Below, one piece after another: positions 1-50,157 of a stretch of DNA of 50,157 nucleotides; the first letter of the stretch is position 1, and the number at the start of each line of letters is the position of its first letter. Source of the DNA: Lentisphaerota bacterium (lineage in GTDB: Bacteria; Verrucomicrobiota; Kiritimatiellia; RFP12; JAAYNR01). The DNA lies in assembly GCA_016873675.1 (NCBI GenBank), contig VGWG01000010.1, forward strand, positions 1 to 50,157, given 5' to 3'. The translations under genes were made by a program, and so were the position numbers. The notes under the pieces were generated by a model. It was given only the letters and a program-made list of their open reading frames with translations. It made no database searches and had not been told where the DNA came from.

Positions 1-58
1 ATGATCAAAAACCGTTTGCATGGGTGACATTTTATGATCACATGCAGGAGCAAAGCAA

Positions 59-82
59 GATTACGATTATGATTACGATTAA
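59..82. repeat. GATTA-type degenerate short repeat
   Basis: Three to four copies of a GATTAC/GATTAT hexamer run in tandem in the gene-free left end. A similar run occurs at 3621-3650. Positions 1-273 otherwise hold no gene I can support; ATGATCA occurs twice (1-7 and 34-40). Function unknown. Confidence 0.6.
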
Positions 83-273
83 GTAACCCTCATCAGAACT
101 GCCATGCGCCCCGTGCGGGGTGTGTCGATCAGGGAAAAGTCCGCTTGACATTATTGATCTGTTCGGGCATCCTCATGTCCTCTGATCATGCGTCGGAGAC
201 GCTGCTTCGGGCCGGTCTCGATCAGGCGATATGCGGTTTGATTATCGCCACGATCGGTGCCACGGAGGGTCTT

Positions 274-1506
274 ATGAGAAAGTGTATAGGGTATGCGGTG
301 CTCGGCGGTCTGTTAGTGGGCATGCCGGTCTGGGCGGCGCTTGGTCAGGTTTCATCCCAAGCGGTTCCGGCCCTGAAGGCCTCTTTTGAGAAGAGCCTGC
401 AGGCGATCATCGCCAATTACGAAGGGGCCGTGAAGAACTGGACCGGCAGCTATATCGCCGCCTTGAAAACCCTTCAGGTCAAACTCCAGAAAACCGGCGA
501 TTTTGATGGGTGGACCGCTGTGGAGAATGAATTGGCCCGCATAAACGCCGATCCCGATGCCAAGCCGGGGATTCCCCCCGACGCGATTTCGCGGGTGGAT
601 GCGCTTTTGGCGCTGCAGACGAAGTTTCGGGATGTTCCCTCGCAATTGGCCTTGGACAAGAATCAGAAAATCGTGGCCCTCAGCCAGCGGTATATCGCGA
701 GCCTGACGGCTCTGCAGACGACCCTGACCAAGCAGGGACGGATGGAAGAGGCGCTTGTCGTGAACGCCGAGATCAAGCGTGTCAAGGGAAGTGCCGAGGT
801 GGTGATGGCCGAGTTTGAGCTGTCGAGTCCTGCGATGCACGATGGGAAGGGCCTGCCGCCCACGGAGGATGCGTCCGTGCCTGTCGGAAGCGACCCTGCG
901 GTGAAGGCGCCTGCTCCGTTAAATGAGGCGGTCGATGTCGTGACGTACGTGGGCAAGGCCCCCGTGTCTGCAGACAGCACGTTCAAGCCCTTGCGGCTTC
1001 TCCAGACGCCAGCGATGGGGGTCAAACGGAAGCTGAGTGTGTCGGCCCTGATGACGTCGGATTCCTCTGAGACCGGGGTCAGCAGCGGCGACTATTACGG
1101 GTTGTACAAGAGCTCGTCCGGAACCACGAGTTGCCGGGCCCGCGTGGGCCTGAAGTCCATGGCATCGGGCTCGGTGTTGTCAAATCTCATTGTGGTGGTT
1201 GAGTACTACAGCAAGGAAGTGAAGTCAACCTCTGGAAAGATCACTCCGGAGAAGATGTTGTTCCGACGCGTCACAATCCCCAAGGTTGACACGCTGGGCG
1301 TCTGGCTTGACTTTCCCGATGCCTCGATCTACCGGTCCTCCTACAAGTCCAGCTCCCTGTACGGATCCTCCTACACGTACAAGAGCGGAAGGACGTTCTA
1401 TGGGATTGTCGTCAGCGTATACGAAGCCGACAAGACGTTGATCTTTCAGGCGGTGTCCGCCAGCACGCTTCTTACCCTTGCCCCGGTAGCGCTGCCAAGC
1501 GAATGA
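274..1506 (+). CDS. Secreted coiled-coil protein of unknown function
   Basis: A 410-residue protein. I start it at ATG 274 rather than further upstream because a GGAGGG ribosome site lies at 263-268 and the first residues form a signal peptide (basic MRK, then a hydrophobic stretch ending near AALG). Residues about 25-180 are charged and helical and contain two copies of a pattern like YIA(A/S)Lx(A/T)LQxxLxKxGxxxxA, which suggests a helical-hairpin repeat. A proline/alanine-rich linker follows at about 185-240. The last 170 residues are rich in Ser, Tyr and Val, probably a beta domain. I do not recognise a family with a known function. It converges on rpoN with a 22-bp gap. Probably periplasmic. 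Confidence 0.8.
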   Translation: MRKCIGYAVLGGLLVGMPVWAALGQVSSQAVPALKASFEKSLQAIIANYEGAVKNWTGSYIAALKTLQVKLQKTGDFDGWTAVENELARINADPDAKPGIPPDAISRVDALLALQTKFRDVPSQLALDKNQKIVALSQRYIASLTALQTTLTKQGRMEEALVVNAEIKRVKGSAEVVMAEFELSSPAMHDGKGLPPTEDASVPVGSDPAVKAPAPLNEAVDVVTYVGKAPVSADSTFKPLRLLQTPAMGVKRKLSVSALMTSDSSETGVSSGDYYGLYKSSSGTTSCRARVGLKSMASGSVLSNLIVVVEYYSKEVKSTSGKITPEKMLFRRVTIPKVDTLGVWLDFPDASIYRSSYKSSSLYGSSYTYKSGRTFYGIVVSVYEADKTLIFQAVSASTLLTLAPVALPSE

Positions 1507-1528
1507 ACCGGGCACCCCGAACCCGTGC

Positions 1529-2977
1529 TCAGGTCCGCCGGCGGCGCAGGTGGGAGGGCGGGATCTTGAGGAAGATGCGGTATTTGGCGACGGTCCGGCG
1601 CGCGATCTGAATCCCCGTTTTCTGCAAGGCGTCCTGAATCGCCTGGTCGGAAAGCGGATTAATCCGATCTTCGGCGGCGACGAGTTGGGTGATCCTGTCC
1701 TGAACGGTGCGGTTGGAGATGTCCGTTCCGGCGTCGGTTTTCAATCCCGTCGTGAAGAAATACTTCAATTCGAAGAGGCCGACCGGCGTCCGCATGTATT
1801 TGTTGGCGACCGTGCGTGAAACCGTTGTCTCGTGGACGCCGACCGTGGCGGCGACGGCGGCCATGGTCATCGGGCGGAGATGCCCGACCCCTTTGTCGAG
1901 AAACTCCTGCTGTGCGGCGACGATTTCCGAGGCGATGCGATGGATGGTCCGCTGCCGCTGGTGAATGCTCTTGATCAGGAAGACGCCGGCCCGGATCCGC
2001 TCGCGGATGTAGGACTTGACCTCGGCTGTGACCTCGGGGTTCTCCAGTAGACGGCGGTAGTGGGCGCTGATGCGGACGTGGGGGAGCCGGTCGTCGTCGA
2101 CGACGACCACGAAACGTCCGGCGACCTTGCGGATGACCACCTCGGGTTCGACATATTCGGTGGTTTCGGTGGAAAAGGCGCAACCCGGGCGGGGGTCGAG
2201 CGAGCGGATCAGCGTCACGGCCCGCTCGAAGGTCTCCGGATCGGTGCGGAGGGACTTGATAATGGCCCTGCGGTGGTTGGCCGCCAGGTCCTCCAGATGG
2301 GCGTCGACAATGGCGCGCGCCAGCAGGTGGTCTGGCGTGGCCGGCAGGGCGCGCAACTGCAGCAGCAGACACTCGCGGAGGGTGCGCGCACCGATGCCGA
2401 TCGGATGGAAGTGCTGAACAGCATCCAGAACCGCTTGTAGTTTCTCGACGGTGGTGCCGGCCTGAAAGGCGAGTGATGGGAGATCCGATTTGAAATACCC
2501 GTCCTCCTCGATATGCCCGATGATCAGTTCAGCCAAGCGGACGTCGTCGTCGTTCAGATCGGCAAGCGGGATCTGGTCGAGGAGGTGGTCCTGCAGGGAG
2601 ACCGGCTGCCGGATCGAGTCGAGCATGTACTGGTGCCGCTCCTCAGCATCCTCGGAAGCGGGCGCGTTTTCCATGCCCTGTAAGAAATAGTCGCGCCAAT
2701 TGTCGTCCAGCTTGGTCAGCGCGTCGAATTCCGAGTCAAAATCCAGAGGCGCGTCCGCGGCCGCAACCGGCTCCGGTTGCGGCTGTTCCGCTTCGATTGA
2801 GACTTCGGATGGGTCCCGCACGTCCTCAATCACCGGATTCTGCTCCATCTCCTTCTGAATCACGGCCCGCAACTCGAGGAGGGGCATCTGGAGCATCTCG
2901 AGGGACTGACGCAACTGCGGCGCCAGAATCATCATCTGGCGCTGTTGTTGATTAAGACTGAGGGAGAGTGCAGCCAT
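1529..2977 (-). CDS. rpoN: RNA polymerase sigma-54 factor RpoN
   Basis: A 482-residue sigma-54 factor, which directs RNA polymerase to -24/-12 promoters and needs an AAA+ activator. Region I at the N-terminus is typical: Gln-rich, then LAPQLRQSLEMLQMPLLEL. An acidic region II follows at about 50-110, then the core-binding and DNA-binding parts. The RpoN box ARRTVAKYR is at residues 459-467; the usual final Glu is Ile here. I use ATG 2977 (MAALSLSLNQQQ) because family proteins begin at this point; the upstream in-frame ATG adds 17 unrelated residues. No sigma-54 activator gene is in the window, so its regulators must be elsewhere. Candidate target promoters are at 33767-33784, 43921-43937 and 43999-44015. 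Confidence 0.97.
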   Translation of the reverse strand: MAALSLSLNQQQRQMMILAPQLRQSLEMLQMPLLELRAVIQKEMEQNPVIEDVRDPSEVSIEAEQPQPEPVAAADAPLDFDSEFDALTKLDDNWRDYFLQGMENAPASEDAEERHQYMLDSIRQPVSLQDHLLDQIPLADLNDDDVRLAELIIGHIEEDGYFKSDLPSLAFQAGTTVEKLQAVLDAVQHFHPIGIGARTLRECLLLQLRALPATPDHLLARAIVDAHLEDLAANHRRAIIKSLRTDPETFERAVTLIRSLDPRPGCAFSTETTEYVEPEVVIRKVAGRFVVVVDDDRLPHVRISAHYRRLLENPEVTAEVKSYIRERIRAGVFLIKSIHQRQRTIHRIASEIVAAQQEFLDKGVGHLRPMTMAAVAATVGVHETTVSRTVANKYMRTPVGLFELKYFFTTGLKTDAGTDISNRTVQDRITQLVAAEDRINPLSDQAIQDALQKTGIQIARRTVAKYRIFLKIPPSHLRRRRT

Positions 2978-2981
2978 AGGT

Positions 2982-2997
2982 CGATTCTCTAGAATCG
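2982..2997 (-). promoter_or_regulatory. Inverted repeat over the rpoN translation start region
   Basis: CGATTCT and AGAATCG form a perfect 7-bp inverted repeat with a 2-bp centre, 5 bp upstream of the rpoN start codon. It covers the place where a ribosome site should be (AGAG on the minus strand). It could be an operator or an RNA hairpin that limits rpoN translation; this is inference only. Confidence 0.35.
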
Positions 2998-3117
2998 CTT
3001 CCCATGATAGGCGATGCGCAGCGGACATGCAAGCATAAGCAGCACTTCTTGGCGTGAAAAATGCTAAAACCCGTGACGAAACGCGCCAGCAAGAAGCGCT
3101 GTCCCTCCGGGTTTTTC

Positions 3118-3136
3118 TCGGGATGATTCATCCCGA
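3118..3136. repeat. Perfect 19-bp palindrome upstream of rpoN
   Basis: TCGGGATGA, one central T, then TCATCCCGA: nine paired bases on each side. It lies between the rpoN start and the lipoprotein terminator. A protein-binding site or a hairpin are both possible. The rest of 2978-3198 holds no gene I can support. Confidence 0.5.
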
Positions 3137-3198
3137 ATGCGGCCTTTGAGACCGCAAAAATAGCACCGTCACCTATCCCCCAATACACCCGAGAGCGC

Positions 3199-3238
3199 AA
3201 AAAAAAAGAACCCCGGATTTGTTAATTCCGAGGTTCTT
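3199..3238 (-). terminator. Intrinsic terminator of the small lipoprotein gene
   Basis: On the minus strand AAGAACC (3238-3232) pairs with GGTTCTT (3212-3206), extended after one mismatch by four more pairs, with a loop of about nine bases. A run of eight T (3206-3199) follows on the minus strand. This is a textbook factor-independent terminator 20 bp after the lipoprotein stop codon. Confidence 0.85.
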
Positions 3239-3257
3239 CTTTCTAAGATTCCGCGTC

Positions 3258-3476
3258 TTACTTCGGGATTTCTACCTTCGGAACCGCAACCTTGGGAGCT
3301 TCGACCTTCGGAACCGCAACCTTGGGAACCTCAACCTTCGGAACCGCAACCTTCGGAACCGCAACCTTCGGGGCCTCGACCTTCGGAACCGCAACCTTCG
3401 GGGCCTCGACCTTGGGGACGCTCGAGCAACCGACGGTCACCGCACACACAACCAGCAGACTCAACAATGACTTCAT
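3258..3476 (-). CDS. Small repeat lipoprotein (PKVxx pentapeptides)
   Basis: A 72-residue protein with a lipoprotein signal peptide: MKSLLSLLVVCAVTVGC, with the lipobox VTVGC placing the lipidated cysteine at residue 17. The whole mature part is about ten tandem pentapeptides PKVEA, PKVAV or PKVEV, alternating basic, hydrophobic and acidic residues. The start at 3476 is chosen because the signal peptide begins there and an AAGGGTGG ribosome site lies upstream; the longer reading frame adds 20 unlikely residues. It is monocistronic, with its own promoter (3578-3606) and terminator (3199-3238), which suggests strong expression. A role as an envelope spacer or abundant outer-membrane lipoprotein is a guess. 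Confidence 0.85.
   Translation of the reverse strand: MKSLLSLLVVCAVTVGCSSVPKVEAPKVAVPKVEAPKVAVPKVAVPKVEVPKVAVPKVEAPKVAVPKVEIPK
3261..3418 (-). repeat. 15-bp tandem coding repeat
   Basis: The mature part of the lipoprotein gene is built from near-identical 15-bp units (plus-strand core CTTCGGAACCGCAAC), partly arranged as 30-bp doublets. In-frame slippage or recombination here would change the protein by multiples of five residues. Confidence 0.8.
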
Positions 3477-3577
3477 CGCTACCACCCTTCTTGTTACGTG
3501 TTTGTTCGCCGCTGACACCTGCCAGCGGCCATCCATATGCGCCCAAGTTGAAGCCCAAGTGCGATAAGGATGGCGTC

Positions 3578-3606
3578 ACTGTATAGCGCCAGCCCTTTCG
3601 TGTCAA
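3578..3606 (-). promoter_or_regulatory. Sigma-70 promoter of the lipoprotein gene
   Basis: On the minus strand a perfect TTGACA (3606-3601), a 17-bp spacer and TACAGT (3583-3578, 4 of 6 matches). Transcription would start near 3571, giving a leader of about 95 bases before ATG 3476. Confidence 0.75.
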
Positions 3607-3620
3607 GAACGATCAACAGC

Positions 3621-3650
3621 AGATTAAGATCAAGATTAGGATTACGATTG
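3621..3650. repeat. GATTA-type degenerate short repeat, second copy
   Basis: AGATTAAGATCAAGATTAGG followed by ATTACGATTG, a variant of the run at 59-82. It sits just upstream of the lipoprotein promoter, where its AT-rich runs could act as an UP element. The remainder of 3477-3775 holds no gene I can support. Confidence 0.55.
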
Positions 3651-3775
3651 TGAACAGCAAAACCGCGCTGACAACAAGAAGCGCTGCCAGCGCAAAGCCT
3701 GTCCTCGTCTGCAGTCGCGATTGTTGCCGATCAACTGCCCGCGACTGCGCCGATGGCCATGACGATTGCATAGAA

Positions 3776-4130
3776 TGGTGGAGGCGGGGGGAGTTGAACC
3801 CCCGTCCGAAACGGCTTCCTCCAAGCATCTACGCGCGTGTCCCGTGCTTTAATCTCGCGGCAGGGAACGTCCCCGAGCCAACTGCCCCTACCGCCAGCGG
3901 CCACGAAATTACAAGCGTGACGCCCCGGCCACCCGGACGCCAACAGGGCCTGCTTTATTACGCAGACAGCCCCTAGCAGACTTCAGGGTGTCCACGTCGC
4001 GGCAACTTAGGCCGCGAGAGCCAAGTCTTGGTTGGCTGTTGTGTTTTTTCCCGCGTGTTTTACGAGGCCAAGCAGGATTCCTCGGCGCGCAGCTTGGGTT
4101 GCAACCATCCCGTCGAAACCGGTCGCCCCC
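3776..4130 (-). ncRNA. ssrA: Transfer-messenger RNA (tmRNA)
   Basis: A one-piece tmRNA of about 355 bases. The 5' end GGGGGCGACCGGTTTCGACG is canonical. The 3' end has a TTCAACTCC T-arm and an encoded CCA (3778-3776). The acceptor stem GGGGGCG pairs with CGCCTCC with one G-U. The tag reading frame ends at TAA 4009-4007 and reads AGKNTTANQDLALAA (4054-4010); by analogy with the Bacillus subtilis tag (AGKTNSFNQNVALAA) the first Ala or the Gly is the resume position. The LALAA end is the usual protease signal. It rescues stalled ribosomes and tags their products. Confidence 0.97.
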
Positions 4131-4143
4131 AGTGATTGGTTAA

Positions 4144-4172
4144 AGAATAGCAGGTTGCTCCGCCGGATGCAA
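4144..4172 (-). promoter_or_regulatory. Probable tmRNA promoter
   Basis: On the minus strand TTGCAT (4172-4167), a 17-bp spacer and TATTCT (4149-4144), 14 bases before the mature 5' end. The hexamers are imperfect (3 and 4 of 6), but spacing and place are right and the 5' end is normally trimmed by RNase P. Confidence 0.5.
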
Positions 4173-4178
4173 GTGTTC

Positions 4179-4221
4179 TGTGTGTGGGTGTGTGAGTGTG
4201 TGAGTATGTGTGTGTGGGTGT
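4179..4221. repeat. GT-rich imperfect simple repeat
   Basis: A tract of TGTG, GGTG and GAGTG units between tmRNA and the fucosidase stop codon. The same sequence style occurs at 49765-49822 and, inverted, at 50085-50125. Confidence 0.7.
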
Positions 4222-4232
4222 CCGGAACGGGG

Positions 4233-6572
4233 CTACACAACCGGCAGTTCGGTTTTAGTGGCGGCCTGCAACTGTATCTCGCGCAGGGTGCCGTCGGGCA
4301 GCCGCACGCGATACGACCCCGAATGGTCGGCCGTCAGCGTGGCGGCGATCAGCCGCCTGTCCTGCCAGCGCAAATCGACCGTCACCCCCCCGCGGGCGCG
4401 CAGCCCGGTCACCGCCCCGCAGCTCCAGGCCGGCGGCAGGGCCGGGAGGAGGTCAATGAGCCCGTCATGGCTTTGCAGCAGGAGCTCCGCCATGCCGGCG
4501 GTCGCGCCGAAATTGCCGTCGATCTGGAACGGCGGATGGTCGTCGAACAGATTCGGGAGCGTCTTTTCCCGCAACAGTCCGAGGATATGGGTGTGGGCCG
4601 CCGCGCCATCGCCCAGACGGGCCAGGAAGTTGATGAGCCAAGCCTTGCTCCAGCCGGTGTGTCCGCCGCCATGCGCGAGGCGGCGGGTGACCGTGGCGCG
4701 AGCCGCGTCAAAAAGCGCCGGCGTCCGCCCGCGGGTAATCTGGGTCAGGGGATGGAGGCCGATGAGAGACGAAATGTGACGATGCCCCGGCTCGCATTCC
4801 TCGTAATCCTCGATCCATTCCTGCACAATGCCCAGACGCGGGCTGACCTTGACGGGTGCCAGATTCGCCTTGACGGTGCGCAACCGAGCCGCAAAGGCGG
4901 GCTCGTCGAGGTCCAGCAGCGCCAGGACCTCCAGACAATCATCGATCAGTTGCGCGATCAGCGCGAGATCCATCGTCGCGCCATAGGTGAACATGCTGTG
5001 CGAACCATCGGCCGCGACAAAGGTGTTTTCGGGTGAGTGGCTGGGGCTGGTCACCAGTTTCCCGGCGCAAGGCGTGCCCGCTGGCGCTTCAACCAGGAAG
5101 TCGCAGGCAAAGGTCACGGCGCCCCGCATCAGCGGCCACAGCCGGTCGGCCAGCAATTTCCGGTCGCCGCTGAAGCGGTAATGCTCGAGGCAATGCGTGG
5201 CGAGCCAGATTGAGCCCATGGGCCAGATGCCGCACGCGCCGTCCATAGGCTCGACGCAGCCATGGACATCGCACACGTGGTGAGCCACCCAGCCGTCGCA
5301 CCCGTAGAGCTTGCGGGCCGCTTCGTGGCCTGCGGGCGCAATCAGGCTCATCCAGTAGAACAACGGCTCCTGGCACTCGATCAGATTTGTCGGGCCCGTG
5401 AGCCAGTAGTTCATCTGCATGTTGATGTTGGTGTGATAGTCGCTGTCCCACGACGGTGACATCTGGTGCGCCCAGACCCCCTGCAGGTTGGCAGGCAGCG
5501 AGCCGGGACGGCTGGCACTCATGATCAGATAGCGTCCGTAGTGGAAATAGAGCGCCTCCAGGCCGGGATCCTCCTCTCCCTTCTTCACGCGCGCCAGGCG
5601 CTCGTCGGTCGGCAAGGCATCGCCGGGCGAGGCGGGCAGTTCCAAGCGGACCCGGTCAAAGAGTTGGCGGTGCGCGGCGATATGGTCGGCGCGAAGCTGT
5701 TCCCAGCTCTTACCAGAGGCAGCCGTCATCACCGCGCGGCAGCGGCCGACGGCATCGGCAGACAGATCGCCGGGCGCCACGTACGACGTTGCGACCGCCA
5801 GACGCAGTTCCACGGCATCGGCGCCGCGCACGCGCAAGCAGTCTTCATCGGCGATCAGCCTGCCGCCGGTCACACGGGCCTGCAGGAGCAGGGCAAAGCG
5901 CATGCCGCCGCGGGTCAGGCGTCCGGTCAGCAGGAGGTGCCCGTCCGGTGTGGCCACACGCGACTGCACATCCTGCTCGCGCTGCAGATTGATATCCACG
6001 TCTCCGCGGCCGGGATCAAACGCGATCCGGGTGCAGATCAGTTGATCCGGAGCCGAACAGAAATGCTCCCGCTGCTGGCGAACGCCGCGATAGCGTAACG
6101 TCGTGGTGGCCATGCCGGTGGACAGGTCCAGCGCGCGCTCATAGTCGTAGGTGGCATAGGCGGTCTGCCACCAGGCGCCTCCGGGAGCGGGATTGAAGAA
6201 GTTTGACTCGTGACTGGGCCGGGCGCCGCCACCGACCCAGTCAATCACCAGTTCGCCGGCACTCTGGTAGGGGTCGATGTTACGTTCGGGCGAAAGCAAG
6301 GATTTCTCAGCCAGATCATAGGCCTCTTGATTGCGGCCCGAGAAAAGGAGCGCGCGAATCTGCGGCAGCGCCTGCCCGGCCAGCGGGTTGCTGCGGTCGA
6401 TGCGGGTGCCCTCCCAGAGCGACTCCTCGTTAATCTGAATCCGTTCGCGCGCCACGCGGCCAAAAACCATGGCGCCGAGACGGCCATTGCCCAGCGGCAG
6501 CGCGTGATGCCAATTCCAAGCATGCACGCGATACCACAGGCGGACCGGGGATGAGTGGGTGGATGTTTGCAT
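4233..6572 (-). CDS. GH95 family alpha-L-fucosidase
   Basis: A 779-residue protein of glycoside hydrolase family 95, inverting enzymes that release alpha-1,2-linked fucose (some act on galactose). The family opening is clear (ALPLGNGRLGAMVFG, residues 24-38, then INEESLWEG). The catalytic part has NLQGVW (362-367), TNINMQMNYW with Asn382 and Asn384, SHSPENTF with Glu515 as probable general acid, and FQIDGNFG with Asp685; these match the Asn/Asn/Glu/Asp set known in Bifidobacterium AfcA. Full length for the core family. No signal peptide is seen at this start, so it is probably cytoplasmic, unlike many homologues. It stands alone on the minus strand, divergent from the ThyX-like gene, with no transporter or other glycosidase nearby. 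The ribosome site is weak. Confidence 0.93.
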   Translation of the reverse strand: MQTSTHSSPVRLWYRVHAWNWHHALPLGNGRLGAMVFGRVARERIQINEESLWEGTRIDRSNPLAGQALPQIRALLFSGRNQEAYDLAEKSLLSPERNIDPYQSAGELVIDWVGGGARPSHESNFFNPAPGGAWWQTAYATYDYERALDLSTGMATTTLRYRGVRQQREHFCSAPDQLICTRIAFDPGRGDVDINLQREQDVQSRVATPDGHLLLTGRLTRGGMRFALLLQARVTGGRLIADEDCLRVRGADAVELRLAVATSYVAPGDLSADAVGRCRAVMTAASGKSWEQLRADHIAAHRQLFDRVRLELPASPGDALPTDERLARVKKGEEDPGLEALYFHYGRYLIMSASRPGSLPANLQGVWAHQMSPSWDSDYHTNINMQMNYWLTGPTNLIECQEPLFYWMSLIAPAGHEAARKLYGCDGWVAHHVCDVHGCVEPMDGACGIWPMGSIWLATHCLEHYRFSGDRKLLADRLWPLMRGAVTFACDFLVEAPAGTPCAGKLVTSPSHSPENTFVAADGSHSMFTYGATMDLALIAQLIDDCLEVLALLDLDEPAFAARLRTVKANLAPVKVSPRLGIVQEWIEDYEECEPGHRHISSLIGLHPLTQITRGRTPALFDAARATVTRRLAHGGGHTGWSKAWLINFLARLGDGAAAHTHILGLLREKTLPNLFDDHPPFQIDGNFGATAGMAELLLQSHDGLIDLLPALPPAWSCGAVTGLRARGGVTVDLRWQDRRLIAATLTADHSGSYRVRLPDGTLREIQLQAATKTELPVV

Positions 6573-6742
6573 AGTTATTCAGTCGAAAGTGAAAAAAGGC
6601 TATGTTACCCGCATTCGGGCCAGGATGCAAAGAGATTCCACGCAGAATACCCTTGTGCGATGTGCCGCTGTGTAGTACTGTCTGGAATGCATTCGACGCG
6701 GGTTTGGAACGCGCGTCTCGTCTCGATAGAGGGTGTCTGGGG

Positions 6743-7324
6743 ATGGCGGAACAACCGGTCAGGGTCAGCTCGTTCAAAGCCCGTTTTAGCTGGCGGGATG
6801 TGGCAGACGCGGCGCGCACAACGGTGCGGAAGGAAGAAGGCGTGAAGGAGCCCGGTCGTGACTGGAAACGACGGGTGCTCCTCGCCGAGCATTCGCCCAT
6901 CCGGCAGATCATGTTCAAGTGGAAATGGGTCAATCTGCCCTATTGGGTCAGCGTCCACTTCGTCCGCCACAAGATCGGCATCGAACATTTCGTCAGCACA
7001 CAGCGGACCGATCGGACCGGCCTCAATCGCGAGGCGATCCCCCAATCGGCCTGCGTGATGCATGAATGCCTCGCCAACGCCCAGGCGCTCATCTTTATTT
7101 CACGCAAACGGCTCTGCCGTCAGGCCTCGCCGGAAACGACCGCCGCCTGGCAACGGGTGCTCGACGAGGTGCGGCCAATCGAACCCGAGCTCCACGGAGT
7201 CTGCGTTCCCGAGTGCGTCTATCGCGGATTCTGCCCCGAGTTTAAAAGTTGCGGGTACGCCGACACGCCCGCCTTCCGGCAGGCGCTCACCGCCTATCGG
7301 GGAGCCAGCCCCGACCCCGGATAG
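6743..7324 (+). CDS. ThyX-like protein with divergent signature and C-terminal cysteines
   Basis: A 193-residue protein. ATG 6743 is preceded by GAGGG at 6729-6733; the longer frame adds 47 unlikely residues. Residues 75-91 read RHKIGIEHFVSTQRTDR, which lines up with the FAD-dependent thymidylate synthase motif RHRxxSxNxxSxR: the leading Arg-His and the closing S-x-x-R survive, but the central Ser and Asn do not. The C-terminus has Cys154, Cys158, Cys164 and Cys170 (spacing C-x3-C-x5-C-x5-C), which could bind metal. From memory, phage-type ThyX relatives carry a similar cysteine-rich end, but I could not check this. Whether it makes dTMP is open. It stands alone between minus-strand neighbours. 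Confidence 0.7.
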   Translation: MAEQPVRVSSFKARFSWRDVADAARTTVRKEEGVKEPGRDWKRRVLLAEHSPIRQIMFKWKWVNLPYWVSVHFVRHKIGIEHFVSTQRTDRTGLNREAIPQSACVMHECLANAQALIFISRKRLCRQASPETTAAWQRVLDEVRPIEPELHGVCVPECVYRGFCPEFKSCGYADTPAFRQALTAYRGASPDPG

Positions 7325-7368
7325 CGGAAGGCTCGCTCCTCGGCCGGGCGCGGATGCCCGTCTGCGGG

Positions 7369-8847
7369 TTACTGGGTGAGGGGTTCGAGCACCGGGTCTG
7401 CGAAGGTGACCGTGCCTGCGATCTCGCCTTCGATGGCCAGGCGGATGAATCGCGTTGGCGGACGCAGGCTGTTCTCCAGTTTTCGATCCATCGCGGTCCA
7501 GCCATCCCGATCCCGCTTGATTTTCGGCGGATCCTGGATCTCCCGCACCACTAGGGGGTGGTCACCGGAGCCGGATTCCCCGAGTTGTTCAATGACGAAT
7601 ACCGCATGACCCGCGAAGTCTGAGGCCTTGAGAAAGCGGACTTTGATCTGGAGGGTTTTCGCGTCAGCGCGGGCGATCCGAACCGGCGGCGATTCAATGC
7701 GGAAACGGGCCGGGCCATTGGTGACTGTGACGGCGATGCCGTCCCGCATCGCGGCGAGGGTGGTCGCCCGCGGATTGTCGAGCCGGACACGCCATCCCGA
7801 GAGCGAGGCGCCATCCGTTGAGACGGGAAGCGCCGGCAGGAGGTTTTTGGGTGAGGTTGGCGCGACCGCCGACAGCTCGCTGGCGGGCAGGATGAGGGGG
7901 CCGTCGGCGGCGGCTGGTGGGCGCATCCGGGCGATTCCGAGTCCGGCCGCCCCCGCGAGGAAACCCGTGACAGCCGCCACGAGGGCGATGCGCTTCCAGC
8001 GGCGCGCGACCCGGCTGAGACGGGTGAGTTCGCTGACTGGCGTGACGCCATGGGCGAGTTGGTCGGGGGTACTTGCCGGGGAGAAAGAGACCGCCTCGCG
8101 GATGGCGGAGAGGTGCCTGCGGGGGTCGCGCTCGAGGAACGGGGTGTCGGTTTCGGCAAACCCGGCGGCGAGCAGGGCTGCGCGGTAGGCGTCGAGGTCG
8201 AACGGTACGGTGCGCCAGACGACCGAGCCGGCATCGTCATCCAAAATACAATACGAGGCGAGCGCCTCGTCCGCGCGGGGATTGCCGGCGGAGCCGGGGT
8301 TGACGAGGTAGCGTTTGCCGGGTTCGATCACGAAATCCTGCGGGGGCAGGTGGTGAGTGGCCCCGCTGGCGCCGATGACGAAGAGGGCGGGCAGGTGGGT
8401 GTGCCCGGTGAAGAGGATCGGCTCGGTCGCGGCGGGCCAGGAGCGGGCCGCGTCCGCGTGATCCTCGATGTAGTTAAAGGCGGCGGGCTCGGTGAAATCG
8501 CCGTGGACGCAGCGGAACCCGGGGCCGGCGAGCGTGAGGGGCTGGGCCGCGAGGAAACGCGCGGCCTTGTCGGACAGGCGGGTGCGGGTCCAGTCGAGCA
8601 GGCGCCGGGCGCGCTCGTTAAAAAGGGCGGGGTCGAGCTTGCCGCAGACCGCCGCGTCGTGGTTGCCCATGCAGAAGGCATCGACGTGGCGATAGACCGA
8701 TTCCAGCACTTCGGAGGGGTTGGGGCCGTAGCCGACGCTGTCCCCGAGACACAGGATGCGCCCGACACGTTGCGCGGCGATATCGGTCAGCACGGCGTTC
8801 CAGGCTTGCAGGTTGGCGTGGATGTCAGAGACGATGGCGTAGCGCAC
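7369..8847 (-). CDS. Calcineurin-like metallophosphoesterase with membrane anchor and C-terminal beta domain
   Basis: A 492-residue protein starting at GTG 8847, chosen because the family begins right at the beta strand RYAIVSDIHA and AAAGG precedes it. All five metallophosphoesterase motifs are present: SDIH (residues 7-10), LGDSVGYGPNP, GNHD, VHGD and GHTH, so the dimetal site looks complete. The N-terminal part resembles the YfcE/MJ0936 phosphodiesterase group. A single hydrophobic segment lies at about 283-305, preceded by RVARRWKR, which predicts a cytoplasmic catalytic part and an extracytoplasmic C-terminus. The last 185 residues look like a beta-sandwich (many strands, SGWRVRLDNP start) of unknown family. 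The fusion across the membrane is unusual. Substrate unknown. Confidence 0.85.
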   Translation of the reverse strand: MRYAIVSDIHANLQAWNAVLTDIAAQRVGRILCLGDSVGYGPNPSEVLESVYRHVDAFCMGNHDAAVCGKLDPALFNERARRLLDWTRTRLSDKAARFLAAQPLTLAGPGFRCVHGDFTEPAAFNYIEDHADAARSWPAATEPILFTGHTHLPALFVIGASGATHHLPPQDFVIEPGKRYLVNPGSAGNPRADEALASYCILDDDAGSVVWRTVPFDLDAYRAALLAAGFAETDTPFLERDPRRHLSAIREAVSFSPASTPDQLAHGVTPVSELTRLSRVARRWKRIALVAAVTGFLAGAAGLGIARMRPPAAADGPLILPASELSAVAPTSPKNLLPALPVSTDGASLSGWRVRLDNPRATTLAAMRDGIAVTVTNGPARFRIESPPVRIARADAKTLQIKVRFLKASDFAGHAVFVIEQLGESGSGDHPLVVREIQDPPKIKRDRDGWTAMDRKLENSLRPPTRFIRLAIEGEIAGTVTFADPVLEPLTQ

Positions 8848-8992
8848 GGGCTGCCTTTCGGGGTTCAGATTCGGAACATAGTAAGACGGAACGGCAAAAA
8901 CTAGCAATCCCCTTTTTCTGACGCTTGGCTTCTCTCTTTTGGATCCTGACGGCGGAGGCCATCATTAGAATTGCTGTTCCGGTTGTTCAGGC

Positions 8993-9021
8993 TTGACGTC
9001 GAATCACCCGCAAATCATAAT
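8993..9021 (+). promoter_or_regulatory. Sigma-70 promoter of the prepilin peptidase gene
   Basis: TTGACG (8993-8998), a 17-bp spacer and CATAAT (9016-9021), each 5 of 6 matches to consensus. Transcription would start near 9028, leaving a leader of about 95 bases. The rest of 8848-9123 holds nothing else I can support. Confidence 0.75.
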
Positions 9022-9123
9022 CGCCTCCAACTGGAGACATCCGAAGCGTGTCGAAGCTTTTGGAAGACTCGTGCAACCACACCGGTTCCGCGCATGCGGC
9101 CCGGGCGTTAGGGGACATCGCCT

Positions 9124-9999
9124 ATGTTGGATTTCTTTATTGACGAGGGGCCGCTCTTGGTGTGTGTGCTGGCCTGTTTCTCGGCTGTTTTAGGGGCGTG
9201 CATCGGCAGTTTCCTGAACGTCTGCATCTGGCGCATCCCGCGGGACGAGTCGGTGGTGACCCCCCGATCACACTGTCCGGCGTGCAATCGGCTGATCCCC
9301 TGGTACTTGAACATCCCGGTTCTGAGCTGGGTAATGTTGCGCGGCCGCTGCCGCTGGTGCCGCGAACCGATCTCCGCGCGCTACATTGGCGTCGAGCTGC
9401 TGACGGCTGCGCTGTTCTGCGTCGTGTTCCTCCAGTACGCTTTTGAGACTCCCATGCTGGGCATGGTCCCGCTCACCGACGCCGCGCTGATTCCGATCTA
9501 CTGGATTTTTCTGTCGGCGCTGGTGTGCGGAACATTCGTGGACCTCGACCACATGATCCTGCCCGACAGTGTGACCCTCGGTGGAATGATTGCGGGGCCG
9601 ATCTTCAGCACACTGGTTCCGGCGATGCACCACGGCCAGACCGTGTGGTATCAGGGCCTGCTCGCGTCCGGGATCGGCGAAATCGCCGGCTTCGGGCTGC
9701 TCTTCCTGGTGGCTGAGCTGGGGGCGAAGGTCTTCAAGAAAGAGGCGATGGGCTTCGGCGATGTCAAACTGATGGGGGCGGTGGGGGCGTTTCTCGGCTG
9801 GCAAGCGGTGTTGTTTGTTCTGATCGCGGGATCGCTGGTCGGCAGCGTGGTCGGCGTCACCCTGATCCTGCTCAAGAAAACCGAGCTTCAGGGGCGGATT
9901 CCCTTCGGCCCCTATCTCTCGCTGGGAGCATTGATCTGGATCTTCTGGGGCCAGCGCATTCTCGACGGCTATATTGAGATCTTCCTGCCCGCCATGTAA
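9124..9999 (+). CDS. pilD: Type IV prepilin peptidase / N-methyltransferase
   Basis: A 291-residue inner-membrane aspartic protease that cleaves prepilin leaders after Gly and methylates the new N-terminal Phe. The N-terminal methyltransferase part has GSFLNVCIWRIPR and the zinc-type pairs Cys51/Cys54 and Cys76/Cys79. The protease part has VDLDHMILPD (Asp140, Asp142) and GFGDVKLMG (Asp213), the two catalytic aspartates sitting in membrane segments. About eight membrane segments are expected. A GGGG stretch lies at 9112. Its likely substrates are the prepilin-like proteins at 44084-47800, 34 kb away. It converges with the toroid gene, 20 bp apart. Confidence 0.96.
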   Translation: MLDFFIDEGPLLVCVLACFSAVLGACIGSFLNVCIWRIPRDESVVTPRSHCPACNRLIPWYLNIPVLSWVMLRGRCRWCREPISARYIGVELLTAALFCVVFLQYAFETPMLGMVPLTDAALIPIYWIFLSALVCGTFVDLDHMILPDSVTLGGMIAGPIFSTLVPAMHHGQTVWYQGLLASGIGEIAGFGLLFLVAELGAKVFKKEAMGFGDVKLMGAVGAFLGWQAVLFVLIAGSLVGSVVGVTLILLKKTELQGRIPFGPYLSLGALIWIFWGQRILDGYIEIFLPAM

Positions 10000-10019
10000 G
10001 CGATCAACCCCCGGCCGGT

Positions 10020-11435
10020 TCAGTTGAACAGCGGACTTCCAATGGGGCGCACAGCCGGGCTCTCTTCGTCGCCGTCCCATTCTCCCGTTCCGTCATAGGC
10101 TTCGCCGCCTTCATTTCCGCCATCTGCAGGGTCGGTCGGCTCTGGGTATGGGTCGTCAGGCGGCGGGGCGGGGAGATCCAGATCGGGTTGGGAACGTGTT
10201 CCACCGACCTTGCCTGCGGGATCTGCGACAGGCGGCAGCACCGTGGTGCCGCCGTCGAAGAGACGGCGTTGCCGCTGATACATGGGCAGGTACTGTTTTT
10301 CGAGCGAGAGCAGCAGGACGGCCATCGCGGCCGGATACGCGGGACCCGTCCCCCTCAGGGTCGCCGGCTCGGCGTTGTCAGCCGGATAGGGCCAACTGCC
10401 GTCGCCTGCCTGATGGTCGAGCAGCACGGTTGCCAGGCGAGGTCCGAAATCCTGCCACTCCTGGCCGCCAATCTGGAACATGCCCTGGGCCATATAGAAT
10501 GAGCTGAAGTAGAAGAAGCCGCCGTACTGAAGGCCGCCCCAGGTGGGCGGATAGCGGCGCAGATAGGCCAGCGCCGCGCGTGTGTTTTGTTCGTCGCCGA
10601 CGTCAAAGAGCGACAGGATGAAGACCACCAGCGCCGTGGATGAACGCTCCGCCTTGCCGCCGACCCGGCGATCCGGATAATAGTAACCATAGTCCGGACT
10701 GCCTGTGCCGGACTCCGCCGACGGCACCACGGCGTAGGACCGTCTGAGATACCCCAGCGCCGAGTTGCAAACCGAGGGCTCCATCTCGAATCCCGCCTGA
10801 CGGGCCGTGTGGAGCACCAGCAGCTGCCAGCAGGTTACCGAGATATCGCTGTCGGTTGTGTAGGGATCATAACGCCAGCCGCCCTGCTGCCCCGCCGCCT
10901 TGGCCATCTGTTGGGCGCGGAGGATCACGTCCACGCTCCGGCGGCACCAGTCGGCCAGGGCGGGTTCCAGTTTCTCGTCAGCCTGCATGCCGAGACAGGA
11001 GAGCGCAAAGAGGGAGCTGATAGCGTGGATGTACATGCCGGACTTGTCGCTCTGTCCGACGTAGCCGTCGGGGGCCATGGCGCTCATCACATATTTCAAA
11101 GCCGCCGCCACATTCGTGCCGTACGGACCAGTGTCCCCCGGCAGATGTCCGTTGGCCAGAAAGGCCAGCCCGGCCAGCGAAGCAATGGCCGGTCGGTAGT
11201 TCGGGGAATTGACGACCCAGGAGCCGGCGTAGGGGCCGTTGGTGACCTGATGTTCCGCCATCCAGCGCAGTCCCCCGGCGACGGCCCCTTCCAGACGGGC
11301 CGGATCCACACGCGCCGGGACGGGTGCACCCGGAGCCTCCGCGCCAGCCGCAGGCACAGGCATCCGCGCCAGCAACACGATCAGCGGCAGCGTCGCGCCG
11401 CCCATGCGGAACAGGAGCATCAGTTTCATAATCAA
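10020..11435 (-). CDS. Secreted alpha-toroid (prenyltransferase/squalene-oxidase repeat) protein
   Basis: A 471-residue protein with a signal peptide (hydrophobic residues about 14-30). The body carries repeats of the six-hairpin toroid fold seen in squalene-hopene cyclases and prenyltransferases: GGLRWMAEHQ...GSWV, QGGWRYDP...DISVTCWQLLVL, and DGSWPYP...AMAVLLLSL. The DxDD acid motif of hopene cyclases is not seen, so it is probably not a cyclase. The last 70 residues are disordered, acidic and Pro/Gly-rich. It is the last gene of the MoxR-VWA operon: its ATG (11435-11433) overlaps the stop of the gene before it as ATGA, so translation is coupled. Toroid proteins of this type are common beside BatA/VWA genes in planctomycete-like bacteria (from memory). 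Function unknown. Confidence 0.85.
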   Translation of the reverse strand: MIMKLMLLFRMGGATLPLIVLLARMPVPAAGAEAPGAPVPARVDPARLEGAVAGGLRWMAEHQVTNGPYAGSWVVNSPNYRPAIASLAGLAFLANGHLPGDTGPYGTNVAAALKYVMSAMAPDGYVGQSDKSGMYIHAISSLFALSCLGMQADEKLEPALADWCRRSVDVILRAQQMAKAAGQQGGWRYDPYTTDSDISVTCWQLLVLHTARQAGFEMEPSVCNSALGYLRRSYAVVPSAESGTGSPDYGYYYPDRRVGGKAERSSTALVVFILSLFDVGDEQNTRAALAYLRRYPPTWGGLQYGGFFYFSSFYMAQGMFQIGGQEWQDFGPRLATVLLDHQAGDGSWPYPADNAEPATLRGTGPAYPAAMAVLLLSLEKQYLPMYQRQRRLFDGGTTVLPPVADPAGKVGGTRSQPDLDLPAPPPDDPYPEPTDPADGGNEGGEAYDGTGEWDGDEESPAVRPIGSPLFN

Positions 11436-14400
11436 TGCCTCAGATAGCCGGCAGCCGAATCGACCCAGCGCAACGTGGGCTCCTGATAGCGACGCGCGCC
11501 TCCGGCGCGACGCAGGGCCTTGCTGGTCTTGTCCAGTTCGTCCAAGAGATAGCGCACGAGCTGCTCGTCCCGCGGCGGCGGCGGCGGCGGCGGCGGCGGC
11601 GTAAAGGTTTCTCCGCCGAGCGAAGAATGGAGCGTGCGCCAGGCAAAGAGCGAACCCGCCAGCGGCGCATCGGGCAGCACGGCCCCGGGCGAGCCGCGCC
11701 GGGCCAGCACCGCATCAAAGCCCTGCACCGCATCGCGCCGCGCGCGGTCAAACTGGGCCATGATGCGCCGGCGGGCGTGTTCGGCATCGCGTCGGCCGAC
11801 CCCGTCCCACACGCCGGCGGGCGCTCCCCACCAGCCCGACGGCGTGATCGGGGCGCGCTTCAGGACCAGTTCGCGCGCCTGGCTCTCGACCTGCTCGGCC
11901 TGCCGCGACAGCTCGTCCAGGGCCAGCTTGTCGCGGGACAGCGTGTCGGCGCCCGCCGGGCGATCGGGACTGGCCAGCGTCAGGGCTCGGGTGCGGATCT
12001 CCCCGGCCAGCGCGCTCACCGACCCATTCGCATCCAGCGCTTTAAACCGTTCGAGCACCTGCAGAAAATCGCCGGTGAGCCGCGCAGCCTGACTCATCGC
12101 CTCCCGGAACTCCGCGCTTGCAGCCGTCCCGCCCTGCAACGCGCCGCCGGCCTCTCTCAGACGATTCCGCAGGTCGTGAATCAGGGGCAGGCGCGTCTGG
12201 ATCACGAGGGCTGCGGCCGCCGGATTGTCGGCAAAAAACGCCTCGGCCACCGCCCCGGGATCCTTCGCCTCAGCCAGCTTGCGGGCGGCCACATAATAGC
12301 GTCTGAGTTCGCGCACGGCCGCGCTCTCGTTGCCGGCCGACTCTTCGCCGCGCAAGAGCTTGGCCGCCCGTGCCAACCCGATCCCGAGAGCCTTCACCGA
12401 TCGCGACAGCTCCTCCAGATCCAGCGTCACGGTCGCAGCGACTTCCGCTCTCGGCGCGCTCCCCGTGCGAGCCCTGATCCGGCTGAGCAGCGGCGGCACG
12501 AAGACCCGGTAGCGGTTGAGCGCCGCACGCAGACCGGCCAGCGCCGCAGCAAGCCGGTCGTTCGTCTCCTGGCCCGGATCGCTGTAGGCCAGGTCGAGAT
12601 GCATCCGGTATGCCAGGCGCAGGGCATCCGCTTCCCATTCCGTCAACCCGGCTTCAAGCGCGGCGAGGACCGGGGTCATGGCGGGCATGCCGCCGCCATC
12701 GGACGACGGCGCGAGGCCGGTCAAGCCGTCGAGCAACCGGGCCGACCGACCCGCCAGGGTATCGAGTGCCGTGTCAACCGGTTCCCGAATGGCGGCGACG
12801 GCGCGTGTGAGCCCGGGAAGCGCCGCATTCAGGCCCGCAGGCAACGGCGGCAGCCCGGTTTCGTTTTCAGCCTCTGAGCGTCCGTCAACATCCAGCGTCC
12901 GCACCCGTTCCGCGGCCGCAGCGCGCTCCGCAGCGTCACGTGCCAGATCCAGGGCTTTGAGCGCGTCAGCCAGGCGCCTTTCCGCAGGGGTCACGCGGGC
13001 GGCATTCATCCAATCCGCATATTCGTTGTCCAAGGCGGCGCGCGCAAGGCCTTCGGCTTCGCAGGCCAGGGCGGCCCCCGTGTCGGGGCTGGCGCCTCCC
13101 GCAGCGCGGCCGGGCGCGACGACCGCGAGCCGCTCGCCCAGACCCAGGAAGGCGCTGCGCTCGACCATGCGGGCATCGGCGCTCCCCCAGCGCGCCAGCT
13201 CGACAGACGACGCATGCGGTGCGGCGGACCCCGACCGGGAGAGCTCCTCGCGGCGCTGGTTGTAGCGCACGCGCAGGGCGTCACGGGCCGCCAGTCGCTG
13301 GGTCTTCCATTCCGGCAACGGCGGCAGGAGTAGCCCGATCCAGCCGTCAATCTGCTCCGCCATGGTCTTGCCGGCGGCCTGCTGCAGGGCCGGGTCGGCG
13401 TGCCTGAGATCGCGGCCGCTGCGGCTGATCTGCCGGGTACAGGCGAGGAGCTTGTCGAGATCGATCTGGGGCGACATCCGGGCGAGCGCCGCCAGATCGG
13501 CGCCCGTGGTGTCCAAGGCCTCCAGCAGCAGGTCGACCCGCCGCTCGCGCGAGGCGGGAGACGCGCGAGCCGCGGCATCCGCCAGGCCCGCGGCACCCAG
13601 CGTCTCGCCACGCAGATTGAACGCGCGCCGGATGAGGTCGCGCGCCCACCGTTCGCGCAGCAGGGCGGGCATCATCTCGGTCGTGAGCTGTCGCAGGGCG
13701 GCCTGGCGCGCCTCGAGGCTGTGGGGTGAGGGCATCGGCGGCTTGTAAAACAGCCCGGAGATCACCGCATAGAGCATCCGCGCCTCATCGGCGCCATCCG
13801 CGCCATCGGTGAAGTGGTGTTCGCTTTCGATGAAATCCAGCAGACTGTCCAGCGCGGGCCGGCTGTTCAACGCCAGACCTTGCGCCTTGGCAGAGGCCGC
13901 GATCGGCTCATACGCGGCTTCATTCAGAGCGAGCGCCGTGGGGTCGGAGGCCGCCGGCTCCATGATCGCCAGAATCTGAGCGATCAGCCGAAGCGCAGCC
14001 ACCCGCCGGCGCTCATTCTCGTTGCCCGCCAGGGCAGAGACGAGGATACGAACGGACTGCGAGCGCTCGTCCCGGCGGCCCGTGTCGCGCACCCGCACCG
14101 CCAGCAGAATCTGGTCGCCCGGAACGGCGTCGACCTTCGCCAGATCGAAGTTCGCGGACACGGTCTGCGCGAGGCTTTTCTCCTGCACGGGCAGGGGGAT
14201 CTCGCGGTCCGGCGCCTCCTGATTCCGGCCTGGATTGATCTGGTAACAGATGGCACCCTCGAGCAGGCCCAGGTCATCGGCCAGCTCCATGTGCATCGAC
14301 ACCAGTTCGCCTTGCGCGACCGTCAGGTCGCCGGCCGGATAGTCCAGGCGCACGCTGGGCGCCTGGTCCTCGCGCAGCGTCAGGCAGAGGCGGACCCGTT

Positions 14401-15631
14401 CGGTGTTCTCAAAACCCAAGTCGTTGACGAGGACGACCTCCATCTCGACCGCATCCGCCATCACGAACTCGTACCGATACGCTCCGGTTGTCGGGTCGGG
14501 CCGCAGCTCGGCCAGAGCGGCGCCATCCGGAACGCCGATTAGGCGGGCGGATTTCAGCGGCGATTGGTCGGAGGCAAATTCGATGCGCACGCGGCTGCCT
14601 GCAAAAGCGGGAATCGGATCGCGCAGATCCTCCACGCGAGCGGTTGGGATGCCCGTGTAGGCCGGAGGCTCCACCGCCACCGTCACGCCCGTGGCCCGCG
14701 GCTGCGCGATGACGCGGACCCGGCGGATGTCGGTCTGGGCATCGCCGCAGCGGACGCGGTAGCTGAAACTCTCCTGCAGGTCGTTCCGCGTGGTCACGAA
14801 CAGGCGGCGCTGCACGCGGCTCATCGGGCGGGCGTCGTCGGCAACCGGCAGGCGTGAGACAAAGCCGGTGGCGGATGCCAGCAGACAGACTCCGGCGTCG
14901 GCTCCCAGCCAGCGCAGCGGCCGCTGGAGCAGCCGGGGGATCTCACCGGTCACCTGCACTTGCAGCACCACTTCGCCGCCGCGCCCGACCATGGCCGCTT
15001 CCGGCGTCACCGTCAATCGCATGAAGCTCGGTTTCGGAAGATTCCGGGTGGGCTGCGCCAGCCGCTGCAGCATCAGCGAAAACTGGTAGGAGGGCATGGC
15101 GAACAGCCCCACCCAAGCCACCGCCAGCAGCGCCAGCGCCCCGGTCCGGCGCTTGAGGCGGCGGTCGCGGGCCAACCGCGCGGCGTGCGGGGTGCGTTCA
15201 CAGAGGGCCACGGTCTCCCGGGTCAACTGCTCCACCAATGCGACACGGGCGGCGCTGTTCGGCCCGGCACCTGCCCCGGCCCCGGCCAGCACATCGTTTA
15301 GCGTGACCAACCGTTCCGCCGTTGAAGCCGGCAGCAGCCGTTCCATCTCGTAGGCCAGACCGCCAACCGAAAAACGCCGCCACGCGAAAGTCCCCAACGC
15401 CATCACGCCGGCGAGGAGGGTCATCCCATGCGTCACGCCGCTGATCCACACCCGCTCGGGCGTATCGAGAAACAGGAACCGATCCAGATGCGTGGCGATC
15501 ACCGCCAATACGGCATAGACCAGCAACGGCACCAGCAGCGCCCGCATCAACTCGTAAACCCGTTTCCGGCGGTAGAACGCCAGAATCGTCCTCACCACAG
15601 GCATCGGCAGATGTTTGAGTTTCGCCTGCAT
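11432..15631 (-). CDS. Giant membrane-anchored helical protein (DUF4175-like)
   Basis: A 1399-residue protein. ATG 15631 is chosen because it overlaps the previous stop as TAATG, giving coupled translation; an ATG 33 bases upstream is less likely. Two membrane segments lie at about 35-55 and 70-90, with a third at about 160-180. An Ig-like stretch (about 200-470) is followed by a very long Ala/Arg/Leu-rich helical region, probably coiled coil. Near the C-terminus are nine consecutive prolines (1345-1353), then a short helix. It resembles the DUF4175 proteins that accompany MoxR/VWA operons; that is family recollection. Probably a periplasmic scaffold of the MoxR-VWA complex. Function not established. 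Confidence 0.85.
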   Translation of the reverse strand: MQAKLKHLPMPVVRTILAFYRRKRVYELMRALLVPLLVYAVLAVIATHLDRFLFLDTPERVWISGVTHGMTLLAGVMALGTFAWRRFSVGGLAYEMERLLPASTAERLVTLNDVLAGAGAGAGPNSAARVALVEQLTRETVALCERTPHAARLARDRRLKRRTGALALLAVAWVGLFAMPSYQFSLMLQRLAQPTRNLPKPSFMRLTVTPEAAMVGRGGEVVLQVQVTGEIPRLLQRPLRWLGADAGVCLLASATGFVSRLPVADDARPMSRVQRRLFVTTRNDLQESFSYRVRCGDAQTDIRRVRVIAQPRATGVTVAVEPPAYTGIPTARVEDLRDPIPAFAGSRVRIEFASDQSPLKSARLIGVPDGAALAELRPDPTTGAYRYEFVMADAVEMEVVLVNDLGFENTERVRLCLTLREDQAPSVRLDYPAGDLTVAQGELVSMHMELADDLGLLEGAICYQINPGRNQEAPDREIPLPVQEKSLAQTVSANFDLAKVDAVPGDQILLAVRVRDTGRRDERSQSVRILVSALAGNENERRRVAALRLIAQILAIMEPAASDPTALALNEAAYEPIAASAKAQGLALNSRPALDSLLDFIESEHHFTDGADGADEARMLYAVISGLFYKPPMPSPHSLEARQAALRQLTTEMMPALLRERWARDLIRRAFNLRGETLGAAGLADAAARASPASRERRVDLLLEALDTTGADLAALARMSPQIDLDKLLACTRQISRSGRDLRHADPALQQAAGKTMAEQIDGWIGLLLPPLPEWKTQRLAARDALRVRYNQRREELSRSGSAAPHASSVELARWGSADARMVERSAFLGLGERLAVVAPGRAAGGASPDTGAALACEAEGLARAALDNEYADWMNAARVTPAERRLADALKALDLARDAAERAAAAERVRTLDVDGRSEAENETGLPPLPAGLNAALPGLTRAVAAIREPVDTALDTLAGRSARLLDGLTGLAPSSDGGGMPAMTPVLAALEAGLTEWEADALRLAYRMHLDLAYSDPGQETNDRLAAALAGLRAALNRYRVFVPPLLSRIRARTGSAPRAEVAATVTLDLEELSRSVKALGIGLARAAKLLRGEESAGNESAAVRELRRYYVAARKLAEAKDPGAVAEAFFADNPAAAALVIQTRLPLIHDLRNRLREAGGALQGGTAASAEFREAMSQAARLTGDFLQVLERFKALDANGSVSALAGEIRTRALTLASPDRPAGADTLSRDKLALDELSRQAEQVESQARELVLKRAPITPSGWWGAPAGVWDGVGRRDAEHARRRIMAQFDRARRDAVQGFDAVLARRGSPGAVLPDAPLAGSLFAWRTLHSSLGGETFTPPPPPPPPPRDEQLVRYLLDELDKTSKALRRAGGARRYQEPTLRWVDSAAGYLRH
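11573..11601. repeat. CGG/CCG trinucleotide run
   Basis: Nine and two-thirds copies of CGG on the plus strand, coding nine consecutive CCG proline codons in the giant protein. Such a run stalls ribosomes without elongation factor P and is prone to slippage by whole codons. Confidence 0.9.
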
Positions 15632-18246
15632 TACACAAGTCCCGCCAGTTTTCTCCAGACCCACTCAATCGTCAGCATGACCACCAGCGCGCCCAGCATC
15701 CACGGGGAGTCCCAAACCCGCCACACGCGCTCCTGATGCTCGACGCGGCTGCGGGGCAGGATGTCGTTGAACAGTCGCGCGGCATCCGCAAGCCCGGCGG
15801 AGCCGCCCCCCGTATTGGCGGCCAGCGCGCGCAGCAAGGCCTCGTCGCGCGACAAGGCGTGCAACTCGCGGCTGCGGTCCATCACGCAGAGCGGCTCCGG
15901 AGCGTCGCCGCCGCCGCGCCGCGTCACGGTCCAGTCGCCCGGGGGCACGTTTTCAAAGACAGCGGCGGCCCATACCGCGCCCGCATGGGACGGCACCGCC
16001 GGCGCCTCCAGCATCTGCTCGCCGGCGCGTAACTCGATCACCAGATTCGTCGCACCCGCCGCATCCGTCCAGATCTGCACGGACTCGCGGCTGGTGTAGC
16101 GATACAGATCGGGACGCGGCCCGCGGGGGGCGGGGGCGCCCGCCTCGACGGCCCAATCCACGATGCCCGCCACCAGCCCGGCATGAGCCTCGAGCGCCGT
16201 CGCGTTGAGCCTCCGCCACAGGCGGTCTGTATCGATCAGGAGCGTCTTGCCCTTGCCTGAAAACCGCGTGCTGATGAGCGGACGTCCGTCACGGGTCTGC
16301 AACAGCCCCACGGCGTCATCCCGACGGCGCTCGGCGGCCGCCGCTTCCGCGTCGGGCAGGAGGCCGGCCAGTGATCGGGTGACGGGGTGATGACGTCCCG
16401 CACGGGGCAGTTGAAGGGGCTCCGAATCGGCCGGCGGAACGGTCTCGGCGCCACGGGGCTGGGTGGGCAGCAAATTCTGAATGACGGCCGGCAGCGGATC
16501 GCGACGGCCGGTGCCGAGCAGGGCCAGGCTGCCGCCCCCCTCCACATAGTCCGCCAGAAGCCGCCACTCGTCCGGCGTCAGGATATCGGACGGCAGATCG
16601 CCCAGGATGATGAGATCATAGAGGACCAGCGCGCTGGCGTTTTCCGGCCAGAAGCCCCGGCCGACGCCGCGCTTGAGCACCTGATCGGGTTGCGCCAGCA
16701 CGGTGATGGAGTTGATATCCAGATAGCCCAACCGGGTGAGGATGTTGTTGATGAACCGGCTCTGCCAGCGGGGTTTCCAGTCCAGGAACAGCACGCGCAC
16801 CGGCTCGGGACGAACGCGGACGGCCAGATCCAGACTGTTGTTTTCCTGCGGCACCACTTCGCCTGCCGCGACGCCGACACGCACCGTCAACCGCTGCAGA
16901 CCTTCCGTCTCGGGTGTGACTGTCAGCCGCCGCTGAATCGCCGGATCGCCGGCAATCTCCAGCGTCTGATTGGTGATCGCCGGACCCGCCGGACCCAACA
17001 GCTCCAATCCGACTTTTCCAGGCTTGGGCAGAACGGTCTTGAGATCGACGCGCACGCCGACCGGTTTTCCGAGAACCGCAAAGGGCGGGTAATACGCCCC
17101 GCACACCGCAATATCCGGCGGCTCCTCCGCGCCCCCCACGCCTGCGGAGAAGATCGGCACCGATCGCATCGTCGCGGCCCGCGTGACGGCATCCATCGCT
17201 GTGTCCCCCAGATTGCGCCCGTCGCTGAAGATCACGAGGCCGGCCAGCGGGAACGGGTTGTCGCTCTCCAGAAGCTTCAGCAGCGTCCCGGTGAGGTCCG
17301 TTTCGCCGGCGGCGATGGCCGGAACGTGAGGGTCCAGCTTCGAGAAGCGAATCGGATCCCGCTGCGAGAGCGGCAGCAACCACACACTCGCGCCATCAAC
17401 CGCGCCGAGCAGCGCGTCGCGATGGTCCTTCAGCCAGGCGTACGCGAGGTCGATGCGCGGTGCCTGCCGCACGGCCCCGGCCGCCGCCGCCAGCGCCGAG
17501 TCGCCAGCGGCAATGGCCGCGCGGTCCGACTCCTGTTGCGTCTCGTCCAGCAGGGCGACCAGCTCGGAAAGCGCGGCACGCATCTTCAAGACCGATTCGC
17601 CGGACGGAACCTGATCGCCCGTAAACAGGGGCTTGAGCGACGCATTCAACTCGCGGCAGCGTCCGGAAATCTCCTGCAGTCGGGGCGCGGCCCCGGCGCT
17701 GTTGGCCAAGTCCGCGGCCCGCTGCGCGACGGCTTCGAGACGCTCATTGACCTGCATCTGAACGCGCTCGGCCTCGCGCCAGAACGCATCGAGGCTGCGA
17801 TCCAGGCTGCGGCTGACCTGCTCAAAGCGGATGAGGGTCCGCTCCACCGCCAGAATCTCTTCGCGCAGACCGGCCGCCGGGGCCTCGCGGCCCGCCACAT
17901 TGCCCGGCGCCTGGCGGGCGATCTTCAGGGCTTCGCCCTCCGGCAGGGCCGGGTCGGCAACGCCCATGCTGGCGGAATCGTCCAGAATCAGCAGCAGCCG
18001 CCCCGGGTAGGTGGACGTCTCGCGGCGAATCAGGCTGGGGCGGAAGGCCAGCACCACCACGGAGATTAGGATGACGACCCGCAGCCCGATAAGCCCCCAG
18101 GCATGGCCGCGCGCAATGGCGCGCGACTGGCGGCGGTAAATCTCGACGCCGAGCCACGCCACCAGGGGCACGGCCGGCACGAGCCACCCAGCCGACCAGG
18201 CAGCGGCAAACCGAACGGCATACTCCACTGTTCTTAACGCTTCCAT
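15631..18246 (-). CDS. VWA-domain membrane protein with GATase-like C-terminal part
   Basis: An 871-residue protein. Two membrane segments at about 18-36 and 52-68 precede a von Willebrand A domain whose metal site DDSAS is at residues 89-93 and whose later strand reads LVIFSDGRNLGD. A long helical insert (about 125-260) interrupts the VWA domain. An Ig-like region follows, then a glutamine-amidotransferase-like fold (IILGDLPSDILTPDEWRLL, then YVEGGGSLALLGTG) without an obvious catalytic Cys. A last membrane segment (MLGALVVMLTIEWVWRKL) ends the protein. It starts 3 bases after the BatA-like gene stops and its stop overlaps the next ATG. Probable metal-dependent partner of the MoxR ATPase. 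Confidence 0.88.
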   Translation of the reverse strand: MEALRTVEYAVRFAAAWSAGWLVPAVPLVAWLGVEIYRRQSRAIARGHAWGLIGLRVVILISVVVLAFRPSLIRRETSTYPGRLLLILDDSASMGVADPALPEGEALKIARQAPGNVAGREAPAAGLREEILAVERTLIRFEQVSRSLDRSLDAFWREAERVQMQVNERLEAVAQRAADLANSAGAAPRLQEISGRCRELNASLKPLFTGDQVPSGESVLKMRAALSELVALLDETQQESDRAAIAAGDSALAAAAGAVRQAPRIDLAYAWLKDHRDALLGAVDGASVWLLPLSQRDPIRFSKLDPHVPAIAAGETDLTGTLLKLLESDNPFPLAGLVIFSDGRNLGDTAMDAVTRAATMRSVPIFSAGVGGAEEPPDIAVCGAYYPPFAVLGKPVGVRVDLKTVLPKPGKVGLELLGPAGPAITNQTLEIAGDPAIQRRLTVTPETEGLQRLTVRVGVAAGEVVPQENNSLDLAVRVRPEPVRVLFLDWKPRWQSRFINNILTRLGYLDINSITVLAQPDQVLKRGVGRGFWPENASALVLYDLIILGDLPSDILTPDEWRLLADYVEGGGSLALLGTGRRDPLPAVIQNLLPTQPRGAETVPPADSEPLQLPRAGRHHPVTRSLAGLLPDAEAAAAERRRDDAVGLLQTRDGRPLISTRFSGKGKTLLIDTDRLWRRLNATALEAHAGLVAGIVDWAVEAGAPAPRGPRPDLYRYTSRESVQIWTDAAGATNLVIELRAGEQMLEAPAVPSHAGAVWAAAVFENVPPGDWTVTRRGGGDAPEPLCVMDRSRELHALSRDEALLRALAANTGGGSAGLADAARLFNDILPRSRVEHQERVWRVWDSPWMLGALVVMLTIEWVWRKLAGLV

Positions 18247-18249
18247 ACC

Positions 18250-20367
18250 CTATACAAACCTCAAGCCCATCAGCAGTTCGCCCATTGCAAACAGGAGCAC
18301 GGCAAGCAACACCCATCCATACCGCTCGGCCCCGCTCCCGTCCGCCTCCAGCGCATCCATCAGTTCCCGCGCGGAACCCGCCTCAGTCCAGGCCAGCGTT
18401 TCGGCCAGTTGTTCGCGATAGGCGGGCGCCATCGCCGTCAGGCTCGAATCCGTCCGCTCGCCCTGCACCCCGATCCAGATGCGCTCGGAGCTGTTCTCGC
18501 GCAACACCAGCAGCGACGCCGGTCCGCTCCGGCTCGACCCCGGGGCATATTCCACGAACATGCCCTGCGCCTGTGGCGTCAGGGAGGCCAGCGCGGGTTC
18601 CGCGTTATCGAGTCCGAACACGGCCCCGGTTGGTGGCGGATCGCCTGTGGCCAGATAGCGCACCGGCTCGTTCCGCGCCACGCGACGCGTGTATTGCCCG
18701 GCGCTGGCGGCTTCGGCAAAGAGGTGCAGCAGGAACGGATAGACGGTTTCGCGCACCAGCAGGTTGTTGTTATGGGAGTTCAGGCCGGCGGCGAGCATCA
18801 GAACGCTCCCGCGTTCCAGGCGTCGCCGCCAGGCGTAGGTCGAGCCATCGTCAAATCGCGCCAGCGTCTCGGCGCCCGGCGCGGGCGTATCACACTCGAC
18901 CCAGGAAAAGAACCGCACCTGGGAGAGGTCGCCATCGGCATCGTTCTCGAAATCGCGCAGGGCGGGCAGGTCGAAGCCCGTGCGGCTCAACTGGCGGAAC
19001 ACGGGGCCGGCCAGCGCCTCGTTGCGCAGGCGCGCCGGGACGGCAGGCAGGAGATTCGCCGGTCCCAGCAGACCGCGCCAGGCGGCCAGGTCCGCAGAGG
19101 CATCGGCCGCCAGAATCAGCCCTCCGCCCTGTTCCACATACTGGCGCAGCGTCTCCGCCAGATCGGGCGTCAGCGTGCGTCCGCCGTCGAGCACAACTGC
19201 GTCGTGCTTCTGCAGCGTGGAAAGGGCGCACGTTGCATCGGAATAATCGGTGATCCGCAGGGGCCCTTCGGCCTCCTTCGTCGAGCCCCCGGCGAGCATG
19301 CGGGCCGCCAGCCCGAGAAACCCGGCGGAGGATTCAAACTTGCCGGTGCGCCCGGCGTCGCGCAGGACCAGCAGCGAAACCGCAGGAGCCACCTCCACGC
19401 CTGCTGACAACGCATTGTCGAACGGCAGCACATCGTCGCTCAGCCGTGCGGTGATCAGGTGCGGACCCGCCGTGTCGAGGCGCAGGTTCAGGGCGAGGCG
19501 CACACTCTGCCCCGGCTGCAGGGAGACACGCTTCGCGCCGGTCTTCGCGCCGTTCACCAAAACACTCAGTTCCGCATCGCGCACCGCCTCCGCGCTGAAA
19601 TTGCGGACATCCGCATACACGGGGAAGGAGAAGCCGCGCAGCACGCGTTCATGGCCGGCCTCCAGCCTGGTCACCGCCAGATTCCGGCGGTCGGCAAGCG
19701 GCGGATGAATCCAGAATACGCGCGTCTGCTCATCCGCGTCAGCAATCGCCTGATCCACATCGGCCCAGTTCGATGCCTGGTCATCGGCCACGATGTAGAT
19801 TTCCCGGCGTTGTCCGGCGCCGTGAGCCAGCACCGCCTTGAGGCCTGCGGCCAGCGAGACCGCCGTCTCCTCCACCTTCAGAGTGTCCAGAATGGCGCGA
19901 CTATGATCGGCGTCCACCACGGCGGCGCGGTCCACCACCCAGCGGGGGCGGCTGTCCAGCGCGTAGAGCGACCACATTTCACCCCGCTCCCAGCTCGACA
20001 CCAGTTCGCGCATGATTTCAAGCGACGCATCGAAAAGGGTTGGCGGGCTCCGGCCTGCCAGCATGCTGTACGAGCCGTCCACCAGCAGGACGCGCAGCAC
20101 GGCCCCGTCGGTTCCGGTTGAACGCGCCGCGCGCGACTGGGGGCGGGCGAAGGCCAGCACCAGCGCCATCACCACCAAGGCTCGCAGCGCCAGTAGGATG
20201 ATCTGGTCCCAGTACAGCTTCTTGCGCCAGCGGGCCAGCGCGCGCTCGAGAATGTAGTCGGCACCCCACGGCACGCGCAACGACCTGAACCGCATCAGGT
20301 AATACACGATGATGGGGATGGCCCCCAGGATCAAACCGATGAGCACCGCCGGATGGACGAACGTCAT
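18250..20367 (-). CDS. BatA-like N-terminal/VWA membrane protein
   Basis: A 705-residue protein beginning with the aerotolerance BatA-type segment: a first membrane helix, then RFRSLRVPWGADYILERAL, then a second helix ending AFARPQ. A VWA domain follows with a variant metal site DGSYS at 97-101. The middle is Ig-like, then a GATase-like stretch (VVLDGGRTLTPDLAETLRQYVEQGGGLILAADA). A C-terminal membrane helix (WVLLAVLLFAMGELLMGLRFV) closes it. Architecture parallels the following VWA gene, so the two are probably ancient duplicates. Its ATG overlaps the DUF58 gene stop as ATGA (20367-20364). Confidence 0.9.
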   Translation of the reverse strand: MTFVHPAVLIGLILGAIPIIVYYLMRFRSLRVPWGADYILERALARWRKKLYWDQIILLALRALVVMALVLAFARPQSRAARSTGTDGAVLRVLLVDGSYSMLAGRSPPTLFDASLEIMRELVSSWERGEMWSLYALDSRPRWVVDRAAVVDADHSRAILDTLKVEETAVSLAAGLKAVLAHGAGQRREIYIVADDQASNWADVDQAIADADEQTRVFWIHPPLADRRNLAVTRLEAGHERVLRGFSFPVYADVRNFSAEAVRDAELSVLVNGAKTGAKRVSLQPGQSVRLALNLRLDTAGPHLITARLSDDVLPFDNALSAGVEVAPAVSLLVLRDAGRTGKFESSAGFLGLAARMLAGGSTKEAEGPLRITDYSDATCALSTLQKHDAVVLDGGRTLTPDLAETLRQYVEQGGGLILAADASADLAAWRGLLGPANLLPAVPARLRNEALAGPVFRQLSRTGFDLPALRDFENDADGDLSQVRFFSWVECDTPAPGAETLARFDDGSTYAWRRRLERGSVLMLAAGLNSHNNNLLVRETVYPFLLHLFAEAASAGQYTRRVARNEPVRYLATGDPPPTGAVFGLDNAEPALASLTPQAQGMFVEYAPGSSRSGPASLLVLRENSSERIWIGVQGERTDSSLTAMAPAYREQLAETLAWTEAGSARELMDALEADGSGAERYGWVLLAVLLFAMGELLMGLRFV

Positions 20368-21290
20368 ACGCCGCCCCCTCCGCCGGCCCGGCGCGCCAGG
20401 TATGCCGCCAGCGCGGTTTCGACCGGCTCATCGCTGCGGAGGCTCACGAAATGGACGTCATGCTTGCGGGTCCAGGCCTTCCAGCCCTCCATAAACTCCC
20501 GGTATTCCTCCAGGTAGAAGCGCTTCAGCGGCACGGTGTCCACGCGGTGGCGGACCCCCGCCCGCTCGAGCGATTCAAACTGCATCCAGCGGTTGAACGG
20601 AAAGTGCTCCGCGTCGGGATCACGCACGTGAAAGAGCAGCACCTCATGGCCGCGGGCCTGCAACTTGCGGAGTTCGAGGCGGATGGCGTCGGGATCGAAC
20701 ATCAGGTCGGAGACCACGATCACCAGGCCGCGCCGCGAGACGCGCTCCAGCACGCCGCGCAGCGATCCGTTCAACGCATCGGCGGCGCTCGCGCCGGTGG
20801 TCACCAATGCCTGGAGGATGCGCACCAGTTGCGTCGACGTCGAGGAGGCGGGCAACCAGACGGTCCGGTCCGAGTTGGCCATGACCAGGCCAATGGAATC
20901 ACGCTGCCGGAGCACCAGATAGGTCAGGCAGGCGGAGAGTTGGGAGATCTGCCGCCAGACGCTGATGCCGCCGGAAGCCTGCTTGTGGCTGGCGCTGTTG
21001 TCCACGACCAGTTGCACGCTCAGGGCGGTGTCCTCGATGTAGCGCTTGACGAAATAGCGATCGTGCCGGGCGGACACTTTCCAGTCCACATGCTTGATCG
21101 GATCGCCCGGCATGTACTGCTTGTGGTGGTCAAATTCCGTGCTGACGCCCTTGCGGCGGCTCAGGTGCGCCCCGTGCTGGATGCCCTCCGCCTTCTTGCG
21201 GGCCAAGAGCTCCAAATTCCGGATCGCATCCCGGACTTCAGCGGGAAGGACGACGTCCAACGTCAGTTTTTTTTCCGTCACTACCGCCAT
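20364..21290 (-). CDS. DUF58 family protein
   Basis: A 308-residue soluble protein of the DUF58 family, which has a VWA-like fold and is nearly always coded next to a MoxR ATPase. The signature region is clear: LLARKKAEGIQHGAHLSRRKG, then YMPGDPIKHVDWKVSARHD and VQLVVDNSAS (a VWA-like metal site lacking the usual DxSxS spacing only in its last part), and LVIVVSDLMFD. Start codon ATG 21290 lies 95 bp after the moxR stop. The gap 21291-21385 shows no terminator, so co-transcription is likely. Probably links the ATPase to the membrane VWA proteins. Confidence 0.93.
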   Translation of the reverse strand: MAVVTEKKLTLDVVLPAEVRDAIRNLELLARKKAEGIQHGAHLSRRKGVSTEFDHHKQYMPGDPIKHVDWKVSARHDRYFVKRYIEDTALSVQLVVDNSASHKQASGGISVWRQISQLSACLTYLVLRQRDSIGLVMANSDRTVWLPASSTSTQLVRILQALVTTGASAADALNGSLRGVLERVSRRGLVIVVSDLMFDPDAIRLELRKLQARGHEVLLFHVRDPDAEHFPFNRWMQFESLERAGVRHRVDTVPLKRFYLEEYREFMEGWKAWTRKHDVHFVSLRSDEPVETALAAYLARRAGGGGGV

Positions 21291-21385
21291 CGTTCAACCC
21301 TGCGCCTGTTGTGATGTTCGCCGTTGAGGATCCACGCCTGCTTTGCACCGGCCGCAAGCCGTTCCAACCACCGCCTCAGCATATA

Positions 21386-22393
<1,008 letters not shown>

Positions 22394-22480
22394 CGCTGCT
22401 CCCCCTCACTTTTTTGCGGTCATCTCCCGACACATCCAACCCTCTCGCCTGCGGCATCCGGCGCATGTGCGCCGACACGG

Positions 22481-24883
22481 TCAGCGTCCCGCGTCCGTGT
22501 CCCGTGCTCGGCCGGGCGAACCGACCTCGATGAGAACGTCCACCCACTTACCGGCCGACCCGGGATTCGGATTGGACCAGTTTTGATAGAGGCTCGTGGA
22601 GGCCCTGGAATCCCCGCCCTCCGCTTCTGCTGCCGACGCCTCTTCGCGCCCCACCACTGTCCCATCGTTGCGAATTCGCACCTGAGGCGGCGGAGAGAAC
22701 AGCTTACCATCGACCTCGGCAAGTATCACGCCTTTTTCAAAACCGGGGTAGATGAAGTATCCCTCCGCGTCCGACTGCACGGTCGCAATCTTGTGCTTCC
22801 CGCTCTTTAAAGAATCCAACGTGTCGGATGGATTGACCTCTCCGTTGAGGACAAGATGGACGGGCACGGACAGCGGCTTGCCGGTCTTCTGATCCACCAC
22901 CCGCCCGGCGACGCCGTGCGGCAGATCCACAATCCCCTCGCCAAAGAGCAGGCGCATGCCGCGCGGCGGAATGTACACCGGCCCGAACAATTGGAACCCG
23001 TTTTTCACAAGCATATCGCCGTAGAACTTCTTCGCGAATTGAACTTCCCCTTCTGCCAAACGCACGATGCCGCCCGACTCAACATCCATCAGTTCGCTCA
23101 TGTGGTGGCGAGAGACCTGCCCATTCGAGATGGAGAGGCCGGTGGCACGTCCCGTCCGGCTCTTGACGCGTTCCGGAAGGGTCCGTTCCACGCGGTTGCG
23201 CTGCCAGTCGCCGTCCGGAGCGATGCCCGAGAAATCGAGCTGGGAATAGATCTGTTCGGCCTGCAGACGGTTGGGGCCGCCGAACACATAGTTGGGATTC
23301 CAGACGTAAAGGTTTTCCCGCACGGCATTGGTCCCTTCGTTGACGAGCACAAAGAGCGTCTTGCGGCGGACGACCGCCTTTTTGTCCACCACGACGACCT
23401 CGGTCGGCCGGATGAAAGCCGACACCTTCGTTCGCGCAGTCGGGCTCTCCGCCGTCACGGCAAAGCCGGCATCGCCCTCGAACGTCTCACCGAATTGGAA
23501 GATCCCTTCTGTGCGCCAATACGGCAGGAACTCGGTCTGGCCGTCATCTTCGAAATATCCGAATGCATCGAGCGCCCGCAGCACATTCGCCGCTTCCATC
23601 CGGCGGGCAAGCCCGCTGATGTCCACCCCGATGTCGTGCAACAGCGCGCGCCCCAGCGCCATGCGGTCAGATCCCGGCGATGCGCCGGCTGAGGTTAGCG
23701 CGGCGGCATTCGGGCGGAGCTGCGCCGACACGGCGGTGTGGGAGGCGCTGAGATAGCGGAACAGCCCCAGCGGAAAACGATCGGCCAGCGTCGCGTTGGC
23801 ATCAGACGCCGCGCCGCCGGCAATACCCTCCAGCACGGCGCGCGTGGCCGCCGTCTCGTACACGGACCCGGCCTCGGCGCGGACCAGGAGATTGCTCCCC
23901 CCGAACGCGGCGCGATCCGCCGCCGATAAGGCCGGCGTGATCGTCTGATCGAGCCAGGGCTGCCACTGCAGCAGACGCTGACCGGGCTCGCGCAGGCGGG
24001 CCGGATGCGTCAGCAACGTGAAGCCGATCGTCTGCTCGCCAGCCTTGGCGGGCCTGTTGACCAGCGCAATCCGCCAGATGACGATCCCCTCGCTTTTGCG
24101 CTCGACACTCATGGATGCGGCGGGGCCACCGATGAGGGAGCCGTCGGCGGCGTGCGCCAGCCATGTCAACCCCCAGTCACCGTTGCCCAGAAAGAAATGC
24201 GCCAGGCGCCCCGTATGCAGGCTCCCGTCACCCACCGGGCTGGCCCCATCACGCCAGAGCATGCCGGGCTTGGAATCGAGGCTGCCGTAGTTCGCCGGAA
24301 GCGGTGGCCCGGCCACGGCCTCCGCCGGGTTCCCGGAAATAGCCGTATCGACGGGTCCGCTCACTTCGATGACGAGGTCGAGCCGTTCCAGCGCCAGCCC
24401 TTTCGGATCGAACGCGATCTCTCCCGTCAGAGAACCATCCTCGGCATACCGGATGCGCAAACGGCCTTTCAACGCCCCGGCCTGCCAGGTCCCGGCAGCC
24501 TCGATACCCGTGTCCGTCTTCCCCAACTCAGCGGGCGCATCGGTTTTGGCACCCGCAGTCACGGTGTCAATGACCGCCTCGAGTCGAACCGGCGCCGCCA
24601 GTTGCGGGCCGCGGCCGATCCGCCGCAACAGGTTCGCCGGCCGCTCTTTACTCGCCCGCCAGGCGAGTGGGATATCATTCGTCAACGCCCGGACTTCCAG
24701 TTGTGCGGGCAGGCCGGTGTCGTCCACGGTAAACTGGTGCCGCGGGGTCACGACGACGCGATTCGACAGCGTGATGTCGGCGCGTGCCGTGGCTGCAAGC
24801 AGGAAGCCTGTGACCATGAACCGGACAATCCACCGTTCCGGCGTCGTTGTGGTAGTCATGATTCGCCTGCGCTCCGTGATCAT
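22481..24883 (-). CDS. Large secreted protein, paralogue of the upstream 1309-residue protein
   Basis: An 800-residue protein. I choose ATG 24883 because it overlaps the previous stop as ATGA and has GGGGAG eight bases upstream. A signal peptide follows (FMVTGFLLAATARA). Residues about 40-420 match the middle of the upstream gene product in layout and wording (RIGRGPQLAAPVRLEAVI here, LGRGPQLRAPMRLEAVI there; GFTLLTHPA here, TFTLLTHPA there), so they are tandem paralogues. The pattern 'GDWGLTW...R.....IGFTLLTHPA' recalls the GH123-like/DUF6067 group; this is inference. A carboxypeptidase-regulatory-like beta domain (VAGRVVDQKTGKPLSVPVHLVL) is near the C-terminus. No catalytic residues are assigned. 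Probably periplasmic or cell surface. Confidence 0.82.
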   Translation of the reverse strand: MITERRRIMTTTTTPERWIVRFMVTGFLLAATARADITLSNRVVVTPRHQFTVDDTGLPAQLEVRALTNDIPLAWRASKERPANLLRRIGRGPQLAAPVRLEAVIDTVTAGAKTDAPAELGKTDTGIEAAGTWQAGALKGRLRIRYAEDGSLTGEIAFDPKGLALERLDLVIEVSGPVDTAISGNPAEAVAGPPLPANYGSLDSKPGMLWRDGASPVGDGSLHTGRLAHFFLGNGDWGLTWLAHAADGSLIGGPAASMSVERKSEGIVIWRIALVNRPAKAGEQTIGFTLLTHPARLREPGQRLLQWQPWLDQTITPALSAADRAAFGGSNLLVRAEAGSVYETAATRAVLEGIAGGAASDANATLADRFPLGLFRYLSASHTAVSAQLRPNAAALTSAGASPGSDRMALGRALLHDIGVDISGLARRMEAANVLRALDAFGYFEDDGQTEFLPYWRTEGIFQFGETFEGDAGFAVTAESPTARTKVSAFIRPTEVVVVDKKAVVRRKTLFVLVNEGTNAVRENLYVWNPNYVFGGPNRLQAEQIYSQLDFSGIAPDGDWQRNRVERTLPERVKSRTGRATGLSISNGQVSRHHMSELMDVESGGIVRLAEGEVQFAKKFYGDMLVKNGFQLFGPVYIPPRGMRLLFGEGIVDLPHGVAGRVVDQKTGKPLSVPVHLVLNGEVNPSDTLDSLKSGKHKIATVQSDAEGYFIYPGFEKGVILAEVDGKLFSPPPQVRIRNDGTVVGREEASAAEAEGGDSRASTSLYQNWSNPNPGSAGKWVDVLIEVGSPGRARDTDAGR

Positions 24884-27800
24884 TTCGCACACTCCCCGTA
24901 CAGAATCCGGTAATCATGATACGGGACGTGCACCGGCCCGTAACGCTCGCCCTGCGTTCCGCTCCGGCCAATCAACTCGCCCGTCTCCAGGTCTGTCAGT
25001 ACCGGCAGGTCCGCCGCTTGGTCGATGACGGCCTTCCATGCCGCATCGAGTTTCGCGGGCATCGCCACGCGGCTCATACTATCGCGGCCCTTCTGTGTGT
25101 TCGGTCCGCCGAGAATGCGTTTCGGATCGCGGATATCGAGCGGGAGTTCGACATCGGCGTCGGACTCGTTCAGAATCACGAAGATCGCCTTGTACCCCTT
25201 GCCGGTATCCATCGGCCGGCGATAGACCGTGACACGCACCCGACTCTCGTCGCCCGGTTTGTCGCCCATGCGCACCTGCGCATCGTTGCGCCAGAACGGC
25301 ACCTTCTCGATGCCGGCATCCTTGAAGAATCCGAAGCGCGCGAGTGCGCCGAGCAGCCGCACGGCCTGCTCCTGGTGTTCCATGTGCACCAGACCGAGCG
25401 ACGCGCCGGCGATAAGCTCGCCGCCGCGCGTCACGCCGAAGTCGTGCAGAAGCCCCAGACCGAGCATCTGCCGGTCGAACCGCGGGTTGTCGCCCGAGCC
25501 CGTCGGGGCCTCGGCCGGGACCATCGTGGCGGTCAGGCCGGAGTAGTTCATCGACATCGCGCGATAGAGCGAGTTGGGATACGCCGTGATCAGGTCAATG
25601 TCGTAGGAACGGAACGTGGCCCCGCAATCCTGCAGCATGAGGGTGTTCCACAGGAACGATTCGAGCATGCGCGCCGAGTTGTTCGCCCGCACATGGTGCC
25701 GCAGCGGCACGTTGTTCTCGGCGTGCACGCGGGCCAGGCGCTTGTACACGTTGCGCATGAACGGCATCGTGAAGCCAGCCTGCCACGGCAATTCGTTCGT
25801 CCCGACAGCGGCCAGCGGACGGTACCACGCATCGCCCATGGCCACGTTCTGGGACACCTGCGCCGGCTGGTACGGATCCATAAACCAGCCGACCCATCGG
25901 CCGATGCGCACGAGGCGCTCGAGGTAGAAGATCGCCTTGTCCTCGTACAACCGGTTCATCTCCTTCAGGTTCATAAAGGTGGCCTCGCCGATGAACAGGT
26001 AGCGCCAGTACGGCGGCTTGTCCTGCCGCCATTCGCCGCTTTTCTCATAGGGGAGGCTCGTCGGCGCGCCCGACGCCGTCCACCACGCCTTCTTCAACTC
26101 CTCCTCGCCACACAGATACACGGGATCATTGAGATCCTTCCGCAGCGTGTATTTCGAGCCATCGCCGTTCCAAGCCGGAATCGGCCTCTGCAAGAGCTGC
26201 GGGGTCGACACCTGCCACTCCTCGCCAGCGTTGTACTGCCAGGCGTAGAGCCGGGCGTTTTCGGGCTTGGGCTTGGCCGGGTGGGTCAGGAGCGTGAACG
26301 TGATCGTCCGCTTCTCCTTCACCTCGGCGGGATGGTTCACAAAGATCACCCGCCACGTCACATTGCCGGCCTTGTCGCGCTCGATCTGCATGGCCGAGCC
26401 CTCCCGGTCCAGAATCCAGCCCTCGTCGTTCTTACTGTAGTACGACCAGCCGCGATCGGCGCTACCGAACCAGATCCAGGGGATGAATCTGCTGTAGAAC
26501 AGCTCCAGCCTCGTCATCGTGCTGTCCCACACCACGCCCGGTGTGTTCGGCAGGCTGCACTCCCACCGGTCGGCCCCCACCTGGTCCCCACCCCCGGAGA
26601 TGCACTGGGAGATCGCCAGATCCACCGTGCCGGCGATCTCCGTGACCATCTCCAACCGGTCGATCTTCGCGGGCGCGTCGCTGCCCCAGTTCAGCGTGGC
26701 GTGCATCGAGCCGTCGCAGTCGTACTGCATCCGCAACTCGGCCTGGATCGGGCCGATCTGCAGTGTGGAGGCATACTCGATCTCGCTCTTCCAGGTCCGA
26801 ACGGCCTTCGCCGGCGTGATGACCTTCGCGGGCACGCGTTTGCCGCCAATGACCGCCTCCAGCCGCATCGGCGCGCGCAACTGCGGGCCGCGGCCAAGGC
26901 CCAGCAGCGTCTCGGCCGGCACTTTGGCGTCCGCCCCCCGCAGTTCGAGCGGCAGCTCGCGGCTGTCGGGCCGGATGTCGATCTGCGTCGGCAGCCCCGA
27001 GGCGCCCACCGTGAAGCGGTGCTTGAGGGTGCTGAATCCCTTGTCGTCCGCGGCGATCGGCGTGAACGGCTCCCAGACGGTATCGGAGAGCCCGATCGTG
27101 TTCTCCATCCACGGCGCCTTCTGATACGACTCGCGGCGTGTCCCGCGCGGCGGTTCGCGGACGAGGATCTTCAACGCCCGGTCATTCTTCGTCTTCTCTT
27201 TCAGCCAGGGCTGCATCTGGATTTTTTCGCCCGTGATGGGCTTGTCCGTCGTGCTGGCGGCCGTGAGATGAACGAACGGCTTCGTCTCGGTCTGCTCGGC
27301 CACGATCTTCATGTTTTCGTCGAAAAGCAGAACCGTCACCTGATACACATTGCCGGGCGCGATGTTGGTGGCCTCGCCCAGAAAGGTCGCGAAATTACCG
27401 ACCATCTTGGCGGAGAACTCGTGGATGTCGGTCTGCTCTCCGGACTCGACCTGCTTGACGATCAGACGCGCCTCGACGGCGGTCTTCACCTCATCCCGGA
27501 CGCCTTCGATGCCGCAGTCGATCACGGCGGCCAATCGTTTGGTGTAGGGATCGACCTCCACCCGCAGGTCGAAATCGGGATTGCGCGGCGGCCGCAGCTT
27601 CTCGATGGCGTCGACGCGCGTTTCGCGGAACGTGCCGCCATCGGGACCACCGGCATCCATCGTGTGGAAATTGATCAGGCGTGTGAGAAACATCGTCTTG
27701 GCTGGCTGACCGGCGCTGCGCACATCGAACCAGAGGACGTTGCCGCCTGTCGTCATGCTCGGCAGTTGCTTGCGCAGTTTGATCGTGCGCGTTTCGCCCG

Positions 27801-28809
27801 GCTTCAGTTCGAGCAGCCCACCCGGAGCCTCGGCCGACTCGTAGACCGAATACAAGGGCCCGTCGCCGCTCTCGATGTGGAACCCGAGACGCACGGTTTC
27901 GGATCGCGTGTTGTGATTCTTCACCGTCATCTGGGTGTCCAGGATGCCGTCCATCAGCGGACCGAGCTCGTTGATCTGGAAGATGGGCGCCTTCGAGTCG
28001 AACACCAGCTTCATCTTGGTCACGTTCCACCCGTGCGCATCGAACCCATTGAAAAAGGCCCCGTTGCCTCCGATCCCGCGCGCAAACCAGGCCCGGTATA
28101 TCGTGCCGTCCCGAGGCGGGATTTCAACGATCGGCCGCCCATCCGCTTCCTTCCCATCGTATTGCCCGTAGCGCAGTGACTCCAGGGGAATCGCGTATTC
28201 GATGATCCACCGACTACCGTCAGCCACCGAGCGGATATTGGCTCCTGATGTATACTTGTAATCGCTTCCGCCCGTGGGGCTCCAATGCCAGTCGCAAATC
28301 GCGCCGATCGGGTTCACATCCCAGCGCAGCAGTCCCATCTTGAAACCGCGGGTCATGTCCTCAATCGGTCGAATCTCCAATTCGGCATGATCATCCGAGA
28401 GCATGCCGTAGAGCGGATGCATGAGGACGTCTGGAAAACGACCGCGCGCTTTAAGCCAGGAATCGACCGGATAGATCGGCGAGGAATGCAAGATATACAG
28501 GTTCTTCTGATCGTAGCCCATGTAGATCTGCAGTTGTGTCTGCGGCGGGGCCATGAACTTGAAATTGCCGAACCCCCAGTCGTACCAGAATCCGGAGAGC
28601 GCCGAGGCGTCATCCCATTCGCCCGGCGACATGACGCCGTCGATCACGGGTGGCTTGTTGAGGAACGGCACCCGCAAGACGGGCTCATCCACTTTGCTGG
28701 CTTCACCGTAGGACGTCGGCACCGCTGCAGGCTCCTGCTGAGCCAGCAGGCCTGCGGCCGCACCGGCGAGGGCGAGGCTGAACAGGACATAAAATCGGGC
28801 TCGATTCAT
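24880..28809 (-). CDS. Very large secreted protein with CBM9-like N-terminal domain
   Basis: A 1309-residue protein. ATG 28809 is used because GGAG lies seven bases upstream and a signal peptide follows (MNRARFYVLFSLALAGAAAG); the longer frame adds 87 Arg-rich residues with no sense. After the leader, VIDGVMSPGEWDDA marks a CBM9-like (DOMON-type) sugar- or haem-binding beta-sandwich of about 200 residues. A beta-rich middle follows, then a region with RGWSYYSKNDEGWILD and TFTLLTHPAKPKP that recalls GH123-like/DUF6067 proteins. The C-terminal third is shared with the next gene. Part of a five-gene minus-strand cluster. Enzymatic activity is not demonstrated by the sequence. Confidence 0.83.
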   Translation of the reverse strand: MNRARFYVLFSLALAGAAAGLLAQQEPAAVPTSYGEASKVDEPVLRVPFLNKPPVIDGVMSPGEWDDASALSGFWYDWGFGNFKFMAPPQTQLQIYMGYDQKNLYILHSSPIYPVDSWLKARGRFPDVLMHPLYGMLSDDHAELEIRPIEDMTRGFKMGLLRWDVNPIGAICDWHWSPTGGSDYKYTSGANIRSVADGSRWIIEYAIPLESLRYGQYDGKEADGRPIVEIPPRDGTIYRAWFARGIGGNGAFFNGFDAHGWNVTKMKLVFDSKAPIFQINELGPLMDGILDTQMTVKNHNTRSETVRLGFHIESGDGPLYSVYESAEAPGGLLELKPGETRTIKLRKQLPSMTTGGNVLWFDVRSAGQPAKTMFLTRLINFHTMDAGGPDGGTFRETRVDAIEKLRPPRNPDFDLRVEVDPYTKRLAAVIDCGIEGVRDEVKTAVEARLIVKQVESGEQTDIHEFSAKMVGNFATFLGEATNIAPGNVYQVTVLLFDENMKIVAEQTETKPFVHLTAASTTDKPITGEKIQMQPWLKEKTKNDRALKILVREPPRGTRRESYQKAPWMENTIGLSDTVWEPFTPIAADDKGFSTLKHRFTVGASGLPTQIDIRPDSRELPLELRGADAKVPAETLLGLGRGPQLRAPMRLEAVIGGKRVPAKVITPAKAVRTWKSEIEYASTLQIGPIQAELRMQYDCDGSMHATLNWGSDAPAKIDRLEMVTEIAGTVDLAISQCISGGGDQVGADRWECSLPNTPGVVWDSTMTRLELFYSRFIPWIWFGSADRGWSYYSKNDEGWILDREGSAMQIERDKAGNVTWRVIFVNHPAEVKEKRTITFTLLTHPAKPKPENARLYAWQYNAGEEWQVSTPQLLQRPIPAWNGDGSKYTLRKDLNDPVYLCGEEELKKAWWTASGAPTSLPYEKSGEWRQDKPPYWRYLFIGEATFMNLKEMNRLYEDKAIFYLERLVRIGRWVGWFMDPYQPAQVSQNVAMGDAWYRPLAAVGTNELPWQAGFTMPFMRNVYKRLARVHAENNVPLRHHVRANNSARMLESFLWNTLMLQDCGATFRSYDIDLITAYPNSLYRAMSMNYSGLTATMVPAEAPTGSGDNPRFDRQMLGLGLLHDFGVTRGGELIAGASLGLVHMEHQEQAVRLLGALARFGFFKDAGIEKVPFWRNDAQVRMGDKPGDESRVRVTVYRRPMDTGKGYKAIFVILNESDADVELPLDIRDPKRILGGPNTQKGRDSMSRVAMPAKLDAAWKAVIDQAADLPVLTDLETGELIGRSGTQGERYGPVHVPYHDYRILYGECAK

Positions 28810-28873
28810 TGGGCTTCTCCTTGTGTCAGGCGGATCCTGTCCGTGGCGGCCGACAGCGGTTGATCGGGATCCC

Positions 28874-30355
28874 TCACTGCGCCTCCGCTGAATACCGCGC
28901 CGCTTCCGGCGGCGCCGTGCGGACCGCACGAATGCCGTAGCCGCCTCTGCGTTCCGCATCAACCAGAGCCGCTGCTTTTCGATTCGAGGTGCGCGAGAAC
29001 TCCATCCCGCCCAGCGCATCCCCGTCATAGCCGTTGAAGTAGCCGCCGCGGAACCCGATACCGACCGCATTCGCCTGCGGCCAGTCCGCAGGCAGGGTCA
29101 CGGTGCCGAGCCCGTGCGTGGCCAGAAACGTGGCCGGCGACCACCCCTCGATCGTCGCGGCCGTGACCGTGCGCTCGCGCGGCCGCCCCGACTGGCCAAC
29201 CCCGCGTGTGGGGATTTCGTAGTACGAGTTATGCGCCTCGTCCGGAATGGGCCGCCGCGGACCGCGCATGGCTTTCTCATATTCCAGCTCGGTCATCGGC
29301 CGCAACCCGGCCCAGGCCATATAAGCCGCACTGTCCGCCCAGGAAAGCCAGCGTATTCCGGTATGCTTCATCCGGGCGTCCGGGCGGTAATGCACGAATT
29401 TGTAAGTGTAGTTCGACGACGTTCCCGTGCGATGGATCTCGCCCGTCCAGGGCATGTAATGACCCGTCGTCTTTCCCGGGCCGACATCCTCGGGTGATGC
29501 GTGGTAACGTTCTGTGGCCTGCTCGGGAGTCAGCAGGTTGAGGAAATGGGTATACTGGCTGCCCGACAGCGGGTTGTACGCACAGTAGAATGCCCCATAG
29601 CCGTTCGGGAACGTCGAGGGAATCTCGCCGCCGTCCTGCGGTTCCGCTCCGCGCGCCCAGAGTTGGCCCGCCTGCTTCCCGGTCGGAATCGCGGCGGAAT
29701 GGGTCACCCGGTAGGGCATCGCAACCTGCTTGCCGTCGGTGTACTGGTAGAACCCGTATGATTCCGTGCCGCCGGATCCCAGGAAATACGGCCCCTCCGA
29801 AACATAAACCATGATGAGCCCGAAGGCTCCAACCTGGACCTTCGTCTCCGGGGTGATGCCCGGTGTGCCCGCGAGGTCCCAGACCGCCGTCACACCCTGC
29901 ATGTCGACCGAACTCTTGGACCCCTGGGTGGCCCGCCGGATGAACAGGCCCGTGAATCCGTCCGCGCCGTCCGGCACCAGGAAATCCATCTTTTTGTTGC
30001 TCTGTGCGCAGCCGTAGCCCGGGGGATTCAGCACCCGATCCGCCTTCAACCGGACGTGCTGCCAGTCCGTGGCGCCCTCGGCGCGGACCTTGAAGAAGAT
30101 CCAGGCCGCATCGTGATTCTCCCCGTTCCTCCAGGAGGGGCGCCAGGCGAGGTCTACCGTGATTGTCGCGGTCTCAGGGTCGCGAGGCGCGATCCGAACG
30201 TTCTTGCAAGTCACGTCGCGACTGGCAGGATCGTTCACGAAATCCATGACATGGGTGCCCTGAATCTGCGCACGTGCCGCGCCGACGGCCAGCAATGCGG
30301 CGAACGCCACCGCGCCTGCCGGGACGAATGTCCTACCCCCTGCTTGCTGCTTCAT
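28874..30355 (-). CDS. Secreted FGE-sulfatase-fold (SUMF1/EgtB/PvdO) protein
   Basis: A 493-residue protein with a signal peptide (AGAVAFAALLAVGAARA) and AAAGGA upstream. Residues about 30-170 form a beta domain found also in the next gene (HDAAWIFFKVRAE, ADRVLNPPGYG, PDGADGFTGLFIRRAT). Then a formylglycine-generating-enzyme fold begins at FGLIMVYVSEGPYFLG and includes WLSWADSAAYMAWAGLRPMTELEYEKAMRG and a final GGYGIRAVR. The cysteine pair that binds copper in true FGE is not seen near the C-terminus, so sulfatase activation is unlikely. Such FGE-fold proteins often bind other surface proteins or sugars. It lies 64 bp before the CBM9 gene, same strand. Confidence 0.87.
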   Translation of the reverse strand: MKQQAGGRTFVPAGAVAFAALLAVGAARAQIQGTHVMDFVNDPASRDVTCKNVRIAPRDPETATITVDLAWRPSWRNGENHDAAWIFFKVRAEGATDWQHVRLKADRVLNPPGYGCAQSNKKMDFLVPDGADGFTGLFIRRATQGSKSSVDMQGVTAVWDLAGTPGITPETKVQVGAFGLIMVYVSEGPYFLGSGGTESYGFYQYTDGKQVAMPYRVTHSAAIPTGKQAGQLWARGAEPQDGGEIPSTFPNGYGAFYCAYNPLSGSQYTHFLNLLTPEQATERYHASPEDVGPGKTTGHYMPWTGEIHRTGTSSNYTYKFVHYRPDARMKHTGIRWLSWADSAAYMAWAGLRPMTELEYEKAMRGPRRPIPDEAHNSYYEIPTRGVGQSGRPRERTVTAATIEGWSPATFLATHGLGTVTLPADWPQANAVGIGFRGGYFNGYDGDALGGMEFSRTSNRKAAALVDAERRGGYGIRAVRTAPPEAARYSAEAQ

Positions 30356-30415
30356 CGTGCTTATCCTTTCCGTCTGTCGAACCTGCCCGAAGACGCTGAC
30401 CCGAACCCTGACGCT

Positions 30416-32668
30416 CTACTCCACCAACACAAACTTCGCGTATAATTTCGCCTTGAACGGCTCGGTGATCAACGGCGCCAACTGGAACCGGTAGCGGGCG
30501 GCGGCACCGCCGTCGTTATCAAAAAATCGGAGATAGAAGCAACAGTCCGTGCCCGGCTTCAGCTTGAACCCGGCCAGGGGCAGGCGCAGTTCGTACCGCG
30601 TGATCTGGGCGGCCTCGTCCCGGACAACGGCGCGCTTCGCCAGTTTCGACAGCATCTCGGTGGGGTCTGACAGCGCATTCAGCACCTCTCCGTTCGGGGT
30701 CAATGCCAGCCACAGATCCGTCTGGTTGGCGTCTGCGTCGATCACCCCAAAGTTCATCGCGTCACCATGCCAGAGGTTGTCCACGCTGTTCGTGTTGAAC
30801 TGCACATCATCCTTCACCTCGGCGGCGACGCACAACGCCTCGCCATCCCAACCCAGATAGACCTGGATGCTCATGTCCGCAGGACCGCGCCAGGCATTCG
30901 TGTTGTCTGTGGAAGGAAACCGCATGTGGTTCGGCTGGATTAAGAAAGCGTCTTTCAACGTCACCGTCGGCTTCTCCCAGTCGTCCAACGCGCCATCCGG
31001 CTTTATGGCCTGCTTCATGCGGGGCAGCCGGTACGTTTGCGCCTCCGGGCGCAGGAAGGGCGACAGGGCGGTGTCCTTCGCCGTCTGACCCGTTATCGCT
31101 GACCCCGTGGGTGTCGGCGCCGAACGAGCCCCGCGCCAACCGGGATAGGGATCGTTGCTTTGATCCGAGTCGGCATAGAGCGGGTACGTCCGCCCCGCAA
31201 TCAGCAGGTGGGTCGGAACGAAACCGGCCGGCGACCAGACGGAAGGAACCGCATCGCCACGCAGGATCACCCCTTCAAAATGCGTGACCGGCCAGTCCGA
31301 CGGCAGCTCCAACGTGCCGCGACCGTGCGAACCTTTGAACGCGCGCCCAACCGCGTCACCCAGGGAGATCGTGCGCTCAAAGAGACGAAGCGCCTGCATG
31401 CCGTTGACGCCCCAGTACGAGGGACTCGCGTCATTGGGCACCGCGAACTCCGGGCCGCGCAGGGCTTTTTCGAATTCCAGTTCCGTCATGGGGCGCAAGC
31501 CGGCCCACGCCGCATAGCTCATGGCATCCTGCCACGAGATCCAGGGACACAGTTGGTCCGGGCTCGTGGCCGCATAGGTGACGTCTGGCGCTGATCGGGA
31601 CGCCTCTCGCCTGACCCGCGTGACCGCACGGCCACCGCCGCCGAGGGCCGCGCCATGTCCTTCGATCCAATAGCGCGGTTTGGCCTGTGCGTCCGTCAGC
31701 GTATTCAGAAAATCGGCGTATTGCCCCTGTGTAATCCACGGAAACTTCATGCAGTAGAAGGCCGCGTAGCCATTCGGAAAGGCCGCCGGAATCTCGCCTT
31801 GATTCTCCGGCTTGATGTCCACGGCCCAGAGACTGCCCTTCTGGCATCCCGTCGGTATCGGGCCGGGACCCTTCACCTGGTACGCAGGAAGCTTGTCTTC
31901 TGGGGATCCGATGATCCACGCCGGCACATACCCGACTCGCGAATAGAGGAATGAGGCGACGAAATCCCGACCGTCATTGCGCGTGTATTGGTACAGCCAG
32001 TTCTGCTCCGCGCCGCCAAAGCCGTAACCGGCGCCCGGGAAAGGCTCTTCCGCCCCCAGGCCCACGAAGAACGGACCCTCGGGCACATACACCATTTCGA
32101 TCCCAAAGGCCCGGACTTCCGGTTTCGTCGCGCGGGGTTCGGGGTCCGGTTGTTCCACGACAACCGTCACGCCGCGAGCCGCCACCGGGCCCACCCCGTC
32201 GGTCGCGCGGCGCACAAACAGCCCCGTGAATCCGTCGTCGCCGTCCGGCACAACGAATGCCAGGGGCGTGCCGCCCTGTGCCTGGCCATAACCCGCCGGA
32301 TTCAACACCTGGTCTGCCACCAGCCGAAGCGGCCGCCACTCCGACTTCTCGTCGGCCCGAACCTTGAAAAACACCCAGGCGGCATCATGAAAAACCCCGC
32401 GAGACCACGAATGGGCCCAGCGGATGTCGAAGCTCAGGCGGGCCGTCTTCTCATCCTGCGCCAGCGTCACCTGGTCAATCCGCAACCCCTCCTGCCTAAC
32501 GGCCGGCGCCTCTCGGGCTGGCGCCTGCGGAGGCTCCAGCGGCTCGTCTTCGGGCGCGTCCGCCATCTGAGCGGACGCCACGGATACCGTCACCCGCAAA
32601 ACACAGGCGAACACCCATCCCTGCATACACGAGAGCGCAGGTCTCCGAAGAAGTGAGCAACAGGTCAT
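30416..32668 (-). CDS. Secreted FGE-fold protein with C-terminal CBM9-like domain
   Basis: A 750-residue protein, start ATG 32668 with AAGGAG eight bases upstream and a signal peptide ending near SVASAQ. It repeats the architecture of the following gene: beta domain (HDAAWVFFKVRAD, ADQVLNPAGYG, PDGDDGFTGLFVRRAT), then FGE fold (FGIEMVYVPEGPFFVG, WISWQDAMSYAAWAGLRPMTELEFEKALRG). It adds a CBM9-like domain over the last 190 residues (IKPDGALDDWEKPTVTL, VYLGWDGEALCVAAEVKDD, WHGDAMNFGV). This domain type links it to the 1309-residue protein. The FGE cysteine pair is absent. Starts 6 bp after the propeller gene. Confidence 0.87.
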   Translation of the reverse strand: MTCCSLLRRPALSCMQGWVFACVLRVTVSVASAQMADAPEDEPLEPPQAPAREAPAVRQEGLRIDQVTLAQDEKTARLSFDIRWAHSWSRGVFHDAAWVFFKVRADEKSEWRPLRLVADQVLNPAGYGQAQGGTPLAFVVPDGDDGFTGLFVRRATDGVGPVAARGVTVVVEQPDPEPRATKPEVRAFGIEMVYVPEGPFFVGLGAEEPFPGAGYGFGGAEQNWLYQYTRNDGRDFVASFLYSRVGYVPAWIIGSPEDKLPAYQVKGPGPIPTGCQKGSLWAVDIKPENQGEIPAAFPNGYAAFYCMKFPWITQGQYADFLNTLTDAQAKPRYWIEGHGAALGGGGRAVTRVRREASRSAPDVTYAATSPDQLCPWISWQDAMSYAAWAGLRPMTELEFEKALRGPEFAVPNDASPSYWGVNGMQALRLFERTISLGDAVGRAFKGSHGRGTLELPSDWPVTHFEGVILRGDAVPSVWSPAGFVPTHLLIAGRTYPLYADSDQSNDPYPGWRGARSAPTPTGSAITGQTAKDTALSPFLRPEAQTYRLPRMKQAIKPDGALDDWEKPTVTLKDAFLIQPNHMRFPSTDNTNAWRGPADMSIQVYLGWDGEALCVAAEVKDDVQFNTNSVDNLWHGDAMNFGVIDADANQTDLWLALTPNGEVLNALSDPTEMLSKLAKRAVVRDEAAQITRYELRLPLAGFKLKPGTDCCFYLRFFDNDGGAAARYRFQLAPLITEPFKAKLYAKFVLVE

Positions 32669-32674
32669 GGATGA

Positions 32675-33718
32675 TCATTCTCCTTTGATGCTGTAATCCC
32701 CCAGCACATACACACCATCGAGCACGCTGCCCGCCAGCAGCGCGCCGTTCGGCAGTTCCACCAAACCGCGCAACGGAATGGGGCTTTCCAGCGAAACGTT
32801 CCATTCAACGCCGTTCCAGTACTGCAAGCCGCCGCGTCTCTGCGTGCTGACCCAAATACGCTTGTCGGACGACATTTTCATCAGATTGACCGCGCCTTCG
32901 TCCTGCAGCAGACCCTTCCAGTCGGTGCCATCATACACCCAGATTCCGTTGCCGCTGGTGGCCGCCCAGATTTTGCCGTCGCCGTCTTCCAGCAGCGATA
33001 GCACCGCCGTGTTCTCGCGATCCAACTTGCGCTTCCACTCCTCGCCCTGCCGCACCATCACGCCGCCGCTCATCATGCCGCACCAGGTGCGCCCCTGCGA
33101 GTCGGTCATGATGCCGGTGATGTTCATTCGGGACAGATGACGCCGGGCTGCCGCCGCACCCTTCGCAGGATCGACCTCCGCGACGCCGTCGCCATCAATG
33201 ACCAACCAGATCATGCCCTTGGAATCCTGCACCAAATCCAACACGTTGAGCCCATGAAACACCGGCTCCACCACCCAGTCATCGCCCGCAGCCTGCATCA
33301 GCGTATTGCGATCAATCGATTCATTCTTGGCGATGGCCCACACCTGCGTGCCGACCGCCTGGATTAATGACACGTTCACCCCGGTGAGCATGGGCACCGT
33401 GCGATCACCCTCCACCAACAGGATGCCCTTGCTGTGTCCAATCCACAGCCCGCCAGCCGCACGCTGCGTGATCTCCCAGACCTTCAAGTCTTTGGCTTGC
33501 TTCATCGGATGCAACACGCCGTTTTCGATCTTGGCGGCACCCGTGAGCGTGCCGACGAAGACGTGCCCTTTTTCCGGCCCGAGCTTGAGCATCTGGATCT
33601 CATCGCCCGGCAACAAAGGCTGCGTCTTCTGCGTGATCTGCTGCCAGGAATCCGCCGCGTGAATGTGCGGAGCGACGATGGCCAGCATGAGGCCAAAACT
33701 GTGAATAATGTTTTTCAT
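32675..33718 (-). CDS. Secreted beta-propeller protein (Reg_prop-type repeats)
   Basis: A 347-residue protein from ATG 33718, with GAGGGG six bases upstream and a signal peptide (SFGLMLAIVAPHIHAA). The longer frame would add 53 residues that overlie the promoter. About seven repeats of a blade pattern such as 'GxxWIGHSKGILLVEGD', 'GMIWLVIDGDGVAEVD', 'GRTWCGMMSGGVMVRQG', 'GKIWAATSGNGIWVYDG' match the two-component-regulator propeller. There is no kinase part, so it is probably a free periplasmic binding or scaffold protein. It is the first gene of the secreted-protein cluster, directly behind the sigma-54-type promoter at 33767-33784. Confidence 0.88.
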   Translation of the reverse strand: MKNIIHSFGLMLAIVAPHIHAADSWQQITQKTQPLLPGDEIQMLKLGPEKGHVFVGTLTGAAKIENGVLHPMKQAKDLKVWEITQRAAGGLWIGHSKGILLVEGDRTVPMLTGVNVSLIQAVGTQVWAIAKNESIDRNTLMQAAGDDWVVEPVFHGLNVLDLVQDSKGMIWLVIDGDGVAEVDPAKGAAAARRHLSRMNITGIMTDSQGRTWCGMMSGGVMVRQGEEWKRKLDRENTAVLSLLEDGDGKIWAATSGNGIWVYDGTDWKGLLQDEGAVNLMKMSSDKRIWVSTQRRGGLQYWNGVEWNVSLESPIPLRGLVELPNGALLAGSVLDGVYVLGDYSIKGE

Positions 33719-33766
33719 GAATACCCCTCGTTTTTGTCCCAGTGGCAAGAAGAGTCCATTTTTTTT

Positions 33767-33784
33767 AAGCAATTTGCATGCCAA
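33767..33784 (-). promoter_or_regulatory. Sigma-54 (-24/-12) promoter of the secreted-protein cluster
   Basis: The minus strand reads TTGGCATGCAAATTGCTT. GG and GC are exactly 10 bases apart, as sigma-54 requires, and only the C after TTGGCA differs from the core consensus TTGGCAC-N5-TTGC. Transcription would start near 33757, about 40 bases before ATG 33718. No activator site was identified. Confidence 0.65.
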
Positions 33785-33870
33785 GCTGTTTTTGCGAATG
33801 ACACGCTCCCCTTTCCGAGTCCCGTTACGACTTGCTTTTGGACATTCTAAAAAAATACAAACAATATCGA

Positions 33871-33899
33871 TTGACATACAGTAGTATTAGTTGTAAAGT
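33871..33899 (+). promoter_or_regulatory. Sigma-70 promoter of the siroheme operon
   Basis: A perfect TTGACA (33871-33876), a 17-bp spacer and TAAAGT (33894-33899, 4 of 6), in a locally AT-rich stretch. Transcription would start near 33906, about 37 bases before ATG 33943. Confidence 0.7.
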
Positions 33900-33942
33900 G
33901 TCTCCGTTTTGTGTGGCGAGCCCTTGAGCCGGAGGACAAGAC

Positions 33943-36084
33943 ATGACCTCAACACCCTGCCGCTGGCCGTCCGAGCTGGCGCAAGAGATCGAACAGCACG
34001 CCCTCGACGTGGGCCGTTTCCTCAGGGGCGAACTGTCCGCTTCGCTCCTGAAATCCCGGCGCGTTCCGCGCGGTATCTATGAACAACGGCAAAACGGCGC
34101 CTACATGGTCCGTGTGCGCGTGCCGGGCGGTACGCTCGGCGCCGCCCAGGCGCGGGCGCTGGCTGGCGTAGCCTCACGATACGGCAGCGGCACGCTTTAC
34201 GTGACGACGCGCCAGGACATCCAGATTCATGACGTGGCGATCGGGCAGACGCCGGACCTCATGCGGGAACTGTTCCGGGCCGGACTCACATCGAAGGGCG
34301 GCGGCGGCAATTCGGTGCGGAATATCACCGCCTGCCCCTATGCCGGCATCTGCCCCGCAGAACAATTCGATGTAACCCCCTGCGTCGAAGCGGTTACCGA
34401 GTACCTGATCGGCCTGCCCGGCAGTTACAACCTGCCCCGGAAATACAAGATCGCGTTCAGCGGTTGCAGCGCCGATTGCGCCTTGGCCCAGGTCCATGAC
34501 CTCGGCTTCATCGCGCATAGTCGCGATGGACAACCGGGCTTTAGCGTCTATGCCGGCGGCGGAATGGGCACGGACTCGCGCGTGGCGGATCGTATCGAGG
34601 ACTGGGTGCCAGCAGGCGAAGTCATCCGCATGGCCGAGGCGGTGCGGAGGCTGTTCGACCGCCTGGGCGATCGCCGCAACCGGCGGCGGGCCCGCCTCCG
34701 CTTCGCCGTTGAACGGGTCGGGGCCGATGCGTTCCGCAGACTGGTGCGCGAAGCCGTACAGGTCGCAACTGCCGATGGCGCCCCGACGTGTGAACGTCCG
34801 CTCCACTGCAGCGGATCACCCGTCGAACCGGCGGGGGATTACCGCGCCCTGCTCACGCAAACCGGGGACTGCGACGTGCTGCCGCAGCGCCAACCGGGAT
34901 ACGTGGCCGTGCCGTTATACCTGCCGTTGGGAAAAATTGCATGGCGGGCGCTGGCGGCGCTGGCCGATCTCGCGGAACGGTTCAGTTCCGAGAAGATGCT
35001 GCGCGCCACTCAAGACCAGAACCTGCTCCTGCCTTTCGTGCGTGAGCCGGATATCGGACCCCTGCGTGAAGCGCTTCAAGGCGTTCTGGGCCCCGAGGCC
35101 ACCCGTCCTGGCGCCAAGCGGGCCTTCACAACCTGCACGGGCGCGGCGACATGCCGCCTGGGACTGTGCCTGTCGCAGCCTGCCGCCGTCGCCTGTGCCC
35201 AGGCGCTCGATGGCGCAGGCCTGGCCCCGTCCACGATACGGGCTGTCGACATCCGGATGAATGGCTGCCCCAATGCCTGCGGGCAGCATCCCATCGGAAC
35301 CATCGGCCTTTTTGGAGCCGCGCAACGGATTGGCGAACGCCTGATCCCCGCTTACCGGGTGCTGGTGGGCGCCAGGCGGGGTGAGGGAAGGACCCGACTG
35401 GGCACACTCGCGGGGGCTGTTCCCGCGCGCGCGCTTCCAGCCTTTCTCGCAGATGTGCTGCGCGATTATGAGGCCGATCATGCGTCCAACGAATCGTTTG
35501 CGGATGCCTTTGATCGCAAGGGAATGCGCCATTTTCAAACCATTCTGGAACGGCACACCCACGTGCCGACGGATACCGACGACCCGACGTTCTACCGCGA
35601 TTGGGGACGAGACGAGGATTTTTCTCTGGCCGGACGCGGCGCGGGAGAATGCGGCTCGGGCGTCTTCGAAATCATCTCGGAAGATCTGTCGGCAGCCGCC
35701 CGCGCGCTGGATCAGGCAGAGACGGACGCGGAGCCCGGCGCGGCGCTTTTCCGCGGCCTGCTGGCGACCGTGCGCGCGTTGCTGATCACCCGCGGGATCG
35801 ACTCTCAGGATCCGGATGTTATCCTCCGCTCGTTCGAGACGCACTTCGTGGAGACCGGCCTGGTGGATGTCGGTTTCCGCAACCTGCTGGCGCGCGCGCG
35901 CGGGTACCTGGAGGGCGGGCGAAATGCCGTGGCCGGTTGCCGGGAAGAAATCCGTCGCCTGCTCGATCGGATCCAAAAGCTGTACGCCACCCTGGACGCA
36001 GACCTCCGCTTTCACGAGCCTGAGGCCGCGCAGGCCGCTACCCCGCCGGCCGCGCGATCAAACGGGGCATTGAACGCCGGGTGA
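33943..36084 (+). CDS. Siroheme [4Fe-4S] sulfite/nitrite reductase with helical C-terminal extension
   Basis: A 713-residue assimilatory-type reductase that takes six electrons, probably from ferredoxin, to make sulfide from sulfite or ammonia from nitrite. The N-terminal repeat has the siroheme-binding style VTTRQDIQIHDV (87-98) and RNITACPYAGICP (126-138). The 4Fe-4S/siroheme cysteines are Cys398 and Cys404 (TCTGAATCRLG) and Cys442 and Cys446 (GCPNACG), the classic C-x5-C...C-x3-C. The catalytic part ends near 510. About 180 extra residues follow, mostly helical (HEPN-like in look), absent from ordinary enzymes of about 500-550 residues. The sequence does not settle sulfite versus nitrite. 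The siroheme-synthesis gene is 30 bp downstream, so they form an operon. Confidence 0.92.
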   Translation: MTSTPCRWPSELAQEIEQHALDVGRFLRGELSASLLKSRRVPRGIYEQRQNGAYMVRVRVPGGTLGAAQARALAGVASRYGSGTLYVTTRQDIQIHDVAIGQTPDLMRELFRAGLTSKGGGGNSVRNITACPYAGICPAEQFDVTPCVEAVTEYLIGLPGSYNLPRKYKIAFSGCSADCALAQVHDLGFIAHSRDGQPGFSVYAGGGMGTDSRVADRIEDWVPAGEVIRMAEAVRRLFDRLGDRRNRRRARLRFAVERVGADAFRRLVREAVQVATADGAPTCERPLHCSGSPVEPAGDYRALLTQTGDCDVLPQRQPGYVAVPLYLPLGKIAWRALAALADLAERFSSEKMLRATQDQNLLLPFVREPDIGPLREALQGVLGPEATRPGAKRAFTTCTGAATCRLGLCLSQPAAVACAQALDGAGLAPSTIRAVDIRMNGCPNACGQHPIGTIGLFGAAQRIGERLIPAYRVLVGARRGEGRTRLGTLAGAVPARALPAFLADVLRDYEADHASNESFADAFDRKGMRHFQTILERHTHVPTDTDDPTFYRDWGRDEDFSLAGRGAGECGSGVFEIISEDLSAAARALDQAETDAEPGAALFRGLLATVRALLITRGIDSQDPDVILRSFETHFVETGLVDVGFRNLLARARGYLEGGRNAVAGCREEIRRLLDRIQKLYATLDADLRFHEPEAAQAATPPAARSNGALNAG

Positions 36085-36114
36085 TCCGAACAGTGAGAGG
36101 AAACGGAGCGTCAC

Positions 36115-38781
36115 ATGGCTATGACATCAGCACCAGGCCTTCCGATACTGCCGGTTGCGCTGCTTCTGGCGGGACGGCCCTGTCTGGTCGTGGGCGCCGG
36201 AAAGGTGGCGGCCCGCAAGGCCGGACACCTGATCGAAGCGGGCGCCCGGGTAACCGTGGTTGGCGAGCATGCCTCAGCGGCGGTCTGCGGCCTGCATGCA
36301 TCCGGCGCCATCCGGTTGGAAGAGCGCGCGTTTGCCGAACAAGACATGACGGGGTGCGCGCTGGTGTTCGCCGCCACAGACGATGCCGATGCCAACCTCC
36401 GCGTGCTGGAAGCCTGCCGCCGTCAGGGCATCCTGTGCGGGTGCGTCGATTTCCACTGGCGGGAGGGAGACTTGATCAGCCCGGCGGTGTTACGCACGGA
36501 CGACCTGACGGTGGCGGTTTCCACTGGCGGCCGATCCTGCCGGCGCGCACGCCTGGTTCGGGACCGCTTGGCGCGCCATCTTGCCGGCGTGGACACAGCC
36601 GATCTCCTGGTCATCGGGACGGGTATGACCAGCGTATCCACAACGTTCACCGTCGGCACCCGGACGAGTAACCTCGCTCGGGCCCAGACCCGTCAGGTCG
36701 TCGAGCGCCTTCGCGGGCTGCTGCCGGGCTGGACCTTTGACGTCCATCCGCGCTCTTCGCCCGGTGATCGGGATCGCGCGATGGATCTTCGCGAAAGCCC
36801 GGCGGACTTCTTCACGCGTGATCTGGACGAGGCCGTTCTCCGGGGCGATCTGGACTTCGCCGTTCACAGCGCCAAGGACATGCCGAATCCCATTACGCCG
36901 GGGCTGGACTGGTTCTGGCTGCCGTGGCGCGACGATCCGCGCGACTGCCTCGTGCTGCCGGCGGGAAGGTCGCACACCGCGATGCCGCTACGCCCGCGCC
37001 TGGGCGTAAGCAGCGAACGGCGAGAGGCCTACTGCCGGTGCCGCTTCCCCGACGCGCAGTTCCTGCCCATCCGCGGCAACATCGAGGACCGGCTGGCGCA
37101 ACTCGATGGAGGCCGGTTCGATGCCCTTGTCATGGCCGGCGCCGCCCTGAACCGCCTGGGCCTCGAAACCCGGATCTCCGAGTGGATCCCGCTGGAGGAA
37201 CTGCCCACGCCGCCCGGACAAGGCGCGCTCGGCCTCGCGTTCCGGGCTGGCGACGCGCGGCTGATTCGGCTGCGATCACTCTTTGTCCGGCCTGTCGCGT
37301 TTGTCGGTGCCGGCGTCGGATCTGCCGGGATGTGCACGGTTGATGGACTCGCGGAGTTGGAAGCGTGCGATGTCTGCATCCACGATGCGCTGATCGACCC
37401 CGCTCTGCTCGCCGGGCTTCGGGTGCATGCGCAATGCATCGATGCGGGCAAGCGCGCCGGGGACCCTGCGCATGCGCAGGCCGAAACCACGGATCGGATC
37501 TTGGACTATGCCCGCCAAGGGCGTCGTGTGGTGCGGCTGAAAGGCGGGGACCCGGGAATCTTCGGCCGCCTGGCCGAAGAGACGGAGGCGCTCGAGGCCC
37601 TGGACCTGGCGTTCCGGGTTGTTCCCGGCGTCAGCAGTCTGAACGCGGCCACAACCGGCACCGGCATGCTGCTGACCCGCCGCGGCGTGTCGCAGGGATT
37701 CTGCGCGATCACCGCGAGGGCGGCGGGAGGCAAGCCGGCCGATGTGTCGGCCTCCGCGCGCAGCCGCCTCCCCGTCGTCTTCTTCATGGCGGGCCAAAGC
37801 ATCGCATCGGCCACGGCACAGCTTCTGAGCGATGGGTGGGCGGCCGCGACGCCTGCGGCCGTGATCCTGGCGGCGGGGACCGATGACGAAGCGGTGGTAT
37901 CGGGCACGCTCACCGATCTGACGTCCCGCATGGACGTGCTGGACGAGGATGCGTCCAACCACCCGGCTCTCCTGATCTGCGGCGACGCGGCCGGGTATCG
38001 GTTTCGAGGCGGTGGGGGCGCTTTGCGCGGACAGCGGGTCCTCCTCACGTTCAGCGAGGCGTTGCTCAAGCATGCCGCGCAACAGGTTCGGGATTGGGGA
38101 GGAGTCCCCGTGTCCAGGCCGATGGTCTGTCTCTCGCCCCGCCTGGACGAACGCGGCTGGTTGCGCGATCTGCGACAGTACGACTGGAGCGTGGTCACGT
38201 CGCCCTCGGCGGTGGACTGTCTGATGAAGACGTTACGCCAGACGATGACCGACCTGCGAAGCCTGCCGCGGCTGCTGGTTGCGGGCCCTGGAACGGCCGC
38301 GCGGTTCGAGGCTTACGGTATTCAGGCCGATGCGCAGCCGGCTGCGGACTTCGGCTGTGCGGGCGTGCTGGAATGGGTACGCCGCCATCTGACAACTGGC
38401 GAACGGGTGCTGCGCCTGCGGTCGGATCGGGCCGGCGCCGGCCTGGCGCATGCGCTGAGGGGATGCGGGCTGCGCGTGGATGACGTTGTCCTGTACCGGA
38501 ATGAGCCCATGGTCTACGCACGCAAGCCGCGATTTGACATGGCCGTCTTCGCCAGCGGAGCGGCGGTGGAATCGCTGCTCGCGCAGTGGGGGCGGGAGGC
38601 CTTGACGGGAAAGCGTGTGGCGGCCTTTCCGGGATCGGCGTGCGCGGCACTGGCGAAAGCCGGCATTCCGGTGGATGTTGTGGCTGCGGAACCGACCGTC
38701 GCGGCCTGCGTCGGCGATCTCGCCCTGCACGACGTGCGTCGGGCGATGGAGGAAGAGACGGAAACACCGCCTGGGCCGTGA
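36115..38781 (+). CDS. Four-part siroheme synthesis fusion: SirC, truncated HemC, CobA, HemD
   Basis: An 888-residue protein joining steps from porphobilinogen to siroheme. Residues 10-155: precorrin-2 dehydrogenase (VVGAGKVAARKAGHL, FAATDDADAN). Residues 178-388: hydroxymethylbilane synthase domains 1 and 2 (GTRTSNLARAQTRQV; HSAKDMP with the catalytic Asp255; IRGNIEDRL; TPPGQGALGLAFR). The third HemC domain, with the cysteine that holds the dipyrromethane cofactor, is absent. Residues 393-630: uroporphyrinogen-III methyltransferase (VGAGVGSAGMCTVDGL, RLKGGDPGIFGRL, VVPGVSSLNAA). Residues 638-870: uroporphyrinogen-III synthase. GGAG precedes ATG 36115. The ferrochelatase activity for the last step may reside in the SirC part, as in CysG; I cannot tell. 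Confidence 0.9.
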   Translation: MAMTSAPGLPILPVALLLAGRPCLVVGAGKVAARKAGHLIEAGARVTVVGEHASAAVCGLHASGAIRLEERAFAEQDMTGCALVFAATDDADANLRVLEACRRQGILCGCVDFHWREGDLISPAVLRTDDLTVAVSTGGRSCRRARLVRDRLARHLAGVDTADLLVIGTGMTSVSTTFTVGTRTSNLARAQTRQVVERLRGLLPGWTFDVHPRSSPGDRDRAMDLRESPADFFTRDLDEAVLRGDLDFAVHSAKDMPNPITPGLDWFWLPWRDDPRDCLVLPAGRSHTAMPLRPRLGVSSERREAYCRCRFPDAQFLPIRGNIEDRLAQLDGGRFDALVMAGAALNRLGLETRISEWIPLEELPTPPGQGALGLAFRAGDARLIRLRSLFVRPVAFVGAGVGSAGMCTVDGLAELEACDVCIHDALIDPALLAGLRVHAQCIDAGKRAGDPAHAQAETTDRILDYARQGRRVVRLKGGDPGIFGRLAEETEALEALDLAFRVVPGVSSLNAATTGTGMLLTRRGVSQGFCAITARAAGGKPADVSASARSRLPVVFFMAGQSIASATAQLLSDGWAAATPAAVILAAGTDDEAVVSGTLTDLTSRMDVLDEDASNHPALLICGDAAGYRFRGGGGALRGQRVLLTFSEALLKHAAQQVRDWGGVPVSRPMVCLSPRLDERGWLRDLRQYDWSVVTSPSAVDCLMKTLRQTMTDLRSLPRLLVAGPGTAARFEAYGIQADAQPAADFGCAGVLEWVRRHLTTGERVLRLRSDRAGAGLAHALRGCGLRVDDVVLYRNEPMVYARKPRFDMAVFASGAAVESLLAQWGREALTGKRVAAFPGSACAALAKAGIPVDVVAAEPTVAACVGDLALHDVRRAMEEETETPPGP

Positions 38782-38924
38782 GCTCGGGGGCTGACGGGAC
38801 GACGAGCGTGCTCCTGGTTTTCTCCGTGGGGTGGTTTGGTTTTTGCAAGAGAGAAGTCAGGAGCCAGAATACAGGAGCCAGAATATGAGAACATGAGTTC
38901 CAATTCTGAATTCTGAATACTGAG

Positions 38925-38951
38925 GCGCTTGCAGAACCCCTGCAAGCGCCG
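38925..38951. terminator. Strong hairpin between convergent genes
   Basis: GGCGCTTGCAG, loop AACCC, CTGCAAGCGCC: a perfect 11-bp stem. There is no T run on either side, so it may be a rho-independent-like block or a protector of 3' ends for either gene. It lies between the siroheme gene (ends 38781) and the secretin gene (ends 39064). Confidence 0.5.
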
Positions 38952-39045
38952 GTTTCAGGTTTCAGTGTTCAGGTTTCAGGAAGACGCAATACTGTGTGGT
39001 TGCAGGCGTTTCTTCCTGACACCCGAACCCTGAAACCTGTTCCCT
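38952..39045. repeat. Imperfect long inverted repeat of GGTTTCAG/CTGAAACC units
   Basis: Arms 38952-38985 and 39012-39045 pair at about 28 of 34 positions by eye, with a 26-base centre. Each arm is itself built of short GTTTCAGG-like units. Upstream (38861-38923) are GAGCCAGAAT and AATTCTGAAT repeats. This fills the gene-free stretch 38782-39063. Confidence 0.6.
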
Positions 39046-39063
39046 GAACCCTGCCCCCTGCCC

Positions 39064-40899
39064 CTACTTCTTCAGGCGCATCAGGTCTGCAGCCGGCCGG
39101 TCGCCCGGCTCGTCGAAATCGCGCGTGAGGACGGCGTTCTTCGGCAGGCCGACGTTCTCGGGTATCGCCTCCTCCGCGTCAACGATGCCGACGGTGACGA
39201 AGATGATGACCTCCCTCTGATCCTTGGCGCGGCTCTTCCAGCCGAAGAGGCGCGGGCCGACCCACGGAATATCGCGCAGCAGCGGGATGCCGTTGTCGGT
39301 GTTGTTCTCTTTGCTCGTGGTCAAACCGCCGATCACGGCGGTCGTGCCGTCCAGCATGGAGAAGATCGTGTTGATCTTCTTGATGCTGATGATCGGATAT
39401 TTGGTCCGGGCTTGTTTGCTGCCATCCGGATTCACCGCCTCTTCGACTTTGTAATAGCCACCCTCGCCCCTGGTTGTATCCAGTTCGCTGATTGAAGGCT
39501 CGATTTTCACGGTGATAACGCCCGAGCTGCTGACCCGAGGTGTGACTTTTAGGTTCACGCCGTAACTGAAAAATGCGTCGCCCACGCAAAATCCGCCATC
39601 CTTGCCCGGAATGGTCTGGAGTTGCGTCGTTACGATGGGATTGCCTTGTTTGCCGTCCGGCAGGCTTGTGGGTTCGGATTTAACTTCAACATAGGGTTCC
39701 TTGACGGTCATGTCAACGATGGCCGTCTCCTCGTTGGCCACGATGATCTTGGGGTTGGAGATCAGGGAGACGCCGTCCACCCCCTCAAAGGCGTCAATCA
39801 CCCATTTGAACTGGGTGCTGGTCAACGCCCCCCAATTCTTGAAGAACTTGTCGAGATTGATCGGGTTGGCCGTGTCATTTCTCACGGCGTTCTCCAGCGT
39901 CGACGCTGCCGCATAATTACCCGGAGCGATATTGTAATTAATCAGGCTGTCGCCCTGGAACGTCGACCATTTGACCCCGACCTTCCGGCTGGCCGCGGCG
40001 GAGAGCTCCACGAAGCGGGCCTCGATGTAGACCTGGCCGCGCGGCATGTCGAGGGTTTCGACGATCCGCTTGACCTCGGGGATCCGGCTCGACGGGGCCT
40101 GGACGAGGATGGCGTTGCCGTCGGGGAAGGGGGTGGCCGTGCCGGATTTCTCCAGCATGGTGTTGATCAGCTCGGACATCTTGTCAACCTTGGCGTAGCG
40201 GAGCTGGATCGTTTCGGTCACGCGGGGCTCCTGGCCGGCGACGCCCGATTCGATGATGAAGATGCCGGAGCCTGTCGGCTTCTCAATCAGCAGCAGATCG
40301 CAGCGGCCGAGAATCGATTCAAAGGCGGGCTTCCAGCCGACGTTCTTGAGACTCACGCTGACCGAGCCGCCCAGATTGGTCGTGGCGGCGATAATGTTGG
40401 CGCCCGAGAGCTGTGAGAACAGCTTGATCACTTCGGAGATGGGCAGGTTCTCGAAGCGCACGCTGATCAGGCCATCCGCCGTTTCGGTCAGGCCTTCTGG
40501 AATCTCCTCCGAGGCGGCCACAACCGTGACCGGGACTGCGGCTGGGGCGGCTTTCGCGACTGCCGGGGCGGCGGGCTTGACGGCGGGGGCCGGCGCGGGC
40601 GCCTTGACGGCGGGCGCGGGCGGAAGAGCCGGGGCAGCTTCCTGAACGGCGGGCGCGGGCGCGGCCGGAAGCTCCGGGTCGGTTTCTTTGACGGCAGGGG
40701 CCGGCGCGGCCGGAAGGGCCGTGGCATGGGGATCGGCGACCGGAGTGGCGGGATCCGCTATCGCAGCCGGAGCGGGAGTCACCGGCGGAGCCAGATCTTT
40801 CAAGAGCGGCTCAATGGGGGCCCCCTCATTCTGTGAACGGACAGCCGTCGACACCATAACGGCCGCAACAGCACACGCGAGCAGCAGTAAACGTTTCAT
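39064..40899 (-). CDS. pilQ: Secretin (PilQ/GspD type) outer-membrane channel
   Basis: A 611-residue protein starting at ATG 40899, where the signal peptide MKRLLLLACAVAAVMVS begins. Residues about 30-125 are an Ala/Pro-rich linker with repeated APAPAVK-type words. A secretin N-terminal (STN-like) domain follows (ISVRFENLPISEVIKLFSQLSGANII), then an N1-type domain (VDKMSELINTMLEKSG) and the secretin pore (VYIEARFVEL to REVIIFVTVGIVD). Secretins form the gated outer-membrane ring of type IV pili and type II secretion. I use PilQ because the genes before it look like pilM, pilN, pilO and a pilP-like gene; the AMIN domains of classical PilQ are not evident. Confidence 0.9.
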   Translation of the reverse strand: MKRLLLLACAVAAVMVSTAVRSQNEGAPIEPLLKDLAPPVTPAPAAIADPATPVADPHATALPAAPAPAVKETDPELPAAPAPAVQEAAPALPPAPAVKAPAPAPAVKPAAPAVAKAAPAAVPVTVVAASEEIPEGLTETADGLISVRFENLPISEVIKLFSQLSGANIIAATTNLGGSVSVSLKNVGWKPAFESILGRCDLLLIEKPTGSGIFIIESGVAGQEPRVTETIQLRYAKVDKMSELINTMLEKSGTATPFPDGNAILVQAPSSRIPEVKRIVETLDMPRGQVYIEARFVELSAAASRKVGVKWSTFQGDSLINYNIAPGNYAAASTLENAVRNDTANPINLDKFFKNWGALTSTQFKWVIDAFEGVDGVSLISNPKIIVANEETAIVDMTVKEPYVEVKSEPTSLPDGKQGNPIVTTQLQTIPGKDGGFCVGDAFFSYGVNLKVTPRVSSSGVITVKIEPSISELDTTRGEGGYYKVEEAVNPDGSKQARTKYPIISIKKINTIFSMLDGTTAVIGGLTTSKENNTDNGIPLLRDIPWVGPRLFGWKSRAKDQREVIIFVTVGIVDAEEAIPENVGLPKNAVLTRDFDEPGDRPAADLMRLKK

Positions 40900-40990
40900 G
40901 GTTTGAGTTCTCCGGGTTTGTTTGGGGCGGATTTCGCCAACTGGACAGTTGTATGATTGTGGGGAAGATAACGCTAAGGTTGGATACCTG

Positions 40991-41653
40991 TCAATCTGTT
41001 TCTCGCTTGGGTGGTCCAAACCGTTTGCCGTCGCTGAGACGCCGGGCCTCGGCCGGGATCAATTCAACGCCGGCGGCGGTGATGCCGCCGACGCGCCAGG
41101 AACAGGCAAACAGCGACGTGCTGGCCGAAACGGTCTGCCCGATTGCCAGCAGACGGTTGTTCAACAGCGCGAAGTACACCTCTTTACCTTCGGGATCCAC
41201 GCTGCGGCCAACGCGGGGCTTGATCTGACCAACGGCCGCAGCCCAGTCGGCCGGGCCCGGATCGGGAAGCCTGACGGGCGGCGGTCCGGAGGGGGTAGGA
41301 GTCTCGACCCGGGGGGCCGCAGCGTCCACGACCGGGGGATTGGGATCAAAGCCCGGCGGCCAGAATGGATCACGAACGATGGGGGTCAGGGCGGAGGGCG
41401 TGTCGGGCGTGTCGGGCGCGTCCGTGTCGGCGGGTGTCGGGGCAGGCGCGGCCGGTTCCGCCTCCACCGGGACAGGCGCAACCGGTTCGAGAGCCAGGGC
41501 GATCCCGGCGGCGGGCATCTCGGCTGCTGGGGGCGTCTCCACGGCATCCTGGGCACGCACCGGGCCGCTGGCGAGGGCGAGCGCGACGACGACGACGGGC
41601 ATCGAACCGCGAACCCGGGCTCCTGGCCTGGTGGATGGGGATAGACCGATCAT
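40991..41653 (-). CDS. PilP-like periplasmic protein
   Basis: A 220-residue protein from ATG 41653, 11 bp after the pilO-like stop. It has an N-terminal hydrophobic segment (PVVVVALALASGPVRAQ), a long Pro/Ala/Asp-rich linker, and a small C-terminal beta domain (EGKEVYFALLNNRLLAIGQTV... GITAAGVELIP). Position between pilO and the secretin and this layout fit PilP, which links the inner-membrane PilN/PilO pair to PilQ. Direct similarity to PilP is weak, and the call rests mainly on context. Confidence 0.7.
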   Translation of the reverse strand: MIGLSPSTRPGARVRGSMPVVVVALALASGPVRAQDAVETPPAAEMPAAGIALALEPVAPVPVEAEPAAPAPTPADTDAPDTPDTPSALTPIVRDPFWPPGFDPNPPVVDAAAPRVETPTPSGPPPVRLPDPGPADWAAAVGQIKPRVGRSVDPEGKEVYFALLNNRLLAIGQTVSASTSLFACSWRVGGITAAGVELIPAEARRLSDGKRFGPPKRETD

Positions 41654-41664
41654 GACGGCGAACC

Positions 41665-42264
41665 TCACAAGGGGGTGATTTCGGTGGGAGCGCTGATACA
41701 CTCGATGCGGATCGTGACGCGGTGGCGACGGACATCGCCCGGATTGGCTGAAAGGGTCAGGCCGGTCACGTAAACATAGGGGTTGTCGGCTTCGATCGCG
41801 GCGAGGAAGTCGCGGATCTGCTGGTAGGATGCCGAGCCGACAATGTCAGCCGAGCAGCGGGAGAGGGGCGCACCGGGGCGGTTCCAGGGCAGCGGCACAG
41901 GATCCTGGACGGTCATGCTCTGCACCTCGAAGCCGGACGCTGCCGCGAGCGGATCAAACCGCGGACGCATCCCGAGTTGATACGAGGCCCCCAGCGCGGG
42001 GCGCAAGGCATAGGTCTCGGCGATGTGCCTGAGCGTGGCATTCAGCGTCTGGATGCGGGCCTCGTGCGCCGGGATCTCGGCCACGGCCTGCTGCGCCAGG
42101 GCGTTCGTCTTCACCATCTCGGCGCATTTTGCCGCCTGCTCGTTCGCGTCCTTCCGCATTGGGACAAAGGCCAGCGCCCAAAGGCCATAAATCACCGCGA
42201 CCGCGACCAGCGCGCCAATCACGGCCAGCTGCTGCTTCTCTTTGGGTGTGAATGATTTGTTCAT
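41665..42264 (-). CDS. pilO: PilO-like inner-membrane alignment protein
   Basis: A 199-residue bitopic membrane protein: short basic N-terminus, one membrane helix (LAVIGALVAVAVIYGLWALAF, about residues 13-33), a coiled coil (about 36-80) and a ferredoxin-like periplasmic domain with YQQIRDFLAAIEADNPYVYVTGLTL, the PilO-type segment. Its ATG overlaps the pilN-like stop as ATGA (42264-42261). PilO pairs with PilN to connect the cytoplasmic PilM ring with the secretin. Confidence 0.82.
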   Translation of the reverse strand: MNKSFTPKEKQQLAVIGALVAVAVIYGLWALAFVPMRKDANEQAAKCAEMVKTNALAQQAVAEIPAHEARIQTLNATLRHIAETYALRPALGASYQLGMRPRFDPLAAASGFEVQSMTVQDPVPLPWNRPGAPLSRCSADIVGSASYQQIRDFLAAIEADNPYVYVTGLTLSANPGDVRRHRVTIRIECISAPTEITPL

Positions 42265-42905
42265 TTCAGTGTTTTGACACGATAGGTGCAGACAATTTCA
42301 AAGAGACGCCCCGCCAGACCGGCGTTCGATGCCGGATCCAGGCGGAACGCGCCCTGCGGAATGACGGCCGAGTCGACGGTGTTGGTGAAGGGGTGTGCGG
42401 AGAAGACATCGCGCAACCGGGCGACATCGGCCTCGGCGGTCGGGCTTGACGTCTTGCCGATCAGCCGCAGCGATGCGCTGAGCTCGGGCGGCTTCGCGGG
42501 CGCGGCACCGGGCGCGGCGGCAGGCGAAACGCTGATCTCGCTCATCATCCTCAGATCGGTCAGTTGCAAGGTCTCGGGCATGGCGGTAGCGAGGGCGGTC
42601 AGCTCATCCCGCCAGCTGATCCGGGCGTTCCGCCAGCCGTCCAGATCTGACGCCACGCGCTCGATGGCCTGCCGCCGTGTGGCGAGGGTCTGCGCCCGCT
42701 TGAAATCGGCCTCAATCCGCCCCCACTTCCACGTTTCTTCCTTGAGCGCCGTAGCGTTACGCTGGGATGTGAAAAACGCCCATCCGAGAACAGAGAGGAT
42801 GACGGCGAGGACCAGACCGGCCAGAACGAAGATGAGAAAGCGGGACGTGATGACGCTGCAGTCACGGATCTCGTGTTCGTCAATCAGATTGACACGCAGA
42901 TTCAT
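42261..42905 (-). CDS. pilN: PilN-like inner-membrane alignment protein
   Basis: A 214-residue protein from ATG 42905. It begins MNLRVNLIDEHE, like the PilN motif (I/R)NLLP that docks into PilM. One membrane helix lies at about 23-45, followed by a coiled coil and a periplasmic domain (ASLRLIGKTSSPTAEADVARLRDVF). Its ATG overlaps the pilM-like stop as ATGA (42905-42902). A much longer upstream frame exists but overlies pilM. Confidence 0.83.
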   Translation of the reverse strand: MNLRVNLIDEHEIRDCSVITSRFLIFVLAGLVLAVILSVLGWAFFTSQRNATALKEETWKWGRIEADFKRAQTLATRRQAIERVASDLDGWRNARISWRDELTALATAMPETLQLTDLRMMSEISVSPAAAPGAAPAKPPELSASLRLIGKTSSPTAEADVARLRDVFSAHPFTNTVDSAVIPQGAFRLDPASNAGLAGRLFEIVCTYRVKTLK

Positions 42906-43909
42906 GGTCTTTTGGCCTCCAAGGCCGCGACGGCGGCGCCTGCGGCGGCGGCAAAACGGCACCCTTGAGCGGCAAGCCCCGGTGTGATCGCATCGGGCGC
43001 CGCCGGCAGGACGGCCAGGGGGTTCCAAACCGTGACTTCGACGCCCAGGGCGGCTGCCAGCGGCTCCGCCCAGCACGGCGTCTGAAACAGGCCGCCCGAG
43101 ACGACCAGACGCCCGGGCCGGACGTTGTGGCGCCGTGAAACAAAATCACGGCCGAGGATGATCTGGCGGGCGAGGGGCTCGAATGCGGCCCCGGTCTGAC
43201 CCTCGGCGTCAACGATGCCTTCACCGACGGCTCCCAGAGCCGTCTCGGCATCCATCCCGAGGCTTTCCCCAAGCTTTCGCATTATCGCATTCGCACCAAT
43301 GCGAAATTGTCTCGCAAATGCGAGTTTCCGGGCGACGATGATCGCAACGGTGGCGGTCTCGGCGCCGAGGTCGAGCAGAATGACACCCTGATCACGGTTG
43401 CCCGGGATGCTCAAGACCATCCCGTTGATCGCAGCCAACCCCGCGACCTCGAGCGACTGGGGGGCTGGAAAGCCCTGAACGAACGCGCTCAGCGTGGCCC
43501 GAGCCACCGCATCGGGAAGCGCGGCGAGCAGCGCGTGGGTTTCGCCCGCCGTGGAGTCCTGAATTTCAATCGCTATGCGAAACGCTTTGGGGTCGGTAAT
43601 GCCGAGCAACTCGGCAATCGGCACATCGTCCAGCTTGTTGGACGGCCTCGGAATGGAGAGCAGCTTCGAAACGATTCCCGGATGCGACACCGCCAGGGCA
43701 CCCGCAGGGGCGCGCATGTCGCGCGGCAACACGCAGGCGCCGGAACCCGTCGCAGGCCCGCTCCAGACGCGCACAATTGACCACGCCCCGCCCCCCATGC
43801 GCGACACCCGCACCGCACGGGTTCCAGTGGTGCCAAAATCAATCCCCACCACATCTCTGAGAAAGCCGCCACCGAGGGACAACGCCGCCTTGATGCCCGA
43901 AAAATCCAT
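42902..43909 (-). CDS. pilM: PilM-like actin-fold ATPase
   Basis: A 335-residue cytoplasmic protein of the actin/FtsA fold. The first phosphate loop is VVGIDFGTTGTRAVRV (20-35), the second is ILLDLGAETATVAIIV, and the adenosine motif is VVSGGLFQTPCW. PilM forms the cytoplasmic ring of the pilus alignment complex and binds the PilN tail. ATG 43909 has no clear ribosome site. The sigma-54-type promoter at 43921-43937 would start transcription next to the ATG, which would make a leaderless message; see findings. First gene of the pilM-N-O-P-like-secretin operon. Confidence 0.88.
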   Translation of the reverse strand: MDFSGIKAALSLGGGFLRDVVGIDFGTTGTRAVRVSRMGGGAWSIVRVWSGPATGSGACVLPRDMRAPAGALAVSHPGIVSKLLSIPRPSNKLDDVPIAELLGITDPKAFRIAIEIQDSTAGETHALLAALPDAVARATLSAFVQGFPAPQSLEVAGLAAINGMVLSIPGNRDQGVILLDLGAETATVAIIVARKLAFARQFRIGANAIMRKLGESLGMDAETALGAVGEGIVDAEGQTGAAFEPLARQIILGRDFVSRRHNVRPGRLVVSGGLFQTPCWAEPLAAALGVEVTVWNPLAVLPAAPDAITPGLAAQGCRFAAAAGAAVAALEAKRP

Positions 43910-43920
43910 ACGGGTACTTT

Positions 43921-43937
43921 AGCAGAAATGGTGCCAG
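43921..43937 (-). promoter_or_regulatory. Sigma-54-type promoter facing pilM
   Basis: The minus strand reads CTGGCACCATTTCTGCT. It has the full TGGCAC, with GG and GC 10 bases apart; only one T of TTGC is replaced by C. The predicted start is near 43910, just one base before the pilM ATG. The match is strong; the missing leader is the weak point. Confidence 0.5.
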
Positions 43938-43994
43938 TTGCAATGGCTTTCTGCTTTGAGAATCGAAAAGAAGCGGTGTTTTACGGCGCCGTGA

Positions 43995-44023
43995 TTGTTT
44001 GGCATATTCCATGCAATTATAAG
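43995..44023 (+). promoter_or_regulatory. Prepilin operon promoter: overlapping sigma-54 and sigma-70 elements
   Basis: TTGGCATATTCCATGCA at 43999-44015 has GG and GC 10 bases apart and fits sigma-54 (TTGC reads ATGC). The same place also holds TTGTTT (43995-44000), a 17-bp spacer and TATAAG (44018-44023, 5 of 6), a fair sigma-70 promoter. Either would give a leader of about 55 bases before ATG 44084. Confidence 0.55.
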
Positions 44024-44083
44024 ACGGCGCACGGGGCGCAGGCGGCGTCTGCGGGACCCCGGAAGAGGACCAGGAGAATAACC

Positions 44084-44503
44084 ATGAAAATTTCCTCTGC
44101 TCAGGCACGGCGCGCAGGGTTTGGCACGATTGAGACGATGATCGCGTTGATGGTTGTGTTGATCGGACTCGCCTCGGCAAGTCCCGTTATCACCCAGGCC
44201 AGTCATGCCATCCGCCTCGGCCGGGATCATTACGTGGCGACGACGATCGCTCTCGCGACGCTGGAGCAGGCGCGCAATCTCGATGTGGGGCTGCTGCCCC
44301 TCCTCGCGGTCACGGGGCGGGTCGTGAACGACCAGGGGCTGCCGACCGCCGACGGCCACTTCCGCCGCTCGGTGGTGGTACAGCAGAATGTTCCCTCTGC
44401 GGGGATGACCCAGGTCACGGTGACGGTCGAGATCGCCGACCGCCGGCGCGGCGGTTTTATCGGCGCGCAACAGAATACCATGATGGCCTACACGTCGTAT
44501 TAA
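44084..44503 (+). CDS. Type IV prepilin-like protein (PilV type)
   Basis: A 139-residue prepilin. AGGAG at 44072-44076 supports ATG 44084. The class III leader ends RRAG, followed by FGTIETMIALMVVLIGLASA: mature Phe+1 and Glu+5 are in place and a hydrophobic helix follows. The short C-terminal part is beta-rich. It begins GFGTIE and leads a minor-pilin operon, which suits PilV; it is too small and generic to assign further. Would be processed by the peptidase at 9124-9999. Confidence 0.88.
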   Translation: MKISSAQARRAGFGTIETMIALMVVLIGLASASPVITQASHAIRLGRDHYVATTIALATLEQARNLDVGLLPLLAVTGRVVNDQGLPTADGHFRRSVVVQQNVPSAGMTQVTVTVEIADRRRGGFIGAQQNTMMAYTSY

Positions 44504-44533
44504 GCGATTGGCGAGAGAGACGGGATATCCATT

Positions 44534-46675
44534 GTGTGGCAACACCGATCCAGAGCGGGCTTTTCGATCGCGGAATTCATCGTCACGATCACGATCCTGC
44601 TGATCGTGATGACCATGGCGGCCGTGGGTTATTTGCATTTCATCCACGCCGAACGCCGGGGATCGGAGGTGGCGCAGCTCGACATGGACGTGCGCAAGGC
44701 GATCGAGATCCTGCGCGAGGGACTGCGGCTCACCACGATCGACCAGGTGGTCTTCTACCCGCCAAACACCCCGCCCCATCGGGCCATCAGCTACCCCGCC
44801 GTGGTCGACTGGGACCGGAATGGCCTCGTGGACCTCGAACCCGGCGGCACCAACGTGCTGTGGGGGCAGACGGTGGTCTATCACATCTGGCAGCAATCGC
44901 CCTACCAACTGCTGCGCACGACGTTCCAGCCGCGCAACAAGACCCTCTCCAATGAACAGCGGGCCGAACAGCTCCGGCGGGTCGTCGAGCAGCCCGACCA
45001 CGGCGCCGATTACGAGCTGGAGCCGTATCAGGGGACGACGCGCATCTTCAGCAATTTCTTCGAATGGAATCTCTCGTCCAAAAGCACGGCGTTCGACGGC
45101 TACAGCCCGGCCGAGGAGCGTGTGCCCACGCCCTTTGGCAGTTATGTGCTGGCGCCCGGAACGCACACGCTGTCGTTCCGCACCACCGACAAGAACAGCC
45201 TGAACACGACCGCGAGCTACCGGGTGGCGCTGGACACCCTCCGGCCCGCGTTCAGCGGCGGGGAGATCGAGGCCGAGGCGCTGACGGTGTCGAGCGCCAC
45301 CCCCGCCGCAACGGTTGTGACCACCGTTCCCGAAGTCTGCAGCGGCAACAACTACCTCAACTTCCCGGCCACCTCGACCAATCAGACGATGCTCGTCTCC
45401 TTCCGCAATGACGAATGGGTGGAATCCAATTTCCGCGCGGCCGACGTGCGCCAAAGCAACACCGTCTACACCGCCTTCGGCGCCAAGCTCGACAACTCGG
45501 TGGTCCTGGAGGGCGTCGGCGACACGTGGACCGTCGGCAACCACACCGATGATGTGACCGGATATTGGGAAGACATGCGCTCGGCCAACGGCATCCTGGT
45601 GCGGGTGCCGCTGGAGGGGGTCGAGTTCGGCGGAACGAATGTCGGCACCCTCGTCCGCTCCGGCTCGCTCTATCGCGTTCCCGGAGCCGCCGCCGCCGCG
45701 GCAGCCGGACGCTCGATCAGCACCCGCTGCCTGGAAATGGCCATCTACTACGATACGACGTTCGGCACCAACGCCGTGATCGCCGAAGTGGACAGCGATG
45801 GACAGATCGTGCCCGGCACGCAGGGGACGATCTTCCTGAGCCGCACGCATGCCGGAAATACGTCGGGGAGCGGCTACATGGTCTATGGGTGGTACGTCGG
45901 CGGTGCGACCTACCCGATCTCCACCGCGAAACGCTATGTCGTGAGCTTCTGGTTGAAGCCGACCGCCTCCGACCCGTGGTGCGCCAACTGGGCCCACCCC
46001 TCTTACAAGAGCCTGCCCCCGACCCGCATCCGCACGCTGACGACCAACGACCTGCCGAACGCGCAGAATCTGCTGGCTGCTTCGTGGTCCAACGGGACCT
46101 ACACGACGCGCGCCAAGGTCGTGGGCCTCATGCGGCTGGTCACGTCGTTCGCGCCCGCCGGCGAATTCTGCTCGCAGGTCTATGACACGGGTTTCGCCAA
46201 CCCCGCTTATACCAACGTGACGTGGTCCAACGCGGTCGTCAACACCGCCTACACGACCGTCGCCACGACCAACGCCGCCCTCGCCCTCTGGCTCCGGTCG
46301 GGCGCGTCCCCGAATCTGACCAACGTGGCCTGGACGGCCGTCGCCAGGGACACGGCGCCCGCGCTCGCCACGAGCGGGCGCTATGTCCAGTTCCGGGCGA
46401 CGCTGGCCAGCGACGCCCTCTCCTCGCTCTCACCCATCCTGCACCACGTGCGCCTGCGCTGGGACGCGCCGCCCGCGCTGGTCAACCTGAGCGGCGTGCT
46501 GTACAAGGGGCCCGACCGCGGCGCGTTCGAACTCCTGGTTGACGGCCAGCCGCTGGTGCGGTCGGTCCGCGTGGAGCTGACCCTGTTCCGGGATATTCCA
46601 ACGATCAATTACAAATCCGAGCGGCTGACTTCGTCCATGGTGGCCGAGGTCGAACCCCGCAACACGGGACGTTAG
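44534..46675 (+). CDS. Very large prepilin-like protein (PilW/PilJ position)
   Basis: A 713-residue protein starting at GTG 44534. The leader MWQHRSRAG is followed by FSIAEFIVTITILLIVMTM, with Phe+1 and Glu+5. The first 150 residues look like a pseudopilin (VRKAIEILREGLRLTTIDQVV). The remaining 550 residues are beta-rich, Thr/Ser/Asn-rich and adhesin-like, with several YxT/N repeats, far beyond a normal minor pilin of about 200 residues. It could be a tip adhesin. Thirty bases separate it from the first prepilin gene. The ribosome site is weak. Confidence 0.85.
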   Translation: MWQHRSRAGFSIAEFIVTITILLIVMTMAAVGYLHFIHAERRGSEVAQLDMDVRKAIEILREGLRLTTIDQVVFYPPNTPPHRAISYPAVVDWDRNGLVDLEPGGTNVLWGQTVVYHIWQQSPYQLLRTTFQPRNKTLSNEQRAEQLRRVVEQPDHGADYELEPYQGTTRIFSNFFEWNLSSKSTAFDGYSPAEERVPTPFGSYVLAPGTHTLSFRTTDKNSLNTTASYRVALDTLRPAFSGGEIEAEALTVSSATPAATVVTTVPEVCSGNNYLNFPATSTNQTMLVSFRNDEWVESNFRAADVRQSNTVYTAFGAKLDNSVVLEGVGDTWTVGNHTDDVTGYWEDMRSANGILVRVPLEGVEFGGTNVGTLVRSGSLYRVPGAAAAAAAGRSISTRCLEMAIYYDTTFGTNAVIAEVDSDGQIVPGTQGTIFLSRTHAGNTSGSGYMVYGWYVGGATYPISTAKRYVVSFWLKPTASDPWCANWAHPSYKSLPPTRIRTLTTNDLPNAQNLLAASWSNGTYTTRAKVVGLMRLVTSFAPAGEFCSQVYDTGFANPAYTNVTWSNAVVNTAYTTVATTNAALALWLRSGASPNLTNVAWTAVARDTAPALATSGRYVQFRATLASDALSSLSPILHHVRLRWDAPPALVNLSGVLYKGPDRGAFELLVDGQPLVRSVRVELTLFRDIPTINYKSERLTSSMVAEVEPRNTGR

Positions 46676-46714
46676 TTGCAGGCGCGCGACGCGATTCAGG
46701 GAAAGGGGGATGCC

Positions 46715-47800
46715 ATGAGAAAACAAAAACAGGGCCGGCAGGGCTTCGCCATGATCGTGGCCCTTTCATTCCTGGCGCTGATGGTGCTGGTGGCCACCGG
46801 GGTGCTCGCCTTCGGCCAGCAGCAGATGCACGCGGCCCGCCGGACGCGCGATTACCTCAAGGCCAAGGTGATCGCCGAGACGGGGCTGAACATCGCCTTC
46901 AACGACATTCGCGGGGATGTGGATCTCGTGACGGGGTACAACGGAGCCCCGATGGCGTTCGGCGACGGAACCTATGCGGTGACCATCACGAATGTCAGCA
47001 CCTCCGCCGATGGCCGGACCCGCCTGCTGCGGCTCACCAGCGTCGGCCGGTGCGGCATCGCCGATGCGCGGGCGTCCCTGGCGGTGCGCCACATCCACAA
47101 TACGAACACCTCGGGCAATCCCGATCTCGACAAGGTCCTGGTCAACGCCCTGACCAGTCAGAAGCAGATCGTGCTGAACGGCAACCCGACCGTCGTCGGC
47201 GACATCGCCTCGGCCACCCGGATCTCGACATCGGGCAACGCCTTCAATGTCACCGGCACGGGGTTTGCGCCGGACTTCAGCGGCCGTGCGAACCGGTTCA
47301 CCGGCGGCGTCAACACCAGCGACCCGTCGCGCTATTCGATCAACTGGGGCGCCGTGCTCTCCATGGACAAGTACACCTCCAAGGCCGTCACCCACGACGG
47401 CCGGGCGTTCTCGAGCTATCCCGCCAACACCATCGTGTACAGTCCGAATGACGTCTCCATCAGCGGCGGCACGATTCAATGCATGATCATTTCCGCCAAG
47501 AACATCCGTATATCGGGCAACGCGAGGCTGCTGCGGCCGGGCACCTACCCCGTGCTGGTGAGCCTGAACGGCTCGATCACGATCACCGGCACGCCGGAGG
47601 TGAACGGGTTCGTGGTGTCGCTCAGCGGCGACGCCCCCATGGGCAAGGCCGCCGGAACGCCCACGATCAACGGCAGCCTCTTCATCATGGGCGGGCTGCC
47701 GGACAGCGGCAACGTTAAGATCAACTACCTGCCGCTCGAGATCCGGCCGCCCGACACCCCCGACGCGCGCGACACCGTGGAAGTGGTCGCCTGGCAGTGA
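46715..47800 (+). CDS. PilX/GspK-like pilus protein with beta C-terminal part
   Basis: A 361-residue protein. ATG 46715 has a strong AAAGGGGG site just upstream. The leader ends KQGRQG, then FAMIVALSFLALMVLVATGVLAF. Position +5 is Val instead of Glu, as in GspK and some PilX proteins that sit at the pilus tip. After a helix (RDYLKAKVIAETGLNIAFNDI), the rest is beta-rich with repeated short strands (ISGGTIQCMIISAKNIRISGNARLL), resembling a beta-helix. It is third in the prepilin operon. Confidence 0.85.
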   Translation: MRKQKQGRQGFAMIVALSFLALMVLVATGVLAFGQQQMHAARRTRDYLKAKVIAETGLNIAFNDIRGDVDLVTGYNGAPMAFGDGTYAVTITNVSTSADGRTRLLRLTSVGRCGIADARASLAVRHIHNTNTSGNPDLDKVLVNALTSQKQIVLNGNPTVVGDIASATRISTSGNAFNVTGTGFAPDFSGRANRFTGGVNTSDPSRYSINWGAVLSMDKYTSKAVTHDGRAFSSYPANTIVYSPNDVSISGGTIQCMIISAKNIRISGNARLLRPGTYPVLVSLNGSITITGTPEVNGFVVSLSGDAPMGKAAGTPTINGSLFIMGGLPDSGNVKINYLPLEIRPPDTPDARDTVEVVAWQ

Positions 47801-47843
47801 CACACCCCGCCCCCCCGTCATCCCACCCCCTGGAGATCGTCTC

Positions 47844-48995
47844 GTGAGCACAGCGACCCCCCTCCCCTCCGCCAGGAACCTCGCCCAAACCATCCGCATA
47901 GACATCCTGCCCCGGTTTTCCGACACCGACGCCTCCGGCGACAAGGGCCGGGATGCGGGCGCCTTGCGCCGCACCCTGCTGAACGTGGCGGACTACCGCT
48001 TTCTTTTTGAGAATGCCTACGACGCGACCCTGCTGACGCACGAGGACGGCCGGATCATCGTGGCCAACGCCCGCGCCGAATGGCTGCTGCGCTGCGACGA
48101 GAAGACCCTCCAGGAGATGAATGTCCAGCACATCGTCTCCGGCATGGACGAGTCGGTCCTGGCCTCGATCAACGCGGGGTTGCAGACCGCGCGCTTCATG
48201 CGCATCACGGCCTGGTGCGCCCGCTCCGAGGGCGAGCCGTTCCCGGCGGAGATCGCGGTGACCCGCCTGGAGCACGCCGGCGAGGTCTGGCTGTGCTTCT
48301 TCATCCGCGATGAAACGGTCAAGCGCCGGGACGAGGAGGCTCTGCGCACCGTCCACAACGCCATGCAGAACGCGGGGACGGGGATCGCCGTTGCCGACCT
48401 GGACGGCCGGCTGGTGCATACCAACCCGGCGCTGCGCCGGATGTGGCGGATCGCCGACGCCGACGCGCCGACGCTCACCCTGGCCGCATTGCTGGGGGAG
48501 CCGGTCGCCGAGGCGGTGATGACCGTCGTCCAGCCGGACGCGCCGCCGACCTGGACGCACGAGCTTCCCGTGCATCACGACACCGAAGACCCCCGCTGGA
48601 TCCAGATCTCCGCGGCGGCCAACACCGACCCCGACAATGTCGCGACCGGCGTGGTGCTGTCGTTCGTGGATGTCAGCGACCGCTTCCGCGCCGATGCGAT
48701 CGAGCGGTTGCGCGAACGCGACCAGATCATGGCGCAGAGCCTCGGCGCCGTCTGCCACCATCTCGGACAGCCCACCACGGTGCTGCTCTCGAGCATCGAG
48801 ATGCTGCAACTGGCCGGCAACAAAGACCCCGCCCTCGTCAAGTCCCTGTTGGAGATGAGCATGACCGCGGCCGAAGAGATCCGCCAGATCCTCCGCAAGC
48901 TGAACGAAATGGACGTCTACAAGGCGGTCCCCTATCTCGCTTCGGCCACCGAGGCGCCCGCGACGGCGATCATCGCGCTCGACGCGTCAATCTGA
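47844..48995 (+). CDS. PAS-domain sensor with HisKA-like segment but no kinase ATPase domain
   Basis: A 383-residue soluble protein starting at GTG 47844 with GGAG upstream. Two PAS domains are seen: about 45-160 (YRFLFENAYDATLLTHEDGRI) and about 168-285 (MQNAGTGIAVADLDGRLVHTN). A dimerisation/phosphoacceptor-like helix pair follows (LGAVCHHLGQPTTVLLSSIEML, His302 or near it as possible phosphoacceptor). It then ends about 60 residues later with no N, G1 or G2 box, so no ATP-binding domain. It follows the pilin genes by 43 bp and may report to a partner kinase or act as phosphotransfer protein. Its end overlaps the convergent HAD gene by 9 bp. Confidence 0.85.
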   Translation: MSTATPLPSARNLAQTIRIDILPRFSDTDASGDKGRDAGALRRTLLNVADYRFLFENAYDATLLTHEDGRIIVANARAEWLLRCDEKTLQEMNVQHIVSGMDESVLASINAGLQTARFMRITAWCARSEGEPFPAEIAVTRLEHAGEVWLCFFIRDETVKRRDEEALRTVHNAMQNAGTGIAVADLDGRLVHTNPALRRMWRIADADAPTLTLAALLGEPVAEAVMTVVQPDAPPTWTHELPVHHDTEDPRWIQISAAANTDPDNVATGVVLSFVDVSDRFRADAIERLRERDQIMAQSLGAVCHHLGQPTTVLLSSIEMLQLAGNKDPALVKSLLEMSMTAAEEIRQILRKLNEMDVYKAVPYLASATEAPATAIIALDASI

Positions 48996-49589
48996 CAGCG
49001 CCCGCTCAAAGGCCGGCCAGTCGCCCACCCGCGTGACCGTCCCGCGCGGCGGGGTGTAGGCCCGGTTCCAGGGACGGTCAAAGACAAATACGCGGGCGGG
49101 TGTGTGGGTGCCCAGCCAATCGAGAGCGGAAGGGGCGTCTTCGAGCGCCACGTCAAACGACAGCGCGCGCAAGTCAGCGCGCGTCAGCGCGCGGGCGGCT
49201 CCCGGTTGCGGCGGCGGTTCGCGCTGGTATTTATCTACGAAGACGAGCGGCACGTCGCCCACTCCGTGGCGCTCCAGCCAGCGCTGAGACACGTCCCGCG
49301 AGGCGACGGGGCGCCCCGTGACGATCGCCACCTCCCAGCCGAGACGCCGCCAGCGGATGAGCGTCCCGATGGCGCCCGGCGTCGGCGCATAACCCAGGAT
49401 CGCGTCATCCGTGTGCGCCCGCTCCATCAGCCGCTCATATTGCCCGGCGTCCAGATCGAACGAGCGGCGCAGGTCAAACCAGCGGATGTCCTCGTACCTC
49501 ACGCACACGCCGAACAACGCGCGGGCCAGCCCGCACAAAGCCCGGGCGGTCTCACACACCACGTCGTCAAAATCCACGTAAATGCGCAT
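48987..49589 (-). CDS. HAD-superfamily 5'-nucleotidase-like protein
   Basis: A 200-residue protein from ATG 49589, just 12 bp downstream of tRNA-Pro on the same strand; the longer frame runs back into the tRNA and is rejected. HAD motif I is YVDFDDVVCET (Asp6, Asp8), motif II VTGRP, and motif III/IV is VALEDAPSALDWL. The ending VFVFDRPWNR is like the 5'(3')-deoxyribonucleotidase/NT5C group. Substrate not settled by sequence. It may be co-transcribed with tRNA-Pro. Confidence 0.82.
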   Translation of the reverse strand: MRIYVDFDDVVCETARALCGLARALFGVCVRYEDIRWFDLRRSFDLDAGQYERLMERAHTDDAILGYAPTPGAIGTLIRWRRLGWEVAIVTGRPVASRDVSQRWLERHGVGDVPLVFVDKYQREPPPQPGAARALTRADLRALSFDVALEDAPSALDWLGTHTPARVFVFDRPWNRAYTPPRGTVTRVGDWPAFERALSD

Positions 49590-49600
49590 CGTCTGGAAAA

Positions 49601-49677
49601 TGGTCGGGGCGAGGAGATTCGAACTCCTGACCTTTTGCACCCCAAGCAAACGCGCTACCAGGCTGCGCTACGCCCCG
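49601..49677 (-). tRNA. tRNA-Pro (anticodon GGG)
   Basis: A 77-base tRNA with encoded CCA (49603-49601). The acceptor CGGGGCG pairs with CGCCCCG. The anticodon loop is TTGGGGT with GGG at 49643-49641, in a stem TTTGC/GCAAA. The T-arm has TTCGAAT. All arms fold. Confidence 0.96.
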
Positions 49678-49764
49678 ACGGGGAAGAAAACGGTTGTAAG
49701 ATACCAGTGATTGCGCGCGGGGTCAAATGAAATGACAGATCCGCTGGTAATCGGTTAGCGACGG

Positions 49765-49822
49765 GGGTGTGGGACAGTGTGGGGGTGCGTGAGTGCGTGT
49801 GAGTGTGTGGGTGGGTGGGATA
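49765..49822. repeat. GT-rich tract, left arm of nested inverted repeats
   Basis: GTGTGGG, GTGCGTGAG and GTGTGAG units run to a GGGTGGGTGGG end. The complementary style (CCCACTCACGCACCCACACA) occurs at 50085-50125. The tract is like 4179-4221. Confidence 0.65.
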
Positions 49823-49842
49823 GGTGTCTGCGCGAAGCGCGA

Positions 49843-50067
49843 GGTAGGGCAGCGGCGTCCCGCCACGCCGCAGGCGAATGGATAAAGAGGCTCTTGCAAA
49901 ACCTCGCGAGTATGGGCGTGACACGGGCATCTTGCCCGTGTTTCACGGGCGGGACGCCCGTGCCACGGTGGGTTATGCAAGAGCCTCAAGGGAATTCTGA
50001 CCACTCACCCACCCCGCCTCGCGCATACCTTTGGCTTTCGGCGCGGCGGGACGCCGCCGCCCTACCC
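49843..50067. repeat. Middle inverted repeat of the right end
   Basis: Arms about 49842-49869 and 50040-50068 are 26 of 28 complementary by eye (core GGCGTCCCGCC at left, GGCGGGACGCC at right). They enclose the MITE-like element at 49887-49987. No gene is supported anywhere in 49678-50157. Confidence 0.55.
49887..49987. mobile_element. MITE- or REP-like palindromic element, 101 bp
   Basis: The ends GAGGCTCTTGCAAAACC (49887-49903) and GGTTATGCAAGAGCCTC (49971-49987) form 17-bp inverted repeats with one mismatch. Inside are two perfect 8-bp hairpins: CACGGGCA-TCT-TGCCCGTG (49922-49940) and CACGGGCG-GGA-CGCCCGTG (49944-49962). There is no coding capacity and no clear target duplication. It may be mobilised in trans by a transposase elsewhere; inference. 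Confidence 0.6.
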
Positions 50068-50084
50068 GCTTTCGCGCGGCCACA

Positions 50085-50125
50085 TACCCACTCACGCACC
50101 CACACACCCGCACACGGTCACAGTC
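50085..50125. repeat. CA-rich tract, right arm of nested inverted repeats
   Basis: CCCACTCACGCACCCACACA-style units, the reverse complement in style of 49765-49822. A run of ten or more C follows to the window end. Confidence 0.6.
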
Positions 50126-50157
50126 CCCCCCCCCCCGCCCCCAACCCCCCACGACCC

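Follow-up and report, generated by a model that had tools for sequence, protein, structure and literature searches.

A siroheme biosynthesis fusion protein whose hydroxymethylbilane synthase part lacks domain 3 and the cofactor-binding cysteine

The siroheme locus

The window, i.e., the whole stretch of 50,157 nucleotides analyzed here, harbors on its forward strand an open reading frame of 888 amino acids (36115..38781), which is uninterrupted by stop codons and encodes SirC, HemC, CobA and HemD in a row. This order had been read in a first-pass annotation of the sequence; the translation as well as a Pfam search agree with it, and the motif positions given there are right (HSAKDMP at residues 251–257, IRGNIEDRL, GQGALGLAFR and VGAGVGSAG).

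All parts of the fusion lie on the forward strand. The SirC part, a precorrin-2 dehydrogenase/ferrochelatase (residues 10–160; 36142..36594), is matched by NAD_binding_7 (PF13241, residues 15–124) and Sirohm_synth_M (PF14824, residues 130–155) and is 83% identical to that of locus L033. It is followed by the seven residues DLLVIGT (36601..36621), a relic of a HemA start identified by comparison with L033 and L057. HemC domains 1 and 2 (residues 171–390; 36625..37284) are matched by Porphobil_deam (PF01379, residues 179–383, 177 bits). Further downstream, the uroporphyrinogen-III C-methyltransferase CobA (37288..38004) is recognized by TP_methylase (PF00590, residues 394–602), its TIGR01469 score of 184.2 bits being just under the cut-off of 185, and the uroporphyrinogen-III synthase HemD (38035..38718) by HEM4 (PF02602, residues 654–866). 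The GPGD loop of CobA reads GVGS in the window (37288–37410).

The gene preceding the fusion (33943..36084, forward strand) encodes a NirA-family siroheme-dependent nitrite/sulfite reductase-like protein, which matches PRK09566/PRK09567 below their cut-offs. This gene order is identical in L033 and L047, and the reductase-like protein is likely the consumer of the siroheme.

HemC ends ahead of domain 3

In E. coli HemC, domain 1 is formed by residues 1–99 and 200–217, domain 2 by residues 105–193 and domain 3 by residues 222–313; the latter contacts the domain 1/2 hinge (residues 100–104) and carries Cys242 on a mobile turn (PMC3945110). The homology of the window protein to E. coli HemC ends at E. 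coli residue ~217, which is the hinge 218–221 ahead of domain 3. Here, R387 aligns with E. coli A217, CobA begins at about residue 392, and at this junction (37273..37305) about 95 amino acids including the cofactor cysteine are missing. The hemC model TIGR00212 is covered only from position 2 to 210 of 293, and the Pfam search found no match to PF03900, the HemC domain 3, in the 888 amino acids. The earlier observation, a HemC without domain 3 and without its cofactor cysteine, is thus borne out by Pfam, TIGR00212 and the E. coli alignment.

A cysteine-bearing domain 3 elsewhere in the protein would have spoken against this observation. Neither PF03900 nor a domain 3 profile built from 20 full-length HemCs including that of E. 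coli revealed one. This profile matches every full-length HemC, in whose domain 3 the invariant dipyrromethane-type cysteine is present, but none of the HemC open reading frames lacking domain 3, and it found nothing convincing among the flanking open reading frames of ~0.9 Mb of DNA.

An assembly or gene-calling artefact of the window was considered as well, since its genome (3.17 Mb, 95.6% complete) is a draft of 218 contigs. Nevertheless, the identical HemC cut is found in ~90 distinct homologues, including those of the single-contig genomes G062, G081, G146, G367 and G389, and the gap between HemC and the following domain spans 5–14 residues in nearly all members of the window's subfamily. 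The chance that such an artefact explains the missing domain 3 is therefore practically negligible. An assembly error or local deletion as the cause of the loss, which had been named as a possible refutation, is ruled out because the loss is clade-wide and the homologues share the truncation.

A sole HemC without domain 3

The first-pass annotation had offered three explanations for the missing domain, namely a HemC working in another way, a domain 3 supplied in trans or a separate HemC performing the step. The window genome contains one PF01379 and zero PF03900 matches above cut-off, and a search for a second HemC or a domain 3 across this genome yielded none, the best domain 3 match having an E-value of 0.35. 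A separate HemC finds no support in this single PF01379.

Within the class, PF01379 is present in 165 of 288 genomes. PF03900 is found at E≤0.01 in nine of the 288, six of these matches lying inside HemC open reading frames, and it is missing from ~159 class genomes that have HemC. The weak PF03900 matches in G062, G207 and G270 (17.9–19.4 bits) are at chance level and were rejected. PF03900 was likewise absent throughout (0/20) from 20 additional phylum genomes whose HemC lacks domain 3, while both full-length controls were positive (2/2). Since single-contig genomes belong to this set, assembly gaps do not explain the absence of domain 3. The HemC without domain 3 is the sole HemC of a clade of Kiritimatiellota/Lentisphaerota-type bacteria, and the class survey together with the ~90 homologues reveals that the truncation is conserved.

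A very diverged domain of 90 amino acids can escape sequence searches, and the match at E 0.35 in the window genome might be read in this way. Still, it appears highly improbable that an unrecognised protein contributes a diverged domain 3 in trans, as PF03900 is missing from the ~159 class genomes as well as from all 20 additional ones and the domain 3 profile detected nothing convincing in the ~0.9 Mb. Of the three explanations only a HemC working in another way is left.

Phylogeny and history of the cassette

A maximum-likelihood tree of HemC domains 1–2 (74 rows) places all HemCs without domain 3 on one branch (100/99) and the full-length HemCs, including that of E. coli, on the other. If the root falls on the full-length side, one loss of domain 3 is enough. 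The former branch splits into the window's subfamily (100/99) and a second subfamily (99/95). Members of the window's subfamily are also present in MAGs of Spirochaeta (L068) and Planctomycetota (L054). Two HemC-HemD fusions without CobA (L016 and L022) lie in the middle of the clade. Three full-type HemCs of the class (L086, L087 and L088) have a shortened domain 3 with the cysteine kept, which is an independent, partial reduction of this domain; in L086 and L088 this HemC is joined directly to CobA.

At L033 and L057, SirC and HemA form one chain, which is followed by HemC-CobA-HemD. In the window, hemA is deleted except for DLLVIGT, and SirC is joined in frame to HemC (36601–36640), whose start overlaps the former 3′ end of hemA. 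It is this deletion that joins SirC to HemC, and the SirC-HemC fusion is therefore later than the loss of domain 3.

Within the cassette (33943–38781), the reductase, SirC and HemC are 67–83% identical to L033 and L047. SirC and HemC of the window share only 50–53% identity with their counterparts in G242, a genome of the same genus, whereas the neighbouring secretin is 77% identical to G242. A cassette closer to another family than to its own genus suggests that reductase, SirC, HemC, CobA and HemD were likely acquired horizontally.

Catalytic core and predicted fold

All 77 rows of the window's subfamily are invariant at the positions of E. coli R11, S13, Q19, D46, F62, K83 and D84 as well as at the equivalents of S129, R131, R132, R149, R155 and R176. 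In the window these include the catalytic Asp255, Lys254 and Arg183/302/303/320/326/347 (within 36625..37284). Of eight cofactor-binding residues listed for human HMBS (hydroxymethylbilane synthase; PMC10773753), seven are kept according to a numbering transfer made in the present analysis (K98, D99, S147, R149, R150, R173 and R195), T145 being the exception. The mobile-loop residues K55 and K59 of E. coli HemC are not kept in the window's subfamily. Its hallmark is the motif DWFWLPW (residues 265–271; 36907..36927), which corresponds to E. coli residues 94–100 and adjoins the domain 1/2 hinge 100–104.

The AlphaFold model of window residues 170–395, calculated from an alignment without the E. 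coli row, has a pLDDT of 95.1. A Foldseek search returned PBG deaminases as all of the best PDB matches, among them 1pda with 214 columns, 35% identity and an rmsd of 2.5, so that the comparison with E. coli HemC proposed earlier reveals a predicted domain 1–2 fold that is alike. Furthermore, HemC-CobA-HemD is predicted as a single arrangement (pTM 0.89).

When measured against the HMBS family, the two-domain PBP-like core is present with Asp84, R11, R131, R132, R149, R155, R176 and K83, but domain 3 (PF03900) and the invariant dipyrromethane-binding cysteine are absent. As these are two defining features of HMBS, the protein is best called a variant without domain 3. It is homologous to HMBS and probably works like HMBS.

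Is the HemC part still an enzyme?

The HemC part very probably still condenses PBG. A different reading would be that it is no longer an HMBS and instead serves as a scaffold or a PBG/bilane carrier, or is decaying, with siroheme precursors being imported. This would fit to the observation that the canonical enzyme requires domain 3 (PMC8561815, PMC10773753); a human HMBS that stops short of domain 3 and also misses a portion of domain 1 is unstable and almost inactive (PMC10773753). It would also fit to the window genome, in which neither a GluTR domain (HemA, PF05201) nor a HemL over the cut-off was found, and to L047, where HemC lacks domain 2 and SirC, CobA and HemD are retained.

On the contrary, the catalytic residues are all invariant across a deep divergence, relatives possess a full HemA, and there is no alternative HemC. 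HemB, which is present in the window genome, co-occurs with HemC in a near-perfect manner (both in 78 genomes, HemB only in four, HemC only in two, neither in 32), and hemB often lies within a few kb of hemC. Between the window and L057 the identity is 83% for HemC, 73% for CobA and 69% for HemD, thus HemC does not decay at a higher rate than the parts fused to it. Taken together, a HemC part that is no longer an HMBS appears improbable.

In the window's lineage the pathway itself may be failing, since no HemA or HemL is recognisable in this genome and HemC of L047 has lost domain 2. In the latter locus (Lentisphaerae GWF2_57_35, 5989–8845) HemA carries an internal deletion while SirC, CobA and HemD are intact, and in this relative the synthesis of siroheme precursors seems to be degenerating.

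Cysteines as possible anchors

In canonical HMBS the chain grows on a dipyrromethane that is thioether-linked to the domain 3 cysteine, and this cysteine shifts by about 4 Å, thereby moving the chain beyond the catalytic Asp (PMC8561815, PMC7907807). The cofactor itself is quickly made by apo-HMBS from preuroporphyrinogen (PMC3949521). With the domain and the primer-holding cysteine lost, the textbook mechanism of HemC cannot apply unchanged.

An active HemC might carry a covalent dipyrromethane on another residue of domains 1–2 or CobA, e.g., Cys307, Cys407 or, in the sister subfamily, a cysteine at the position of E. coli A172. The latter is found in 18 of 18 members of this second subfamily (L092–L109 and related loci) and in none of 25 full-length HemC rows; it has G173 and R176 as sequence neighbours and represents a candidate for a relocated cofactor anchor. 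In the window's subfamily, a cysteine occurs at position 306/307 in 55 of 77 rows, Cys307 being located on the helix after R302/R303. Among the 69 complete fusions the commonest cysteines are Cys407 (60/69), Cys421 (56/69) and Cys307 (44/69). Cys407 and Cys421 sit in the CobA loop region bearing GVGS, Cys407 being located 20 residues past R387, and E. coli Cys242 is placed similarly at 25 residues past the counterpart residue 217.

However, a search for an invariant cysteine in HemC, CobA and HemD of these 69 fusions found none, which argues against a single replacement anchor. L078 and L080 contain zero cysteines in HemC domains 1–2, L075 misses the cysteine at all five recurrent sites, and CobA is absent altogether in L016 and L022. 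A relocated covalent anchor is therefore rather unlikely. As a single anchor for the window's subfamily, any cysteine of HemC, CobA or HemD is ruled out by the lack of invariance and by L075. The same holds for Cys309, which the first-pass annotation had pointed to: it is present in the window protein but not conserved, the recurrent cysteine being the adjacent Cys307. Hence, from this annotation the observation of a missing domain and cysteine stood, while Cys309, the in-trans domain and the separate HemC found no support.

A proposed mechanism without a covalent cofactor

Our preferred reading, to which we assign a probability of about 0.5, is that HemC consisting of domains 1–2 is active and holds the primer or chain non-covalently in its cleft, the role of domain 3 being taken over partly by the Trp-rich hinge and CobA. 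Here, four PBG would be condensed at the Asp255 site, while the primer, either dipyrromethane or the nascent bilane, would be held by ion pairs in the arginine-lined cleft instead of a thioether. The Trp-rich DWFWLPW hinge motif and the attached CobA would partly fill the space and replace the contacts of domain 3. The HMB product could then be handed to HemD on the same chain, and a single chain would lead from PBG via HMB, uroporphyrinogen III and precorrin-2 to siroheme. We infer the non-covalent holding from the lack of a conserved cysteine, and the residues involved could differ from member to member.

If synthesis started from PBG without a primer, aminomethylbilane would form first, and its deamination to HMB could take place at the Asp site. 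That the entire clade makes hydroxymethylbilane without covalent dipyrromethane, its PBG polymerase being freely primed or needing no cofactor, has in our estimate slightly less than an even chance.

The biochemically studied HMBSs found in the literature all anchor the growing chain via dipyrromethane on the domain 3 cysteine, and according to the accepted view the movement of this cysteine creates room for each added ring. If true, a cofactor-free clade would contradict the universality of the thioether-anchored dipyrromethane in HMBS. With a conserved sole HemC without domain 3, the need for the covalent cofactor becomes testable on one protein.

Relation to known systems

Canonical HemC/PBG deaminase (E. 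coli 1pda, human HMBS) shares domains 1–2, Asp84 and the carboxylate-binding arginines with the window HemC at ~35% identity to E. coli. It differs in its domain 3 with the dipyrromethane cysteine (Cys242/Cys261), in mobile-loop K55/K59 and in the domain 1/2 hinge, which in the window carries DWFWLPW. In the open-access literature no description of a natural HMBS lacking domain 3 was found.

The NCBIfam HMBS model NF002202/PRK01066, which we take to be chlamydial HemC, is 241 positions long and likewise has no room for domain 3. HemCs without domain 3 align to its positions ~18–225. The window protein scores 151–154 bits, below the curated cut-off of 251, which is reached by none of 388 phylum genomes. 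Chlamydial HemC is a free-standing protein unfused to CobA-HemD. The model shows that short HemCs are already present in databases, apparently without comment. Annotation pipelines should not treat a HemC as a fragment only because PF03900 is missing.

Fusions such as CysG (SirC-CobA), HemC-HemD and CobA-HemD likewise unite consecutive siroheme steps on one chain. In comparison to the CysG type, the window fusion includes HemC and spans PBG to siroheme in the order SirC-HemC-CobA-HemD. Both SirC and CobA domains of CysG (PRK10637) are found on the one chain, and the score of 286.8 bits lies below the full-length cut-off of 400, HemC separating both parts. Such a compact PBG-to-siroheme chain might be of use in tetrapyrrole production. 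Most relatives of the window fusion have SirC(-HemA) on a separate chain, and in one MAG (L033 and L057) the HemA/HemC-CobA-HemD operon is present twice, the copies having diverged.
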